A stretch of 64,000 bases of DNA from Woeseiaceae bacterium (GTDB taxonomy: Bacteria > Pseudomonadota > Gammaproteobacteria > Steroidobacterales > Woeseiaceae). How positions within the stretch are numbered: the stretch's first letter is position 1; every line of letters begins with the position of its first letter. Under the pieces are notes generated by a model. It had not been told where the DNA came from, did no database searches, and saw nothing but the letters and a program-made list of their open reading frames with translations. This document shows positions 1 through 64,000 of this stretch, one piece after another. The stretch is from assembly GCA_028280615.1 (NCBI GenBank), contig JANQLK010000002.1, forward strand, positions 62,001 through 126,000, written 5' to 3'. The position numbers and the translations under genes are program-made.

Positions 1-1
1 G

Positions 2-820
2 CGCGTGGACTCGGCACCGATCGGGGACCGCGGCCTCCAGTACGGCGACGGCCTGTTCGAAACCGTCGCAATCCGCGACGGCCGGCCGCGCCTGTGGCGG
101 CTGCACGTCGAGCGCCTGCAGTCGTCCTGTGAGCGCCTGGGCCTGCCGGCACCCGCGGCATCGGAGCTCGAATCGGCGCTGTCGTCCGCGCTGGCGGCGA
201 GCCGACTCGATTCCAAGACGCTGACGGCAAAGCTGCTGCTGACGGCCGGCGCCGGGACGCGCGGCTATCGGCGGACCCCGGCTTTGCAGGTCACGCTCAA
301 CGTCGGCCTGTTCGTTCCGGGCCGGTTCGACGCGCGCGCCTATGCTTCGGGCGTGCAGGTTCGGCTTTGCGACACCCGGCTCGCGATCCAGCCGAAGCTG
401 GCCGGCATCAAATCGCTGAACAGACTCGAGCAGGTGCTTGCGAGGCGGGAGTGGGCTGCGACGGAACCCTGGGAAGGGCTGATGCTCGACACCGAGGAAA
501 AACTGATCTGCGGTACCATGAGCAACGTGTTTCTCGTCCGCGAAAAGCAGTACCTGACGCCGCGGCTCGATCGCGCGGGCGTCGCCGGAATCATGCGTCG
601 GCACGTGCTGGAACTGCTCGCGGCAGACGGCGTCGAGTGCCGGGAGACACGCGTGTCTGCCGACGACCTCGGCACCGCCGACGAGGTATTCCTGACCAAC
701 AGCCAGCTTGGAGCCGTGCCGGTAGCGCGGGTCGATGACCGTGACCTGGCCGTCGGGCAGGCGACGCGCCGGGTACAGCGCTTGCTGGCGATAAACGGCG
801 TACCCGAGTGCATGCCATGA
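2..820 (+). CDS. pabC: Aminodeoxychorismate lyase (5' end cut by window)
   Basis: PLP-dependent lyase of fold type IV that converts 4-amino-4-deoxychorismate to p-aminobenzoate and pyruvate for folate synthesis. The protein shows the family blocks RGLQYGDGLFET near the N-terminus, the lysine region LAGIKSLNRLEQ (residues about 132–143), a tail of the type DTEEKLICGTMSNVF, and GIMRRHVLELL. The reading frame is open to the window edge and the first visible GTG (base 5) leaves the protein about ten residues short of E. coli PabC at the N-terminus, so the true start is probably upstream. Its stop overlaps the mltG start (ATGA), which indicates translational coupling in the usual pabC–mltG–tmk–holB order. 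Confidence 0.93.
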   Translation, partial: RVDSAPIGDRGLQYGDGLFETVAIRDGRPRLWRLHVERLQSSCERLGLPAPAASELESALSSALAASRLDSKTLTAKLLLTAGAGTRGYRRTPALQVTLNVGLFVPGRFDARAYASGVQVRLCDTRLAIQPKLAGIKSLNRLEQVLARREWAATEPWEGLMLDTEEKLICGTMSNVFLVREKQYLTPRLDRAGVAGIMRRHVLELLAADGVECRETRVSADDLGTADEVFLTNSQLGAVPVARVDDRDLAVGQATRRVQRLLAINGVPECMP

Positions 821-1842
821 CGGCGACGGTCAAAATCGCCATCGGCGGGATTGTCGCGATCGTGCTCGCGATTCTGACCGGCGTGTTACTCATGCAGCGC
901 GCACTCGATGCGCCCGTCGACGTGCCCGAGGGCGGCCTCGCGTTCACGATCGAGCCGGGCGCGGCGTTCGGACCGATCGCGAACCGGCTCGAAGCCGAGG
1001 GCGTCATCTCGAGCGCGCTGGCATTGAAGCTCCTCGCGCGTGTGACCGGCGTGGCCGGCAGCGTTCATGCCGGCGAGTACCAGATCGAACCCGGCGCGAC
1101 GCCGCGCGCGCTGCTCGACCAGTTCACGAGCGGCGATGTCCGGCTGTATTCGTTCACGATCATCGAGGGCTGGGCACACTGGGAACTGCTGGCCGCACTG
1201 CATGCCGACGACAACGTCGTGGCTACGATGAGCAGCGAAGACTGGCCACGGCTACTCGATGAAGTCGGTGCCGAGACCGACTGGCCGGAAGGCCTGTTTC
1301 TGCCCGAGACCTATCGTTTTCCGGCGAATACCACGGATCGCAGCGTGCTGAAGCAGGCCTACGCCCTGATGCAGTCGACCCTCGCCGAGGAATGGCCGGA
1401 ACGTGCGCCCGACACGCCCGTCGATACGCCCTATGAAGCGCTCGTGCTCGCGTCGATCATCGAAAAGGAAACGGCGAGGGCGGACGAGCGCGAGCGCATT
1501 GCCGGCGTCTTTGCACGGCGGCTGGCCCGGCGCATGCGCCTGCAGACCGACCCGACGGTCATCTACGGCATCGGTCCGGACTTCAACGGCAATCTGACCC
1601 GCCGCGACCTGCGAACCGATACGCCGTACAACACCTACAGGCGCCATGGCTTGCCGCCGACGCCGATTGCGATGCCGGGCCGCGCGGCTATCCGCGCCGC
1701 GTTGAATCCCGCCGACGGTACCGAGCTTTATTTCGTCGCGACGGGCCTGGGCGACGGCAGTCACAAGTTCTCGACCACGAAAGATGAGCATGACGCCGCG
1801 GTGCGCGAATACCTCGAGCGATTGCGGAATAACGGGCGGTGA
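817..1842 (+). CDS. mltG: Endolytic murein transglycosylase MltG (YceG-like)
   Basis: Inner-membrane lytic transglycosylase that cleaves nascent glycan strands and helps terminate peptidoglycan chain elongation. One N-terminal membrane segment (about residues 5–27) is followed by a LysM-like region and the YceG catalytic domain. The motif SIIEKETARADER carries the expected catalytic glutamate, and LQTDPTVIYG and RRHGLPPTPI are further conserved family blocks. The length (341 aa) matches E. coli MltG. I chose ATG at 817, which overlaps the pabC stop as ATGA, over the GTG at 808 in the ORF track. The gene overlaps or abuts tmk. Confidence 0.94.
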   Translation: MTATVKIAIGGIVAIVLAILTGVLLMQRALDAPVDVPEGGLAFTIEPGAAFGPIANRLEAEGVISSALALKLLARVTGVAGSVHAGEYQIEPGATPRALLDQFTSGDVRLYSFTIIEGWAHWELLAALHADDNVVATMSSEDWPRLLDEVGAETDWPEGLFLPETYRFPANTTDRSVLKQAYALMQSTLAEEWPERAPDTPVDTPYEALVLASIIEKETARADERERIAGVFARRLARRMRLQTDPTVIYGIGPDFNGNLTRRDLRTDTPYNTYRRHGLPPTPIAMPGRAAIRAALNPADGTELYFVATGLGDGSHKFSTTKDEHDAAVREYLERLRNNGR

Positions 1843-1850
1843 CACGAAGC

Positions 1851-2483
1851 ATGACAACGGGCAAGTTCATCACGGTGGAAGGCATCGAGGGCGTCGGCAA
1901 GTCGACCAACATGCGGCGCCTGATCGACCGCCTGGAGAGCGGCGGCAAAACGGTCGTCGAAACCCGTGAACCGGGCGGGACGCCGACGGCCGAGCGCATC
2001 CGCGAGGTCGTCCTGGGTCACGCCGAAGAGCCGATACCGGCAACGGCCGAGCTCCTGCTCATGTTCGCGGCACGCTCCGTGCTGGTCGAAAACGTGATTC
2101 GGCCCGCGCTCAAGGCCGGGAAGTGGGTGGTCAGCGATCGCTTCGTCGACGCCAGCCGCGCCTACCAGGGAGGAGGGCGCGGTATCCCCGCTGACCGTAT
2201 CGAGGCCCTCGCGGCGTGGGTGCTCGATGAACTGGAGCCCGACGCGACGCTGCTGCTCGACGCGCCTGTACAGACGGGCATGGCGCGCACGAGTTCGCGC
2301 GGCGAGCCGGACCGGCTGGACGGCGAGCAGGCCGCATTCTATTCGCGGGTACGCGAGACCTACCTGGCGCTCGCCGATGCCAGTCCGGACCGCTTTCACA
2401 TCGTTGATGCGTCGGGAACGATCGAAGAGGTCGGCACGAGGATCGATGAGATCGCCGCGCGATTGTTGTCGATCGGACATTAA
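1851..2483 (+). CDS. tmk: Thymidylate kinase
   Basis: Phosphorylates dTMP to dTDP with ATP for DNA precursor synthesis. The P-loop GIEGVGKST lies near the N-terminus, the DRF motif is in SDRFVDASRAYQGGGRG, and the Arg-containing loop follows as in bacterial Tmk. The length is about 210 aa, normal for the family. I chose ATG at 1851. The upstream GTG at 1839 overlaps the mltG stop and would only add MTRS. It sits between mltG and holB, the standard gammaproteobacterial position. Confidence 0.95.
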   Translation: MTTGKFITVEGIEGVGKSTNMRRLIDRLESGGKTVVETREPGGTPTAERIREVVLGHAEEPIPATAELLLMFAARSVLVENVIRPALKAGKWVVSDRFVDASRAYQGGGRGIPADRIEALAAWVLDELEPDATLLLDAPVQTGMARTSSRGEPDRLDGEQAAFYSRVRETYLALADASPDRFHIVDASGTIEEVGTRIDEIAARLLSIGH

Positions 2484-2507
2484 CTAATGCCTGTAAGATA
2501 TTGAAAT

Positions 2508-3470
2508 ATGGTACTTAACTGGCTATCCGATCTGGCGTCCCAATGGCACGGGCAAGCGCGGGCCGGCCGCTTGCCGCACGCCGTTCTGCTGGCCGGGCCG
2601 CCCGGCGTGGGCAAGCGGGCCGCGGCCGTATGGATGGTCCGCCTCAAGCTGAGTCTTGCGCCCGGCGACACGCCAACCTGGCCGTTCGATCGCCCGGAGC
2701 ATGCCGACCTCCACTGGCTCACGCCCCCGGAGGACAAGCACTCGATCGGTATCGACCAGGTCCGGGGCCTGGTCGACGAACTCAACCTGACCAGCTACTC
2801 GGGACTTGGCAAGGCGGCGATCATCGAACCCGCACAGCTCATGACCCACAGTGCGGCCAACAGCCTTTTGAAGACGCTTGAAGAACCACCCGGTGACGCG
2901 CTCCTCGTGCTCGTCGCCGACCGGACCGGCCGGACACCGGCGACGATCCTTAGCCGCTGCCAGCGCATCACAGTCCGCGCGCCGGCATTCGACCTCGGCT
3001 TGAGCTGGCTCGACCGCTTCAGGCCCGGCGACGACTGGTCGGAAGCGCTGCGCGCGGCAGGCGGCGCGCCGCTGGCGGCCGTGCGGGCCGCCGAGCAGCT
3101 CGATACCGCCCATGCCATGGCCGCGGACCTTTCGAAAGTGGGGCTTGCGGAGTCGTCGCCGGTTGCCGTCGCCGCGAGCTGGGCCAAACAGGACCCGGCA
3201 TTCGTCCTCGAATGGCTCGCCCGGCAGGTCCAGGCGCTCGCCAGGGCCAAGGCGGGGAACCGCGATGCGCTTCGCGGCGCGGCGATCGACGAATCTGTGC
3301 TCGAGCGCATGGACAGTCGAATGCTGTTTTGCTATCTAGATGACATAAATCGCCTTCGGGGCCAGACGCGCGGCTCGTTCAATGTGCAGCTGGCGCTGGA
3401 ATCCCTGCTGATCGACTGGGCAACCGGTCTGCGCGACGTCGAGACACGGGCCGGGTTCTGGGCATCCTGA
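2508..3470 (+). CDS. holB: DNA polymerase III subunit delta'
   Basis: Clamp-loader subunit of the replicative polymerase. The Walker-A-like GPPGVGKRAA appears at about residue 31, the DnaX-like region SIGIDQVRGLVDEL follows, then THSAANSLLKTLEEPP and the sensor region ILSRCQRI (SRC motif). The length (320 aa) suits HolB. The zinc-module cysteines found in E. coli delta' are not evident, and this loss is common in divergent HolB. The gene lies 24 bases after tmk and 31 bases before the PilZ gene, so it is almost certainly part of the same operon. Confidence 0.93.
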   Translation: MVLNWLSDLASQWHGQARAGRLPHAVLLAGPPGVGKRAAAVWMVRLKLSLAPGDTPTWPFDRPEHADLHWLTPPEDKHSIGIDQVRGLVDELNLTSYSGLGKAAIIEPAQLMTHSAANSLLKTLEEPPGDALLVLVADRTGRTPATILSRCQRITVRAPAFDLGLSWLDRFRPGDDWSEALRAAGGAPLAAVRAAEQLDTAHAMAADLSKVGLAESSPVAVAASWAKQDPAFVLEWLARQVQALARAKAGNRDALRGAAIDESVLERMDSRMLFCYLDDINRLRGQTRGSFNVQLALESLLIDWATGLRDVETRAGFWAS

Positions 3471-3501
3471 GCCGGCGCCTCACTGCACCAGGGTAGCGAA
3501 A

Positions 3502-3840
3502 ATGAGCAAACCGGGACTTCTGACACTGACGATCAAGGACAAGAGCGCGTTGTACCTCGCGTACATGCCGTATGTGGTCAACGGCGGTTTGTTCATTCCG
3601 ACCGACAGCTCCTACGGCCTCGGCGACGAGGTGTTCATGCTGCTGAATCTCATGGGCGAGGCGGAAAAGATCCCCGTGGCCGGCAAGGTCATCTGGATGA
3701 CACCGAAGGGCGCGCAGGGCAAGCGCCAGGCGGGCATCGGCGTCCAGTTCAGTGACCAGGACCAGGGCAATACGCAGAAAAAGATCGAAAACTACCTGGC
3801 AGGCGCGCTGGGCGGGGACAAGCCGACGCACACGATGTGA
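3502..3840 (+). CDS. pilZ: PilZ domain protein (type IV pilus assembly PilZ)
   Basis: Small (112 aa) single-domain PilZ protein. The tmk–holB–pilZ neighbourhood is the one in which the founding PilZ of Pseudomonas and Xanthomonas is found, where it is needed for type IV pilus assembly. Visible family features are NGGLFIPT, the GDEVFMLLNL strand, and VIWMTPKGAQGKRQAGIGVQF. The N-terminal RxxxR motif that binds cyclic-di-GMP is absent, as in the pilus-type PilZ proteins, so c-di-GMP binding is unlikely. Confidence 0.9.
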   Translation: MSKPGLLTLTIKDKSALYLAYMPYVVNGGLFIPTDSSYGLGDEVFMLLNLMGEAEKIPVAGKVIWMTPKGAQGKRQAGIGVQFSDQDQGNTQKKIENYLAGALGGDKPTHTM

Positions 3841-3848
3841 GGAGCAGT

Positions 3849-3863
3849 CCCACGAGTCGTGGG
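3849..3863. terminator. Hairpin between convergent genes
   Basis: A perfect 7-bp stem CCCACGA-G-TCGTGGG lies in the 27-base gap between the stop codons of the convergent pilZ and cyclic-nucleotide/rhodanese genes. No T-run follows on either strand, so it is at best a bidirectional or Rho-assisted terminator. Confidence 0.35.
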
Positions 3864-3867
3864 CAGA

Positions 3868-4917
3868 TCAGGATGCGTCGCTTTCTATGCCGCCGCGCAA
3901 CACGTAGGCGCTGAATCCGCGCTCGCTTAGTATGTAGGCCCCGGCGGAGCTGCGCCGCCCCGTATCGCAGCAAACGACGTACTGTGTATGCTCGTCGAGC
4001 GTACTCAACTTGAGCCGGATGAAATACAGTGGAATGTTGGCGGCGCCGTCGAGATGGTGGTTCTCGAACTCGCTGGGCAGGCGCACGTCCAGCCACTGGC
4101 CGCCCTGAGCGATGATGCTCTCCGCCTGGCTGCGGTCCACCCATTCGAGCATCGGCTCGTTCAAGAGCTTCGTGAAGTCGTCTTTGCCGAGCCGCATGAC
4201 CGAGCCGTCGTTCTCCATCGTCACCGTTGCGTTGCGCTTCGCGTCCGAAATCAGCGCTTCCTCGCCGAACGTGTCGCCAACGTGCAGTTCGGCAAGCTTG
4301 ATGCCGTTCTTGCTGAGCGGCGTTTCGCGCGTGACCAGCGCCGAGCCCCGGGTCAGGACGTAAAAATAGTCGCCTTCCGCGCCCTGCTTGATGATGACGT
4401 CGCCGGCCTTGTAATTGATCTGCTGCATGCGCATGAAGATCGCCTGGATGTTGGCCGGCGGAATCTTGTGGAACGCCTTGGTCTGCAACAGCATCGTCAT
4501 CCAGTCTTCGTTGCCGCCTTCTTCTTCGGCGCCGTGGAGCTCCGATACCTCGTATTGCCCGGTCTGGTCCCAGGTCAGCATGACGTCGAGGAGATCTGAG
4601 TCGATCGACATGAACTTGACGCGGTCGCGGGCCTTCGCGGTCACGCGACGCGGATAGACCGGGGCGACCGGATTCCTGGCATGGTCCGTGCCGCCCTCGA
4701 CGGTGCCAACGGCGTTACCCTGGTCGAGAAGCTCGAGAACGCCCGAAACGACGTAGAAGGTCCGTTTCTCCGTATCGCCTTCGTTGAACAGCACCTGTCC
4801 GGGCGAGAGCTCGCGCACCTGCACCTTGCGGGCCAGTGCGGCGAGATTGTCCGGTTTCAGTCCATCCAAAGGCGAAAACCGCCCGAGCAGGTCAACACTT
4901 GTCTGCTCTTCGGTCAT
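3868..4917 (-). CDS. Double cyclic-nucleotide-binding domain protein fused to a rhodanese
   Basis: Cytoplasmic 349-aa protein with three modules. The first CNB-like domain (about residues 5–125) contains LSPGQVLFNEGDTEKRTFYVV. The second CNB domain (about 145–245) contains KAGDVIIKQGAEGDYFYVL and the phosphate-binding-cassette-like GDTFGEEALISDAKRNATV. The C-terminal rhodanese domain (about 255–345) contains WLDVRLPSEFENHHLDGAANIP and an active-site loop CCDTGRR with the catalytic cysteine. No signal peptide, membrane segment or DNA-binding helix is visible. The role is inferred only: a cyclic-nucleotide or redox-responsive sulfurtransferase. It is convergent with pilZ and followed upstream by the beta-oxidation gene on the same strand. 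Confidence 0.87.
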   Translation of the reverse strand: MTEEQTSVDLLGRFSPLDGLKPDNLAALARKVQVRELSPGQVLFNEGDTEKRTFYVVSGVLELLDQGNAVGTVEGGTDHARNPVAPVYPRRVTAKARDRVKFMSIDSDLLDVMLTWDQTGQYEVSELHGAEEEGGNEDWMTMLLQTKAFHKIPPANIQAIFMRMQQINYKAGDVIIKQGAEGDYFYVLTRGSALVTRETPLSKNGIKLAELHVGDTFGEEALISDAKRNATVTMENDGSVMRLGKDDFTKLLNEPMLEWVDRSQAESIIAQGGQWLDVRLPSEFENHHLDGAANIPLYFIRLKLSTLDEHTQYVVCCDTGRRSSAGAYILSERGFSAYVLRGGIESDAS

Positions 4918-5062
4918 ATCTTTCCTGCGTCGCTCATCGAGTTCTTTATTAGTGGCCGCATTTTAACTTCAAAACAACGACTTCCGATATACCCAGCCGC
5001 AAGCAGCGTGACTCGACGCACACTTTGTAGGGAAGGACTCCGTGCGGCAGCGCATTCGGTTT

Positions 5063-7102
5063 CTACCGCGCGGACTCCTGGTTCGGCTCTATTCGAGACC
5101 AGCCCGGATACGGCTTGAAGCGATCGTCGTAGGCATCGGCCAGCGCCTCGAGCCGCGCGATCGTCTCGTCGATACCGCGGTCCCTGGCGTACTTGATCGG
5201 GCCGCCGCGAAACGGGGCGAAACCTGTGCCGAAGATGACACCGGCATCCAGCAGGTCGATATCGTCCACGACGCCGTCCGCGTACACGGCGACGGCCTCG
5301 TTGACCATCGGCAGGATCAGGCGGTCCTCGATGTCCGACGGCACGGCACCCTCGGCCGCGGGCTTCTGGGCCTTGCCGTCCTCCCAGCGGTAGAAGCCCT
5401 CGCCGGCCTTGCGGCCCAGCTTGCCGGCATCGACCATCTCCACGAGGCGCTTCGGGATCGGCCGGTTCATCGCAGCGCCGAGGATTTTCGAGACGTGCAG
5501 CGCCACGTCGATGCCTACGCTGTCGATGAGTTCGACCGGGCCGACCGGCATGCCGAATGTCTCGGCGGCCTTGTCGATGGCCGCGAGCGAAACGCCTTCG
5601 TCCACGAGCGCCATGGCCTCGGCCATGTAAGGCGCGAGCACCCGGTTGACGACGAACCCCGGCGCGCTGCCGCATTCGAGCGGCAGCTTGCCGATGGCCT
5701 TGACGAAGCCCACGCCGATATCCAGCGCCTCGCGCTCGGTGTCGGCACAGCGTATGACTTCGACCAGCGGCAGCTGGGCGACGGGATTGAAAAAATGCAG
5801 GCCGATGAAGCGCTCGGGCTCACGGACAACCGAGCGAAGTTCCTCGAGCGGTATGCTGGACGTGTTGGTCGCGAGTATCGCGCCGGGCTTCATTCGTTCG
5901 AGCAGGCGCCTGTAGAGTGTCTGCTTGGCTTCCAGGTCTTCGAATATGGCTTCGATGACGAGATCGGCCTCGGCAGCGCCATCGCCGGCGACGTCGGCGC
6001 GCAGCCGCGCTGTCGTCTCGGCTCGCTTGCCGTCGTCGCGGACGCGTTTGGCATACAGCTTGCCGGCACGCTCGAGGGCCGGCTCGATGTACTTGAGCTC
6101 GCGGTCTTCGAGCGTCACCTGCATGCCGCGCAGGGCACACCAGGCTGCGATGTCACCGCCCATGACGCCGGCACCGACCACGTGCACGTGCCGGACCTCG
6201 GGCACGTCCGAGCTGCCCTGCGCCTTGAGCCGGTTCTGCAGAAAAAACACGCGCACGAGGTTGCGTGAGGTCGGCGTGCACATCAGTTCCGCGATGGACC
6301 GCGCCTCGGCGCGGTAGGCCGTATCGCCCCTGCCACCGTGCTTCGCCCACAGATCGATGATTGCGTACGGGGCGGGGTAGTGCTCCCGGCGTGCCTTGCC
6401 ACGAACCTGCTTCTCGAGTACCGAGCGTATGAACGGACGCGCGAGCGCACTGCCCAGGAGCCGCTCCACGAACGGCGCTTCCGCTTCCTTCGGCTTGCGC
6501 TCGAGCATGTCGACGGCCTTCTGTCGCCAGTCGTCTGCGTTGCAGGTGCCGTCGATGAGACCGATTCGCCGCGCCTTGCCCGGGTCGACGGGCGCTCCGG
6601 TCAGCATGAGCTGCATGGCCGGTCGAACGCCGGCACGCCGGATCGCCCGAACGGTTCCGCCGAAACCCGGATGAATGCCGAGCTGCACTTCGGGGAGTCC
6701 GATGATCCGCCGATCGGTGTCGAAGGCAATCCGGTAGTTGCAGGCGAGCGCGAGTTCAAGCCCTCCGCCCAGAGCGAAACCGTTCAGGACCGCCACGGTC
6801 GGGCCGGGCAGCGCCTCGAGACGATCCAGCACCTTCTGCCCCGAGCGGATCAGCTCGTAGCCCTGTTCGGGGCTCTCGATACCGGAAAACTCGTTGATGT
6901 CGGCGCCCATGATGAAGCCGCTTGGCTTCGTCGAATACACGACGACGCCGCGCGGGGCCTGGGCCTCGAGCGTCTCGAGGTGATCGTTGAGCTCGGTGAG
7001 GACCGCGGCAGAGAGCACGTTTGCGCCGCTGTCGGCCTTGTCGATGGCCAGCCAGGCGACACCGCCGTCGTCCGTTTCCAGGGACCAGTGTGATTCACTC
7101 AT
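5063..7102 (-). CDS. Bifunctional enoyl-CoA hydratase / 3-hydroxyacyl-CoA dehydrogenase (FadB/FadJ type)
   Basis: Catalyses the hydration and NAD-dependent oxidation steps of fatty-acid beta-oxidation. The N-terminal crotonase domain (about 1–190) retains both catalytic glutamates, in GFALGGGLELALA and GLPEVQLGIHPGFGG. The NAD-binding Rossmann domain begins at about residue 310 with VVGAGVMGGDIA, and the dehydrogenase His lies in IGLHFFNPVAQLPLVEV. The C-terminal 3HCDH domain runs to the end, with KLGRKAGEGFYRW. The length (679 aa) is slightly shorter than FadB or FadJ. No thiolase partner lies beside it, which argues for a FadJ-like accessory enzyme over a fadBA operon. Confidence 0.93.
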   Translation of the reverse strand: MSESHWSLETDDGGVAWLAIDKADSGANVLSAAVLTELNDHLETLEAQAPRGVVVYSTKPSGFIMGADINEFSGIESPEQGYELIRSGQKVLDRLEALPGPTVAVLNGFALGGGLELALACNYRIAFDTDRRIIGLPEVQLGIHPGFGGTVRAIRRAGVRPAMQLMLTGAPVDPGKARRIGLIDGTCNADDWRQKAVDMLERKPKEAEAPFVERLLGSALARPFIRSVLEKQVRGKARREHYPAPYAIIDLWAKHGGRGDTAYRAEARSIAELMCTPTSRNLVRVFFLQNRLKAQGSSDVPEVRHVHVVGAGVMGGDIAAWCALRGMQVTLEDRELKYIEPALERAGKLYAKRVRDDGKRAETTARLRADVAGDGAAEADLVIEAIFEDLEAKQTLYRRLLERMKPGAILATNTSSIPLEELRSVVREPERFIGLHFFNPVAQLPLVEVIRCADTEREALDIGVGFVKAIGKLPLECGSAPGFVVNRVLAPYMAEAMALVDEGVSLAAIDKAAETFGMPVGPVELIDSVGIDVALHVSKILGAAMNRPIPKRLVEMVDAGKLGRKAGEGFYRWEDGKAQKPAAEGAVPSDIEDRLILPMVNEAVAVYADGVVDDIDLLDAGVIFGTGFAPFRGGPIKYARDRGIDETIARLEALADAYDDRFKPYPGWSRIEPNQESAR

Positions 7103-7119
7103 GGAAGCTTGTCTCGTCG

Positions 7120-7854
7120 TCAGTACACTTCAAAATCGCAGATCAGCGGCAGGTGATCCGAGTGCCGAACGTCCGGGATCTGAAAGCCCGTGACGTTGAT
7201 TCCGTTCTGGTAGAGGACCCAGTCGAGTTCCTTGCGCGGGGCCCGGCTGGGGTAGGTCGGCAGCCCCTCGGCGTTCGCCGACTGGAGTCCGGCCGCCTTC
7301 ATGAACAGGTAAATCTCGTTTTCGCCCCAGAACGTGTTGAAGTCACCCGCCACGATGACCGGTTTCTCGGTCGCCTCGATCAGGTCGTAGAGACGCCGCA
7401 GCTGCAAATGCCGGTGCCGGTACTTCAGCGACAGGTGCACGAGGAAAACCGAGTATTCCTGCATCTCGAACTCGATGATCAGGCGCTTGATACCCGTATC
7501 GAAATAGTGGAACTTTTCGCCGTGGACCCGCGGCGCCGCCATGAACGCGTTACCCTGTTTGCGAACGATCGGCAATAACTGGTTGATCGACGAGGAGCCG
7601 TATTTCGTTTCGTAGGAGGTGTTCATCCCGAGGTCGGCGGCGATCGCCTCGGCCTGGTTGACCATCCGGCTGCGTATCGATCCCGTGTCGACCTCGATCA
7701 GTCCGACGATGTCCGGATCGACCGACTTGATGAACCGGGTCAGCTCGGGGAGCACGTTCGCGTTTCCGAGGACGTAGCCGGCGCCCGGCAGCGGCATGTG
7801 CATGCTGGCTCCGCCGCCGACGGCGTACCTTATGTTGTAAAGCAGCAGGCGCAT
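7120..7854 (-). CDS. Endonuclease/exonuclease/phosphatase (EEP) family hydrolase
   Basis: Metal-dependent phosphoesterase of the EEP (DNase I-like) superfamily, 244 aa. The conserved motifs are all present: N7 in LLYNIRY, the glutamate in VGLIEVDTG, the GDFN motif in VIVAGDFNTFWGE, and the final SDHLP. The substrate cannot be told from the sequence and could be a nucleic acid, a lipid headgroup or another phosphodiester. There is no signal peptide. It lies 17 bases upstream of the beta-oxidation gene on the same strand and is divergent from the TIR-like gene, with only 15 bases between start codons if that gene begins at 7870. Confidence 0.88.
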   Translation of the reverse strand: MRLLLYNIRYAVGGGASMHMPLPGAGYVLGNANVLPELTRFIKSVDPDIVGLIEVDTGSIRSRMVNQAEAIAADLGMNTSYETKYGSSSINQLLPIVRKQGNAFMAAPRVHGEKFHYFDTGIKRLIIEFEMQEYSVFLVHLSLKYRHRHLQLRRLYDLIEATEKPVIVAGDFNTFWGENEIYLFMKAAGLQSANAEGLPTYPSRAPRKELDWVLYQNGINVTGFQIPDVRHSDHLPLICDFEVY

Positions 7855-7869
7855 TGGCGGTATTGTGTT

Positions 7870-8379
7870 ATGAAATTGATAGAATCGCTACGGGGAGTCA
7901 GCAATAAGGGGGCGGCAACCGTGTCTGAAGACAATCCGATAAGGGTCTTCGTAACGCACGCATTCAGCGAGTCGGACGATTACCTCCGAATTTTCGAGTT
8001 TCTCGAGTGCGTCGATCGCTTCTATTACCAGAACGTCAGCAAGCCCGAGGAGCGCCCGTCAGGCGGCATGGAGGAAATCAAGGACGTGCTCATCCAGCAG
8101 ATCAAGGAAGCCGAAGCCGTCTTTGTCGTGCCGGCGTTGTACGAGGCGCAAACCGACCTCGTCGAATTCATGATGCAGGTCGCGGACGCCAACCAGAAGC
8201 CGATGATTGTGATCCGCCCCTACGGACGCGTGGCCGAGACTCCCCAGGTGCTGGTCGAGCGCTGCAAGGAGCACATCGAGTGGAACGCCCGCGAGATGGT
8301 TGACGCGCTGAAGCGCCAGGCCCGGCATGAGGACACGGCTCGCTGGGAGGTCGTCGATTTTCCGGGATTTGAGCAGTAG
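7870..8379 (+). CDS. TIR-like (MTH538/DUF1863-type) domain protein
   Basis: Cytoplasmic protein of about 169 aa with one flavodoxin/TIR-like domain. The first strand and loop are IRVFVTHAFSESDDYLRIFEFL. A central region AEAVFVVPALYEAQTDLVEFMM follows, in which the glutamate of VEFMM sits where TIR NADases carry their catalytic Glu, and then the strand PMIVIRPYG. The family is loosely characterised and may bind or cleave nucleotides, which is inference here. ATG 7870 lacks an obvious ribosome-binding site. GTG 7921 has AAGGGGG upstream and gives a clean start just before the domain, so the shorter form is a good alternative. Confidence 0.78.
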   Translation: MKLIESLRGVSNKGAATVSEDNPIRVFVTHAFSESDDYLRIFEFLECVDRFYYQNVSKPEERPSGGMEEIKDVLIQQIKEAEAVFVVPALYEAQTDLVEFMMQVADANQKPMIVIRPYGRVAETPQVLVERCKEHIEWNAREMVDALKRQARHEDTARWEVVDFPGFEQ

Positions 8380-8418
8380 TTATTTACATTTTTCATGTAT
8401 TTGTAAAATATTCCTAAA

Positions 8419-9390
8419 GTGAATAATCGAAAACGTCCGATCGTCATCGCTCACCGCGGGGCATCGGGCTACCTGCCTGAGCATACGCTTCCGGCAAAGG
8501 CGCTCGCGTACGCGATGGGCGCCGACTATCTCGAACAGGACGTGGTCGCGACCGGCGATGACGAACTCGTCGTGTTGCACGATGTGCACGTCGATCGTGT
8601 CAGCGACGTGGCCGACCGTTTTCCTCGCCGTTCGCGTTCCGACGGCCGCTACTACGTCCGCGATTTCGCACTCGCCGAGCTCAAGGCCTTGCGCGTCTAC
8701 GAGCGCATGGAGGCCGACGGAAGCACGGTCTACCCGCGCCGTTTTCCGGGCAGGACCGGCAGCTTCCGGATTCATACGCTGGACGAAGAGATCGAACTCG
8801 TGCAGGGACTCAACGCGAGCGCCGGGCGAGTTGCCGGTATCTACCCCGAGATCAAGCGTCCCGCCTGGCACAGGGACGAGGGGGTAGACATTGCGCCGAT
8901 CATGCTCGAGGTGCTCGAGCGCTACGGTTACCGTGACAAAGACGATCCCGTGTTCCTGCAGTGCTTCGATGCCGACGAGATCGTGCGGCTCAGAAGGGAT
9001 CTCGGTACCCGCCTCAAGTTGATCCAGCTCGTGGGTGACAACAGCTGGGGCGAGTCCGCCACCGACTACGACAGGCTGCAAAGCGATGACGGCCTGGCCG
9101 CGGTAGCCGCGGTCGCGGATGGCCTCGGCCCGTGGTTCGAGCAGCTCTACACTCTGCAAGCCGGCAAACCGGCGAGCTCCGGCCTGACCGAGCGCGCCCA
9201 GGCGCTGGGGCTCGACGTGCATCCGTACACTTTCCGCCTGGACAGCCTGCCGCCGGGATTCGAGAGCTTCGATGCGCTGCTCGCCTTCGTCATCGACAAT
9301 CTCGGCGTCGACGGTCTGTTCACGGACTTCCCGGACGTCGCCCGTCGGGCCATCGAGGACCGGCAGGCGGCGCGGAAGGCTTCGCAGTAA
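8419..9390 (+). CDS. glpQ: Glycerophosphodiester phosphodiesterase
   Basis: Hydrolyses glycerophosphodiesters to glycerol-3-phosphate and an alcohol. The GDPD signature is complete: AHRGASGYLPEHTLPA near the N-terminus, the metal-binding E-x-D in DYLEQDVVATGDDELVVLHD, and YPEIKRP further on. It resembles the GlpQ subgroup by length (323 aa) and by the conserved end GLFTDFPDVA, but lacks the signal peptide of periplasmic E. coli GlpQ. The enzyme is therefore probably cytoplasmic, or the start lies elsewhere. The start used is GTG. No glpT transporter is nearby. Confidence 0.92.
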   Translation: MNNRKRPIVIAHRGASGYLPEHTLPAKALAYAMGADYLEQDVVATGDDELVVLHDVHVDRVSDVADRFPRRSRSDGRYYVRDFALAELKALRVYERMEADGSTVYPRRFPGRTGSFRIHTLDEEIELVQGLNASAGRVAGIYPEIKRPAWHRDEGVDIAPIMLEVLERYGYRDKDDPVFLQCFDADEIVRLRRDLGTRLKLIQLVGDNSWGESATDYDRLQSDDGLAAVAAVADGLGPWFEQLYTLQAGKPASSGLTERAQALGLDVHPYTFRLDSLPPGFESFDALLAFVIDNLGVDGLFTDFPDVARRAIEDRQAARKASQ

Positions 9391-9528
9391 GTTATTGTTC
9401 TATATAATAATTAGTCAGGCCAGTCCGACGCCGCGACGAGCTGGCCCGGCGTTCCGCCGGCGCCGTTCGATTGCGGGATTGAGAACTCGGTCCTTTTACG
9501 CCTGCCCGGCACGTCAGAAACTAGCCGA

Positions 9529-10020
9529 ATGGACATCGAGTTGACAAAAGACCTCGTCCTGACCGGCGTAGGCTCCTTCCTGCTCGGAGTACTACTGGCC
9601 TCGGTCGCTTCGCGTTTCGGCTCGCCGCAAGGCAACGGTGAGCGCGACCCGCGCGATCAGCGCATCCTGTCGCTCGAAGCTGAGCTCAGGGTCGCGCAGA
9701 CCGAAGTCGAGTCGATGCGCGAGAAGCTGGATGCCGCCGAGTCGTCGGTGAAAGAGTTCAACGAGAGCATCGCCAAGCGCGATGCCACGATCGCTCACCA
9801 GCAGGACAGCGTCGACAAAATGAAAAAGGACCTCAAGGAGTCCGTGCAAAAGACACGCGAACTGCGCGCGGAACTTTCCGACCGGGCGACGCAAAGCGTG
9901 CGATCCGAGGCCAAGCTGCGCGAAGTCGAGACCGAGCTGTCGGTCGCCAAGGCTTCGACCGACCTGATTGCGACGGGAGTGCTCGATTATTCAGTCGCCC
10001 CGGACCCCGACGACCCCTAG
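9529..10020 (+). CDS. Membrane-anchored coiled-coil protein, function unknown
   Basis: A 163-aa protein with one N-terminal transmembrane helix (LVLTGVGSFLLGVLLASV, residues 8–25), then a long heptad-rich coiled coil from about residue 40 to 145, rich in Glu, Lys, Arg and Ala. The layout recalls YhcB/ZapG-type cell-envelope proteins, but I see no specific shared motif and do not assign it to that family. It ends in an acidic tail whose TAG stop codon is also the first three bases of the inverted repeat at 10018–10161. Confidence 0.72.
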   Translation: MDIELTKDLVLTGVGSFLLGVLLASVASRFGSPQGNGERDPRDQRILSLEAELRVAQTEVESMREKLDAAESSVKEFNESIAKRDATIAHQQDSVDKMKKDLKESVQKTRELRAELSDRATQSVRSEAKLREVETELSVAKASTDLIATGVLDYSVAPDPDDP

Positions 10021-10161
10021 CAGTGCGCTGAGGCCTGTTCAGGCGGCACATAGCCGCGTCAGGAACAGGCTCGAGATCCTCATTTACAGACGTAAACTGC
10101 GGTCTCTCGCCTGTCCCTTCCTTGCTCTGCACGCGCCTGAACAACCCTCAGCGCACTGCTA
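10018..10161. repeat. Long imperfect inverted repeat / hairpin element (144 bp)
   Basis: The two outer arms, 10018–10045 and 10134–10161, are reverse complements over 28 bases with two mismatches, beginning TAGCAGTGCGCTGAGG and ending CCTCAGCGCACTGCTA. The complementarity continues in patches inward (a CAGGAACAGGC block against GCCTGTCCCTTCCTT) to a central TTTAC-AGAC-GTAAA hairpin, so almost the whole element can fold on itself. It lies between the convergent coiled-coil and histidine-kinase genes and supplies the stop codon of the former. It could be a miniature inverted-repeat element, a structured RNA or an elaborate bidirectional terminator. Confidence 0.7.
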
Positions 10162-10226
10162 CGCCGCGCAATCGTCGAGTTTGCCCAGTCCCCCACATCT
10201 GTGTCAGGAACGGCCGCGAATCCGTA

Positions 10227-11552
10227 TCACCCCGCTCCGGCGCCCGGATTCGGTAGCGCGATGCGCACCTCGAGGCCCTCGTCGGGATAGTTGACGAGCG
10301 ACAGGCGGCCGCCGTGCGCCTCGACGATCTCGCGGCACAGCGGCAGGCCGAGGCCCGTGCCGGTTGCCTTGGTCGAGTAGAACGGCAACAGCGCGTTGCG
10401 CATGACCTCTTCGCTGATCCCGCCGCCCCGGTCCGAGACCGTGAACAGTGTCCTGCCGTCCCGGATCTCCGCCGCTACGACGATTGCTTCGGGCGGCGAA
10501 CCGGATTCGTGCGCGTTCTTGAGCAGGTTAATGAGCACCTGTTCGAACTGGGTCGCGTCGACCCGGCAGTCGAGAGCGGGAAGCGGCTCCGCGAGGCGGA
10601 ACTCGACCGCGTTTCGCAGGCTGTCGATGAACGCCGGCCAGTCGATCTTCTCGGGCCGCGGCGCCGGCAGTCGCGCGAAGCGTGCGTAGCTTTCGATGAA
10701 GTTCTTGAGGTGACTCGAGCGATCTTCGATCGTCGAGAAGATCGTCGCCAGGCGCTCATCGTCACCGCGTTTGCTGACCAGCGTCTGGCCCGAGTGCGCG
10801 AGCGAGGAAATCGGCGCAAGCGAGTTGTTGAGTTCGTGACTGATGACCCGGATGACGTTCTTCCAGGTCGCCACCTCCTGGCGGCCGAGCTCCTGGGTCA
10901 GCTGCTTGAACAGCAGGAGGCGATGCGGCTGCGCGTTGAGCGTGAATGCGTTTTGCGACAGGTGGTAGGTCTGCGGCTCGTCGCCCTCTATCGTGAACAG
11001 TCCGTCGCGGTCGGTGGCGACCGCCTCGCGGATGGCCGATGGAGCGCTCTCGAGCAGGGACTCGAAGCGATGGCCGTTGACGGGGCGGCCCCGATTGAAG
11101 AGCTGCCGGGCCGCGGCATTCGAATACACGACCTGGCCGTTGGCATTGATCAGGACCAGCGCCATGTCGGTCGTCTGGATGACGGTATCGAGCAGCAGCT
11201 CGCGCTGGAACAGGGACTGTCGCTCGTCGCGGAGCGCGCCGCCGAGCTTGTTGTGCGCCGTAACGAGTTCTCCGAGCTCGTCGCTCCGGTCATGCGCCAC
11301 GCTGATGCTGAAGTCGTTGTCGCGCAGGCTGTCCGCGCCGTCCGTGAGCGCTCGAATCACACCGACCGCCGGGGTCAGGATGCGCTGTACGCCAATCCAG
11401 CAGAGGGGCAGGGCAACGAGCAGGGCAATGACCCAGCCGAGCCACCAGGGCGAAAGCGCCTGCGATGCCCACGCGCCGGCAGCCGTCGCCAGCGCGAGCA
11501 GCAGCGTCACGAACAGCGCAATGCGGCCGGCGATGGAGAAGCGAAGATTCAT
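10227..11552 (-). CDS. Sensor histidine kinase (NtrY-like)
   Basis: Membrane kinase of 441 aa. Two N-terminal transmembrane helices (about 10–30 and 37–55) lead into a HAMP-like segment (to about 105), a PAS domain (about 120–225, with LLDTVIQTTDMALVLI), the dimerisation helix with the phospho-accepting His in VISHELNNSLAPI, and an ATPase domain with NLLKNAHES, VSDRGGGI and GTGLGLPL. The periplasmic loop between the membrane helices is only a few residues long, so the signal is likely sensed in the membrane or through partner proteins. It is the last gene of the exporter operon, directly after the response regulator, which is its evident partner. Confidence 0.9.
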   Translation of the reverse strand: MNLRFSIAGRIALFVTLLLALATAAGAWASQALSPWWLGWVIALLVALPLCWIGVQRILTPAVGVIRALTDGADSLRDNDFSISVAHDRSDELGELVTAHNKLGGALRDERQSLFQRELLLDTVIQTTDMALVLINANGQVVYSNAAARQLFNRGRPVNGHRFESLLESAPSAIREAVATDRDGLFTIEGDEPQTYHLSQNAFTLNAQPHRLLLFKQLTQELGRQEVATWKNVIRVISHELNNSLAPISSLAHSGQTLVSKRGDDERLATIFSTIEDRSSHLKNFIESYARFARLPAPRPEKIDWPAFIDSLRNAVEFRLAEPLPALDCRVDATQFEQVLINLLKNAHESGSPPEAIVVAAEIRDGRTLFTVSDRGGGISEEVMRNALLPFYSTKATGTGLGLPLCREIVEAHGGRLSLVNYPDEGLEVRIALPNPGAGAG

Positions 11553-11623
11553 TCGCGATGAGTGCAGAGCTCGGGCGGAGGGCCCAGTTTACCGCCACGC
11601 AGCATGACCGGGTACACGGGCAA

Positions 11624-12964
11624 CTACTTCTCGATACCGAACTTCTCCATTCGCCGATACAGCGCCTGGCGACTCATGCCGAGATCGCGTGCCGCTCGGG
11701 CTATGACGCCGTGCGCGCGGCCCAGGGCGGCGCGTATCGCATCGGCATCGGGCTCCTCTATGCCGTTGTGGCGGCCCGTCGGCGTTCCATCCGGCAGGTC
11801 CAGGTCGGCGACCGTAATCGTCTTGTCGCGCGCGAGCAGCGAGGCGCGGCGGATGCGGTTCTCGAGCTCGCGGACGTTGCCGGGCCAGGAGTAGTTGACC
11901 AGTGCGGTCTCGGCGTCACCCTCGAGCGTCACGCCGTCGTCGATGAAGTGATACGCGAGCGGCAGGATGTCGTCGGGCCGGTCGTTGAGCGGCGGCACGG
12001 CGAGCTCGATCACGTTGAGACGGTAATACAGGTCCTCGCGGAACCGGCCGGCCCTCACCTCGGCGCGAAGATCCGCATTGGTCGCGCTGACAATGCGCAC
12101 GTTCGCGCGCCGCGTCTTGCTGCTACCGAGGCGCTGGTACTCGCCCGTCTGGATGACGCGAAGCAGCTTGGCCTGGCCCTCCATGCTGAGATTGCCGATC
12201 TCGTCGAGAAACAGCGTACCGCCGTCGGCCGCCTCGAAGCGGCCCTCGCGCGCTTTTGCCGCCCCCGTGTAGGCACCGGCCTCGGCGCCGAACAGCTCGG
12301 CTTCCATGAGCTCTGCCGGCAAGGCGCCGACGTTGATCTTGACGAACGGGCCGTCCGACACGCTCGAGTTCGCGTGCACGATGTCGGCAAACCTCTCCTT
12401 GCCGGCGCCGTTCGGGCCTGTAATCAGCACCGGGATGTCGGACGGAGCAATTCGCGCCGCGATCGCGATCAGCTCCTGCATCGCGGTGCTGTCGAACACG
12501 GTGCCACAGAGTTCGTAGTCGGCTTCGAGACGCGCACGGTCCGCGCGCCGGGACAGCAGCGCGCGGCGGCCGTGCTGCGTGGCATCGCTCAGCTCGAGCA
12601 GATTGCGGGCCGTCGCGATGAGCTTGTCGTCATCCCACGGCTTGGCGAGGTAGTCGGCCGCGCCGGCACGCACGAGTTCCACGGCGGTCTCGAGATGCGT
12701 CCAGGCAGTTAGCAGGATGACGGGCAGGTCGGGATAGCGTTCGCGAATCGTGTGAAACAGGGCAACGCCTTCCTTGCCCGAGGTCGTGTCGTCGCTGAAG
12801 TTCATGTCCTGCACGACGAGCCCGACCGGATGCGCATCCAGAGCGGCCAGCCCCTCGTCCACGGTGGCCGCCGTCTCGCAGGGCAGGTCGTGGACCGAGA
12901 ACAGCATCGACAGCGCCGTGCGGACGCCGTCGTTGTCGTCGATCACGAGAATCACGGGGTTCAT
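11624..12964 (-). CDS. Sigma54-dependent response regulator (NtrC family)
   Basis: A 446-aa activator. The receiver domain (1–120) has the acidic pair in VIDDND, a phosphoacceptor Asp in LVVQDMNF and the Lys in LAKPWDDD. The AAA+ domain (about 145–375) has ITGPNGAGKERF as Walker A, GAYTGA as the sigma54-contact loop (Tyr variant of GAFTGA) and GGTLFLDEIGN as Walker B. A C-terminal Fis-type HTH ends the protein (ARDLGMSRQALYRRMEKFGI). The start is ATG 12964, since the ORF track extends 54 non-homologous residues upstream. It should activate the -24/-12 promoter found ahead of the first gene of its own operon. Confidence 0.93.
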   Translation of the reverse strand: MNPVILVIDDNDGVRTALSMLFSVHDLPCETAATVDEGLAALDAHPVGLVVQDMNFSDDTTSGKEGVALFHTIRERYPDLPVILLTAWTHLETAVELVRAGAADYLAKPWDDDKLIATARNLLELSDATQHGRRALLSRRADRARLEADYELCGTVFDSTAMQELIAIAARIAPSDIPVLITGPNGAGKERFADIVHANSSVSDGPFVKINVGALPAELMEAELFGAEAGAYTGAAKAREGRFEAADGGTLFLDEIGNLSMEGQAKLLRVIQTGEYQRLGSSKTRRANVRIVSATNADLRAEVRAGRFREDLYYRLNVIELAVPPLNDRPDDILPLAYHFIDDGVTLEGDAETALVNYSWPGNVRELENRIRRASLLARDKTITVADLDLPDGTPTGRHNGIEEPDADAIRAALGRAHGVIARAARDLGMSRQALYRRMEKFGIEK

Positions 12965-13010
12965 GCAGAAGCTGTCCCGCGCATGTTGACGTTGAACGCT
13001 GCCCTCGAAT

Positions 13011-14222
13011 TCATACCGTCCGCGTCGCGATGGCCGGCGATACCTTCGACGCCCGCCGCGCCGGATCGGCAACCGCGATGAAGCCCAGCACCCACAGTGT
13101 CGCGATGCCGATGACGAGATAGACATAGTTCAGGCGTTCGATCTCGAACGCCGATGCCAGCGCATAGTTGAGTCCGATCGTGAGCGCCGTGCCGAGAATG
13201 ATGCCAATGGTCGTCATGAGCCAGTTTTCGAGCAGGAAGTAGCGAATGATATCGCGCTTTCGCGCGCCGACGGCCCGGCGCGTGCCGATCTGCTTGGTCC
13301 GCTGCCGCACCGTGAAGCTCGCGAGGCCGACTATCCCTAAGCCGGTAATGAGCAGCAACAGGCTGATCGCCGTGATCAACACGACCGCCATCGTGCGGTC
13401 GCCCTGGTAGCTAAGCGCAACATAGTCTTCGAGCGGCTTGACGTTGCGCACGAGTCGCGTGGTCCGGTCCGCCTCGGTCAGTGCCTCCTCGACGATCGGC
13501 ACGAGTTCGTCGCGCATACCGGGTTCGGTCCGTATGATGTAGCGCGTCCACGGCCCCTGGTTGCGTCTCGGCATCCACATCACGTTTTCGAGGTCGTCCC
13601 AGCTGACCCAGGCGCCGAGCATGTGTTCGACGATGCCGACGATCTCGGCCGAGTCGCCGAGCCCGTCGTAGATCAGCTTGCCGAGCGCGGGTTCGTCGGG
13701 AAACACCCGCTCGGCATAGGCGCGCGTAACGATGACGACAGGCGGCATGCTTCTGTACTCGGGGTCGCTGGCCGGGAGTATTTCAGTTTCACGAAAGGCG
13801 CGACCTTCAATGATGTTGACGCCGAGCGCCTTCTCCGCGTCTTCGCCGAAGCGATAGTAGTTCGCGGTCTCCCGCGGCGCGTCTTCGTCGAGACTTGCGC
13901 GATAGCCCGTGGCGCTGCCGGAGTTTGACAGGGGCAGGGCGCTCGCGCTGGCAACGGCGACCACGCCCGGCAGCGCCCTCAGGACCTCGAGGTCGCGCGT
14001 AATCGTTCTGTCCGGGTCGAAGTCATTGCCGAATCCCATGCTTTGCGCCGTCACGATGTTGTCGATATCCATCCCGGACGGACGGTTGATGTGCGCGAGC
14101 CGGTTTTGCGCCATGAACATGCTGTTTACGACGATCGCGAGCGTCAGCGCGATCTGCAGCGCGATCAGAACGGAGCCGGTCTTGTTGCGCCACATGGCGG
14201 AGAGGATTGGGCGGAATTCCAT
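13011..14222 (-). CDS. ABC transporter permease (MacB/FtsX type), second permease
   Basis: A 403-aa inner-membrane permease. An N-terminal membrane helix (TGSVLIALQIALTLAIVV) is followed by a large periplasmic domain of the MacB_PCD type (about 45–270) and three C-terminal helices (from AVVLITAISLLLLITGLGI onward). The cytoplasmic RRAVGARKRDIIRYFLLE motif is the ATPase-coupling helix of FtsX-like permeases. ATG 14222 begins the homologous part, and the 106 upstream residues in the ORF track are out-of-frame read-through of the neighbour. It is encoded 10 bases after the first permease, and the two probably form a heterodimer. Confidence 0.9.
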   Translation of the reverse strand: MEFRPILSAMWRNKTGSVLIALQIALTLAIVVNSMFMAQNRLAHINRPSGMDIDNIVTAQSMGFGNDFDPDRTITRDLEVLRALPGVVAVASASALPLSNSGSATGYRASLDEDAPRETANYYRFGEDAEKALGVNIIEGRAFRETEILPASDPEYRSMPPVVIVTRAYAERVFPDEPALGKLIYDGLGDSAEIVGIVEHMLGAWVSWDDLENVMWMPRRNQGPWTRYIIRTEPGMRDELVPIVEEALTEADRTTRLVRNVKPLEDYVALSYQGDRTMAVVLITAISLLLLITGLGIVGLASFTVRQRTKQIGTRRAVGARKRDIIRYFLLENWLMTTIGIILGTALTIGLNYALASAFEIERLNYVYLVIGIATLWVLGFIAVADPARRASKVSPAIATRTV

Positions 14223-14232
14223 GATGTCGTTC

Positions 14233-15549
14233 CTATTGAGTTTTGAGGTAGCCGGCCGGTGCCAGCTGGCAGACACGCCACGTCGGGTACAGGCCCGCGA
14301 GGATCGCGGACACGACGGCGAGCACGATCGCGATCGCGACGAGTTCCAGGTTGAGCCGCGCCGTCCGCTCGGCTTCGTCCAGCAACGAACGAACGCCGGC
14401 AAGGCCCAGGACCGAGAGGCCCAGCCCGAGTATGCCGCCCGCGACGCCGACCAGGCCGACCTCGACCAGGTGCTGGCGGAAGATGGCGGCCTTGCTTGCG
14501 CCGAGCGCTCTTCGAAGGCCAATGACCGGGGCCTTCGCAATGAAGCGCGCGAGGATCAGGCCGATCGTGTTGAACATGCAGGCGGCGAGAAACAGTACGC
14601 CGATGCTCATGACCGTCCAGATTTCGTTGGACGCGACCTCCTGGATCTTGAGCCATTCCGTGACCGTGCTGAGCCGGTTGTTGGTCGGTCGCTCGAAGCG
14701 GCCCAGCGCCTTCTGCTCGTCGGTGTAGCTGTCCAGCCAGGCCTGGTATTCCGCCCGCTGCGCATCGTCTTCGAGCTCGGCCCAGAACTGCACGTAAATA
14801 CACTCGCTCTGCAGCAGGTCGAAGTAACTGTTGATCGGCTCGTCTTTCCAGCAGTTGGTGTTGCCGGAGCCGTCCACCTCGCGCCGGTCCGTGATCGAGA
14901 ACGGCATGAACACGTCCTCGACGTCGTTGGTCGGGCCGTTGTTGACGTCGTAGAACAGCACGATCGGCTGCCAGCTATCGATGACACCCGTCACGACGAA
15001 GTTCTCGGTCCCGAAGCGGACCTCGCGCCCGACGCTGTTCTCGCCGCCGAACAGTGTGTCGTTGGTCTCTTTCGACAGAACGACGACGTTTTCAGCATTG
15101 TCATCGGCGCGCTGGTCCCAGCCCGAGCCGTACAGGAACGGCACGTTGAACATGTCGAAAAAATCCACGCCGGTCATACGCGAGATAGTCAGGAACGGGG
15201 CGACGTCCTCATTCTCGGGCACCACGGTAAAGACCGCCTTGCGCATGGCGGCGTGGCGAGTTGGCACAGGGGATTCGAGCAGTGCCATTGCATCGGGATG
15301 AGTCAGCTGCCAGGGCGCTTCCTCGGGTTTGTGATCGTCGTACGGCTCGTCGGGGCTCCAGCTATCGAGGCGTACCGCGAACAGCTGGTCGCTTTTCTCG
15401 GGGATAGGGTCGCTCGTGAGCGCGTAGACGAACGTCAGTATGGTCATGCACGCGCCGACACCGACGCCGATCGCGGCGACCATGAGCGCGGTGAGCAGCG
15501 GCTGTTTCATGAGGCTCAGCCGCGCGAGCCTCAGGTTGTAGATGAACAT
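14233..15549 (-). CDS. ABC transporter permease (MacB/FtsX type), first permease
   Basis: A 438-aa permease with the same plan as its neighbour: one N-terminal helix (LLTALMVAAIGVGVGACMTI), a large periplasmic domain, and three C-terminal helices with the coupling segment LRRALGASKAAIFRQHLVEV. The ectodomain is longer than that of the second permease and contains two cysteines (one in TNCWKD, one in SECIYV), which could form a disulfide. Together with the separate ATPase and the adaptor this makes a tripartite-type exporter in which the two permease subunits differ. Confidence 0.9.
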   Translation of the reverse strand: MFIYNLRLARLSLMKQPLLTALMVAAIGVGVGACMTILTFVYALTSDPIPEKSDQLFAVRLDSWSPDEPYDDHKPEEAPWQLTHPDAMALLESPVPTRHAAMRKAVFTVVPENEDVAPFLTISRMTGVDFFDMFNVPFLYGSGWDQRADDNAENVVVLSKETNDTLFGGENSVGREVRFGTENFVVTGVIDSWQPIVLFYDVNNGPTNDVEDVFMPFSITDRREVDGSGNTNCWKDEPINSYFDLLQSECIYVQFWAELEDDAQRAEYQAWLDSYTDEQKALGRFERPTNNRLSTVTEWLKIQEVASNEIWTVMSIGVLFLAACMFNTIGLILARFIAKAPVIGLRRALGASKAAIFRQHLVEVGLVGVAGGILGLGLSVLGLAGVRSLLDEAERTARLNLELVAIAIVLAVVSAILAGLYPTWRVCQLAPAGYLKTQ

Positions 15550-15559
15550 CGTCTGTCCC

Positions 15560-16279
15560 TCAGGCTACGGGCTGCATGGCCGGTTCCTCGACGTCCGCGG
15601 GCGCCGAGAACGGGTTCGACGTCGCGATGTGGCCGTCGAGCAGCTGCACGTTGCGATGTGCGCGGCGGGCGAGCTCCGGATCGTGAGTCACCATGACGAT
15701 AGTCGTGCCGTTCTTGTTGATCTCTTCGAGAAGATCCATCACCTGGCGCGCCATGAGCGAGTCGAGATTGCCCGTGGGCTCGTCGGCAAGCAGGAAGGCC
15801 GGCGTCCCGGCCAGCGCGCGTGCTATGGCGGCGCGCTGCTGCTGGCCGCCGGACAGCTGCGAGGGCAGGTGCTTCATGCGCGCGGCGAGCCCGACCTGTT
15901 GCAGTGCTGCTTCAATGCGCTCACGGCGTTCGGCGGCGTCGAAGCCGCGGTAACGCAGCGGCACGTCGACATTGTCGAAGATGTTCAGGTCGGGAATCAG
16001 GTTGAAGCTCTGGAAGATGAATCCGATCTTCTCGTTGCGTATCGTCGAGCGAGTATTGTCGCTGAGCTTGCTGACGTCCTGGCCGTCCAGGCGGTAGGTT
16101 CCGCTGGTCGCGGTCTCCAACAGGCCGGCGATGTTCAGGAACGTGGTCTTGCCCGAGCCGGAGGGGCCGGTGACCGCGACGAATTCCCCCGCATCGACGC
16201 TGAGACTCAAGCCGCGAAGTGCGTGCGTTTCCACGAGATCGGTGCGATAGACTCGACTGATGTCATTCATTTCCAACAT
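15560..16279 (-). CDS. ABC transporter ATP-binding protein (MacB/LolD-like)
   Basis: A 239-aa ATPase that drives the exporter. It has Walker A GPSGSGKTT, the Q-loop in FIFQSFNLIPDLN, the signature LSGGQQQR, Walker B FLLADEPTGNLDS and the switch His in VMVTHD. It is a stand-alone subunit of the MacB/LolD family and is not fused to a permease. It sits 35 bases after the adaptor gene and 10 bases before the first permease, consistent with one transcript and stoichiometric assembly. Confidence 0.94.
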   Translation of the reverse strand: MLEMNDISRVYRTDLVETHALRGLSLSVDAGEFVAVTGPSGSGKTTFLNIAGLLETATSGTYRLDGQDVSKLSDNTRSTIRNEKIGFIFQSFNLIPDLNIFDNVDVPLRYRGFDAAERRERIEAALQQVGLAARMKHLPSQLSGGQQQRAAIARALAGTPAFLLADEPTGNLDSLMARQVMDLLEEINKNGTTIVMVTHDPELARRAHRNVQLLDGHIATSNPFSAPADVEEPAMQPVA

Positions 16280-16314
16280 GTTTATGCCCTGCCTGTCATG
16301 GTGTTTGTCTTGTA

Positions 16315-17634
16315 TTAGTCGCGCAGCAGGACGCGTTCCGCGCCCCTGAAGCGATCGATTTCCGAGATGATGACCTCGTCTCCGGCCTCGAGGCCCTGCA
16401 GAATCTCGACCTGCGAGACGCTGCGCGATCCCGTGACGATAGACACGCGTTCGGCCACGTCACCGTCGACCCGGTAGATCAGCCGACCGGCGCCGGAGTC
16501 ATAGAACGGTCCCGAGTCCACGACCAGCGTGTCCGGCTTGGCCTCGAGAATGATTCGCGCCGACACGCGCTGATTCTGGCGCAGGCCGGCCGGCTGTTCG
16601 CCGTTGAAACGCACCCGCCCGCTGACGGTCGAGTTCTCGACCTCGGGAGACACGGACACGAGGGTTCCGGCGTGCTCGGTGCCGCCGAACTTGATGCTGA
16701 CGTCGGCGCCGACGACCAGGTCGTCGGCATAGCTGTCCGATATCGACAGCTCGATTTCGAGGGCGCTCAGGTCCACGACCGTCGCGATCGGCGCGTTGGC
16801 GGCGACGACCTGCCGGCGTTCGACGGCGAGCGTGCCGACGATCCCGTCCACCGGCGCAAGCAGATTCAGCTCCTCGAATCGCCGCTCGAGATTGCTGACC
16901 GCGAGGCGCTGGCGATCGCGTTCCAGCCTGAGCCGCTGAAGCTCGAAATTGAGCATTTCTTCGTTCAGCGCGGTTTCCTGCTCGGCATGCGTCAATTCGA
17001 TCCGGCTGCGCTCGACGTCGTCGCGGGCCTTCTCGTAGTCCTGCAGGCTAATGACCTGGTGTTCCCAGGACTGCTCGGCGCGACGCAATTCGCGCTCCGC
17101 GGCCGTCAACTCGACGCGCGCGAGGTCGACGTTCTGCCGGCCTTCGAGCAGCCGCATTTTGTTATCGATCGTCTGCCGCTGGAGGTTGCTCTCGAGGCTG
17201 TCGAGCGTCGCGCGCTCGCGATCCAGTTCGTTGGCGAGTTCGGGGCTGTCGATGGTTGCGATCCGGTCGCCGGCCTTTACCGAGTCGCCCGCATTGACGT
17301 GCAGCGTCACGGTGCCCGCCGTCGCGGCGTAAACCGTTGGACTTATCGCCGCGACGACCACACCCTGGGCGGCGACGTCGCGTACGAAGGTCTGGTGTGC
17401 GACCGTCGCGAATCGAAGCTGGGCCCGTATCGCACTGCGATCGGTGCCCATCCACCGGGTCATGGCCGGGACCGTCGCAATCGCGATTGCAATGACGGCC
17501 GCGGCGCCGATCAGGTAAGGCCGAAGCTTTTTGCCCCGGCTCGTCTCGATGACCGTGTCCTGGGCGGCCGTATCACGGATGCCGTCCGGCTCGCGCGCGA
17601 CGTCGAGCCTGTCGACCGTCGCTCGCTCAGGCAT
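16315..17634 (-). CDS. Membrane-fusion (periplasmic adaptor) protein, HlyD/MacA type
   Basis: A 439-aa adaptor linking the inner-membrane ABC permeases to an outer-membrane channel. A cytoplasmic N-terminal stretch precedes one membrane helix (LIGAAAVIAIAIATVPAM, about 42–59). Next come a split biotinyl-lipoyl domain (TVTLHVNAGDSVKAGDRIATI and its partner LLAPVDGIVGTLAVE), a long alpha-helical hairpin (about 125–245), a beta-barrel and a membrane-proximal domain. The start is ATG 17634, which has AGAGG just upstream and overlaps the stop of the 77-aa gene, so the two are translationally coupled. No TolC-like gene is in the operon, so an outer-membrane partner must be encoded elsewhere. Confidence 0.9.
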   Translation of the reverse strand: MPERATVDRLDVAREPDGIRDTAAQDTVIETSRGKKLRPYLIGAAAVIAIAIATVPAMTRWMGTDRSAIRAQLRFATVAHQTFVRDVAAQGVVVAAISPTVYAATAGTVTLHVNAGDSVKAGDRIATIDSPELANELDRERATLDSLESNLQRQTIDNKMRLLEGRQNVDLARVELTAAERELRRAEQSWEHQVISLQDYEKARDDVERSRIELTHAEQETALNEEMLNFELQRLRLERDRQRLAVSNLERRFEELNLLAPVDGIVGTLAVERRQVVAANAPIATVVDLSALEIELSISDSYADDLVVGADVSIKFGGTEHAGTLVSVSPEVENSTVSGRVRFNGEQPAGLRQNQRVSARIILEAKPDTLVVDSGPFYDSGAGRLIYRVDGDVAERVSIVTGSRSVSQVEILQGLEAGDEVIISEIDRFRGAERVLLRD

Positions 17635-17860
17635 TGACCTCTCCCAGGCTCGCATACAGCTGGCAGCCGCTGGAGGGCCGGTCGAACCAGTCGCCGAGCA
17701 AGCTGCCGATCACCTCGGCGTGGTAGGCAATCTCGGGTCCGAGCGCCCGCCAGTCGCTGCCGAAGGCCAGCGTCCCCAGGTAATCGATGGCCGAGACGGT
17801 CGACTGTATCCAGTCGAGGAGTGCGCCGGCGCCGCAGATCGAATCGGTAACACAGTTCAT
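17627..17860 (-). CDS. 77-aa protein, first gene of the sigma54 exporter operon
   Basis: I do not recognise this family. The 77-aa product has three cysteines (MNCVTDSICGAG at the N-terminus and SSGCQLY near the C-terminus), a moderately hydrophobic, acidic middle (ALLDWIQSTVSAIDYLG) and no classical Sec signal. Evidence that it is real: a near-consensus -24/-12 promoter ends about 35 bases upstream, AGGA precedes the ATG, and the stop overlaps the adaptor start by 8 bases. Its place suggests an exported peptide substrate or a small accessory or signal protein of the exporter. It could alternatively be only a coupled leader ORF. Confidence 0.68.
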   Translation of the reverse strand: MNCVTDSICGAGALLDWIQSTVSAIDYLGTLAFGSDWRALGPEIAYHAEVIGSLLGDWFDRPSSGCQLYASLGEVNA

Positions 17861-17895
17861 GGATGTCCTGCTCGTATGGGCTTCGTACTGTCTGT

Positions 17896-17911
17896 AGCAG
17901 GAAGCGTGCCA
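17896..17911 (-). promoter_or_regulatory. Sigma54 (-24/-12) promoter of the exporter operon
   Basis: Read on the minus strand the site is TGGCACG-CTTC-CTGCT, against the consensus TGGCACG-N4-TTGCW. It has an exact -24 element, the invariant GG and GC, and exactly ten bases between them. It ends about 35 bases before the ATG of the 77-aa gene. The operon encodes an NtrC-family activator with a GAYTGA loop, which supports a functional promoter. Confidence 0.85.
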
Positions 17912-17966
17912 ACTCTGTCCGTACGTTTAAGTCATTGTTTTTTATGAGATCAGGGCACGAATGAAA

Positions 17967-18010
17967 GTGTCCGATGTGTCCGCTGCGGACGCTTGCGGAC
18001 AGCTGTCCGC
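17967..18010. promoter_or_regulatory. Cluster of TGTCCGC/GCGGACA palindromes (putative enhancer)
   Basis: The stretch holds a perfect 16-bp palindrome GCGGACAGCTGTCCGC (17995–18010), a second dyad GTCCGC-T-GCGGAC (17978–17990), and a further TGTCCGA half-site just before it. It lies about 55–100 bases upstream of the -24 element, the distance typical for an NtrC-family upstream activating sequence. It is probably the binding site of the operon's own response regulator, although the divergent FHA gene could also be affected. Confidence 0.7.
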
Positions 18011-18194
18011 GTCGGCACGTCGGGCGGCGCGACAGCAGACGGAGAATGTAGCGGCCGAATAAAACCGGCTCTTGTTCAGTAGCTTGCGTGACAAAGACGC
18101 GAAAGCACTTCACATAATCGCGCCCGCGACCTACACTCAGGAGGGGACAAGAGCCTGCCACGGATGTGCAACGGGCCACGAGAGGCAATAGTCG

Positions 18195-19391
18195 ATGAGT
18201 AACCAGGCTGAACGCGTATGCGCCAGTACCGGCGCGTTCGAGGCCGCGTTTCCCGCGGTCGCACAGCGTCATGACGTGGCGCTGGTTGCCCTCGGTAAAG
18301 CGCTAGACGAGTGCCGGCCGCTCGTGGCCCTGGCCGGCCACGGGCACCTCGAACTCAGCCACGTGCTGAGGCGATTCGTCTCGTCGCTCGACGACGACGT
18401 CGCATCGGCAACGATCAGCAGGATTCGGCCGAACGTCAAGAAAGGGCTGAGAGCGCTGGCCAGGGGGCTGGGCTTCGAGCCGGCCGGTCTCAGCGTGGCG
18501 GATCTTTACGGGCTCCTGAAACTGTTTTTCGAAAACCAGCGCGCGCACGGCCGACGGACCGTCATCGTCGTCGAACACGCGGCTCGGCAGCCGGACTGGC
18601 TGCTCGAACTCATCGCGCGATTGATCGAACGCGCAGCCGCGGAGAAGTGCGGCCTCATGATTGTCCTGAGCGACAGCCCCGAGCTACTCGAAGAGCGCCT
18701 GAGTGCCAACAGTTCGTCGTTCCTCTATCACCGCGCCCGACGGGGACTCGTCGAATTGCCGAGGTTCTCGGCTGACGAAACCGCGGCGTTCGTCCGGGAT
18801 CGGAATCGGGCGGCGGGCGAGAGCGACACGGATGACCGTTTCGATGTCGGCGCAATCGCTCGCGTACACGAGATTACGCGGGGTGTGCCGGACGACGTCG
18901 CGGCCCTGTGCTGCCGCTGCATCGTGCGCGCCGACCTCGACCGGTCGCGACGGATCGGCCACCGCGATGTCGACACAGCTGCCGAAGAGCTGAATCTCGC
19001 TGCGGAGAGCGCGTCGGCCCGGCTCGCCATGGACGCGACGCTCAGCGAAGAGCTCATGGGCCTCAACGTTGTACGCCATCGGCTCGTCGTTCGGTTCGAC
19101 GGCAACTGGGTCAGCGACCGTATGATCGAGAACGGCTCGATCCTGATCGGCCGCGCCGCGCACAGCGACGTGCGCCTGAGGAGTGCCGTTGTGAGCCGCA
19201 GCCACGCCCTCGTGAGCCTGACTGAGCTCGGCCACGAAGTTCGTGACCTGGGCAGCCGTAACGGCACCTACGTCGGCGAGCAGAGGATAGACCGGCACCT
19301 GCTCGCGCCCGACGACGTCATCCGAATTGGCAATTTCCTGATCGAGTATCAGTCCATCGCCGGACATATCGACATGCCGGTCGCGAGCTGA
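18195..19391 (+). CDS. Degenerate ExeA/AAA-like domain fused to an FHA domain
   Basis: A 398-aa cytoplasmic protein. The first ~270 residues resemble ExeA/GspA-type AAA ATPases in layout, but the P-loop position reads LVALAGHGHLELSHVL, with no GKT/S, so ATP hydrolysis is unlikely. VIVVEHA occupies the Walker-B position. The C-terminal part (about 300–390) is a clear FHA phosphothreonine-binding domain: ILIGRAAHSDVRL, SRSHALVSL, DLGSRNGTYV. The likely role is a phosphopeptide-binding scaffold or regulator. It is transcribed divergently from the sigma54 exporter operon across a 334-base regulatory region. Confidence 0.75.
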   Translation: MSNQAERVCASTGAFEAAFPAVAQRHDVALVALGKALDECRPLVALAGHGHLELSHVLRRFVSSLDDDVASATISRIRPNVKKGLRALARGLGFEPAGLSVADLYGLLKLFFENQRAHGRRTVIVVEHAARQPDWLLELIARLIERAAAEKCGLMIVLSDSPELLEERLSANSSSFLYHRARRGLVELPRFSADETAAFVRDRNRAAGESDTDDRFDVGAIARVHEITRGVPDDVAALCCRCIVRADLDRSRRIGHRDVDTAAEELNLAAESASARLAMDATLSEELMGLNVVRHRLVVRFDGNWVSDRMIENGSILIGRAAHSDVRLRSAVVSRSHALVSLTELGHEVRDLGSRNGTYVGEQRIDRHLLAPDDVIRIGNFLIEYQSIAGHIDMPVAS

Positions 19392-19562
19392 CCCGGCCGC
19401 GAAGGGAGCCTGGTCGCCGAAACCGCCCGCTTCCAGATCATCGGCGATCCAACCGATAAACCGACCTGTCTGGCGGGAATTTTCCGGGCAAACTGCTTGA
19501 CGATGTCTACTGCCGGTGACATCTTCGGTGTAAGTATCGGACGACACTCAAGGGACAGGGGA

Positions 19563-19898
19563 ATGAAAGACTTACGCAACTATCGGAAAGTGCTCATCGC
19601 CTCCGCAGCGGCCGCGGGGCTGGGCATTGCCGGCCTGGCGGCCGCCGACCGCCAAGCGATGGCTGACGAGCACGCGAATGACCACGAGCATCATCACGGC
19701 GCGGACGGGCACGCGAGCGAACATGAACATCATCACGGTGAAGACGGCCACGCCAACGAACACGCGCATCACCATGGCGATGACGGACATGCCGACGAAC
19801 ACGAGCACCATCATGCCGATGCGGATCACTCGAACGAGCACGATCATCACCACGCCGGCGAGGATGGCGATGACCACGAGCACCATCACGCGGGCTGA
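19563..19898 (+). CDS. Histidine-rich tandem-repeat periplasmic protein
   Basis: A 111-aa protein with a Sec-type signal peptide (VLIASAAAAGLGIAGLAAA, cleavage probably near residue 28–36) and then six to seven imperfect repeats of about 14–15 residues of the pattern H-x-H-H-H-G-x-D-G-H-A-x-E-H. This composition implies binding of Zn, Ni or Cu in the periplasm, for storage, buffering or delivery. The start is ATG 19563, preceded by AGGGACAGGGGA. The 22 upstream residues of the ORF-track entry have no support. The repeats are reflected in near-identical DNA units, so copy number may vary between strains. Confidence 0.8.
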   Translation: MKDLRNYRKVLIASAAAAGLGIAGLAAADRQAMADEHANDHEHHHGADGHASEHEHHHGEDGHANEHAHHHGDDGHADEHEHHHADADHSNEHDHHHAGEDGDDHEHHHAG

Positions 19899-19938
19899 AA
19901 CCCGCGGTTGATTTCGATTGGCGCGACGTGGATGCGGG

Positions 19939-20217
19939 CTAGAGCTCGATAATCGCGATGGGCGCCTGACGGCCGTAGAAGTCGCGGCGCGACAGGCGGC
20001 CGTCCGAGACCCGCTTACTTTCATCGGGCACGGCGACGCGCTCGCTGCGCCCGTTCTTGTATTCCGCCTCGCGAACGAGCTGCCAGTGTTCTCCCTCGAG
20101 CAGCGTGGAATAGGACTTGTCGGACGCGCAGTCGGCGTAGGATGAATTGGCCACCACGGCGGCGGGCAGCAGCAGTGCGGCGGTGGCGATCTTTCTCAAT
20201 GTCGGGCTCAGCAACAT
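19939..20217 (-). CDS. Small secreted protein, function unknown
   Basis: A 92-aa product with an N-terminal signal peptide (KIATAALLLPAAVVANSSYA), leaving a mature domain of about 67 residues with a single Cys near its N-terminus (YADCASDKS). No family recognised. I chose ATG 20217, which has GGAG upstream. ATG 20238 (seven residues longer, GGGA upstream) is possible. It is convergent with the His-rich gene, with a 40-base gap between stops, and upstream of it is the recQ end on the same strand. Confidence 0.6.
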   Translation of the reverse strand: MLLSPTLRKIATAALLLPAAVVANSSYADCASDKSYSTLLEGEHWQLVREAEYKNGRSERVAVPDESKRVSDGRLSRRDFYGRQAPIAIIEL

Positions 20218-20351
20218 CGGTATGCTCCAGCAGGCCATCTTCCCGTTGGATGCATGCTAGCGCAATTTGGTTGCAATCCCGATAGCCGACACGACGAACC
20301 GCACCCTCCGGGCGACGAAGCGGGCGGCTGCGAATCGGTGACGGATGCGGG

Positions 20352-22172
<1,821 letters not shown>

Positions 22173-22218
22173 AGTCTATATTAATCAAATAATTATAAAT
22201 ATTACTTAGAGTAAATTA

Positions 22219-23178
22219 TCACTGGTCTGCCGGCGCCGCCGTGCGCCGCAGTCTGGCGAGCAACTCGCCCAGACCGACGAGCAATCCGCCGGCCGCGAGA
22301 CCGAATAGTCCGTTCAGCAGCATCGTGAGCAGTCCGCCCAGGAGACCGCCGATCCCGTTGTCGCTGAACAGCAGCCGGATCAGCATGTGGATCACGGCTT
22401 CAACCGAGGGAATTCCGTGTACGAGAATGCCGCCGCCGACCAGGAACATGGCTGCCGTGCCGACGACGGCGAGCGACTTCATGAGCTTGGGGGCCAGCTT
22501 GAGGATCATGCGTCCGGTCCAGCGCTTGAAATTGCCCCAGGCCGTTTCCGCTTTTTCGCGCAGCAGATGCAGGCCTGCATCGTCGAGTCGGACAATGCCC
22601 GCGACGAGTCCGTAGACACCGATCGTCATGAGCGCGGCAATCGCCGTGACGACGCCGATCCGTACGCCGAGCGTCGCATCCTGTACCGTGCCGAGTGCGA
22701 TGACGATGATCTCGGCCGACAGCACGGCGTCGGTGCGAATCGCACCCTTGATCCGGCGCTTTTCGAACGCCACCATGTCGACGTTTTCGTCCGCCACGGC
22801 ACGAATTCGTGCGGCGTGTTCGGCGTCATCCTCGGATTTCGGGTGCAGCAGCCGGTGAGCGACCTTTTCGAAGCCCTCGTAGCAGAGGAACGCACCGCCG
22901 ATCATCAGTAGCGGCGTGATCAGCCAGGGCAGGATCGCGCTAATGGCCAGCGCCGAGGGCACGAGGATCAGCTTGTTCACGACCGAGCCCTTGAACACGG
23001 CCCAGACGACCGGCAGTTCGCGCTCGGCCCGGACGCCCGTGACCTGCTCGGCATTCAGCGCGAGGTCGTCGCCGAGGACGCCCGCGGTCTTCTTGGCCGC
23101 GACCTTGGTGAGGACGGACACGTCGTCGAGCAGCGACGCGATGTCGTCGAGCAGGGTGAGCAGGCTTGCTCCGGCCAA
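22219..23178 (-). CDS. DUF808 (YedI-like) integral membrane protein
   Basis: A 319-aa membrane protein close to E. coli YedI along its length, for example [19 protein letters not shown] at the N-terminus, [42 protein letters not shown]-type [18 protein letters not shown], and [17 protein letters not shown]. Six to eight membrane helices are apparent. The function of the family is not established. The start is TTG 23178: it aligns with the YedI N-terminus and has AGGAG eight bases upstream, whereas the ORF-track ATG adds 21 unrelated residues. Confidence 0.9.
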
Positions 23179-23289
23179 GCGGGGGCTCCTGGGGTGTACA
23201 CGCCAGCCCTTGATGCCGGCAAAGCGGCAGTATAGGGGCACACGGTGAATCCGTCAGCCCGCGTTCGAGGTCCGAGCGGCCAGATTCAC

Positions 23290-23330
23290 GAGACAAATGA
23301 AAACGGCGCCGGTCTTTCGAAGCGGCGCCG
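23290..23330 (-). terminator. Rho-independent terminator of the outer-membrane barrel gene
   Basis: On the minus strand a GC-rich 7-bp stem (CGGCGCC…GGCGCCG, 13-base loop) is followed directly by TTTTCATTTG. It lies 30 bases after the stop of the outer-membrane protein gene. Confidence 0.75.
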
Positions 23331-23359
23331 CATTCGAGCGAGTCGGAAGAGGGCGTGCC

Positions 23360-23908
23360 TCAGCGGAAGAAGTACCGCGCTCCGATCGTGAAGACATCGA
23401 CATCGCCCGCGAACTCGAGCGTCAGGCCGGCCGCGAACTGCCGCGTGAAGTAATAGTCACCGCCCAACTCGAGGAACGTGTCGTTGTCGCCGGCCGTGAT
23501 GTGATTGACGGACCCGCGAATTTCGAACTGGGGCGCGAGGAAACCGCGCAGCCCGCCTTCGAGGATGACGCCCGACTCGTCGAGATCGCCGCCGATATCG
23601 ACGTAGCGAGCGGTCGCGACGAGGTCCCAGTCCTTCTGCCAGGGCCAGACGTAGCCGCCACCGATCTCGATCGTCCGCGAGTCGATGTCGTTGTCGAAAC
23701 TGACCGAGCTGAACGAACCGACGATCAGCCAGTTGTTCTGCACCAGGTAGGAGCCGCCGAGTTTGATCCCGTCACCGCCGGCGACGTCGACATCGACGAA
23801 TCGAAGCTCCGCGAAGTTGTAAGGTAGCGACGGCGTCGTTGCCGTTTGAGCCTGGGCTGTACCCATGACCAGGACCGTCAAAACCATGAGTAAAGACGAA
23901 AATTTCAT
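23360..23908 (-). CDS. Small outer-membrane beta-barrel protein
   Basis: A 182-aa protein with a signal peptide (MKFSSLLMVLTVLVMGTAQAQ) and alternating polar/aromatic strands ending in ARYFFR, the aromatic C-terminus typical of Bam-inserted barrels. An eight-stranded barrel is likely. The general layout resembles Ax21/OmpA-like small porins, but no specific function can be named. The start is ATG 23908 with GAGGTG just upstream. The 46 earlier residues of the ORF track are unsupported. A good terminator follows. Confidence 0.78.
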   Translation of the reverse strand: MKFSSLLMVLTVLVMGTAQAQTATTPSLPYNFAELRFVDVDVAGGDGIKLGGSYLVQNNWLIVGSFSSVSFDNDIDSRTIEIGGGYVWPWQKDWDLVATARYVDIGGDLDESGVILEGGLRGFLAPQFEIRGSVNHITAGDNDTFLELGGDYYFTRQFAAGLTLEFAGDVDVFTIGARYFFR

Positions 23909-24137
23909 GTGACACCTCGGGTAGTGTTGTGTCCGGAACGGACGCTGAAGCAACAATTGACGGCGCAATCGCCGACAGCTTCTCGTGAAGCGCAGAATGC
24001 TACGCAGTCGCGAGCACCGCTGTCCATAGTCGCAATTTGGCGACATTCAGGGCAGCGCGGGCCGGGCCGTCCACGTGCGGCCTGAGCTTCCGAGGAGTAT
24101 TCGCCGAAACACGGAGACGTCGATCTACCTGCCGCCG

Positions 24138-24758
24138 CTACGCGCCATTCAGGATCTGTTCAAGCTTCGAGATTTTGCTCGTTCTGGCTTCCGCCCGAAA
24201 CACCGTTGTGATCGAGTACGTATCGTTCGATTCCGGTGGCTCGAACTCGACGTCGACGGTGACGAGTTGTCCATCGACGAACGGCAGCCGCTCGTCCAGC
24301 GGCAACTCGAGGTTGGCTGACACGGCATGCTCCAGCCAGGGTACGAATTCGAGTTGAAGCGGCGCGCTGTCGCGCCCGTGCAAAACGACCGGCGCCTCGT
24401 CGTTGACCCGCATCGTGACGCTGTGAATCCTGGCAGTATCTTCGGTGGTGCCGTAGAAGGCGGTGCTGACGTGCAGCGTATACGGCGCGCGCAGGAACGC
24501 CACGGAATCGAAGAACACCGAGTCTCGACTCTCGGACGTTTCGTGCCGAGTGCCCCGCAGGAGCAGTTGAATGTGGAAACGGTCAATCTCTCTCGCGAAG
24601 GACGAGGCCGGATTGCCGATATCTCGCACGTATCGTTCCATGTGCTGGGTGCTGTCACCGCAGCCCGACGTCCCGAACAGGGCCAAAAGCGTCAGAGCAG
24701 CCAGACAGGTTTTGTCTTGCGACACAATAGCGCTCTTCGAATCGATTCGGCGTTTCAT
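24138..24758 (-). CDS. Putative lipoprotein, function unknown
   Basis: A 206-aa protein with a lipoprotein signal (LAALTLLALFGTSGCGDS, lipobox TSGC at about residue 32) and a mature domain rich in beta strands, with no recognisable family motif. The start is ATG 24758, matching the signal peptide. The upstream 41 residues of the track are out of context. It stands alone between the barrel protein and the aminotransferase, on the same strand as both. Confidence 0.65.
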   Translation of the reverse strand: MKRRIDSKSAIVSQDKTCLAALTLLALFGTSGCGDSTQHMERYVRDIGNPASSFAREIDRFHIQLLLRGTRHETSESRDSVFFDSVAFLRAPYTLHVSTAFYGTTEDTARIHSVTMRVNDEAPVVLHGRDSAPLQLEFVPWLEHAVSANLELPLDERLPFVDGQLVTVDVEFEPPESNDTYSITTVFRAEARTSKISKLEQILNGA

Positions 24759-24945
24759 GATACCCGACAATCCGCGGCGGAGGCGGCACGCGAAAGCAGT
24801 TGAGCTCACGCGTACAGCTAAGGTCGCGGCCTGCAAGCTGTACGTGACCAGGACGCCGCTCACGGCTGCGGATTTCGTCAACTTTGTTTTGCTGACAGCG
24901 ACGAGACCTTCTTTTCTTTCGCCGCAGATGACTCTCGCTTAGCTG

Positions 24946-26289
24946 TTACGGAGATAAGGAATCGACTTCCTCTAGCGCGTCGGCAAAGGCATCCACAGCT
25001 TCGAGCGAAGTGAACAACGCTGCGCTCGTAATGCGCAGCGCTCGGCGATCGCCTTCGGGAATGTTGAGCACGCCTGCGTAAGGTTCTGTTCGACCAACGA
25101 GCATCCTTTGTCTGCGAAACACGGTCGTGACCTTCTCGCGATCAATCCCGTTGAATTCCCAAGCGACGAGGCCTGCCGAGTGCGCCGGATCATTGGCGAC
25201 TGCCGCCTGGAAGCGAGGAAGCCGATTCGCCCTGTCCAGCCAACGCTTCGTGAGGTAGCGCAGCCGCGCCTGCACGCGATCGATGCCTATTTCGGAGAGA
25301 AAATCGATTGCGCTGCCGAGCACCGTGAAATGCGCATCGGGATGTGCGCCAAAGGACTCGAATTTCGTCATTTGATCCGAGGCCCACAGCGGAGTCAACG
25401 TGCGTCCGTCATCGCCCACCGCTCCAAACAGCGGTGCGAGTCGTTCAGCGTGGCCGGGTTTCACGTAGAACACGGCCGTAGCTCTCGGTCCGCACCCCCA
25501 TTTGTGAAACCCAGCCGCGTAGAAGTCGCAGTCCATGTCGACAACGTTCTGAGGAATGTGACCGAGGCCCAGTACGCCGTCGACCAGCAGCAGTGCACCG
25601 CGGCGATGGACGACGTCCGCGATGTCGCGCACCGGCATGATCTGGCCGGTCAGGACGACGCTTCCAATCATGACCAGTTTCGTGCGCGGTGTTATCGCCC
25701 TATCTAGCGCAGCGACGATCTCTGCCGTGTCTGTGGTCGGTGCTGGCAAATGAAACTGGCGCGGAACCACACCGTCGCGGGCCGCGCGCGCGGCAAGAAG
25801 GTCATAGAACGGCCCGTGCTCGGTCGAGGTAGTCAGGATCTCATCGCCGGCGGAAAGCGGCCAATTGGCGAGAACGGTGGCCACGCCTTCCGTAGTGTTT
25901 CGAACCAGCGCGACCGATTCCCGCGGCGCGCCGACAAAAGCGGCGACCCGAGCGCGAACATCGTCCCTGGTTGGATGAGAGTCGGGCGCGCGACGGAATG
26001 CATTCAAGTACTCCGACTCGGTGGCAACGGCCAGACGTATGCGCTTCGGAGTGACGCCGCGCACAACGTTGACGAAGTTCATACGCTCAGCGTCGACTTC
26101 GAACGCATTGCGCACGCTCGACCAGTAAGCCTCATCGTCGACCTTCGCTGTGGCCGAGCCCTGCTGAGCCTGCTCGGCACTCGCCTTGTGCGGCATCAAA
26201 GCTGTGAACGCTCCAGCGCCGAGGAATGCCATGACGGCTCGCCGGGTCGTTCCCACTGATCCGACGCGCTGAGGCCGTGGCGCGCTCAC
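24946..26289 (-). CDS. Tat-exported class-V aminotransferase-fold PLP enzyme (isopenicillin N epimerase-like), copy A
   Basis: A 447-aa fold-type-I PLP enzyme of the aminotransferase class V / isopenicillin N epimerase group. A twin-arginine signal (TTRRAVMAFLGAGAFTALM) predicts folded export. The PLP lysine is in AGFHKWGCGP, LLLVDGVLGLGHI carries the cofactor Asp, and RNTTEGVATVL the phosphate-binding region. The start is GTG 26289, with AAGGAG nine bases upstream. Any ATG start either loses the Arg pair or adds unrelated sequence. The substrate is unknown. It is divergent from the MFS gene and paralogous to the enzyme at 30806–32089. Confidence 0.85.
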   Translation of the reverse strand: MSAPRPQRVGSVGTTRRAVMAFLGAGAFTALMPHKASAEQAQQGSATAKVDDEAYWSSVRNAFEVDAERMNFVNVVRGVTPKRIRLAVATESEYLNAFRRAPDSHPTRDDVRARVAAFVGAPRESVALVRNTTEGVATVLANWPLSAGDEILTTSTEHGPFYDLLAARAARDGVVPRQFHLPAPTTDTAEIVAALDRAITPRTKLVMIGSVVLTGQIMPVRDIADVVHRRGALLLVDGVLGLGHIPQNVVDMDCDFYAAGFHKWGCGPRATAVFYVKPGHAERLAPLFGAVGDDGRTLTPLWASDQMTKFESFGAHPDAHFTVLGSAIDFLSEIGIDRVQARLRYLTKRWLDRANRLPRFQAAVANDPAHSAGLVAWEFNGIDREKVTTVFRRQRMLVGRTEPYAGVLNIPEGDRRALRITSAALFTSLEAVDAFADALEEVDSLSP

Positions 26290-26604
26290 CAGCCTGTGCT
26301 CCTTGTGCCCGCGGCCATTGTTATCATCATGCTGGACGCCACCATTGATGTTGCTATCGCCAAAACACTCGGCGAAGCACAGGCGCCTGCAACGTGTCTG
26401 TCGTGCTGGATCGGCGACCAGCACTAAACAGTCGATTTCGTTGCCGGCTGAATGGATGATGATACCTCTAGCTGAATACCGCTGCTGGGAAACATGACCT
26501 TGGAGAGTGGTTCGCAATGAACGATATCGCAGCCGGAATTGTCACGAGACGGTTGTTGCATAACGTGTCGGCATGGAGCCGACCATGATAACGGAGACGA
26601 GTGG
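26290..26604. other. Divergent intergenic region
   Basis: This 315-base region separates the start codons of aminotransferase A (minus) and the MFS transporter (plus) and must carry both promoters. I see the ribosome-binding sites (AAGGAG on the minus strand, GGAG on the plus) but no convincing operator palindrome, riboswitch or small gene. Confidence 0.5.
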
Positions 26605-27930
26605 ATGAGCCAGGGCGCGAACGACGAGGGCGGAGCAAAACCCGATCGCCTGGTCGTTGCCGGTGCGGCCCCGTGCGGGGCGGGGACGCACGTCGCGGAC
26701 CTGCCCTGCGCGGACGGTCAGCACCCGGCGTGTGTGGAGCTCGCGAAGTCTCCCGTTTTCCTGTTGACCCTGGTCATAGTGACGTCGCTGGGCCCGCTGG
26801 CGATGTCGTCCTTCGTACCGGCCATCCCGGCGATTCAAAGCGATTTCGGAGTGAGCGGCACCATCGCGCAGCTGACCCTGTCGGTGTCGATCATTACCAT
26901 GGCGGTCGCCTCGCTCGCGTACGGATCGTTGGCGGATCGATTCGGCCGACGACCGGTGCTCTTGACCGGCATCGGCCTGGGGTTCGCGGGCAGTGTGCTG
27001 TGCGCGCTGGGGCCTACAATCGAGCTCGTGATCGCCGGGCGCGCGATCCAGGCCGCCGGCGCCAGCACGGGCTTCGTGCTGGCCCGAGTCATCGTCCGCG
27101 ACGTCTACGGCGATGCGCGGTCGGCGAAGGTACTGGCCTACGTTACGGCCGCCATGACGGTCGCACCGATGATCGGCCCCATTCTGGGCGGCTACCTGAT
27201 CGACGGCGTGGGGTGGCGCGCGGTGTTTGTGGTGGTGGCGGCGGTAGCAGCCGCGCTCTTTGCCGTAGTCGCGGTTCGACTGCCGGAAACGCGGCCCGCG
27301 GACGTCGGGCGAAGCGACGGTTCCGTCGGGCAAAGCTATCTCGCATTGCTCGGCAATGTCGGTTATCTGAAGTTCATGGCCTACGGGACGATGGCGCAGG
27401 CTGCATTCTTCGGCTTCGTTGCGGGTGCGCCGTACGTCATGTCGGAAATCCTGGGCTATCCGGCGACGGTGTACGGGCTGTACTTTGCCATGGTGCCGTT
27501 CGGGTACTTCGCGGGGTCCCTCTTGGCCGCGAAGTTCGACGAGCGATTCACGCACGAACGGTTGACCGTCGCCAGCGCCGTGGCCGGTCTGGCCGCCTGC
27601 GCGCTGGGTCTCGTCTGGACCGCCGGCGTGTCGGTGGCGCCGATCGCGCTGTTCTTGCCGGCGGCGCTGTTGGCTGTTGCGTCGGGAACCGCGTTGCCAG
27701 GCGCGCAGGCGGGGATGCTCGCCGCGGCCGGCCGCCTGTCCGGATCAGCTTCCGGATTGTTCTCATTCATTCAATTGATCATCAGCGCGATCACGGCTCA
27801 GATCGTGGGTGCGCTGCAGACGGCGGGGGCGACCGGCGTGTTTTCGGTCATGGTCGGCGCATCCGTCCTGGCCCTGTTGGGCTACGCTGGCGCCGCGAGT
27901 CGCCGATTCGCAGCGGTCCTCGACCGATAG
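26605..27930 (+). CDS. MFS transporter, Bcr/CflA drug-resistance subfamily
   Basis: A 441-aa 12-helix transporter. The Bcr/CflA hallmarks are FVPAIPAIQSDFGVS before helix 2 and the MFS motif A variant GSLADRFGRRPVLLTG. The motif C region is VAPMIGPILGGYLID. The product has an atypical ~50-residue hydrophilic N-terminus before the first helix (PVFLLTLVIVTSLGPLAMSSF). Members of this subfamily export dipeptides, drugs or siderophore-like compounds. Here a role in moving the substrate or product of the neighbouring amidase and PLP enzymes is inferred. The start ATG 26605 has GGAG upstream. Confidence 0.88.
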   Translation: MSQGANDEGGAKPDRLVVAGAAPCGAGTHVADLPCADGQHPACVELAKSPVFLLTLVIVTSLGPLAMSSFVPAIPAIQSDFGVSGTIAQLTLSVSIITMAVASLAYGSLADRFGRRPVLLTGIGLGFAGSVLCALGPTIELVIAGRAIQAAGASTGFVLARVIVRDVYGDARSAKVLAYVTAAMTVAPMIGPILGGYLIDGVGWRAVFVVVAAVAAALFAVVAVRLPETRPADVGRSDGSVGQSYLALLGNVGYLKFMAYGTMAQAAFFGFVAGAPYVMSEILGYPATVYGLYFAMVPFGYFAGSLLAAKFDERFTHERLTVASAVAGLAACALGLVWTAGVSVAPIALFLPAALLAVASGTALPGAQAGMLAAAGRLSGSASGLFSFIQLIISAITAQIVGALQTAGATGVFSVMVGASVLALLGYAGAASRRFAAVLDR

Positions 27931-28038
27931 GGCGGCTGTCCACCAACAACGACATCACGTGGCTCTTGGAGCACGAAACGTTGAGTGGGATATTAGCCCC
28001 AATCCCCGCTAACACGACCTGGCACACGCTGGAGGACA

Positions 28039-30579
28039 ATGACATTGAACGACCACGTCACGAGCGCCGTACGAGGACGTTGGATAGTCGCGAGCGCTAG
28101 CTACACTCGATTCATCTCTATCAGGGTATTCGTCCTTCTGATCTTGCTTGTGATCACCACAAGCTCCTTTGGTGCAGGGGCAACAGATCCTCGTGCGTCG
28201 AACGGCGAGGCATGGGACGTACAGCGTGGCGAGAACGGCGATCGAGACAGCGGTGCCATCGCCTCCGGGGGTGCCTCGTATCCATTCGACGGCTTCGGCT
28301 ACCTCAAGCTCAGGATTCCGGACACGTCCGATGCGATGCTTGCGCACGGGCGTTATCTCGAAGGGTTTGGCCTCGTTCCCGACGGCGACCGCCGTTTCGA
28401 TTCGCTAACCCCGCTGTATCTTGGTGGCGTTGTCGCCTCGCGCGCACTCTACGCGCCAGATGACGAAGACTATCTGCGGTATGTCGACAGTTTCACCAAC
28501 ACGTTGGGCAGCGCGATAACACTCGAGGTTGTCTATGGAGGAGCCATCGGCGCCTACGCCGATGGTGGGTATCCTGCAATTGCGGCGACGTCTGACGGTG
28601 ACCGGAAACTCGAAATAGGCGACAACTACGTCGTCTTCATGCAAAACCTTCTCGACACGCCCGACCCGGCCGAGGGCCCGTCCGGGTACGGCCCGTCGGC
28701 ACACGTTTTTTCCAATGGGAATGGTGGCTCGCTGGTCGGTTTCAGTGCCATCGACACGAAGCCCTTCGATGCCAGATTCCCGGATCCGGCTGCCCCGCAG
28801 TCGATTGGCTTCCTCCACCGTCTGAATCTGAGGCCGGGAGAGACGAAAACCCTCCTGCACTTCGTCGTAAAAGGCAAAACAGAGTCATTTGAACCCGGCA
28901 GCGGGTTTCCGGTTTTCCTCGACAATGCTGGGCAGACGGCTTACTTCGAGGACGTGCCGCTGAGTGAAGGCTTCCCCGACGCCGGGCGCCAAATCCACAA
29001 GGTTAGGGTCACGGCGCAACGCCTGGCTGCAGCACCCGACCTTCGGGGGCTGACGCCGCGGGAGGTCGCGGGTATTGCCAACTGGCGCGTCGACACGACC
29101 GCGCCGGTGCGATCTTGCCGAATTGTCGAACAGCGTATTCGCGGTTTACACGAATGCTTGATAGACGGCGGACGCGCGGAGGATGTCGTACGCGACTATT
29201 TGCTGCGTATTGCGGCGTACGATAGCAACGGGCCTGGCTACAACGCCTATGTGGCGTTGAATCCGGATGTGTTTCGAATCGCTAGAGCGCTCGACAAGAA
29301 AGCCGAGGGAAATGAGCCGCTCGGCGTCTTGCACGGCGTGCCCATTGCGTTGAAAGACAACATCAATACGACAGACATGCCGACCAGCAGCGGTTCGCGC
29401 GCCCTGGCTAACTGGACCCCGGCTACGGACGCGTTCGTCGCGGCCCGTCTTCGGGCGGCAGGCGCCATAATTCTCGGCAAGACCAATCTGGACGAAATGG
29501 CGCTTTCGGATTACTCGATCAGCACCTTAGGCGGCCGGACGCTCAACGCCTACGATCCGTCGAAATCGGCAGCCGGGTCGAGCGGCGGCAGCGCTGTTGC
29601 AGTCGCCGCCAATCTCGCGATGGCCGCCCTCGGGACGGATACGCTGAACTCCCTCACTAACCCCGCGTCCTGGGCGGGGCTGACTACGCTGCGCCCCTCA
29701 TACGGGCTTGTCGGGCGAAGTGGCATCGCGCCGTTGAGCGAGATTACCGATGTCGTCGCACCGATGACGCGGTCCGTCGAAGACCTCGCGCTTCTGCTCG
29801 ACGTGCTCGCGGGACCGGACCCGGAGGACGCAGCCACCGAAGTCGTCGGCGAGCGCCGTCCTCATCAGCCGTATACTGCCGCGCTAGGGTCGAGCAGCTT
29901 CGAGACGGTTCGCATCGGTGTATTCCGCCAGCGTTTCCTGCCCTTGAGCCTTAACCCGGAGGTCGGAGCGACTATCGACAAGGCCCTCGCCGACATGGCC
30001 GCGCTCGGTGCGACGTTGATCGACGTCGAAATCGACGGCTACGACGACCTGGTCGGCGCGGCGCTGGACAATGCCCCAGCCGATCACGATAAGGTTCTCG
30101 ATAGTTACTTTGCCGAGTCCTCCTCCGACCATGTCCTGGCACCGACCGTTCAGAAACTCGTAGAAAGCGGCTCCCTGCCGGAGAGAGTGCTCAGGCATTT
30201 CGAGAAGGCTCTTTCAAGAGATAGTCCGTCTCTCGCAGAATCAGAGGCGACGATGCAAGCCCGTCGCGAACTACGCGAGAAGTTCCTTGAGCTGTTAGAA
30301 GCGCACGACCTTGATGCCATCGTTTACCCGGCAGCGACGCAGCGGCCCGAGCCGCTGGACGCCGGGCGCAGCCGATACGGATTCGTGTCCGGAACGACCG
30401 AGGAGAGCGCTCTGACTGGTCTTCCCCATCTGACCGTGCAGGCAGGATGGGCAGGCGGCGTTTATCCAGTCGGCATGAACATGCTGGGTAGAATGTACGA
30501 CGAGCGCACGCTGCTGAGTCTGGCATACGCGTTTGAAGAGGCGACGCAGCATCGGAGAGCGCCGGCTGTAGCCCCTTAG
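28039..30579 (+). CDS. Large exported amidase (amidase-signature family) with extra N-terminal domain
   Basis: An 846-aa enzyme. An N-terminal hydrophobic segment (IRVFVLLILLVITTSSFGAG, about 28–47) acts as signal or anchor. Residues about 75–340 form an extra, probably beta-rich domain I cannot name. Residues about 340–840 are an amidase-signature domain with the catalytic Lys in GVPIALKDNINT, the cis-Ser in AGSSGGSAVAVAAN and the nucleophile Ser in TLNSLTNPASW, so the Ser-Ser-Lys triad is complete. The residue before that Ser is Asn where most members have Gly. GGAGG precedes ATG 28039. It likely hydrolyses an amide or peptide bond outside the cytoplasm. Confidence 0.88.
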   Translation: MTLNDHVTSAVRGRWIVASASYTRFISIRVFVLLILLVITTSSFGAGATDPRASNGEAWDVQRGENGDRDSGAIASGGASYPFDGFGYLKLRIPDTSDAMLAHGRYLEGFGLVPDGDRRFDSLTPLYLGGVVASRALYAPDDEDYLRYVDSFTNTLGSAITLEVVYGGAIGAYADGGYPAIAATSDGDRKLEIGDNYVVFMQNLLDTPDPAEGPSGYGPSAHVFSNGNGGSLVGFSAIDTKPFDARFPDPAAPQSIGFLHRLNLRPGETKTLLHFVVKGKTESFEPGSGFPVFLDNAGQTAYFEDVPLSEGFPDAGRQIHKVRVTAQRLAAAPDLRGLTPREVAGIANWRVDTTAPVRSCRIVEQRIRGLHECLIDGGRAEDVVRDYLLRIAAYDSNGPGYNAYVALNPDVFRIARALDKKAEGNEPLGVLHGVPIALKDNINTTDMPTSSGSRALANWTPATDAFVAARLRAAGAIILGKTNLDEMALSDYSISTLGGRTLNAYDPSKSAAGSSGGSAVAVAANLAMAALGTDTLNSLTNPASWAGLTTLRPSYGLVGRSGIAPLSEITDVVAPMTRSVEDLALLLDVLAGPDPEDAATEVVGERRPHQPYTAALGSSSFETVRIGVFRQRFLPLSLNPEVGATIDKALADMAALGATLIDVEIDGYDDLVGAALDNAPADHDKVLDSYFAESSSDHVLAPTVQKLVESGSLPERVLRHFEKALSRDSPSLAESEATMQARRELREKFLELLEAHDLDAIVYPAATQRPEPLDAGRSRYGFVSGTTEESALTGLPHLTVQAGWAGGVYPVGMNMLGRMYDERTLLSLAYAFEEATQHRRAPAVAP

Positions 30580-30805
30580 GCGATCGGACTGGCCGGCACA
30601 GTGGTTTGGGGTGCGTACAGCTTGGCGTTGCCAAGCGTGTCACGCGGTTCTCGAGGATCGCGTAAGCTGCTGACAGCGAGACGGCGTATCTACGCTGGCA
30701 TCCTGTCGCTGAGGCTTCCATTGGCCTCCTGCACTACGATACGGTTGACGCCGTAACGGGCCGAAAGGCCTGGCACGGACTCGTGCGGTACATGGAGGAA
30801 TTCTA

Positions 30806-32089
30806 ATGCCGATTTCACGTCGCGATTTCAGCATAGGCGCATTTGTCGGATTGGCGGCAGCAGGTAGCATCGCAGGCGCTACCGACACAACCATAAGCAG
30901 AGCAGGGCGTAGCGTTGACGAGCTGGTTGGCGATGAGGACTTCTGGCGCCCGGTCCAGGATGCGTTTCCCGTTGATCGAAGCTACGCGAATTTCAATAAC
31001 GGCTCAACGCACCCTTGTTCAGCGGCCGTTATCGAGAAAATCTGCGCCATGTACAAAGACATAAACGGCGGCAAGAAGGGGCCTCCGCTTCAGCTTGTGG
31101 AACATCGCAAAGCGCTCGAGAGTGTTCGCACGCAAGTCGCTGAGTGGCTCGGATGCGAGCAGGAGGGTCTGGCGCTGACCCCGAATACGACAACCGGGCT
31201 CATGGCCGCTCAATTCGGCGTACGCCTGAGCCCCGGAGACGAAATATTGACGACGAATCAAGATTACCTCGAGATGATCGCCGCGTTTCAACAGCGAAGC
31301 CAGCGCGAAGGCGTTGCCTTCAGGATGTTCGACTTCCCAACCCCCGGACCGGACGCGCAGACCTTCATCGATCTTTGCGAGCAACAAATAACTGCAAAGA
31401 CGAAGGTTCTCTTGCTCTGCCATGTCTACGCTGATACGGGATACGTGCCGCCCGTCAAGGAAGTCTGCGCCATGGCGCGTTCCAAAGGCGTGATCACGAT
31501 GGTAGACGGCGCGCATGCCCCGGGTAATCTGGACTTCACTGTTTCTGACCTGGGCTGCGATATCTACGCATCAAGTTTTCACAAGTGGACGGGCGGGCCA
31601 CTGGGTTCGGGATTTCTTTACGTGAAGCCGGACCTTATCGAGCAGATTTATCCGCTGTTCCCCGTACATCCCATGTTCGGCGATCCGGGTGGGGCACGGA
31701 AGTTCGAAAAAATGGGCACGCGCCCGCTGTCTCACATCGCATTGCCGCCCGCGCTGGAGCTGCACCGGGCCCTGGGCAAAGATCTGGTAGCGGCGCGCCT
31801 TCGGTATTTGCGCGATATGTGGGCACGGCCGCTCTCGGCCAGTCGTCTCGTAGAGTTCACGACCAATTTCGACAAAGAACGCTCGTCGGCGCTGGGCTCT
31901 TTTGTTGTCCGGGGGCGCGATTTGACGGACATCAAGTTGGAGTTACAGGACCGCTTCAACGTCATCGTCGGCTATCCCATTGGATGGGATTGGCCTTACG
32001 GCATACGCGTGACCGCGGGAATCCACACCACGCCGGAGGAGGTCGCGGCGCTGAACGATGGCCTGCGTTCGATTCTGTCGGCCGCTTAG
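30806..32089 (+). CDS. Tat-exported class-V aminotransferase-fold PLP enzyme, copy B
   Basis: A 427-aa paralogue of the enzyme at 24946–26289. The twin-arginine signal is SRRDFSIGAFVGLAAAGSIA. The cofactor regions are ALTPNTTTGLMAAQ, MVDGAHAPGNLDF and the PLP lysine in ASSFHKWTGGPLGSG. GGAGGAATT precedes the ATG. The family includes isopenicillin N epimerase and cysteine-desulfurase-like enzymes, and the reaction cannot be predicted. Two Tat-exported members in one locus with an amidase and a TonB receptor point to processing of an amino-acid-containing compound in the periplasm. Confidence 0.86.
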   Translation: MPISRRDFSIGAFVGLAAAGSIAGATDTTISRAGRSVDELVGDEDFWRPVQDAFPVDRSYANFNNGSTHPCSAAVIEKICAMYKDINGGKKGPPLQLVEHRKALESVRTQVAEWLGCEQEGLALTPNTTTGLMAAQFGVRLSPGDEILTTNQDYLEMIAAFQQRSQREGVAFRMFDFPTPGPDAQTFIDLCEQQITAKTKVLLLCHVYADTGYVPPVKEVCAMARSKGVITMVDGAHAPGNLDFTVSDLGCDIYASSFHKWTGGPLGSGFLYVKPDLIEQIYPLFPVHPMFGDPGGARKFEKMGTRPLSHIALPPALELHRALGKDLVAARLRYLRDMWARPLSASRLVEFTTNFDKERSSALGSFVVRGRDLTDIKLELQDRFNVIVGYPIGWDWPYGIRVTAGIHTTPEEVAALNDGLRSILSAA

Positions 32090-32184
32090 CGCGGAGTTTG
32101 ACCGGCTAAACATCGGACGATACGTCAGAGACCGGAGCCGCGCACGCGCGCCTTTATTACGGTGTACGCGGTCCCGGTCTATGA

Positions 32185-34272
32185 TCAAAACCGCGTCGAG
32201 AGGCTCACGCGCGCCAGCGTCGGGGCACCGGCGAACACACCGCCCTGACGCGCAAACGTAAAGAAGCGCTCATCCGTAACGTTCTCGACCGACACCCGCA
32301 GCACCAGCTCGTCCCAGGAGTAAGCCGCTCCGAGATCGATGGTGAAGTAATCCGGGAGCACGAAGGTATTCTCGAGATCGCCAGCTCGTTCACCGACATA
32401 GCGTCCTTGCGCATTAAGAGACAGTCCGGCAAGGGGCCCGGAGGGAACGGTGTACTCGGAGAACAACGAGGCCGAGTGGTCGGCAATATTGGGCAACGCA
32501 TTACCGAGCAGTTCCGGCGCGTCCTCGGTCACTTCCGCGTCGATATAGGCGTATCCGAGCACGAGCCGCCACTCGGGTGTCGGTCGCCACCCGAGCTCGA
32601 ATTCCAGGCCGCTGCTCTCCTGCTCGCCCACGGCGATACGCGCGCCGTCTGGATCGTTGAAATCGGTCACGACGCCGTTTTCCCGCACGATGTCGAATAC
32701 GCTCGCGGTGGCGGTGAGCGCAGACCCAAGCGCAATCTTGATGCCACCTTCGAACTGGCGGCTCGTCAGGGGATCGAATGCTTCTCCGTCAGCGTTAGCG
32801 TCGATGAACTGGGGCTCGAAGCCTTCGGTGTAGCCGGCAAAGAGCGTAAGCCAGTCGGTCGCTTCGTAGGTTACGCCTGCCCGGGGGCTGAACGCGTTCA
32901 GCTGTGTGTCGGCGAGTAGGCCGAAATCGAACTCGCTGAACTCGGTTACATCGTCGTAGCGACCGCCGAGCAGAAGCTTGAGACGCTCACTCAATCCGAT
33001 CTGATCCTGTATGTAGATTCCGACAATATCAAATTCTTGAAAGAAGCCGGTAAAACTCGGGTTCAAGGGGCCAGGTACGGCGCCGTAGCTGGGTTCGAAT
33101 ATGTTGATCGGCGCAAGATCGCCGATGGCGTCATCGAAAAACCCAAGGGAGCGGCTGTATTCGAACCCGGCGCGAAGCGCGTGGGTGAGCGGCCCGGTGG
33201 AGAATAGGCCATCTATTGTAAACAAGGCCGAAAACTCTTCATCGTCCTCGTCGAATTGTCTTACTCTCCGTTGCGCGAACGTCGGATCGACAGGATCGAG
33301 ACCGCGAAACTGTGCGCTGGTTCCAGAGGTATCGAATGTCGTAAAGCGGAGCTGCGCCGCCGAGGTCCAGTTCTCGGCGAGATCGTATTCCGCGCGGCCA
33401 GTAAGGATAAGCGATTGCGTCTCGGCATCCGGCAGTGCTGGCTCGCCAAGAAAGGTCTCAACCTCGATGGTTCCATCGGCAATCGCATTGATTGGAAGCG
33501 GAAGCTCGTTCTGCTGATCACGGTCGAAAAACTCGCCGGTAAAGCGTGCTCGAAACCGTCCGCCCGGTGCGTAGGAGAGCGAGGCATGCACGCTTTGCCG
33601 AGCGACCTCGAAGGTATCGATGAACGTATCGAGCCGTTCGAAGTCGCCCACCAGACGAAAGTTGAGCCCGTCCGCAAGTCCGGTGGGACCGGTTACATCG
33701 ATGGAGCCACCGTAGCTTTGTTCGGCGCCAAACGCCCCTGTCAACGTAGCGTTCGCGGCGAACTCGGGCTCGGGTGCCTTGGTCACGAGGTTGACGATAC
33801 CGCCGAGTGAGCCTGCGCTTGCACCGGGACCGAGGTTGGCCGCCGACCCGCCCTTCAAGACCTGGACCTGATCGATGTTGGCCAGCGCGCCGATCCCGGC
33901 ATCGACGGCAAAGCGCTGACGCTGACCGTCACGAAAGACTTCCGCTGCAAAGCCACGCAACCGGTACTGGAAGGATGGGAATATCGCGAAGGCACCGCTT
34001 CCGGTCGTTGCCGAAGGCGTATTGACAAGCACTTCGTCGAGGCTGCGTGCCTGCTGGGCGGCAATCAGTTCATCGTCAATTACCTGCACCGATTGCGGAA
34101 ATTCACGGATCGGGATGCCCGAAGTGACACCATCATCAGCAACAATGCGGCTACCGAATACAACGACCTCTTCTACATCTTGCTCCGTGTCCTGCGCAAA
34201 CGACGCGGTGTATAAAAGCGGCACGATCGCGACGGACGTTGCCAGGATAGACAGCAGACGATTACATGGCAT
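32185..34272 (-). CDS. TonB-dependent outer-membrane receptor (siderophore type)
   Basis: A 695-aa outer-membrane transporter. A signal peptide ends near TASFAQ, followed by a TonB-box-like VEEVVVFGSR, a plug domain (SVQVIDDELIAAQQ, LRGFAAEVFRDGQRQ, VLKGGSAANLGPGASAGSLGG) and a 22-strand barrel ending in LSTRF. The plug resembles FhuA/FpvA-type ferric-siderophore receptors, but no Fur-like box is seen upstream and no iron gene is nearby. The ligand may instead be the compound handled by the amidase/PLP locus it converges on. The start is ATG 34272, nine bases after AGGAG. ATG 34281 would leave no spacing. Confidence 0.9.
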   Translation of the reverse strand: MPCNRLLSILATSVAIVPLLYTASFAQDTEQDVEEVVVFGSRIVADDGVTSGIPIREFPQSVQVIDDELIAAQQARSLDEVLVNTPSATTGSGAFAIFPSFQYRLRGFAAEVFRDGQRQRFAVDAGIGALANIDQVQVLKGGSAANLGPGASAGSLGGIVNLVTKAPEPEFAANATLTGAFGAEQSYGGSIDVTGPTGLADGLNFRLVGDFERLDTFIDTFEVARQSVHASLSYAPGGRFRARFTGEFFDRDQQNELPLPINAIADGTIEVETFLGEPALPDAETQSLILTGRAEYDLAENWTSAAQLRFTTFDTSGTSAQFRGLDPVDPTFAQRRVRQFDEDDEEFSALFTIDGLFSTGPLTHALRAGFEYSRSLGFFDDAIGDLAPINIFEPSYGAVPGPLNPSFTGFFQEFDIVGIYIQDQIGLSERLKLLLGGRYDDVTEFSEFDFGLLADTQLNAFSPRAGVTYEATDWLTLFAGYTEGFEPQFIDANADGEAFDPLTSRQFEGGIKIALGSALTATASVFDIVRENGVVTDFNDPDGARIAVGEQESSGLEFELGWRPTPEWRLVLGYAYIDAEVTEDAPELLGNALPNIADHSASLFSEYTVPSGPLAGLSLNAQGRYVGERAGDLENTFVLPDYFTIDLGAAYSWDELVLRVSVENVTDERFFTFARQGGVFAGAPTLARVSLSTRF

Positions 34273-34398
34273 GGCAATCATCTCCTGGTTGAGAGTCGGT
34301 TGAACCAATCAGCGATAGGACAAATGCGGTAGCCAAGCCGGAATGGCTCAGCCTCTGAGTGAACTGCAACATCGAATAGCTCCCCAAAATAGTTTTCC

Positions 34399-34417
34399 CT
34401 GAGCGCGCCACGCTCAG
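34399..34417 (-). terminator. Weak hairpin after the small cysteine-containing gene
   Basis: A 7-bp stem CTGAGCG-N5-CGCTCAG lies about 40 bases beyond the stop of the gene at 34460–34798. On the minus strand it is followed by GGAAAACTATTTT, so the T-run is displaced and the call is tentative. Confidence 0.3.
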
Positions 34418-34459
34418 CGGAGCGGCGCGCATGCGACCAGACTTCGGCTGCGCAGGGAA

Positions 34460-34798
34460 CTAGGGAGAGGCGCGCGGATTGAAACTCGCGGAGGTCTCGG
34501 ACGGAGCAGACGCGAAACGGACCGCATCGGGTGACGGGGAGGGCGCGGGTGCGATGCTGAGACGGAGAGAATCAGGAGCGAGGACATCGCGCTCCAACGA
34601 GCAACAGACCGAGCAACGCTCGTGACGATCAGCTTCGCAACTCAGCCAATGCTCGGCTAGCGCCAGTTGCGACCAAAGCAAAGACAGCAGAATCAACCAT
34701 TTGAAGGTGATTTTCCGCCGTCCAATGTGCGAGTCGGTGCTCCACACAGCTTTGCTCTTCGATTCTCCCGCGACCAGATGAACGTTATATTGTAACAA
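34460..34798 (-). CDS. Small cysteine-containing membrane/secreted protein (DUF2946-like layout)
   Basis: A 112-aa product with one hydrophobic helix (WLILLSLLWSQLALA, about 34–48) followed by a short Cys-containing stretch (SCEADRHERCSVCCSLE) and a Ser/Pro-rich tail. This order of helix then clustered Cys/His recalls the small DUF2946 proteins often found beside TonB receptors or metal-related genes, but the match is by layout only. It precedes the TonB receptor on the same strand. Metal or redox sensing would be speculation. Confidence 0.5.
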   Translation of the reverse strand: MLQYNVHLVAGESKSKAVWSTDSHIGRRKITFKWLILLSLLWSQLALAEHWLSCEADRHERCSVCCSLERDVLAPDSLRLSIAPAPSPSPDAVRFASAPSETSASFNPRASP

Positions 34799-34869
34799 GG
34801 CGAGCTTGGCAACTCATTCTCGATCGCGTACCTGACAGATTCCTTTCTCAGGTACTGGAGTAGAGTGCC

Positions 34870-35068
34870 TCAACGGCTCGCAAGTAGATCGTCTGTTCGT
34901 ACTGACCAGCCGGCCCCCAGGGCTTGATACACGGCGATGTAGGCTTGTGTAACCGCTACGCGGCTTCGTTCCAGCCCGGCGGCTTCGCGCGCTTTGTTGG
35001 CCGCCACGTCCAGCGCCTCGAAACGGACCTTCTCACGACGGTAGCGCGCCTGGGCCGTTTGGGTTTCA
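34870..35068 (-). pseudogene. 3' fragment of an RND-efflux outer-membrane factor (NodT/CmeC type)
   Basis: Translation of the minus strand gives an open frame ending at TGA 34870 with AQARYRREKVRFEALDV, AREAAGLERSRVAVTQ and the typical end YIAVYQALGAGWS. This is the last ~60 residues of TolC-like NodT/CmeC proteins. No upstream remainder exists: beyond about 35068 the sequence turns into LysR-like code on the other strand. It is a remnant left by a deletion and was not listed in the ORF track because it has no start codon. Confidence 0.72.
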
Positions 35069-35070
35069 TG

Positions 35071-35224
35071 GACGGGTACTACGCCGGCGGTTACGTGCGT
35101 CGCGGTGAGGCAGAGCCTGGTGTTGTGTTATCCGTCGCGCGAGCAGTTACCGCTGAGGGTTCGCGCGTTCATGGATTTTATCCTGGGCCGTATCAGGCGG
35201 GATGGTCTTTCCATGGATAATTAG
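35071..35224 (+). pseudogene. 3' fragment of a LysR-family regulator, frameshifted
   Basis: Two overlapping frames together give a LysR C-terminus: first GYYAGGYVRRGEAEPG, then in another frame VLCYPSREQLPLRVRAFMDF followed by a short tail to TAG 35222. The 5' two thirds are missing. In its original state the regulator would have been divergent from the efflux gene whose tail lies next to it. The deletion removed both 5' ends and the promoter region between them. Confidence 0.68.
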
Positions 35225-35373
35225 TTAAATAAATCAGACTACTAACGAGTTTTTCTCCAAGGCACCTAAACAGATTGCCGGCCTCGGTGGCGTAGGGAAA
35301 AGCACTCATACTCGCAAGGACAAGGATCCTCTTGGTTGGGCGGTGTTAGTTGAGAGCCGAGTACAATATTTAA

Positions 35374-35389
35374 CATAATATACATTATG
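35374..35389. promoter_or_regulatory. AT-rich palindrome upstream of the zinc-ribbon mini-gene
   Basis: CATAATATACATTATG contains CATAAT/ATTATG half-sites around a four-base centre and lies about 45 bases before the GTG start of the 39-aa gene, in the most AT-rich stretch of the region. It may be an operator or part of a promoter. Confidence 0.4.
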
Positions 35390-35406
35390 CGCATTTAGTA
35401 CTGCTG

Positions 35407-35432
35407 GGTCCTCGCAAGGAGGACCGCCTGTG
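35407..35432 (+). promoter_or_regulatory. Hairpin that sequesters a strong Shine–Dalgarno sequence
   Basis: GGTCCTC-GCAAG-GAGGACC is a perfect 7-bp stem with a five-base loop. Its 3' arm and the end of its loop contain the AAGGAGG ribosome-binding site of the following GTG start codon (35430). Folding of the mRNA would hide this site, which suggests translational control. Confidence 0.6.
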
Positions 35433-35549
35433 CTACCGCCAGACCCCAACGATCGACACTGCCCGGACTGCGGCATCCTGCTGGTCGATCAAGGCGAAAT
35501 CGAGTTGGGAAGGCCGTCGGTATGGATATTCCACGAACGAAGTTGCTGA
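35430..35549 (+). CDS. 39-aa zinc-ribbon-like mini-protein
   Basis: Too short for the ORF track. GTG 35430 follows AAGGAGG with seven bases between, and the frame gives MLPPDPNDRHCPDCGILLVD, then a short charged part ending FHERSC and TGA. The CPDC pair near the N-terminus and the H…C end could form a minimal zinc-binding knuckle. It is followed 13 bases later by a phage-type HTH gene on the same strand, so the two probably form one small operon. Function unknown. Confidence 0.6.
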   Translation: MLPPDPNDRHCPDCGILLVDQGEIELGRPSVWIFHERSC

Positions 35550-35562
35550 CTGAGTTGCATTC

Positions 35563-35946
35563 GTGGGGTGTAGAAAACTTCCAACATCACCGGCGAGCCC
35601 ATTCTATGGATATCCTGCGGAGTTAATCGCCGAGTGGTGTGGTGTTTCTGTTGGAACAGCGCGTCACTACAAAGCTGGCCGCCGCAAGCCCCCTACTCCC
35701 GTGCTCCGCCTGTTTCGCCTTGATAGAGATGGCAAAGTTCTTGACGATGCTTGGGTCGACTTTCGATTTTCAAAAGAAATCATGTACGGTCTGGATGGAA
35801 GACCCGTAAGGCCGAATGATATCGTACTCATTGGACTTGTCTGGCAAGCATTGGCGAACTCAGATTCGAAAGCTTATCAAAGACTACTCGAACATCATCC
35901 CGCTGCGGGCCGAGCATCGCGCAGCCACTCGTTGATATACGTATAA
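35563..35946 (+). CDS. Phage-type helix-turn-helix protein (DUF3653-like)
   Basis: A 127-aa protein starting at GTG. Residues about 18–50 (AELIAEWCGVSVGTARHYKAG) form a helix-turn-helix that resembles small phage proteins of the DUF3653 type, followed by RKPPTPVLRLFRLDRDGKV, DDAWVDFRF and a C-terminal helical part, as in that family. It is likely a remnant or working part of a phage-related element at the left edge of the island. Its 3' end overlaps the convergent SIR2-like gene by about 52 bases. Confidence 0.65.
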   Translation: MGCRKLPTSPASPFYGYPAELIAEWCGVSVGTARHYKAGRRKPPTPVLRLFRLDRDGKVLDDAWVDFRFSKEIMYGLDGRPVRPNDIVLIGLVWQALANSDSKAYQRLLEHHPAAGRASRSHSLIYV

Positions 35947-36956
35947 AGCGTGAGGTGATCAACCCCGCAAAGCTCGAGGAATTTGACGGAGGCTTCCGGG
36001 TTCGGATCGATTACATAGACCCTTTTTGAATCATTTGCACGCATATTTTCGCTGATCAATATCCTCGCCTCTAGATCGAGCGGTGGGCATGAGTATCCTG
36101 CCACTACGACACGATCCGCATCTCGTAGTAGTGCCGCAGCTTTTGCCCAAAGCGACAGGACATCGCGTTGCATCATTCCTCTTTTTCCACTGACGGGCGG
36201 CACGATAATTGGCTTCATGTGAACCATTTTTTGATTCCGCCTCCAGGACAAATTGTCGGGTATCAGCGTTGAGTCGAGTACGTGAAGGACGCGTTTCTCA
36301 TTTAGTAGGGCACTCGGACTCGGCCGGGCAGAAGTGTGAACTGATTGCCAGTTCATCGACCCATGAAGCTTCAAAACACCAACGCCTTCATGCTTGTAAT
36401 CCTCTGAGACGAATTGGGGCATTCCCTCAACAGGAGGAATCCTTGTAATTCCTTTGAGGCGATAGCATCCAGGAAATCGAAATACATCCTCTCGACCATG
36501 CTCTGCAATTTGTTCTAGGGCTCTTTCGAGGACCAGATCATAATTGAACGTGATGATATTGAGATCCTCGGGATTCTCTACCTTTCTTAGTTCGCTTAGT
36601 ATGAACCGGTAGACCAAAGACCGAGGACCAATTGATACTGGGTTTGTGGTCTTGGCGAGGACGCTGTTGAGAAGATACAGAAGGTTCAAGAATCCCTTGT
36701 GGTAAGTGCTACCGTTTGGAGAGTCGATAGCCTTCATGTACAAGTATGTTGTCGCTGTTTCTAATGAAGAACACAGGCTATCAGCGTAGTCACCCACAAG
36801 TGACTTTAGGCAACGAACCACCGCAGCAGTCTTCTGCGGATGAATAGCGGCCGCTATTTCGAAAAAATCGCGATCTAGAGGAGCGCGCCGGGAGATAGAT
36901 GCTCGTGGGCGATTTGCCCTAGTTACACCTGCGCCCAAAAGCATGACTGTTTTCAT
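35895..36956 (-). CDS. SIR2-like domain protein (putative NAD-consuming effector)
   Basis: A 353-aa cytoplasmic protein with a SIR2-like Rossmann fold: VMLLGAGVTRANRP at the N-terminus, NIITFNYDLVLERALEQ and GVLKLHGSMNWQS in the middle, and VVVAGYSCPPLDLEARIL near the end. The TFNYD and KLHGS motifs are characteristic of the SIR2 domains of bacterial anti-phage systems, many of which deplete NAD+, and not of protein deacetylases. No zinc-binding cysteines are evident. ATG 36956 starts the domain directly. No ThsB-, Argonaute- or HerA-like partner lies adjacent, so it would be a stand-alone effector. Confidence 0.78.
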   Translation of the reverse strand: MKTVMLLGAGVTRANRPRASISRRAPLDRDFFEIAAAIHPQKTAAVVRCLKSLVGDYADSLCSSLETATTYLYMKAIDSPNGSTYHKGFLNLLYLLNSVLAKTTNPVSIGPRSLVYRFILSELRKVENPEDLNIITFNYDLVLERALEQIAEHGREDVFRFPGCYRLKGITRIPPVEGMPQFVSEDYKHEGVGVLKLHGSMNWQSVHTSARPSPSALLNEKRVLHVLDSTLIPDNLSWRRNQKMVHMKPIIVPPVSGKRGMMQRDVLSLWAKAAALLRDADRVVVAGYSCPPLDLEARILISENMRANDSKRVYVIDPNPEASVKFLELCGVDHLTLYTYINEWLRDARPAAG

Positions 36957-37206
36957 ACACCACTCTCGCGGAAATACAATGGCCTCGGTCAGCCGCAATC
37001 CTACAGTGTGTATGGAGTACAAGGCACTGATTGAGCGGGATTTTTACTGAAGGGTGCGCGGAAAAGGGCATTTTTCTCGGACAAGAGCACAAATCGCTCG
37101 AGTACAGGCGCCCGCAAAACCGTGTAAACAAAGTGAAAACCGCGATTTTCATATGTAAGAACTTGAATACATCATGCGCATATTCGGCACGCAACCGGCA
37201 TCGGGT

Positions 37207-37803
37207 CTATTGGCCCCGGGCCTCCGGATGCGCCGCTTTGACGCCCTTGGCAGCCAGTCGTGCGGTCTCGCTCACTCGCTTTGCGCGCGTTGCCTCTCGT
37301 TTCGCGTTCTTGATCCACAGCAGTATGACCTTCTTCGCAGAATCGCTGAACGCGTCGAAGTTTTGCTTCGCTGCTTTGTTGCGCTCCAGCGCACCGCCAA
37401 GATCGTCCGGAATCACCAGCTTGTCGATGTCGTCGAGGTAGCTCCAGGATCCATCACGTTTGGCTTCATCGACTTTCACCTGGCCTGCGGGCGTCATCAG
37501 TCGGTGTTGCGCAAGCCTCGACACGCGTTCCTTGTTCGAAGCGGACCAGGTGCTGCCGTACTTTCGCGGGCCGACCAGCAGCATCGTGCGATCGTCATCG
37601 AGGCGCCGGGTCCGGCTGTCGATCCAGCCGAAGCAAAGCAGCTCTTCTACGATCTCGCCGTACGGCACGTAGCGGTCCGCAATGTGCTTCTTGAAGCTGA
37701 CGAGCCAGAACGACGTCCCCGTGGCGTGGTTTTCCGCCAGCCAGTCGCGAAGCTCACTGCGGGAGCTGAATTCTCGTTTGGGTATGCCGTTTAGGTGGCC
37801 CAT
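37207..37803 (-). CDS. YdeI/OmpD-associated family protein
   Basis: A 198-aa protein with the YdeI layout: an N-terminal DUF1801-like part (RSELRDWLAENHATGTSFWL), the EELLCFGWIDSRTRRLDDDR block, PRKYGSTWSASNKERVSRL, and the C-terminal helical YdeI domain with IPDDLGGALERNKAAKQNFDAFSDSAKK. The family is sometimes annotated as bacteriocin protection. The biochemical function is not known. Its GC content is like the chromosome average, in contrast to the AT-richer genes on both sides. Confidence 0.86.
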   Translation of the reverse strand: MGHLNGIPKREFSSRSELRDWLAENHATGTSFWLVSFKKHIADRYVPYGEIVEELLCFGWIDSRTRRLDDDRTMLLVGPRKYGSTWSASNKERVSRLAQHRLMTPAGQVKVDEAKRDGSWSYLDDIDKLVIPDDLGGALERNKAAKQNFDAFSDSAKKVILLWIKNAKREATRAKRVSETARLAAKGVKAAHPEARGQ

Positions 37804-37931
37804 CGGATGACTATAGGCTTGCTGTTAGGCTCCGGAGATGCCTGATCCCTGTCCAACAATTACACGAAAGTTGAGTCAAGCGATGGAACTCTGGTCGTTT
37901 AGCTAGATATCTGCTCCAAATGTGGAAACCA

Positions 37932-38825
37932 TTACGCTGTGGGCGGATTTGGCTCGAACAGCCATTTTCTGAATACTGCTTGGTCGAAGTGACCACCGTC
38001 GGACTCGCCAGCTACTCCTACGCCGTTATCCGCAAGATAGGTCGCAAGTTGAGAACCTGAAAATACAATCAATCCAGCCTTTCTGGCCAGCTCCTTGGCA
38101 CCCGAAGTAAATTCTCCTGTGGAGAAGAATACTGCAAGTAGCGGACCGAAGGGTGACACTGAGACGCCGTCGAATAAGTCCACTTTTTCATTCGAAAAAG
38201 TGCGTGTACGAGAAAGCGACATAGCTCCGATCAACTCCCTAACAAGGTTCGGCCCGATCTTGTTTTTGGGGTAGTGTTTCGCCTGGCCGACAATCGTAAA
38301 GCGAACATTGTGGCTTAGGTGAAAGAAGCCCTCCGGCAGTCCACCGAACTGAGCAACTGAGATCTCACCATAGAAGTCTATTCCTTGGTCATTCGAACTT
38401 GCGGTCACCTTGGCATTATCGGCTCCAAGCTGTTGAAGAACCCTCCGCCCAAATAATTCGAACTCACTAAAGCTAAGATCGCGCATTTGTTCTTGTATAT
38501 CCGCCGCAAAGATTCTAGTCGCCTTTGCTGACGCAACCATCGGCTCATCAGTGTTTAGCACAAAGCATGAACCAGAGACCAAATCACTGGAGGCTCCCTG
38601 AAGCCTGAGTATTGGGATTCCCCCAGATGAAGTTAGCTCTTGATCCCGCTCGTCGATCAACTGCCTAGTCGCCGCAAACAGTTTCTCTGCACGCTCGGCT
38701 GCAACTAGCGGAGATTCGCTACTTTCGACCAATACCTGCTCGATCGCCGATTTCAAATGTATAGATCTGCCGTCAATCCCCAGTTCAGTCTCAAGGTGCC
38801 TAACAATGTCGGAGGACGATAGCAC
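37932..38825 (-). CDS. Mrr-like restriction endonuclease-fold protein
   Basis: A 297-aa protein. The central part (about 118–215) has the PD-(D/E)xK/Mrr pattern: FSEFELFGRRVLQQLGA, then NDQGIDFYGEI with the catalytic Asp, then FTIVGQAKHYP with the Q-x-K, and LVRELIGAM after it. The N-terminal ~110 residues have no recognised domain. It begins at GTG 38825, one base inside the stop (TAGTG) of the ParB-like gene, so the two are translationally coupled. The likely role is DNA cleavage as the effector of a two-gene system. Confidence 0.78.
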   Translation of the reverse strand: MLSSSDIVRHLETELGIDGRSIHLKSAIEQVLVESSESPLVAAERAEKLFAATRQLIDERDQELTSSGGIPILRLQGASSDLVSGSCFVLNTDEPMVASAKATRIFAADIQEQMRDLSFSEFELFGRRVLQQLGADNAKVTASSNDQGIDFYGEISVAQFGGLPEGFFHLSHNVRFTIVGQAKHYPKNKIGPNLVRELIGAMSLSRTRTFSNEKVDLFDGVSVSPFGPLLAVFFSTGEFTSGAKELARKAGLIVFSGSQLATYLADNGVGVAGESDGGHFDQAVFRKWLFEPNPPTA

Positions 38826-39928
38826 TACTTCATGAACTTGCGTACATTAGCGATGAGGGACGATATTTCGTCGAAGACTCTCTTTGCTTTGTCACTTGGC
38901 GAAAACCATGCGTCCACACTCGGCCGTCGCAGAGAGTTCAACGACGAAACGAGCGACTGCTCAAGCAATCCTGTTTCATCTATTTCCGCCTCATTCTCCG
39001 CAGCCTCTACCGCCTCCTCGAAAGGCCTCTCGGGATCGGCCAGTAGCTTCAACGGCGTGTCTTTATCAACGATGTCCTTTAACTGACGCACTTGCCGGTT
39101 TGCATTCTGCAATTTGGGAGGCAAGGTCGCTCCGTCGATGACTCGTGGGCTTAGTAATTCGTAGAATATTCGACGATTCGCGTCGTCGTTGGCTTCGTAG
39201 TGATCATCGCGAAAGTCCAACCACTCTCGCACCTTTGGTTGTGACATCGCTTCGTGAAAGAAAGAGTAGAGACGAGGCGTCGCGTATTCGGAGAACTCGT
39301 CATCTTCTTCCATCTGCTGAAGTGCTTTTGAGGCTCGATATCGGCGACCCACTTCTGTAGCAGATATGCCTATTCTCTGGGCTACTGCGCCGAATGCTTC
39401 TTCCTCTTCATCGTAAAGCTCGACTACAAGCTTAGCTTGCTGGTACGGTCCCCATTCCCTAATGCCTGCCACGTGACGAATTGCCATTAGAGTGCTCTTA
39501 TATCTCTTTCGCTCCCCGTCAGATCCAATAACCTCGATTACCGAGAGCTCGGTAAGAGTTTTCATGATCTCTTGATCAATATCCTCCGCCCCGGATTTTT
39601 GATCCGCGAGGAGAATCTTCACAGCCGCAGCTCTTCTATTGCCTTCAATGACCAAGAATAGGGGCTTGCTGTCGTCGGGAGTCGAGAACTCCTCAACCAC
39701 TATCTGTTCAACTGGAATGAAGCCATTCGATCGAATTGACTCTTTTAGGGCGCCTAGCTCAAATGCACTCGTACCTTCCAGCAGAGTCAATGCTCGGTCC
39801 TGAACTCCGCTTTCCGAGTATCTGCTGCGTTGTGCGACTCTCTTGTATCCGGGAATGTCGTGGAATCGGTAGTTATTGGGATCCAGTAGCAATTGATCTG
39901 GATGGACGGTCCTTTTTTCTGTTTCCAT
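38825..39928 (-). CDS. ParB/Sulfiredoxin-fold protein, partner of the Mrr-like nuclease
   Basis: A 367-aa protein with an N-terminal ParB-like domain (about 1–110): VHPDQLLLDPNNYRF, LKESIRSNGFIPVEQIVV and IEGNRRAAAVKILL, the last matching the GERR/GNRR nucleotide-binding motif. A central HTH-like region (QRIGISATEVGRRYRASKAL, about 185–205) follows, then an acidic C-terminal part. Chromosome partition is unlikely because there is no ParA, and proteins of this type with a nuclease partner are common in defence islands. A DNA-targeting or CTP-dependent sensing role is inference. Confidence 0.75.
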   Translation of the reverse strand: METEKRTVHPDQLLLDPNNYRFHDIPGYKRVAQRSRYSESGVQDRALTLLEGTSAFELGALKESIRSNGFIPVEQIVVEEFSTPDDSKPLFLVIEGNRRAAAVKILLADQKSGAEDIDQEIMKTLTELSVIEVIGSDGERKRYKSTLMAIRHVAGIREWGPYQQAKLVVELYDEEEEAFGAVAQRIGISATEVGRRYRASKALQQMEEDDEFSEYATPRLYSFFHEAMSQPKVREWLDFRDDHYEANDDANRRIFYELLSPRVIDGATLPPKLQNANRQVRQLKDIVDKDTPLKLLADPERPFEEAVEAAENEAEIDETGLLEQSLVSSLNSLRRPSVDAWFSPSDKAKRVFDEISSLIANVRKFMK

Positions 39929-39986
39929 TTTGTGATCTCAAGTCTATCTAACTGCTAGATGGATGGCCTTCGAAGCGTGTCGTCGG

Positions 39987-40014
39987 ATAATATCAAAACT
40001 GCACCCGATATTAT
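39987..40014. promoter_or_regulatory. AT-rich inverted repeat in the divergent intergenic region
   Basis: ATAATATC, 12 bases, GATATTAT form a perfect 8-bp inverted repeat in the space between the ParB-like gene (minus, starts 39928) and the protease gene (plus). It is well placed for an operator controlling both directions, or could be a promoter hairpin. Confidence 0.5.
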
Positions 40015-40104
40015 TTGCGCTGCCTACGATCATTTCGGAGACCATATCTATATCGGAGGTTCCCCTCTTGCATTCGGACGCGGAGTTGTTGGTATTTTGC
40101 AGAA

Positions 40105-41148
40105 ATGCGTTCTGCTAGTCAGCCGGAACGCAAAGGTTGTTACGAGTTGACGGACACAAAGAGACATCGATATTCGGTGCTCGCACCGATTCCAATAGAA
40201 ACCAAACTTGAGCTCGCTTCTCTGGCAGTCGAGTTCTTCTCGCCCGTTTCTTATCGACAAATGTGCAAGGTCATTGGTATCGACGATGGAGAAGCAATTA
40301 GACCGCTATCGGGTCGTGATTTTCTCAAGTATCTAAAGGCTATGAAGGCCCTGAATGATCCTGACCAATATCTTTGGCAGATTCGCACTCTGCTTCGGGA
40401 TATGTGTTCGGCGGACATCTTGACAGACATGGGAATTGGAAGCGACGTCCTCATCGGGCGACACTATTACTATCAAAGAGAGCTCACAAATCTCGAGAGA
40501 ATGGGGAAGCTCTGGCTGGCCCCAGCGCTTGGCCCTGAGTATATTTACAGAGTGTATTCGGCAGCCACCTGCCAGATTATCGGAACCCTAAAAGGAGAAG
40601 GCCGAGCTGGCACAGCTCTAATTGTCGCACCGAACTGGCTCTTGACTTGCGCTCATGTTATCAGGGACATGGCCGTATCCGAGCAGCAATACTTGCGCGA
40701 TCAGCATTTCACGGTGACAGACACGCTTGCGCACGAGTCAATTGACATTGGCCTGGTAAAGACATTGGAGGAATTGCCAGTCACTCCGGGTTTGTCCTTT
40801 CGAGACCCGAGGGTGGGCGAACCCGTGTTCACGATCGGCTATCCACGAATTCCCCTTTCAAAGGAGTCAAGCTTGATCCTGCATCGTGGCGAGATTACAA
40901 ATCCAGAGATGACGATGATGTCTGGCGACAAGATATTCACCTACTCTGCGATTGCAAGACCAGGGAATAGCGGCGGACCCATAGTTGGAGAACACGGATC
41001 AGTGATTGGCGTCGTTACTCATGAACTCGCACAAGATTGTGAGCGCCCCGGGAGTCCATTCTTCGCGGGAATCGGAACGGCTGAGATAGCGACATCTGTG
41101 CGCGCCCTTGCCCCTGATCTCGTGCTGCCAGTCGAAACATACGAATAG
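40105..41148 (+). CDS. Trypsin-like serine protease with helical N-terminal domain
   Basis: About 347 aa. The N-terminal ~150 residues are helical and unrecognised (ELASLAVEFFSPVSYRQMCK). The C-terminal domain is a trypsin/HtrA-type protease with the full triad: His in GTALIVAPNWLLTCAHVI, Asp in SIDIGLVKTLEEL, Ser in ARPGNSGGPIVG. No signal peptide is visible, so it is probably cytoplasmic, like effector proteases of conflict systems. The start is uncertain: ATG 40105 and TTG 40147 are both possible, and the ORF-track start at 40015 has little support. It is divergent from the ParB-like/Mrr-like pair. Confidence 0.75.
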   Translation: MRSASQPERKGCYELTDTKRHRYSVLAPIPIETKLELASLAVEFFSPVSYRQMCKVIGIDDGEAIRPLSGRDFLKYLKAMKALNDPDQYLWQIRTLLRDMCSADILTDMGIGSDVLIGRHYYYQRELTNLERMGKLWLAPALGPEYIYRVYSAATCQIIGTLKGEGRAGTALIVAPNWLLTCAHVIRDMAVSEQQYLRDQHFTVTDTLAHESIDIGLVKTLEELPVTPGLSFRDPRVGEPVFTIGYPRIPLSKESSLILHRGEITNPEMTMMSGDKIFTYSAIARPGNSGGPIVGEHGSVIGVVTHELAQDCERPGSPFFAGIGTAEIATSVRALAPDLVLPVETYE

Positions 41149-41427
41149 ACTGAGAAAGTACCTAGACTTCACGCCAGCGTTGATAACAACCCGAGATTCG
41201 CAGTGGATTCGGAGTCCGTCGTGCCTGCCACCCAGCACATTTCGTGAAGTCACGTCAGGAACAACCACACAGCGAGGAGTACTTGCGCTCTACTGGCATT
41301 CAGTTCCGAGGCTCAATGAGTGCGTACGCCTGCCAGTGGGAAGCCACTGCGTAGGGCAATCATGATATTTCCTGCTCACCTCTCAACTCATAGGTCCTCG
41401 CCCCGGTCAAGGATGTGCGAAAGTCGG

Positions 41428-42126
41428 TTACAGGACCCCCCAACTCTTCAACATCTGCTCCCAAGCTGCCATAGCATCAGACGCAATTGTCAGCCCATCA
41501 AGAGAGCGACCCATGTGCAGTATCTCCACCGCGAGAATCCATTCATCGCCTGCCCCCTCCTTTACTCCTTTGACCTGACCCAGGGACGGCCTGTCACGGC
41601 TCCGTGGCGCTCGGCTTAGCTCGCGGTGCTTATCCAAGTTTGCGAGATCGGCGAGCAGCGCAAGTCGCGAATCCGTAGAAATAGCATTCTCAACCGTCTC
41701 CCTATCAATCCCATTCGGGGAATCGGCGATCAGAGAATCCTTGAGGTGATACGCCTGAATGAAAAACGACTGCAGTCGTTGGTTTGCCGTGTTGATAGCA
41801 GTTCCGCTCATCGGCGGCGAAATGGGACCAGATATTGAGTGCATCTCTTGCTCGAGTGACCTCCAACGCTGCAGCCAGCTGCGCTCCGCTTGCGCTGGGA
41901 CCATCGCTACACGCAATGAGCTTGCGAAACTGATTTCGGACGCAATCGCCATACTTATGGCGACACCACGCTCCCCACACTCGGGGCACGGGGGCCTAGG
42001 CGTCAATCTTGCCCAAGTCGGATCAAGCGTATGTCCACAGCTATTACATGAGACTCTCGTGACATCAGCCACTCGTGGACCTCTTACATGCAAATACTTC
42101 GATATGTAGGAAACATATACGACCAT
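41428..42126 (-). CDS. Zinc-ribbon protein of unknown function
   Basis: About 232 aa from ATG 42126. A four-cysteine zinc ribbon near the N-terminus (VSCNSCGHTLD … PPCPECGERG) precedes an alpha-helical domain (QSFFIQAYHLKDSLIAD, LALLADLANLDKHRELS) that resembles helical proteins seen in defence islands and ends with a short beta part. I cannot name the family. The ORF track extends 136 residues further upstream, but that part is low-complexity and unlike a folded domain, so I start at the Met just before the ribbon. Confidence 0.6.
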   Translation of the reverse strand: MVVYVSYISKYLHVRGPRVADVTRVSCNSCGHTLDPTWARLTPRPPCPECGERGVAISMAIASEISFASSLRVAMVPAQAERSWLQRWRSLEQEMHSISGPISPPMSGTAINTANQRLQSFFIQAYHLKDSLIADSPNGIDRETVENAISTDSRLALLADLANLDKHRELSRAPRSRDRPSLGQVKGVKEGAGDEWILAVEILHMGRSLDGLTIASDAMAAWEQMLKSWGVL

Positions 42127-42584
42127 GAACGCGCCGCCAAGCACAGAGTTCGCGACTGCGGGATGTGGGCAGGCCGGCGCGCAAGAGCGAGAATGGGTCA
42201 ACTCCGCTTGACAAATAGGTCGGGCCCGACTACTTGTTCGGTTAAGACTCAGAAGTCGATCGAACGCCGCGAGTCGAACTTCCATAACGTTGTCTCCAGA
42301 AGATGTTGCGAAGTCCCTACTGGGTCCTAATCTCGTCCCGCCCTCCGTTGCTTCGTTGGCGGGGCTTACCTCCTGCCGAGGCGTTGGCCGTTGACTTCTC
42401 GGTACTTGTTGGCGCTTAACTCTTGCATACTTCTTGGTGTCCTGCTCCGCCGAAGAGGCAAGATAGGATAAGGACTTGCCATTGTTATTCGATAGCGTCG
42501 AAAGTAACGTGTAGCCAACATGCGACATTGACACTAGCGCTGTATCGAACCCGTGGTGACGATTCTCTGGTTTAATCTACGGCC
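42127..42584. other. Region without a confident gene (right edge of island)
   Basis: A 458-base stretch between the zinc-ribbon start and the AraC gene. One long open frame on the minus strand runs through it in phase with the zinc-ribbon gene, but its translation looks non-coding. I see no tRNA, direct repeat, attC site or terminator. It must hold the promoters of the two divergent genes and may contain the right boundary of the island. Confidence 0.4.
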
Positions 42585-43727
42585 ATGGCAGTCTTGTACA
42601 TTGTCGGCGCAGCGCAGGCCTTCTTTCTCCCTTTCTTGATTCTGAACAAGAAAGGCAAGTCATTTGCCGACTACGTGCTGACGGCCTGGTTTGTGCTGAT
42701 CGGCCTGGCGCTCTTGGCCTACTACCTGGAAGTCAATGGCGTGGCGGCTAAGTACCCTGTTTTTCTTGGTTTCTCGACCTGTTTTGCGTTATTGCTGGGC
42801 CCCATTTCCTATGTCTACGTGCTCGGGATAACCAGCACGCAGCGGGCATTCAGGCCCGCCATGGCGCTGCATGCCCTGCCCTATCTGTTTTTTACCACCG
42901 TTGTTTTCATCCAGTTGTTTGTTTTTTCCGGGTCTTCGGTCGAGGCTGACCGGCTGATGATCGAAGACCCGGAGGCCCCCATCTACAGGGTGATGGGGCT
43001 GTTGCGCGTTTTTCTGGGGCCGATTTACCTGCTTGCTTGCCTGGTTATTCTCCGAAGACATACCCGGAGGATAAGGAGTGAATTTTCGTACATTGGTGAT
43101 ATAGACCTCCGTTGGTTGAGAAAAGTGATGTTGTCACTGATTGTGATCTGGCTGACAGTGGTAGTGGTCAACATTGCGGGAAATTTCAACGACTGGCTGC
43201 CCATCGAGTGGGGCGACCACCTGATTTATCTGATGGTCACAGCCGCGGTCTTCTTCGTTGGTTTTTACGGCATCAGGCAACAGGTCATTTTTTCGCCTGT
43301 TGAACCTGATCGGGGCCGTGACACTGGGGGGCCAGATAGCAAGGCGCCAGCGCACTATCGTAAGTCCAGCCTCACAGCGGAAAAATCGCGCACCCTGCTG
43401 AACCAACTCCTGCACCACATGGAAGACGAGAAGCCCTATCTGGACGGCAGGATCTCGCTCAACGACCTGGCCGGTCAGCTGGGGATTTCTACAAACCACC
43501 TGTCACAGGTCATCAACGAAAACCTGGGCAAGAGCTTCTATGACTTCATCAACGAGCACCGGGTAGCCATGGTGAAGCAGAAGCTGGCTGAACCCGAATG
43601 CCAGAGAGCAAACCTTCTGACCATTGCCTGTGACTGTGGATTCAACTCCAAGTCCTCGTTCAACGAGGTTTTCAAGAAACACACAGGCCTCACGCCCTCG
43701 CAGTACCGAAAACAGCTGAAACCCTGA
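42585..43727 (+). CDS. AraC-family regulator with N-terminal membrane domain
   Basis: A 380-aa protein. Seven hydrophobic helices (residues about 1–225, for example AFFLPFLILN and LIYLMVTAAVFFVGFYGI) form a membrane sensor domain. A cytoplasmic linker leads to a C-terminal AraC DNA-binding domain (about 280–378) with LAGQLGISTNHLSQVIN as the first HTH and IACDCGFNSKSSFNEVFKKHTG as the second. This arrangement is typical of membrane-bound AraC regulators that control neighbouring envelope-modification genes. The acyltransferase and small membrane protein downstream are its likely targets. Confidence 0.9.
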   Translation: MAVLYIVGAAQAFFLPFLILNKKGKSFADYVLTAWFVLIGLALLAYYLEVNGVAAKYPVFLGFSTCFALLLGPISYVYVLGITSTQRAFRPAMALHALPYLFFTTVVFIQLFVFSGSSVEADRLMIEDPEAPIYRVMGLLRVFLGPIYLLACLVILRRHTRRIRSEFSYIGDIDLRWLRKVMLSLIVIWLTVVVVNIAGNFNDWLPIEWGDHLIYLMVTAAVFFVGFYGIRQQVIFSPVEPDRGRDTGGPDSKAPAHYRKSSLTAEKSRTLLNQLLHHMEDEKPYLDGRISLNDLAGQLGISTNHLSQVINENLGKSFYDFINEHRVAMVKQKLAEPECQRANLLTIACDCGFNSKSSFNEVFKKHTGLTPSQYRKQLKP

Positions 43728-43842
43728 TCGGCCGGGCCCTTCCGCCCGCACGGATAATTGGTCCAGTCCCTCAGGATTGGACGATTCGCTTAGTCAGACG
43801 AAGCAGACTCGTCTCCGTTTTCGTGCGATGAGCCGTGGCAGA

Positions 43843-45000
43843 ATGTCCACAGAACCGAAACATGCCAGGCTGTACTACCTCGACTGGCTGCGAGTGTCCG
43901 CCTTTGGACTGTTGTTCGTCTTTCACTCCTGGCGACCGTTCGACCACTTTCCGTGGCTCTTGAAGAGTGACGATCAGAGCATCGTATTCGATTTGCTCAC
44001 CATGTTTACCCATGGATGGCGAATGTTCCTGATCTTCCTGGTTTCGGGCGCAGGTACCTGGCTTGCCATGCGCGCGCGGGAAGGACGGTTCGTGCTTGAT
44101 CGTGTGTTACGGTTGATGGTCCCGTTCGCCGCTGGAGTTGTGGTGGTCATTCCTCCGCAGCGATACTACGAATGGCTCACTGCCGGTGAGTTCGCAGGCG
44201 GTTTTCTGGAATTCCTTCGCGTCTATCCGTCCGAACAGCTGGGTGCGGACATGGGTGTCAGTGGCCTGCTCTGGTTCGGACATCTCGGCACGCACCTGTG
44301 GTATCTGCCATTCCTGTTCGTCATGACGCTGTTTTGCCTACCAGCATTCAGTGTCATCAGGGCCGGCAGAATCGATTTCTCGAAGATCAAGCGGTTGATG
44401 GCGACCCGTGTGGGCGCATTCGCACCTGTCATCCCCATGATCGTCTGCAGGCTGGTGCTCAAACCCGTGTTTCCAGCTTACACCGACTGGGCGGATTTCT
44501 TCGTCTATCTCTGGCCGTTCTTGTATGGCTTCATGTTCATGGCGGACCGTGAGTTTCTGGGCATCATCAGGGAACGAATGGGGGCATTCCTGAGTGTTGG
44601 CGTAATTTGTTCAGCAACATTTGTCTGGATGGGCGCGATCAGCAACGAGGCCGTCGAGGCCTACCTCAACCCTGGCTTCACCGCCTTGCACTGCTTCATA
44701 TCAGTGATTACGATGCTCGTCGCCTACAGCTGGATCATGTTTTTCCTGGCGCTTTTCGCGAGAAAGATGAACTTTAACCATACGCTGCTGATTCCGGCCA
44801 ACATCGGTATCCTTCCGGTTTACGTGCTGCATCAGACCCTGATCATCGTATTCGGTTACTACATCGTTCAATCGGACCTTCCTCTATTGCTGCAGTTCCT
44901 GGGAATCACGCTGACCGCCATTCCTGCGGCGATCCTTTTGTATAGGGTGATCCAGGCGAACAATCTTCTCAGGTTTCTCTTCGGACTGAAACTCAAATGA
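43843..45000 (+). CDS. Membrane acyltransferase (acyltransferase 3 family)
   Basis: About 385 aa with around ten membrane helices. The N-terminus YYLDWLRVSAFGLLFVFHSW carries the family's conserved R and the His of helix 1, and later segments (GTHLWYLPFLFVMTLFCL, YVLHQTLIIVFGYY) fit OafA/YrhL-like O-acyltransferases that transfer acyl groups to surface glycans or small molecules. The start is uncertain: ATG 43843 is nearest to the domain, ATG 43828 and TTG 43777 are alternatives. It overlaps the following gene by ATGA and follows the AraC regulator. Confidence 0.85.
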   Translation: MSTEPKHARLYYLDWLRVSAFGLLFVFHSWRPFDHFPWLLKSDDQSIVFDLLTMFTHGWRMFLIFLVSGAGTWLAMRAREGRFVLDRVLRLMVPFAAGVVVVIPPQRYYEWLTAGEFAGGFLEFLRVYPSEQLGADMGVSGLLWFGHLGTHLWYLPFLFVMTLFCLPAFSVIRAGRIDFSKIKRLMATRVGAFAPVIPMIVCRLVLKPVFPAYTDWADFFVYLWPFLYGFMFMADREFLGIIRERMGAFLSVGVICSATFVWMGAISNEAVEAYLNPGFTALHCFISVITMLVAYSWIMFFLALFARKMNFNHTLLIPANIGILPVYVLHQTLIIVFGYYIVQSDLPLLLQFLGITLTAIPAAILLYRVIQANNLLRFLFGLKLK

Positions 45001-45419
45001 CCAGTACTTCGGCAAGAAGTAAACGAGTGACAACGCCCGCTCGAGCCCTGTCAGGTATTTGCGGCCTGCTGTTGTTGGGAACCGCATACCTGCACTACGC
45101 TGGACTCGAAGATCTGAATGCCACGCTCGTATCGGCGGGAATATCCGGTTTCTTCGCTGAGGCACTGCCCGTTCTGTGGCTTTTTTTGTCGTGGCATTTG
45201 GTAGCACTGTCGGTGCCACTCATTTGGGCTGCAGTCAGCAACCCGACGTGGTTTCTGCCGGCCGTGGTTTTTTGCACTGCGGTAACGGTCGGAGACTTTC
45301 TCTGGGTATACAGTGTGGCCGGATGGTTTCCAGGAACAATCATCTTGTCGGCGGTGGCCATCACTCTCTTTTGTGTTTCGGTTGCGCTGCACCGGGCCGG
45401 ACGCGGAAGTGAAATATAG
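44997..45419 (+). CDS. Four-helix small membrane protein, function unknown
   Basis: A 140-aa protein with four predicted membrane helices (ALSGICGLLLLGTAYL, VLWLFLSWHLVALSVPLIW, FLPAVVFCTAVTVGDFLW, TIILSAVAITLFCVSVAL). Its ATG overlaps the stop of the acyltransferase (ATGA), so it is coupled to that enzyme and may be an accessory subunit. No family motif recognised. Confidence 0.75.
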   Translation: MTSTSARSKRVTTPARALSGICGLLLLGTAYLHYAGLEDLNATLVSAGISGFFAEALPVLWLFLSWHLVALSVPLIWAAVSNPTWFLPAVVFCTAVTVGDFLWVYSVAGWFPGTIILSAVAITLFCVSVALHRAGRGSEI

Positions 45420-45451
45420 TTGAAACGATGATCCGGAATTACGCGCCTTCA

Positions 45452-46255
45452 TTACTGAAATACCCAATCGGCGACCACGTTGCCGCTCGTCGCGAGAGTT
45501 CGTGACATCGAATAGTGGTTCGCCCGTGGCAAAACAATCAGTTCGTGCGCTACACCGTCATGCTCGAGTTTTTCTGCGTAGCTTCGCGACTGCCGCAGGA
45601 ATTCCGCGGTTTCTGTCTCACCGACGGCGATCAATATCTCCGGCGTTTGTAGAAGCGAGCATTTGATGGGACTTAGCGCCGACACATCCGTATCCGTGAG
45701 CTGCAAATCCTCATTCAAGTACGACGCCTTCATCGGCCCGAGGTCATAGAGCCCGCTCAGAAGGGCCGCTCGCGTGATCGCCTTACCGTCCTCTGCCGGC
45801 CAGTCGTGCTCCAGGATCTTCGCGACAAGGAACGCGCCAACGGAATGTCCGCACAGAATGAGGTCATCCGGGTCCCCGTTGAATTGATTGATGTTTCCTC
45901 GTACCCAGGCGAATGCTCTCAGCGTTTGCTCGACAATCTCGCTGACACGAACTCGCGGCGCAAGATCGTAGTTGACAAGGACGCAGGTGTACCCGGCTCG
46001 TTTGGTGAGTCGACTGATGTAACGGTAGTGTCGTTTATCGAGGGCTCGAAAGTATCCGCCGTGAATGAACACAAAGACCGGTGATGCACTTTCTGAAGCG
46101 GGGAAAATGTCGACGCGTTGGCCATATGTATAGCCATAGCTGACATCGAGCTCGCACTTGAGAAATGAACGGGCAAGCAAGCTCTGAAAGGCGTTGACCA
46201 GCAAGTAGTGTCTCGCCAACGGATGCCGGCGTCGAAGATTGAACTGATCATCCAT
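45452..46255 (-). CDS. Alpha/beta-hydrolase (kynurenine-formamidase-like)
   Basis: A 267-aa esterase-type hydrolase. The oxyanion motif is VFVFIHGGYFRALDK, the nucleophile elbow LCGHSVGAFL, and the late acid and base lie near GETETAEF and RANHYSMSR. The layout resembles kynurenine formamidase and other HGG-type hydrolases, but the substrate is not predictable. The start is ATG 46255 (MDDQFNLRRRHPL). The 19 residues before it in the track are doubtful. It is convergent with the small membrane protein. Confidence 0.83.
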   Translation of the reverse strand: MDDQFNLRRRHPLARHYLLVNAFQSLLARSFLKCELDVSYGYTYGQRVDIFPASESASPVFVFIHGGYFRALDKRHYRYISRLTKRAGYTCVLVNYDLAPRVRVSEIVEQTLRAFAWVRGNINQFNGDPDDLILCGHSVGAFLVAKILEHDWPAEDGKAITRAALLSGLYDLGPMKASYLNEDLQLTDTDVSALSPIKCSLLQTPEILIAVGETETAEFLRQSRSYAEKLEHDGVAHELIVLPRANHYSMSRTLATSGNVVADWVFQ

Positions 46256-46422
46256 TGATGCTGTAGTAATCGGACTACAATCGGCCTGCGGCCCCAGACT
46301 CGAAAACCTCACTGGTCAAATTGATGCAGGCGGTTGTTAATCGCCTGACGCGAAAGCCCAGGACCTCGCCGGGAAACCGAACGCCGCGCTGGCCGCTGAT
46401 CTTAGCTCATTGAGGATGTTCA

Positions 46423-48093
46423 CTACAGTCTCTTCCCTTTCCAGAGAGACCATGCCGTGATGAAGAGGAGTAGCCCTCCAGCAACCAGGAGGAGCGAGGG
46501 CAAGTTGATACCGAAGGGAAGCAGGATCCCGGTAGCGTTGCGCGTAATCCAGGCAAAGATCAGCGAGGTGATACCCGTCGCACCCGTGAGCATGTTGAGG
46601 CCGAGTTTGTTGAGGCGCGCATAGGTTTCATTGTCGATCTGGATGCGTGTTCGGGTGGCGAAATGACCTTCATCGACTCGGCGCATGATTCGCCGCAACA
46701 GAACCGGCATTTCCACGATGGCGTCGGCATCCTGAAGGATGCGCATTCCGAGTTGTTTGACCATCGTCTCAATATCAAGGACTCTCATCCCCACCTCGGT
46801 ACCAAAGTCTTCGGCGACGGCCCGCAAGTCAATGTTTGGATCGAGGACCCGGATGGTGCCGTCGAGAGTGCCAAAGGTCTTGTCGAGTAAGAAAAGATCG
46901 GCGGGGATATGGAGCTTGTGCTCAACCACAAAGCTTTGCAGGACTTCGCTGGCCTGTGCCACTGGCATGGAGGCGACATCCCGCAAGAGCGCCCGGAGGT
47001 CTTCGCGCAGCTTTCGCATATCGACATCGTGTCCTACGATGTCGTAGTCGAGGAGGTGCGCGGCCATGCTGACGTGGTCTCGGCGGATGACGTCAAACGC
47101 GATGGCGCGAAGCATGGCCAGGGTTTGGCGATCGAAGCGCCCGATCATTCCGAAGTCGAGGATACCGAGTACACCTTCTGGCAAGAGCATCAGATTGCCG
47201 GGGTGAGGGTCGGCGTGAAAGAGTCCGTCGCGAAAGATCTGTTTCAAGGTGACCATCACCACCCTTTTTGCTAACTCGCGGGTGTCAACTTCTTGCTTGT
47301 GATGCGCGTCGAGCTGGCTGATGTTGACGCCGTCGAGGAACTCCATGGTGAGCAGGCGTTGGGCAGAATACTCCCAATAGATGCGAGCTATATGTACCTT
47401 CGAGTCATCTTCAAAATTGCGAGCAAATTCCTCTGTGAGGTGACCTTCCGAGACGAAATCCAGCTCGCGCAGAATGACCCGCTCGAATTCCTGGACGACC
47501 TTCACCTTGTCAATGGTCTCGGCAAATCTGCTGCGGTTGGCGAGACGAGCCATTCCGTAGAGGATTGAGAGATCCATGCGGATTTGCTCTTCGATCCCGG
47601 GGCGCAAAACCTTGGCAACGGCCTGCGTTCCATCGGGCAACGTGCAGCGATGCACTTGGGCAATCGAAGCCGCGGCAAGCGGCTTCTGCTCAAATGTGGG
47701 AAAGATCTCATTGATTTCTTTTCCCATCTCCTCCTCGACCACCCTCTTCACTTCTTCAAAGGGGATCTTGGAGGCGTGGTCCTGGAGCTTTCGTAACTCC
47801 GTGATGTAGGGCTTTGGCAACAGATCCGGGCGAGTACTCAAGATCTGCCCCATCTTGACGAAAGTGGGTCCCAGTTCTTCGCAGACCATGCGCAGACGCT
47901 CGGGACCGCTCAAGGGTCTGCTCGGCTGAGAAATCCCGTCACCCACTTTGCCCTCCTCATCAGGAGGCAGAGCGTCCTCAGCTGCAAAGAGTTTGCCGAA
48001 ACCCATCCTGTCGGAGAGATAGCCAAAGTCATGTCGAGCAAGCGCCGCAGTGATCTGCGCATAGCGCTTGTATCGGGTTACAAATTCCACCAT
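46423..48093 (-). CDS. UbiB/ABC1-family atypical kinase
   Basis: A 556-aa protein with the UbiB signature: the KxGQ motif in FVKMGQILSTRPDLLP, the Ala-rich loop AAASIAQVH in place of a P-loop, the catalytic HADPHPGN, and DFGMIG. Two C-terminal membrane helices end the protein (NLPSLLLVAGGLLLFITAW). The family supports ubiquinone synthesis and lipid transport. This copy is away from ubiE/ubiJ and is therefore more likely an accessory paralogue than the housekeeping UbiB. Neighbouring genes on the same strand are hydrolases. Confidence 0.92.
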   Translation of the reverse strand: MVEFVTRYKRYAQITAALARHDFGYLSDRMGFGKLFAAEDALPPDEEGKVGDGISQPSRPLSGPERLRMVCEELGPTFVKMGQILSTRPDLLPKPYITELRKLQDHASKIPFEEVKRVVEEEMGKEINEIFPTFEQKPLAAASIAQVHRCTLPDGTQAVAKVLRPGIEEQIRMDLSILYGMARLANRSRFAETIDKVKVVQEFERVILRELDFVSEGHLTEEFARNFEDDSKVHIARIYWEYSAQRLLTMEFLDGVNISQLDAHHKQEVDTRELAKRVVMVTLKQIFRDGLFHADPHPGNLMLLPEGVLGILDFGMIGRFDRQTLAMLRAIAFDVIRRDHVSMAAHLLDYDIVGHDVDMRKLREDLRALLRDVASMPVAQASEVLQSFVVEHKLHIPADLFLLDKTFGTLDGTIRVLDPNIDLRAVAEDFGTEVGMRVLDIETMVKQLGMRILQDADAIVEMPVLLRRIMRRVDEGHFATRTRIQIDNETYARLNKLGLNMLTGATGITSLIFAWITRNATGILLPFGINLPSLLLVAGGLLLFITAWSLWKGKRL

Positions 48094-48168
48094 GTGTCTG
48101 GCCTCCCCGCCTGGTCGCGTGTCGCAATCCCGCTGACAAGTGCCGAAATCACCTTTCGGTTTGGAGCG

Positions 48169-49221
48169 CTAACTCGAGGAGACGAGACCGGCGTCAATCG
48201 CTATTCGGCGAACTTCCTGCTTAAACCGGGCAGGCTCCTCCCAGTGCGGCATATGCGCCGACTGCTCAAACCAGACTAGCTCCTTATGCGGCGCATGGAT
48301 TGTGTCAACGTATGCTTCGGCAAGGCGCGTAGATTGGATCTGATCATGAACGCCCTCCATGAGATAGATTGGGACTTTCAGTACCGGACGAGTGCTGAAT
48401 GCGTCGTAATTGAACAGGGTCTCGTTCAGGGCTTTCATGGAAACCTTGCCGCCTCGCGCGAGATTGATGAATCCAGGCCATGCGAATTCCGGAATGCTGA
48501 GGTAGCGTAGGAAGTAATACAGGCCGGAGTGCGGGTTGTGCCGCCACACGCCTCCGAGACTGGTCAGCACCCGGCGCTGCGCCCACATGTCCTTAAGCGA
48601 GCTGTACGGAGGCGGCCCGATTTTCTCCAGCTTCGAGATCAGGTCGGAGCGCTTCTGATCGCGGGCCTGACTGGTCGCCCATTGGTAGCTCAGCTTCTCG
48701 CTCTCTGATCCGTCGGTGACCTGGCTGATCCCTACGTATACAGCGACTTTCTCGGGGTGCCGGGATACGTATTCCAGGCCTACGACGGAGCCCCACGAAT
48801 GGCCGACGAGAAGAACACCGTCCTGACCGAACTCGGTACGAAGGGAGTCGATTAGATCATCCAAATCATCGACGATCTGATCGAGAGTCAGCGTCGCACG
48901 ATCCCGAGCGGCTGAAAAACTGTACCCAGTGCCGCGCTGATCCCAATTCACAAACACGAAGTCGTTTTCCAGGTCGGAATTCAATAGCCGGTTGAACGGC
49001 ATGGCCGAGTAGCCCGGCCCCCCATGAACGAAAACGAGCAACGGTGATCTGCGGTCGCGACCTCGGATCAGGACGTAGTGCCTGGCACCACCAAGAAGCA
49101 TTCGTCGTGCCTCGGCAACCGACGATCTGACGATCTGGCCGTCGTTGATGCGAAAGCGTGGCGTATGGGTACGCGCAGTAATGAGCAGCACAATAGCAAC
49201 GATCAGGATGACGAAATACAT
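48169..49221 (-). CDS. Membrane-anchored alpha/beta-hydrolase (proline-iminopeptidase-like)
   Basis: A 350-aa protein with an N-terminal hydrophobic anchor (FVILIVAIVLLITA). The hydrolase domain has the oxyanion motif LLVFVHGGPGYSAMP, DQRGTGYS, the nucleophile elbow LVGHSWGSVVGLEY, and the catalytic His near EQSAHMPHWEEP. HGGPG plus DQRG is the signature of the proline iminopeptidase group (peptidase family S33). A periplasmic aminopeptidase or esterase is likely. It is 75 bases upstream of the UbiB-like gene. Confidence 0.85.
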   Translation of the reverse strand: MYFVILIVAIVLLITARTHTPRFRINDGQIVRSSVAEARRMLLGGARHYVLIRGRDRRSPLLVFVHGGPGYSAMPFNRLLNSDLENDFVFVNWDQRGTGYSFSAARDRATLTLDQIVDDLDDLIDSLRTEFGQDGVLLVGHSWGSVVGLEYVSRHPEKVAVYVGISQVTDGSESEKLSYQWATSQARDQKRSDLISKLEKIGPPPYSSLKDMWAQRRVLTSLGGVWRHNPHSGLYYFLRYLSIPEFAWPGFINLARGGKVSMKALNETLFNYDAFSTRPVLKVPIYLMEGVHDQIQSTRLAEAYVDTIHAPHKELVWFEQSAHMPHWEEPARFKQEVRRIAIDAGLVSSS

Positions 49222-49334
49222 GCTCGCTGGACTCGTTACTGGTTAACGGGCGTCCATGACGGTCCATCTGCCTCGCATTTCGACGTCAGCATCCGAGGCA
49301 GGATAACGAGCGGCTTCCGCCGCCTTGTTGTTCG

Positions 49335-49859
49335 TTACCTACTCGCCGCTGGCGCTGGGCCCTCTTCCCGTTGTTCGTTCGCGTCGATTCGCGATAAATC
49401 GCCCAGTTCGACGGTCAGTGGCAATTTGAACTTCAGCTTCGCATTGGTGATACCCACCAGTTGCATGGCCAACAGCACTGCGCAGTCTGTTTCTTTGAGG
49501 GTTTCCTCGACGGTATACCTTGCTGATTCGCAACCCATGACAACCGCAGCCTGATAGCCGTTTGCACGCTTCAGTAATCGCTTTCGCTGTCCAGCGGTCC
49601 AGAGACACATCGCAGTACACGGCAGATAGCTGGTGAACACGCCTGTCCTTACACCACGCTGCTCGAGAGCCTCACGCATATCGCGTAGGTGGTCTTCATA
49701 CGCACCGGTCTTGATGCCGTTCTTGAAAAACTCGATCAGCGGGGAGCCTGTGTCCGTCGCCAGGCTTACAGGTGGGCAGATCGGACATGACACGATCAAG
49801 ACGGATTCATAGCCTTCCAACTCGGCAGCCATGTCAAGTGGTTTCAGATGAAGAGGCAT
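49335..49859 (-). CDS. Conserved cysteine-containing protein, function unknown
   Basis: A 174-aa soluble protein with cysteines in SCPICPPVSLA, YLPCTAMCLW and VMGCESARY. The spacing suggests a metal or Fe-S site or a redox relay. A Rossmann-like alternation of strands and helices is apparent (ESVLIVSCPIC, AAVVMGCESA, CAVLLAMQLVG). I do not recognise the family. It is alone on the minus strand with 237 bases of empty sequence between it and the GlxA regulator. Confidence 0.6.
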   Translation of the reverse strand: MPLHLKPLDMAAELEGYESVLIVSCPICPPVSLATDTGSPLIEFFKNGIKTGAYEDHLRDMREALEQRGVRTGVFTSYLPCTAMCLWTAGQRKRLLKRANGYQAAVVMGCESARYTVEETLKETDCAVLLAMQLVGITNAKLKFKLPLTVELGDLSRIDANEQREEGPAPAASR

Positions 49860-50096
49860 GGTCGATCTCCCGTCCGAATCCCATCCAGCTCTTTCGGCGC
49901 GACTTGAGGTATGACCACCTGGTTGGAGCTGCCGTTGCTAGCATCAGACCATTTACATCGGCGACGAGCAATCCGGACTTATCCTTACTGGCGACGTAGC
50001 GACGACAGGGTCGTTGGCAGCCGACCCTGGGCCCGGCGACGGTGATCGAGCTTCATCGATAATTCCGCTGACAGGCTCATGCAATCGTCATTACCA

Positions 50097-51101
50097 TCAC
50101 CGCTTACAAAAGCGTCGACGATAATCACTGGGGGTGACCTTTACGACGCGCTGGAACGAGCGTCTCATCGAATCCGTGCTGCCAAAGCCGCAGCCTGTCG
50201 ATATCTCATCCAGCGATTCATCCGACTCCTCGAGGCGACGACGCACCGCATCGATACGAAGCTGCTGGACGAACGCCGCGGGTGTCTGGCCGACTTCTTC
50301 TCGAAAGACGCGTGAGAAGTTGCGCAGGCTCATGTTGACCCGCTCCGCCATTGCCTGAACGGACAAGTCGCCGGAGAGGTTATCGGATGCCCACGCCACG
50401 AGCTCGTTGACCGTATTTCGTTCGGCGCTCTGCGACTCGAGCGTGGTGCTGAACTGGGACTGACCGCCAGGACGGCGCATGAATACGACGAGGTGCCGCG
50501 CGCACTCCAATGCGATGGTCTGACCGAGGTCTTCTTCCACGAGCGATAGCGCGAGGTCGATTCCCGCGGTGACGCCGGCAGACGTGTAGACATCGCCGTC
50601 CTTTACGAAGATCGAGTCGGCCTGTACGTCAATCTGAGGGAATCGATCAGCCAGGTCGCGAGCGCCGCTCCAGTGCGTCGTCGCTTTCTTGCCGTCCAAC
50701 AAGCCCGCCGCTGCCAGAAAGAATGCGCCGCCACATATCGAAACAACGCGTTGGGATCGCCGTGCCAGACGTCGGATGACCGCCGAGTACTCCCGTGGCG
50801 GGTCTGCCATCCACACAAGTTCAGTTGCCGGCACGATCAGCGTATCGATGGCCCCGCGAAGATGCTTTGCCGACCGATGACCGATCATGGATATTCCCCC
50901 GCCCGACGGAATGGTCGGAGACGTATCGGCGCTCACGAGGATCAGCTCGTACGGTGACGAATCGTCGCCAACGAGCCGATTGGCGAGCGAAAACACCTCC
51001 CATGGGCCAATCAGGTCCAGCAGCAAAACCTGCGGAAACGACAGGAAAACGACACGGCGACTGCCGCGGTGCGATTCTTCGGGTCTGAATCGACTCATCA
51101 C
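50097..51101 (-). CDS. GlxA-type transcriptional regulator (DJ-1/PfpI + AraC)
   Basis: A 334-aa regulator. The N-terminal DJ-1/PfpI domain (about 15–190) contains the nucleophile elbow VVSICGGAFFLAAAG with Cys and ends TSAGVTAGIDLALSLVEEDLG. The C-terminal AraC domain (about 230–330) has AERVNMSLRNFSRVFREEVGQTP and ISTGCGFGSTDSMRRSFQRV. Such regulators usually control a nearby gene in response to a small molecule. The divergent Tat-exported DJ-1 protein 127 bases away is the obvious target. Confidence 0.9.
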   Translation of the reverse strand: MMSRFRPEESHRGSRRVVFLSFPQVLLLDLIGPWEVFSLANRLVGDDSSPYELILVSADTSPTIPSGGGISMIGHRSAKHLRGAIDTLIVPATELVWMADPPREYSAVIRRLARRSQRVVSICGGAFFLAAAGLLDGKKATTHWSGARDLADRFPQIDVQADSIFVKDGDVYTSAGVTAGIDLALSLVEEDLGQTIALECARHLVVFMRRPGGQSQFSTTLESQSAERNTVNELVAWASDNLSGDLSVQAMAERVNMSLRNFSRVFREEVGQTPAAFVQQLRIDAVRRRLEESDESLDEISTGCGFGSTDSMRRSFQRVVKVTPSDYRRRFCKR

Positions 51102-51228
51102 TCCCTCGATCGAATGGCCGTATTTGTCGGAACATTGTCATTTACGCCAACACGGATGTCCAGCATCATCTCCTCCAGCGGGTGCGCAACGGCGCGCATT
51201 TTTTGACGCTCGGACAGAGTGAGACGAG

Positions 51229-52080
51229 ATGAACAACGAGACTCAGACAGACATGGGCCGGAGACGATTTGTCGGCACGGCGGCCGCATTGGCCGGCGTC
51301 GCGATGGTTGGCCAGTCAGCAAGCGCAAGCACGAGCCAGGGGAAGCTCCAGGAGTCGAAGATCAAGCTGCCACCGATGCACAAGGGCAAGAAACCCGAGG
51401 TGGCGATGCTGCTGTACCCGGGCGTGACGCTCCTCGACCTGGTCGGCCCTCAGGCAGTCCTCTCCCCTTCCTGCAACGTCCACGTGGTTTGGAAGAACAC
51501 GGATCTGGTGGAGACGGACAGCGGTTTGATCACGAAGGCAAGCTCGACGTTCGAAGAGTGCCCGAGAGATCTGGACGTCCTGTTCGTGCCCGGTGGCGAA
51601 TTCAGCGTCATGATGGACGCGGAAGTTCTCGAGTTCCTGGCCGATCGCGGATCGCGAGCGAGATATGTGACAAGCGTTTGCGGCGGGTCGATTGTGTTGG
51701 GTGCTGCCGGGCTGCTGCAAGGTTACGAGGCGACCTCACACTGGATGGCCCGCGAGGCGTTGTCGGTTTTCGGCGCGACGCCCGTCGCCGCCCGAGTCGT
51801 CCGGGATCGCAATCGGATATCCGGCGGCGGCGTAACAGCCGGTATCGACTTCGGGCTCGTGCTGCTCGCGGAGCTCCTGGGTGAGGACGTTGCAAAGCTC
51901 TCACAACTCGCCCTGGAGTACGATCCCGCCCCGCCCTTTAACGCCGGCACACCGGAAAAAGCGGGCCCCGAGATCATGAGCAAGATGCAGGAGTGGCTCG
52001 GGCCGGCGGGAGACATGTTGATGCCGATGTGTGCCGAAGCTGCGAAGGATATGGGCAAGTACACGCCTCTCGTGAACTAG
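51229..52080 (+). CDS. Tat-exported DJ-1/PfpI-family protein (isonitrile-hydratase-like)
   Basis: A 283-aa protein. The twin-arginine signal is MGRRRFVGTAAALAGVAMVG. The mature DJ-1/PfpI domain (about 55–235) has LLYPGVTLLDLVGPQAVL, the nucleophile elbow VTSVCGGSIVLGAAGL with the catalytic Cys, and ISGGGVTAGIDFGLVLLAEL. The domain resembles isonitrile hydratase and the sensor half of GlxA regulators. Export by Tat is unusual for this family, which is mostly cytoplasmic. It is divergent from the GlxA regulator. Confidence 0.85.
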   Translation: MNNETQTDMGRRRFVGTAAALAGVAMVGQSASASTSQGKLQESKIKLPPMHKGKKPEVAMLLYPGVTLLDLVGPQAVLSPSCNVHVVWKNTDLVETDSGLITKASSTFEECPRDLDVLFVPGGEFSVMMDAEVLEFLADRGSRARYVTSVCGGSIVLGAAGLLQGYEATSHWMAREALSVFGATPVAARVVRDRNRISGGGVTAGIDFGLVLLAELLGEDVAKLSQLALEYDPAPPFNAGTPEKAGPEIMSKMQEWLGPAGDMLMPMCAEAAKDMGKYTPLVN

Positions 52081-52134
52081 TTCGAGCGGTACGAGTGTGA
52101 CGGAGAAACCGAAGTCGAAGAGGCACCTAAGAGT

Positions 52135-52254
52135 ATGAATACCAGAGGACGCCGTCTCCTGGTCGTGATTTCAATTGTAGTTTTCTCAGCGCTCTATGTG
52201 GCGAGTTGGTACTGCTTGTACCCTGAGCGATTCGACGTCGCGAAGTTCTTTTGA
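52135..52254 (+). CDS. 39-aa single-helix membrane mini-protein
   Basis: Not in the ORF track. ATG 52135 to TGA 52254 encodes a basic N-terminus (MNTRGRRL), a hydrophobic helix (LVVISIVVFSALYVASWY) and a short polar tail. AAGAG lies just upstream, which is weak. It sits 54 bases after the DJ-1 gene and 28 before the DUF3817 gene on the same strand, so it could be part of their operon. Codon use is ordinary. Similar small helices can arise by chance. Confidence 0.45.
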   Translation: MNTRGRRLLVVISIVVFSALYVASWYCLYPERFDVAKFF

Positions 52255-52282
52255 CAACGCAATTTGCAGTGAACACCTCGTT

Positions 52283-52576
52283 ATGACGAGTCTTCGACGC
52301 GCAGCGATAGCGGAGGCCGTGACACTGCTAGTGCTTTTCTGTGTCGCGATGCCGCTGAAGCATTTCTTTGGCGTGCCTCTGGCCGTCTCGATCGCGGGGC
52401 CGATTCACGGCCTCGCCTTCATGGTGTTTCTCTGGTTCGTGATTCGCTCCTGGGCGGAGGAGTTGATCAGTGCAAACGGCGTTTCTCGCCTGATTGTTGG
52501 AGCGTTCATCCCCATGGGCGGATTCGTCAATGAGCGTTGGCTTCGTCGACAACAGACCGAAGCCGGATTCCCGTGA
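52283..52576 (+). CDS. DUF3817-like small membrane protein
   Basis: A 97-aa protein with three predicted helices. The N-terminus LRRAAIAEAVTLLVLFCVAMPLK and the central GPIHGLAFMVFLWFV with its conserved His match the DUF3817 layout, as does the end FVNERWLRRQ. Function of the family is unknown. ATG 52283 starts it. The ORF-track start 29 codons upstream adds unrelated sequence. The stop overlaps the GTGA start of the next gene. Confidence 0.75.
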   Translation: MTSLRRAAIAEAVTLLVLFCVAMPLKHFFGVPLAVSIAGPIHGLAFMVFLWFVIRSWAEELISANGVSRLIVGAFIPMGGFVNERWLRRQQTEAGFP

Positions 52577-52965
52577 CCTACCTGCTAGCCAAAGCGGCAC
52601 ACATCGTGTCTTTGGTTGTCTGGATCGCGGGAATGACAGCGGTTGCGCTATCTCTGAGACATCCTGTCCGCACTTTCATGAAGCCGCTGAGAGCCTACGA
52701 CCGAGCCGTCACTACGCCCGCGATGATCCTGGCATGGGGTTTCGGGCTCTTTCTCGCGGTACGAGGCGGCTGGTTTCCGCAGTCATGGCTCGGACTCAAG
52801 ATACTCCTGGTGCTGGCCCTTTCGGGCGTACACGGCGCTTTGACGGGAAAGCTGCGCCGAGCGACGAACACCACCGACGATCCTGTGACGGGCGGACGAT
52901 GGTATTTGCCTATTGGACTGGTCCTCGTGAGCGGAATTGTGCTGCTCGTGACGCTGAAGCCGTGA
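52573..52965 (+). CDS. HemJ/CopD-like membrane protein
   Basis: A 130-aa protein with four helices. The first helix carries a conserved His (LLAKAAHIVSLVVWIAGM) and the charged loop RHPVRTFMKPLRAYDR follows, resembling the small CopD-type or HemJ-like (UPF0093) membrane proteins. It starts at GTG 52573, overlapping the DUF3817 stop, so the two are translationally coupled and may form a complex. It is shorter than typical HemJ and a heme-pathway role is not established. Confidence 0.72.
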   Translation: MTYLLAKAAHIVSLVVWIAGMTAVALSLRHPVRTFMKPLRAYDRAVTTPAMILAWGFGLFLAVRGGWFPQSWLGLKILLVLALSGVHGALTGKLRRATNTTDDPVTGGRWYLPIGLVLVSGIVLLVTLKP

Positions 52966-52998
52966 CTGCCCGCTTGTCGACAACCCACGCTGTCACCC

Positions 52999-53322
52999 TC
53001 AGGGCTTCTGGTAGTGAAGCGCCAGCCAGATGGCATCCTGCGAGACCGAGGCGACCCGGTGTCTGCAATGCGCTTGGATGACCAAACTGTCGCCGGGCTT
53101 GAGAGCCAGCCCGGTGCCGTCCTCGAATTCGAGCGTGGCTTCGCCTTTCAGGAGCAAAACCCACTCGGGTTGCGGCTGCTCGTACCAGAAACCGGGCTCG
53201 GAGGCATGCCCGTTGGAGACGATTCGTTCCAGCTTGGCCGGGCCGGTTTGCAGGAGTTCAAAGAAAATCTCCCGGTCGGCGGACGATCCTTCGAGCAGAT
53301 TCGTGACTTCGGGCGGATTCAT
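52999..53322 (-). CDS. Single-domain cupin
   Basis: A 107-aa cupin. The barrel core is visible as GFWYEQPQPEWVLLLKGEATLEF (first cupin box, with Glu but with Gln and Pro where metal-binding His often occur) and LKPGDSLVIQAHCRHRV (second box, with His). The metal-binding set is therefore incomplete, so an enzymatic role is uncertain. It is convergent with the HemJ-like gene. Confidence 0.8.
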   Translation of the reverse strand: MNPPEVTNLLEGSSADREIFFELLQTGPAKLERIVSNGHASEPGFWYEQPQPEWVLLLKGEATLEFEDGTGLALKPGDSLVIQAHCRHRVASVSQDAIWLALHYQKP

Positions 53323-53471
53323 AACCTGATCCAGAATAAGGCCCCGTTGCCGGCGGTTTCAACCCGCCGATCGCGGTAGCGTTGGGTCGGGATCCTCCCG
53401 GATTCCGATACCGTCACTTCGCGCTTCGCTTTCCAGTCCTCAGCGCGGCTAATCGTTGCAACGCGCAATTC

Positions 53472-54449
53472 TCATTGTTTGGGTTCTACAGTGTCGGAAT
53501 GTTCGAACGAACTAAGGAACTCCCATACGTAGTCGATGACCTGATCATTCTCGAATGTAGGGCCCAGAAGACGCGGGAACCGGTAATGCGTTTGCGGAAT
53601 CGTATGCCCGCCGTGTTCGATCGTAACCAACGAGACAACGACACGACCGTGCTGCCTCAGTTCCTCGATCCGGGCATGCACCCGATCGAGTCCCAGGACC
53701 ATCGTCGACCTGGCGCTGCTTGTGCCATGGAGAGCCCGGAAGTACTCGGCGCTGTCTGCGGAAGAGCGAACGTTGCCTAAGGTTCCGAATCCGAACAACG
53801 ACATCTCGCCACCCTCGAACGGATTCAGGGGATCCTCCGTCCCATTGACGATAACGGCTCTCACCGGAACGCCGGCGGGACTACAGTCGAGGTTATCCTC
53901 CGTCGGCATATTCGCCGCCAGCGGCGCAATGGCTGCGACCAGATCCGGTGCCTCCATGGCAAGGCGGTACGCCATGTGTCCGCCGTTGGAGTAGCCGCTC
54001 GCGTAAACCCGCGCTTTGTCGACTCTCCCGGTTTCCGCCAGTCCATCGATCAATGCTCGCACGAACGCGACATCGTCGATGTTTTCCACATTCGCGATGT
54101 GGGCCGCCGCCTTGCGGCAGCCGTTCCAGTACCCGCCGACTCCGACCGGGTAGGCAACGAGGAATCCTTCCCGCTCGGCGATTGCCTCGAATCGATACCC
54201 GGTCCGCTGCCGAATCGTCGCCGCATTGCCCATGGAACCGTGGAATGCCATCAACAGCGGCGCCCGTCGGTCGGCCGTTTGCGGCGTGTACAGCTCGTAC
54301 TGTCGATTGCGGCCGTCGACTTCGAGCGTCACGCGCTCGAGGGTATAGCCGGGCTTTGTTGCGGCCGGGGCAAAGATGAACCAGAAGTAGGTAACGAGCA
54401 TGGCCGCGAGCGGCATCGCAAGGAGCGTATTCAGCGTACGCCTTCTCAT
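53472..54449 (-). CDS. Polyhydroxybutyrate-depolymerase-like (LpqC family) secreted esterase
   Basis: A 325-aa hydrolase with an N-terminal signal anchor (LLAMPLAAMLVTYFWFIFA). The catalytic features of the PHB-depolymerase/feruloyl-esterase group are present: LLMAFHGSMGNAATIR, WNGCRKAAAHIANVENIDD, the nucleophile elbow YASGYSNGGHMAYRLA, the acid region NGTEDPLNPFEGG, and the His in EHGGHTIP. The start is ATG 54449, overlapping the stop of the methyltransferase gene by four bases. The 60 extra residues in the track are antisense-type sequence. Confidence 0.85.
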   Translation of the reverse strand: MRRRTLNTLLAMPLAAMLVTYFWFIFAPAATKPGYTLERVTLEVDGRNRQYELYTPQTADRRAPLLMAFHGSMGNAATIRQRTGYRFEAIAEREGFLVAYPVGVGGYWNGCRKAAAHIANVENIDDVAFVRALIDGLAETGRVDKARVYASGYSNGGHMAYRLAMEAPDLVAAIAPLAANMPTEDNLDCSPAGVPVRAVIVNGTEDPLNPFEGGEMSLFGFGTLGNVRSSADSAEYFRALHGTSSARSTMVLGLDRVHARIEELRQHGRVVVSLVTIEHGGHTIPQTHYRFPRLLGPTFENDQVIDYVWEFLSSFEHSDTVEPKQ

Positions 54450-55078
54450 GTCGAACTGGCCTGCGCTATACCGAGATATTGAAAGGACGCGATTCTGAGC
54501 AGCCAGGGACGAAGCACGTAGTCGCTGGCCATTTCCTGAATGCGAAAACCGCCTTGACGCAGCAGCTTCGGGATATCCCGGTCGAGGTGGCAGCCCCCGA
54601 CGACTCGTCTCCACATGGGCGTGACCCAACGTTGCACCCGGTACAAGCGCTCTGCTGGTGCTCTGCCATGTTCACAAAAGAGCAGCCGGCCGTCAGGCTT
54701 CAGCACGCGACGCATTTCCGCGAGCGCGCGGCCGGGTTCGGCGATGCTGCACAGGGTGTAAGTCAGCAACACCGTGTCGACACTAGCGTCGGGAAGCGGA
54801 ATCTCTTCGCCCCTAAGACCTACGTATTCGACGGGGAAGCGCAGCGGCGCCGCTCGTCGCGCGGCCTTTTTGAAACTCCTCGTGGAAGGATCGAGACCGA
54901 TCACCCTGTCGACGGCTCTGTGGTCGTAGATCGGCAGGTTCAATCCGGTGCCCATGCCGACCTCAAGTACCAACCCGCGTGCCTGCGGGACAATTCTCCG
55001 CCGCTGTTCGGCGATACCCTCGATGCCGCAAAGGCGATCGAGCACGATCGGCAGAACATAGTCGTCGTACGTTTTCAT
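54446..55078 (-). CDS. Class I SAM-dependent methyltransferase
   Basis: A 210-aa methyltransferase with the SAM-binding motif I VLEVGMGTGLNLPIY, the acidic residue of motif II in VIGLDPSTRSF, and motif IV around VDTVLLTYTLCSIAEP. The overall pattern, with LLFCEHGRAPAERLYRVQ, is similar to the UbiE-like small-molecule/phospholipid methyltransferases. It lies between an alpha/beta-hydrolase gene (14 bases upstream) and the PHB-depolymerase-like gene, which overlaps it. The three are probably one operon. Confidence 0.88.
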   Translation of the reverse strand: MKTYDDYVLPIVLDRLCGIEGIAEQRRRIVPQARGLVLEVGMGTGLNLPIYDHRAVDRVIGLDPSTRSFKKAARRAAPLRFPVEYVGLRGEEIPLPDASVDTVLLTYTLCSIAEPGRALAEMRRVLKPDGRLLFCEHGRAPAERLYRVQRWVTPMWRRVVGGCHLDRDIPKLLRQGGFRIQEMASDYVLRPWLLRIASFQYLGIAQASST

Positions 55079-55092
55079 CGTCGATCCCCGGG

Positions 55093-56076
55093 TCAGTCGA
55101 TCCCGGGATGTACCGGCACCAGGTTGCAGGCGTCAGAACCCGTCTGGCGAAGCAAGAAGTCGAGCATTTCGCCCCAGACGATCTCCGTAGCTTTCGAAGG
55201 TCGCAACAAGCCGACGTGGCCGAGGCGCGTCAGGCCGAGCTCATGAGCGTCCACGTCTCGGCGAATCGGAACCGTCGTGGAGAATCTATCGAGAAAGGCA
55301 GACACCGCACGAGGCGGAGCGATCGGATCGTCGGCGATCGCATAGGCCAGGATCGGTGCGCTGAACCCCGCCAATAGGTCTGACGACTCCGGCTCGTGCG
55401 AAACGTACCACTCTTTACTACGGCCCCAACGCGCCCACTCGGTCGCGACGCCACGCGGCAACGGCCCGGCTGGACCTGTCCATTGCGGCAGCACGCGGAA
55501 CGTTTTCGCCATGAGCGGTAGAAACGCGTGCCAATAGAGCGCGAGCCGCCAGCGAGCCGCGCCGTCCCAATAGCGCGCCTGACCGAATTGAGAGGCGACG
55601 AAAACGGCGGCACGGACACGATGCAATGCAGTCGCGAGACCGACCGCCTGACCGCCGAAGCTGTGGCCGATGAGCGCTACGGGCTCGGGACCGGTTTCCT
55701 CGGCGAGTCGTAGTGCGGCGACCGCATCCTCGCGCGCCCACGTCGAGAGCGTGGCTGTTTCGATGCCCTGGCGTGTCGTGGACTCCCCGATGCCGCGATA
55801 GTCAACGGTGACACAGCGGGCACCGCGCACCGACAGCCAGCTTGCGAGATGGCGAAATGCGCGTTGTGGCACTCCGATGCCAGGTAACATCAATATCGTT
55901 ATTCTCACCGGCCTGTTCGCGCCGTAGACCCGCGTTACCAAAGGAACGTTGTCGCTCGCTCTGGTCTCTACCTGCGTACAGGTAACAGAATCGGCCAGTG
56001 GACTGATGCGAGGCAGTCCCCGCTCCGTCGGCCACTGCTCACGGTGTTCCCTCGAACGATCCATCAAATACTCCAT
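55093..56076 (-). CDS. Alpha/beta-hydrolase
   Basis: A 327-aa hydrolase. It has the strand and oxyanion region ITILMLPGIGVPQRAF, VTVDYRGIGES, the nucleophile elbow LIGHSFGGQAVGLA, an acid in AIADDPIAPP and the His near LGHVGLL. The length and the cap region (ALYWHAFLPLMAKTF) match hydrolases annotated as YheT- or serine-aminopeptidase-like. ATG 56076 and ATG 56064 are both possible starts. It heads the three-gene operon with the methyltransferase and the PHB-depolymerase-like esterase. Confidence 0.83.
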   Translation of the reverse strand: MEYLMDRSREHREQWPTERGLPRISPLADSVTCTQVETRASDNVPLVTRVYGANRPVRITILMLPGIGVPQRAFRHLASWLSVRGARCVTVDYRGIGESTTRQGIETATLSTWAREDAVAALRLAEETGPEPVALIGHSFGGQAVGLATALHRVRAAVFVASQFGQARYWDGAARWRLALYWHAFLPLMAKTFRVLPQWTGPAGPLPRGVATEWARWGRSKEWYVSHEPESSDLLAGFSAPILAYAIADDPIAPPRAVSAFLDRFSTTVPIRRDVDAHELGLTRLGHVGLLRPSKATEIVWGEMLDFLLRQTGSDACNLVPVHPGID

Positions 56077-56195
56077 CTGCTTTCCGTACGCTACTCACGT
56101 AACGCTCTGGCAACTCGACGGTCACAGGAAAAAGTCGCACCGTCGATTCGAGCGCGATACTAGCGACGCTGGCTCTTGGCCGTTATGATAATTGT

Positions 56196-56345
56196 ATGTC
56201 TGAACCTGCCAAACACGTCGTAATCCCTCTGTTCCCCGGTGTCGAGCTACTCGACGTCACCGGATCCGCGGGCGTCCTCGGAAGGCATTCGAGAACTCGA
56301 GGAATGGTACCCGTCTGTAACCGTCGTTCAGGACAGAACGCTTCG
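56196..56345 (+). pseudogene. GlxA/DJ-1 regulator remnant with internal deletion and frameshift
   Basis: ATG 56196 begins a convincing DJ-1/GlxA N-terminus (HVVIPLFPGVELLDVTGSAG), which breaks off after about 28 residues. In another frame it is followed at once by IRELEEWYPSVTVVQDRT, which matches the region about 120 residues further on in GlxA proteins. The rest of the sensor domain and the AraC domain are gone. It is therefore a decayed paralogue of the regulator at 50097–51101. Confidence 0.65.
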
Positions 56346-56465
56346 GTGTTTCGCCAACGCGCTATCGAGAGAAAATTCGAGACTCCGCTTAGACCAATGC
56401 GCAGCGAGGTCGTTTAGCGGCCACAGAACCGGGTGGTCCTACTTTGAAGAGCTATCAAGCCGGAT

Positions 56466-58205
56466 TCATATCGCCGATTGCAGTCTTCGTGCGACGTCTT
56501 CAGTGCTTCCGTGCGCCAGTACGTGAAGCAGCCTGTCGGTTGGTCGAGCTATTCCCCGCAGTCCGACTGCCATAATCGACGGTTCGTGCGCCAGTGTTCC
56601 ATCCTTCAACTGAATTCGCAGACGCGTGCCGGCCGCCTCGACCCATTCGATGTTGCGCCTGCCGCCCATCGCATCAAGCAACCTGACCAGATCGCCGCTT
56701 GTGAGCGAGACGCTGGCATCAGAACTCGATGCCTGCGCACTCGATCCGCTACCTGGTTCAGAAGCCACTTCCGACAGGCGACGAAGGTCCGTAGCGATTT
56801 CGTCGGCCCGCAGGCCGACGACCACTTGCAAGGCATCTCGAGTTGGTTGTATCGATTCAGCTCCGCTAATCGATCGCAGCGCATCCTTGTCGACATCCTC
56901 GGCCCGGGCGATCCTGAGCCTGAGACGCGTCATGCAGGCATCGATTGCCAGCAGGTTTTCCTTGCCCCCCAATGCAATCAGATACCGCTCCGCCTCGCTT
57001 GAGTTGGGCTCCAAAGCTGTCACCGGTCGCTCGTCCTCAGCCTCTCGCCCGGGCGTCTTGAGGTTGAATCGAACGATGCAGAAGCGAAATACCGTGTAGT
57101 AGACGACAAAATAGGCAAATCCAATCGGCAGCAGCATTAATGGGCGAGTCGACCGATTGAAATTCAATACATAGTCGAAAAGCCCTGCCGAGAACCCGAA
57201 ACCGAGCCGAACGCCCAGCAGGTCCATCGTCACCATCGCAAGGCCTGTGAGTATCGCGTGAAGCGCATAAAGTAGTGGAGCGACGAACATGAATGCGAAC
57301 TCGATGGGCTCCGTAATTCCTGTAAGGAACGACGTCAACGCCATGGACAGAAGCAGCCCGCCTACGGTCTTTCGACGTCGCGCGTCAACCGAACGATACA
57401 TGGCGAGACATGCCGCCGGCAGGCCAAACATCATTACCGGGAAGAATCCGCTCATGAATGTGCCCGCGGATGGGTCTCCCGCAAAGTAACGCCTCAAGTC
57501 CCCGGTAACACCCTCGAAATCCCCAACCAGGAACCAGGCAAGGTTGTTTAGAATATGGTGCAGTCCCGTAACGATTAGAATGCGATTCAGCAGGCCATAG
57601 GCGAACAACCCGGCCTCACCGGCTCCAACCACGGCTCCGCTCATCGTATTCATGCCGTTTTCGAGGACCGGCCAGCCGAGTCCGAAAGTAGCGGCGAACG
57701 CCAGCGCCGCGAATCCGCTGACGATCGGCACGAAACGCCGACCGGCAAAAAACGCCAGATAATCCGGCAATCGGATTTCCGCGTAGCGGTTATACAGGTT
57801 GCCCGCCAGGATGCCGCTAAGGAGACCAGCCGGAACGCTCAGTTTGGCAATTGCGGCATTCCTGTATTCGGCCGCGATCAGGTCCGCCGTCCGGTCGACC
57901 GAATCGACGAGGACCTCGGGCGGTACTTCGATCAGTACCTTCGCACCCTCCGTTGTAACAAGGTAAGCGACCACGGCGGCAAGCCCGGCCGTGCCGTTGT
58001 TGCTCTTCGCGAAACCGACCGCCACGCCGATTGCGAACAACAGCCCCAGATTCGCGAATATGGCATCGCCAGCCGCCGCCACAAAGGGCAGATCCAGAAG
58101 GTCGGGTTGACCCAAGCGCAGCAGCAATCCGGCAACCGGAAGCACGGCGATCGGAAGCATCAACGCTTTGCCGAGTTTCTGAATCGCGGGGAATAGTCTG
58201 CTCAT
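56466..58205 (-). CDS. PTS N-acetylglucosamine/glucose-type EIIBC with extra EIIB-like domain
   Basis: A 579-aa phosphotransferase permease. The EIIC part (1–~385) shows LMLPIAVLPVAGLLLRLG, NGTAGLAAVVAYLV, LHHILNNLAWFLVGDFEG and GITEPIEFAFMFVAPLLYALH, the GlcNAc/glucose family pattern. The first EIIB domain (about 405–480) has the phosphorylated Cys in IDACMTRLRLRI. A second EIIB-like domain (about 505–578) has AAGTRLRIQLKDG in the same place, without the Cys. It follows the EIIA-HPr-EI gene after one base and supplies the uptake step of the GlcNAc operon. Confidence 0.9.
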   Translation of the reverse strand: MSRLFPAIQKLGKALMLPIAVLPVAGLLLRLGQPDLLDLPFVAAAGDAIFANLGLLFAIGVAVGFAKSNNGTAGLAAVVAYLVTTEGAKVLIEVPPEVLVDSVDRTADLIAAEYRNAAIAKLSVPAGLLSGILAGNLYNRYAEIRLPDYLAFFAGRRFVPIVSGFAALAFAATFGLGWPVLENGMNTMSGAVVGAGEAGLFAYGLLNRILIVTGLHHILNNLAWFLVGDFEGVTGDLRRYFAGDPSAGTFMSGFFPVMMFGLPAACLAMYRSVDARRRKTVGGLLLSMALTSFLTGITEPIEFAFMFVAPLLYALHAILTGLAMVTMDLLGVRLGFGFSAGLFDYVLNFNRSTRPLMLLPIGFAYFVVYYTVFRFCIVRFNLKTPGREAEDERPVTALEPNSSEAERYLIALGGKENLLAIDACMTRLRLRIARAEDVDKDALRSISGAESIQPTRDALQVVVGLRADEIATDLRRLSEVASEPGSGSSAQASSSDASVSLTSGDLVRLLDAMGGRRNIEWVEAAGTRLRIQLKDGTLAHEPSIMAVGLRGIARPTDRLLHVLAHGSTEDVARRLQSAI

Positions 58206-58206
58206 A

Positions 58207-60732
58207 TTAGTCTCCCGACCGGGCGCCTACAAACTCGCGCGCCAGCTCTCTCACATCACACGCCGAACTCAACCGCAATGACTGATTCGCCAGCTCGACG
58301 CAGTCCGCAACGGTCAACGACCGAAGCCGCGCTTTCTGTCGGGCGATCAGGCTCGGGACCATCGAAAGCTCGCGAACGCCGAGACCAATGAGAACGGGTG
58401 CTGCCAGGACGTCGCCGGCCGCGCCGCCGCACACCGCGACGGGCTTGCCCGCTTCGCAAGCCGCATCGACCGTGTTCCCGATTAGCTTCAGCACCGACGG
58501 ATGAAGCGTATCGAGACGCTCGGCCAGTAAAGGCTCTCCCCTGTCCATCGCGAGGGTGTACTGCGTCAAATCGTTGGTGCCGATCGAGAAGAAGTCGACG
58601 ATCTCAGCGAGCTTATCCGCGATGATCGCAGCCGCGGGCGTTTCGATCATGACGCCGAGCTGGAACTCGCTCTCGCGATTCGCTCTTTGACGAATGCCAT
58701 CGATAGTCTCGCGCACGGCTTCCACCTCGTACATCGAGGTCACCATTGGGATCATCAGTTTCAGAGGACTGGAATGACGCACTTGCAACAGCGCGTCAAG
58801 CTGCGTGTCGAGCACAGCCCTGTTTCGCAAGCTCAGTCGTATGCCGCGCACGCCGAGCGCGGGATTCTCCTCGACATCCTGATTGACGTAGGGGATAGGC
58901 TTGTCGCCGCCGGCGTCCAGGGTTCGCACTACCAGCGTCCGGTCGCCAAGCGAATCCGAGATTTCCTGGTAAACCTGGCGTTGTTCCTGAAGGCCCGGCG
59001 GTTCCGAGCGATCCATGAAAACGAACTCCGTGCGCAGGAGCCCGCACCCATCCGCCCCACCCTGCACGGCGAGTTGAGCGTCCCTGGCCGAGGCAATGTT
59101 CGCGTTGACGTGAATTCGGACGCCGTCTCCCGTCACGCAGGGTTCCTTCGCCGTGGCCGCTTCACGGCGCCGCCGAATCTCGTCGTTGCGCACCCGGTCA
59201 CGAAAACGGCCAGCCGCTTCGTCATCGGCCAGGATATGGAGCTCACCGCGGTCGGCGTCAACGCCGATCCGCGTGCCGTCATCGAGCGCAAGTACCGAAC
59301 TGCCGGCGGCGACCACCATCGGAATTCCCATGGATGCGGCAAGTATGGCGACGTGCGACGTCGTCCCCCCTGCCGCCGTGCAGATTCCGGCAACGTGCGT
59401 ACTATCGAGCTCGAGTAACTGGGACGGCAACAGGGTTTGGGCGACAACAATCGTGTCCTCCGATACGGCGAGCGATTCCCCCGGATCCAGTCCGGCGAGG
59501 ACGCGCTCTACGCGCTGACCGACGTCTTGAAGGTCATCGACACGCTCCCGGATTCGCCTGTCGTCAACCTGCCGAAGAGACGTCGAAAGCTGGCCAATAA
59601 TCAGCTGCCAGGCATTCGTCGCCGACTTGCCCTGTCGAATGTGGGAAGCCGTATCCTCCGTGATTGTCGGATCGTCGAGGAGCGCACGGTGAGCCAGTGC
59701 GATCTCCCGGGCAGCGCCGCTCCGCGATGCCGCAAGCTTCTCCAGATACTCCCGAACTTCCGCGATAGCCTTAGCGAAAAGAGCTTGCTCATCATCTGCC
59801 GTTCCCGATGCCTTGCTCTCTTCAGTCCGCCACGAGCGTATCAACTGAGTCGAACCCAGACCCAGACCGCTACTCGCCGATTGGCCATGAACGATCGCGC
59901 CTGGAGCCGGTGGTAGATCCTGACCGGCGTCGGGCAACTCCTCTTCGTTAACCTCACCAGGCCGGTCTTCCATTGGTTCGAGCGCTGCTACAAAGGCGGT
60001 CATTGCCAGCTCGGCATCAGGCCCGGTCGCGGATACGGTAAGCCGGTCCGAATAAGCGACACCTAACGCCATGAGTCCGACTGCACTGCGCGCGTTCGCC
60101 GATTTGTTCTTGCCGGTCAGGCATTCAAGCTCGGCGTCAAACGGTTTTATCGATTCGATGAGCCTGGCTGCCGGGCGGGCATGAATACCGTGTGCGAGGC
60201 CCACGACAACCGTAGTGGACAATCCTTGATGCAATGCCCGTCGACGGTCCGTCTCCGGTTCGAACTCCGCCACTGTCGCGATCTCGAATATCGGATCACC
60301 GGTGCGTATGGGCCCGGCGCAATCCAATGGCTTGATGACGTGCGCGGAACTACGTAACAACACCACGGGCGTACGCAGGCTCGCCGCACCCTTCAACACG
60401 CTGTCCATATCGAAGCTCAATAGCCGTTGACCCGTCTCGACGCGGTCGCCGGTCTTCACGTGCGCCGAAAACCCGTCGCCGGCCAGGTTCACCGTGTCGA
60501 TACCGATATGAATCAGAACTTCGGCGCCGTTGTCCGCGCGCAGGCTCACGGCGTGCCGGGTTTCAGGCAGGCTCAGCACCACGCCGTCGAAGGGCGCCAG
60601 AACGTCGCTGTCCGTAGGGTCGATCGATACGCCATCACCCAGGGTACGTTCGCGAAAGACGGCGTCGGGACTGTCATCCAGCGGTGCGCACCACCCGCCC
60701 ATGGGTGCGGCAACCACCAGCCCGTCTTTCAT
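58207..60732 (-). CDS. Fused PTS phosphoryl-transfer protein EIIA–HPr–EI
   Basis: An 841-aa cytoplasmic multidomain protein. The EIIA(Glc-type) domain (about 1–155) has the active His in EVLIHIGIDTVNLAGDG. The HPr domain (about 170–260) has GLAHGIHARPAARLIE, with the phosphorylated His and the conserved HARP, and NKSANARSAVGLMAL. The EI part (about 270–835) has the phospho-His in GGTTSHVAILAASMGIP, the PEP-site RTEFVFMDR, NDLTQYTLA, and the catalytic Cys in AVCGGAAGD. It carries phosphate from PEP to the neighbouring EIIBC. It overlaps the GH20 gene by ATGA. It corresponds to the NagF-type fusion found in GlcNAc operons. Confidence 0.93.
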   Translation of the reverse strand: MKDGLVVAAPMGGWCAPLDDSPDAVFRERTLGDGVSIDPTDSDVLAPFDGVVLSLPETRHAVSLRADNGAEVLIHIGIDTVNLAGDGFSAHVKTGDRVETGQRLLSFDMDSVLKGAASLRTPVVLLRSSAHVIKPLDCAGPIRTGDPIFEIATVAEFEPETDRRRALHQGLSTTVVVGLAHGIHARPAARLIESIKPFDAELECLTGKNKSANARSAVGLMALGVAYSDRLTVSATGPDAELAMTAFVAALEPMEDRPGEVNEEELPDAGQDLPPAPGAIVHGQSASSGLGLGSTQLIRSWRTEESKASGTADDEQALFAKAIAEVREYLEKLAASRSGAAREIALAHRALLDDPTITEDTASHIRQGKSATNAWQLIIGQLSTSLRQVDDRRIRERVDDLQDVGQRVERVLAGLDPGESLAVSEDTIVVAQTLLPSQLLELDSTHVAGICTAAGGTTSHVAILAASMGIPMVVAAGSSVLALDDGTRIGVDADRGELHILADDEAAGRFRDRVRNDEIRRRREAATAKEPCVTGDGVRIHVNANIASARDAQLAVQGGADGCGLLRTEFVFMDRSEPPGLQEQRQVYQEISDSLGDRTLVVRTLDAGGDKPIPYVNQDVEENPALGVRGIRLSLRNRAVLDTQLDALLQVRHSSPLKLMIPMVTSMYEVEAVRETIDGIRQRANRESEFQLGVMIETPAAAIIADKLAEIVDFFSIGTNDLTQYTLAMDRGEPLLAERLDTLHPSVLKLIGNTVDAACEAGKPVAVCGGAAGDVLAAPVLIGLGVRELSMVPSLIARQKARLRSLTVADCVELANQSLRLSSACDVRELAREFVGARSGD

Positions 60733-62873
60733 CGGCGATTACCCGCTGTTTCTGTATGCAGCTGAATCCAGTCAATGGCCCAGATAGGTTCTACGCCGCC
60801 TCGAGTGAAGCTGAAACAGAGATCGCCCTTGCCCGCCGTGCCATCGGGAACTACCAGCGGCGCAGCGGGCAACTCGGTTGTGGCGTAACGCTCAGCTGCC
60901 GGTTTCAGCGCCAGCGTCGCAACGACCGGACCCTCGCAGTTGCCCAGACGCACCAGCAGCTCTCCTTCTGTCGATTCGGGCGGTTCGACAACAACGTCAT
61001 CGAGCAAATCGCCGATCTCGAAGTTAAACGGCAGTTGACCGACAGATGCCGAAATCGACCGGGCGGAACCCAAGTCGGCGTCACGCAGAATCCAGCACGG
61101 GTTGATAATGTCGACCAGGAACGACTCGCGCTCACCGGCCAGCGGCGCGTCGTCTTCCAACGCCAGGACAACGGATTCACTGCAGATATCCAGTTCGCGA
61201 TCCTCAACTCGACCGTCCTTGCGGCTCTGATCCGGGCCAGGGAAAGGATCAGCCACATTGATGCCAAGCGATCGCAGCCGCTCCAGATGGGGTTCGAGTC
61301 GCACGGAGAATGACTCCCAGGTCCTGTTCCGCTCCTCCGACCAGGCGAGTTCGGCAACCGCGGCGACCCGCGGATAGGTCATATACTCCGCGCGTTCCTC
61401 CGTTCGGACGTGCTCGGTCCACAAGTTGGCCTGCAAGCCCAGCACGAACTCCCTGTCGTCTCCAAGCGAGTCGGTCAGGAAATCGAATTCATAGACATCG
61501 CGCACCGTAACCACATGGCCTCGGCCCGGCGGCGCGTCAGCAGCATCTGTCTGAAGGTGATCGAGGTAGAAGATCGGGGCCGGCGATAGCACGGTTCGAT
61601 GCCCTTTCGTCGCTGCCGAAATCGCTCCTTCGACTCCGCGCCACGACATGACGGCCGTTTGTGGCGGCAAGTCGCTCTCCAGGATTTCGTCCCAGCCGAT
61701 AACCGTGCGGCCCAACTCCGCCAGGTGGGCCTGGAGACGCTCTACGTAGTAATTCTGCACGGCGGAGACATCCGCGATGTCCAGTTCCCGCATTCGCCGC
61801 GCGATTCGGTCCGAGCCTTCCCACTGTCGCGTTACGACCTCGTCTCCGCCAACGTGAATGTACTGGCCCGGAAACAAGTCGGTCACCTCGACCAGCACGT
61901 TCTCCAGGAATTCGAAAGTACTTTCCTCGAGGTTCAGGACGTTGTCGTAGATCCCCCAACGAGCCGGAACCCGATCGATCTTATGTCCCGGAATACCGAG
62001 CTCCGGGTAGGCTGCGATGGCAGCTGATGCATGGCCGGGCACGTTGATCTCGGGAACGACGTCGACAAATCGGGACTCAGCGTGCGCAACGATCTCCCTC
62101 ACGTCCTCTTGTGAGTAGAATCCGCCGTAAAGGCGTGGCGCGCCCGTCGCGGCGTCGATGTCGTTTGCAGGAGCATCGCCTGCCGGGACCCGCCACGCTC
62201 CAACCTCTGTCAGGCGAGGGTATCTCCGAACTTCGAGCCGCCATGCCTGATCGTCGGTCAAATGCCAGTGAAACACGTTTAACTTGTGCAAGGACATCCA
62301 GTCAATGTAACGCTTGATAAATGCCGGGGACTGCATATGGCGAGCCGAGTCGAGCATGACACCGCGCCAGCCGAACTCGGGGGCGTCCAGAATTTCCAGC
62401 GCAGGCACAGCAACCCCGCCGCCCGCATCCAGTGCAATTAGCTGCCACAGTGTAGTAAAGCCGTAGAATAGCCCCGCTTCCGTGGCCGCACGAATCTGTA
62501 CACCGTCGGTGTCAGCCTTCAGGAAGTACGCGCCCTCCGTTGCCCTGATGCCCCGCGCTGCGAAGGTCTTTCGCAACTCGTCAGCATCGACCAGTGCCAG
62601 CCGTATGCCGGCGGCCCGGCTCGAGCTTGTCTGCAGAGACACACCCGAAGCGTCTTCGATAAGGCCGGCAATCCAGGCAATGCCGTCCCGGAGCTCCGTG
62701 TCCGGCGGAATTGCGACGGTCGTCCCCGGCCTCAGGGCGTACGCTCCGGGATTTACCTCGATGTAGGAAGGGGCAGGAATCAATGCCGGCGGCGCGGCCG
62801 CGGAATCGATACCGTCGTACCCGCCACAGGCCGCAACCAGAATTGTCGCCAACGCTGTTACGGTTCGAAACAC
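60729..62873 (-). CDS. Beta-N-acetylhexosaminidase (GH20), lipoprotein
   Basis: A 714-aa glycosidase that releases GlcNAc from chito-oligosaccharides. A lipoprotein signal ending in LVAACGG anchors it to the membrane. The GH20b-like domain comes first (about 35–165), then the TIM barrel with FHWHLTDDQAWRLEV and the catalytic Asp-Glu pair in QYIHVGGDEVV. A C-terminal beta domain of about 140 residues follows. The start is GTG 62873, with GGGGG upstream, lying inside the 3' end of the halogenase gene. Translation is thus coupled to the upstream gene, and the stop overlaps the PTS gene. Confidence 0.92.
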   Translation of the reverse strand: MFRTVTALATILVAACGGYDGIDSAAAPPALIPAPSYIEVNPGAYALRPGTTVAIPPDTELRDGIAWIAGLIEDASGVSLQTSSSRAAGIRLALVDADELRKTFAARGIRATEGAYFLKADTDGVQIRAATEAGLFYGFTTLWQLIALDAGGGVAVPALEILDAPEFGWRGVMLDSARHMQSPAFIKRYIDWMSLHKLNVFHWHLTDDQAWRLEVRRYPRLTEVGAWRVPAGDAPANDIDAATGAPRLYGGFYSQEDVREIVAHAESRFVDVVPEINVPGHASAAIAAYPELGIPGHKIDRVPARWGIYDNVLNLEESTFEFLENVLVEVTDLFPGQYIHVGGDEVVTRQWEGSDRIARRMRELDIADVSAVQNYYVERLQAHLAELGRTVIGWDEILESDLPPQTAVMSWRGVEGAISAATKGHRTVLSPAPIFYLDHLQTDAADAPPGRGHVVTVRDVYEFDFLTDSLGDDREFVLGLQANLWTEHVRTEERAEYMTYPRVAAVAELAWSEERNRTWESFSVRLEPHLERLRSLGINVADPFPGPDQSRKDGRVEDRELDICSESVVLALEDDAPLAGERESFLVDIINPCWILRDADLGSARSISASVGQLPFNFEIGDLLDDVVVEPPESTEGELLVRLGNCEGPVVATLALKPAAERYATTELPAAPLVVPDGTAGKGDLCFSFTRGGVEPIWAIDWIQLHTETAGNRR

Positions 62874-64000
62874 CAGTCGCCCCCTGCCTCGCCGTAGGTC
62901 TGTTGAAGCTGTCGCCGATGGCTGGGGAAACCTCGGGCAATCTCTTCGCAATACGCTCGAGTCTTATCCGCCGATGCCGCCTGCGGGGTGGTCGTTTTCC
63001 GGGTACGCCGCGAGAATCGGCCCATGCCGGCCAGTATGCAGTACCAGTTCGGCCGCAAATAGACGAGCGTTTTTGCGTGGCGGGTTAACGTGGCTTCGAA
63101 ATCCTCGCCGTGGTCCCAGGCATCGAGTATCGCGGACAGATTTGCCGACCGATGTGTGTGGTTCCGGTTCTCTATCCAATAGTCGGAATCGTCGCGCTTA
63201 CTGAGCTGATAGTGAGCCACCACGTAGTCGCGCACGCCCTCAAAGGCAACATTGATCTTGTGGTTACACTCCGTGCGGTAACGATCGGTGAAGTCGCCCT
63301 CCTCCATCAGCTGAATGAAGTATTGAACCGTAAACTGAATAAGCATAAGCGCGGTGGCTTCCAATGGCTCTATGAAACCCTGCGATAATCCGACCGCCAG
63401 GCAGTTCTTGCTCCAGTGGTTGTCGACCCGGCCAACCCGCATCTTCAGGTGGCGCGCTTCGACGCCCTCCGCCGCTCCGCCCAGGTGCTCACGCAGCTCA
63501 CGTTCGGCCGCTTCAGCCGACACAAAGTCGGAGGAGTACACGTACCCGTTGCCGTAGCGGGAGGTTAGCGGGATCTTCCATACCCAGCCAAACTTGAGTG
63601 CTGTCGAGACCGTCTGCGACGGTATGGGCCCCCTCGTGTCGATCGGCGTTGCCAATGCGATCGCGCTGTCATTGAAGAGATTGTCGCGATACGAATGGAA
63701 TTTCTCGCCCAGGCACTTGTTGATAAGCAATCCCGCAAAGCCCGAACAGTCCAGGAAGAAATCCGCGACAATCTTACCTTGCTGTTCGGTTTCCAGGCTG
63801 ACGATGTCACCTTGATCGTTTTGACTGACTCCGTCCACCGTACCTATTAGGTGTTCCACGCCCAGGGCGATCGCGCGGTTTTTCAGGAACTCACCGAGCC
63901 GGCCCGCATCGAAATGATAGGCGTAGTCAGGAACAAACGGCAGCGCCTGTGCCGGTTTCGGCCCGCGGTGGGTACGCGCTAGTGCGGCAGACACGAAGAA
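62858..64000 (-). CDS. Flavin-dependent tryptophan-halogenase-family protein (5' end beyond window)
   Basis: The visible ~380 residues are the C-terminal three quarters of a PrnA-like protein: YAYHFDAGRLGEFL, a FLDCSGFAGLLI block, VWKIPLTSRYGNGYVYS, the GLSQGFIEPLEATALML block, and the C-terminal helices with LRPNWYCILAGMGR. The N-terminal flavin-binding GxGxxG motif and the catalytic Lys lie outside the window, so activity cannot be judged. Members encoded in GlcNAc/chitin loci usually have no known halogenation substrate. It overlaps the GH20 gene by 16 bases and belongs to the same operon. Confidence 0.9.
   Translation of the reverse strand, partial: FFVSAALARTHRGPKPAQALPFVPDYAYHFDAGRLGEFLKNRAIALGVEHLIGTVDGVSQNDQGDIVSLETEQQGKIVADFFLDCSGFAGLLINKCLGEKFHSYRDNLFNDSAIALATPIDTRGPIPSQTVSTALKFGWVWKIPLTSRYGNGYVYSSDFVSAEAAERELREHLGGAAEGVEARHLKMRVGRVDNHWSKNCLAVGLSQGFIEPLEATALMLIQFTVQYFIQLMEEGDFTDRYRTECNHKINVAFEGVRDYVVAHYQLSKRDDSDYWIENRNHTHRSANLSAILDAWDHGEDFEATLTRHAKTLVYLRPNWYCILAGMGRFSRRTRKTTTPQAASADKTRAYCEEIARGFPSHRRQLQQTYGEAGGDWCFEP

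Follow-up and report, generated by a model that had tools for sequence, protein, structure and literature searches.

The locus examined here raises the question of what a short open reading frame (ORF) does at the head of an exporter operon. Within the window, the entire stretch of 64,000 nucleotides that was analysed, an ORF for a 77-aa protein runs on the minus strand from an ATG at 17860 to a TGA ending at 17627, exactly where the original prediction had placed it, and a putative ribosome-binding site, AGGA, was recognised by sequence inspection at 17866–17869 on the same strand. That prediction had described an unrecognised protein with three cysteines and no Sec signal, possibly a cargo or signal of the exporter, encoded behind a strong promoter and overlapping the adaptor gene by 8 bases. 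The ORF translates as MNCVTDSICGAGALLDWIQSTVSAIDYLGTLAFGSDWRALGPEIAYHAEVIGSLLGDWFDRPSSGCQLYASLGEVNA, and its cysteines lie at positions 3, 9 and 66. The adaptor ATG is located at 17634, giving an exact 8-base overlap with the 3′ end of the ORF.

Organization of the Exporter Operon

From the 77-aa ORF onwards, the genes follow on the same strand in the order adaptor, ATPase, two separate permeases, regulator and kinase, an order kept in the three other genomes that carry the ORF. The adaptor (16315–17634, minus strand) is an HlyD/MacA-like periplasmic protein of 439 aa with a cytoplasmic tail containing IRDTxxQD and matched PF13437, PF16576 and TIGR01730 above cut-off, while its second-best NCBIfam match was NF038010, DarC, far below the cut-off (83 vs 450). 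A MacB/LolD-type ABC ATPase (15560–16279, minus strand; PF00005), 84–90% identical in the three orthologous operons, is followed by two MacB/FtsX-type permeases, one matching the first half of ADOP (14233–15549, minus strand) and the other its second half (13011–14222, minus strand). With an HlyD adaptor, an ABC ATPase and MacB_PCD and FtsX permease domains, all above Pfam cut-offs, the neighbouring genes are, judged from their domains, a bona fide MacA/MacB-superfamily exporter. The motif IRDT(S/A)xQD or IADTSAQD was present in the cytoplasmic N-terminal tail of nearly all homologous adaptors, even those of about 40–45% identity.

The ORF stands first in an export operon with its own sensor pair, as had been anticipated, and Pfam placed this pair at the 3′ end of the operon. 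It consists of an NtrC-type sigma-54-activating response regulator (11624–12964, minus strand; PF00072, PF00158, PF02954) and a histidine kinase (10227–11552, minus strand) with HAMP, PAS, HisKA and HATPase domains, in which hydropathy revealed two N-terminal hydrophobic segments joined by a very short loop. BceS-type kinases have almost no extracytoplasmic domain, and the pairing of such a kinase with an FtsX-type transporter is a likeness to BceAB-BceS; however, the operon in the window differs from that system in having an adaptor, permeases split as ADOP halves and an NtrC-type regulator acting with sigma-54. The shared predicted sigma-54 promoter and the 8-base overlap, kept in four genomes, point to a single operon.

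Some features of the surroundings were also recorded. In one of the other genomes (G030), about 3.6 kb lies between the regulator and kinase genes (locus L059, G030:C9, 9629–13225), which are direct neighbours in each of the remaining three; among the ORFs in this stretch, one is carboxypeptidase-like and another encodes a secreted-looking protein. The divergent neighbour in the window (18195–19391, plus strand) encodes a protein with AAA-ATPase and FHA parts, whose similarity to the XrtA/PEP-CTERM-associated ATPase model stays below the cut-off; it is kept in G030 (44% identity), whereas none was found upstream of the operons of G021 and G005. An ORF at about 19497–19898 (plus strand) carries a tandem His-rich repeat (HEHHHGADGHASEHEHHHGEDGHANE...) and possibly encodes a small metal-binding protein.

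Promoter and Control Region

The strong promoter that had been proposed for the ORF was found at 17911–17896 on the minus strand, although it is of the sigma-54 −24/−12 type and not a sigma-70 promoter. The sequence TGGCACGCTTCCTGCT (TGGCACG-CTTC-CTGCT, with the GG-N10-GC spacing) is a near-perfect sigma-54 element, lies 51 bases ahead of the ATG of the 77-aa ORF; a single base varies between the four orthologous loci. An array of TGTCCG/CGGACA elements (17968–18009), situated about 60 bases further upstream, represents putative binding sites of an NtrC-type activator; the array is kept in all four loci while its flanks have diverged, and two of the four have an internal gap whose length is changed by about 11 bp, equal to one helical turn.

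The 16-mer GCGGACACATCGGACA from the array has one exact occurrence in the whole genome, and a search for further activator sites in the genome returned no sigma-54 site beside any near match examined; the regulator therefore appears to serve this operon specifically. Most simply, the putative array would be bound by the NtrC-type regulator encoded in the operon itself, with the operon as the principal target of that regulator.

Conservation of the 77-aa Protein

Orthologues of the 77-aa protein were detected with a single-sequence query in three other genomes of the same genus, with E values of 3e-14 to 5e-5. The family was present in 4 of the 73 genus genomes, always directly before the orthologous adaptor, and no further orthologue was returned from the remaining genus genomes or from searches of 396 genomes of the order and 369 of the class; since the three samples overlap, these counts are not additive. 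Searches of Pfam, NCBIfam, PHROGs and PDB sequences with the protein or its profile gave no credible match, in agreement with its description as unrecognised. A profile search of the class and order genomes returned sub-threshold partial matches only, and tblastn of a plasmid collection with the protein gave none. Three weak candidates were set aside: a second match in G021, which sits within an M20-peptidase-like gene, and a match at L008 in the genome contigs, which covers 16 residues of a FAD-dependent enzyme-like ORF, were chance, and a c-di-GMP-II riboswitch-like match within the ORF (17667–17756, minus strand), scoring 21 bits where 40 are required, is probably chance.

The four orthologues measure 77, 76, 77 and 77 aa, and in all four loci the ORF ends at base 8 of the adaptor gene, so that the predicted overlap recurs throughout the family. 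Only 12 of the 78 alignment columns are invariant, including C3, T5, D6, C9, D26, G29, G34, W37, P42 and C66, and the orthologues together with the frame-specific conservation define the pattern M[NE]C[LV]TDxxC...D26..G29....G34..W37....P42...C66. All three cysteines thus passed the conservation check that had been suggested for them, while the ten C-terminal residues beyond C66 are poorly conserved.

According to the original prediction, a frame not conserved as protein between relatives would be only a leader. On a frame-blind nucleotide alignment of the loci, the true frame gave 1.56 BLOSUM units per codon against 0.45 ± 0.14 in 500 column shuffles (maximum 0.90), none of which reached the observed value, and identity at second codon positions (53–72%) exceeded that at third positions (42–47%) in six comparisons. 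Since the frame is conserved as protein, the ORF is not merely a leader. dN values of 0.57–0.96 for the 77-aa protein against 0.16–0.27 for the adaptor indicated a divergence about four times faster, dN/dS values being rough because dS is near saturation in both genes. Judged by these comparisons, the ORF encodes a genuine, fast-evolving protein.

A related explanation is that translation of the ORF mainly delivers ribosomes to the adaptor start by termination-reinitiation, its product being of little matter. The overlap kept in four loci is consistent with this role, as are the poor conservation of the last ten residues and the putative adaptor ribosome-binding site within the last codons of the ORF, GGGAGAGG in the window (17638–17645, minus strand), all four loci having a purine-rich stretch ahead of the adaptor ATG. 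However, the 12 invariant columns, with C3, C9, W37 and C66 among them, and the selection on second codon positions concern the protein itself, and translation of most homologous adaptors does without a leader. We thus consider this explanation improbable.

Predicted Fold and Cellular Location

The 77-aa family is acidic, with a pI of 4.0–4.4 and a charge of about −6 to −9. A signal peptide or transmembrane segment was absent from all four members, whose best 19-residue mean hydropathy (KD19) was 0.77–1.13. The highest of these values belongs to the protein from the window, in which the first basic residue is R38; the lack of a Sec signal was thus borne out, neither a basic N-terminus nor a hydrophobic core being present.

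Two stretches show helix-periodic amphipathicity (columns 9–33, P 0.0065; columns 42–61, P 0.005), suggesting a helical hairpin. An AlphaFold2 single-sequence model was helical at low confidence (pLDDT 61), and a Foldseek comparison of this model with the PDB returned no match; given the low confidence of the model, it is the periodicity from which the hairpin is drawn. We infer that a hairpin turning at G34-W37-P42 would bring C3/C9 and C66 together, which suggests a thiol or metal site if the protein is cytoplasmic, whereas a disulfide among these cysteines would point to export.

In this respect, the protein might be a cytoplasmic sensor whose C3, C9 and C66 coordinate a metal or are the target of an oxidant or electrophile, the activity of the NtrC-type regulator or of the kinase being tuned in this way. 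The three cysteines are invariant in a family that has kept so few columns, and the operon has a two-component system of its own; yet homologous two-component/exporter operons occur without the 77-aa ORF, and the protein matched no known family. Such a sensor appears very unlikely to us.

Comparison with Known MacB-Type Systems

The original prediction proposed a precursor or cargo of the exporter and, as an alternative, an accessory sensor. In its present form, the cargo explanation holds that the protein is a leaderless peptide, bacteriocin-like, phenol-soluble-modulin-like or a pheromone, that is exported by its own MacA/ADOP-type system and monitored by the kinase. The position of the ORF at the head of a dedicated, self-regulated exporter operon was upheld and speaks for it, together with the fast divergence of the protein and the conservation of cysteines at both of its ends. 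However, MacB-type exporters take their substrates from the periplasm and not across the inner membrane (PMC5985334), and an unsignalled 77-aa protein is therefore a poor cargo. Enterotoxin STII, a peptide cargo of MacAB-TolC, is likewise a small cysteine-containing peptide linked to a MacAB-type exporter, but its Sec export and Dsb folding precede MacAB (PMC5985334). The 77-aa protein, in which the signal is absent, is not a Sec-type cargo.

Darobactin offers a second comparison, since DarA/DarBCD also combines a small ORF with an HlyD-type adaptor, an FtsX-type permease and an ATPase, and the precursor that goes with DarBCD is synthesised in the cytoplasm (PMC9055067). The match of the adaptor to DarC favours a similar cargo here, although its score is the distant one given above and the operon in the window has no radical SAM enzyme. 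Pfam revealed no evident modifying enzyme, C39 peptidase domain or immunity gene in the operon, which, with the divergent FHA/AAA gene, comprises the adaptor, ATPase, two permeases, response regulator and histidine kinase only. Without such a maturation enzyme encoded alongside, the 77-aa protein is not a daropeptide-like RiPP precursor. Taking both sides together, and with the ORF missing from many homologous exporters (see below), the cargo explanation is weakened and we regard it as somewhat unlikely.

Small proteins co-transcribed with MacB-superfamily transporters are known from YknW and VraH (PMC5985334). The operon predicted for the 77-aa ORF recalls that of YknW in Bacillus YknWXYZ, a small accessory protein whose gene is transcribed together with a MacA/MacB-type exporter, and VraH modulates a MacB-superfamily transporter, VraDE, linked to a two-component system (PMC5985334). 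Both are membrane proteins, VraH with two transmembrane helices, whereas hydropathy gave no membrane-spanning helix for the 77-aa protein; BceAB-type transporters such as VraDE are moreover without an adaptor, unlike the operon in the window. YknW is likened to the 77-aa protein by role, no Pfam family having been matched. By architecture the protein is not a homologue of YknW or VraH, and in the absence of transmembrane helices it may be said to work like them rather than to be one of them.

A Recurring Small-ORF Slot

A census of 86 loci with related adaptors yielded 49 whose sigma-54 site reached a consensus score of 0.88 or more. The distance from promoter to adaptor, estimated from the alignment start, was bimodal in these 49 operons, being at most 118 nt in 36 and 209–354 nt in 13. 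No small ORF was present in the 36, while each of the 13 carried one ORF of 63–85 aa between promoter and adaptor. As 36 of 49 sigma-54-driven homologous exporters do without it, the ORF is dispensable for the basic pump, and the same absence counts against a cargo.

Four of the 13 slot ORFs belong to the 77-aa family. The other nine (L014, L019/L020, L022, L023, L073, L088/L089 and L097) encode proteins whose N-terminal segment is hydrophobic and resembles a signal or TM segment (KD19 1.6–2.4), usually with a cysteine in the tail. Seven representatives of these nine were scanned with Pfam and gave no family, the one weak match being chance, and their alignment with the 77-aa family was not beyond chance; a few pairs among them align mutually, which may reflect hydrophobic composition only. 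Those of L014, L022, L023, L073 and L097 are each known from a single genome, while for two, protein-level conservation extends to a second genome, with dN/dS of about 0.24 (L019/L020) and 0.31 (L088/L089).

In the adaptor tree, the four loci with the 77-aa family form one clade (100/100), and the supported neighbours L014 and L022 also carry a small ORF, of the hydrophobic type, a label that changes at least four times on supported branches. The slot thus probably predates the 77-aa family, its occupant having been replaced or having diverged beyond recognition. The open-access literature searched contained no description of such a small-ORF slot between promoter and adaptor.

The filling of the slot in other lineages by different small, often cysteine-containing and secretable-looking proteins is a further point in favour of cargo. 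Extended to the whole slot, this explanation would make it a variable site for fast-evolving signals or cargo, with kinase and transporter monitoring their own secreted peptide, and the 77-aa family would be a leaderless helical-hairpin peptide closed by its cysteines and exported without Sec. We consider this extended version distinctly unlikely.

Proposed Role of the 77-aa Protein

Our tentative preference, on circumstantial grounds and at a little less than even probability, is that the 77-aa protein is an accessory modulator at the cytoplasmic face of the exporter, similar in role to YknW and VraH. It is favoured because the review describes small co-transcribed partners of MacB-superfamily transporters (PMC5985334) and because a conventional cargo is argued against. 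The confinement of the orthologues to this exporter, with an identical overlap, and the occupation of the same slot in other lineages by unrelated small hydrophobic proteins agree with an accessory role. On the other hand, the fast evolution of the protein suits a cargo as well as a helper, and YknW and VraH are membrane proteins while the 77-aa protein is not.

In the proposed mechanism, the NtrC-type regulator would bind the TGTCCG array and open the sigma-54 promoter. The 77-aa protein would be translated first and the ribosome would re-initiate at the overlapping adaptor ATG, so that the two proteins would be made in step. The product, predicted from its sequence to remain in the cytoplasm, would form a hairpin of amphipathic helices, at the open end of which C3/C9 would meet C66 and may make up a thiol, disulfide or metal site. 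From the cytoplasmic side it may then modulate the exporter or the kinase, for example via the IRDTxxQD tail of the adaptor, the ATPase or the kinase itself.

The analysis, computational throughout, defines an unannotated family of small proteins and a recurring, apparently undescribed slot, occupied in 13 of 49 sigma-54-driven MacA/ADOP operons by proteins that are unrelated in sequence in most lineages. As modulators, the slot proteins would reveal the way in which MacB-type pumps with split permeases are tuned; as cargo, they would point directly to the substrates of these pumps.
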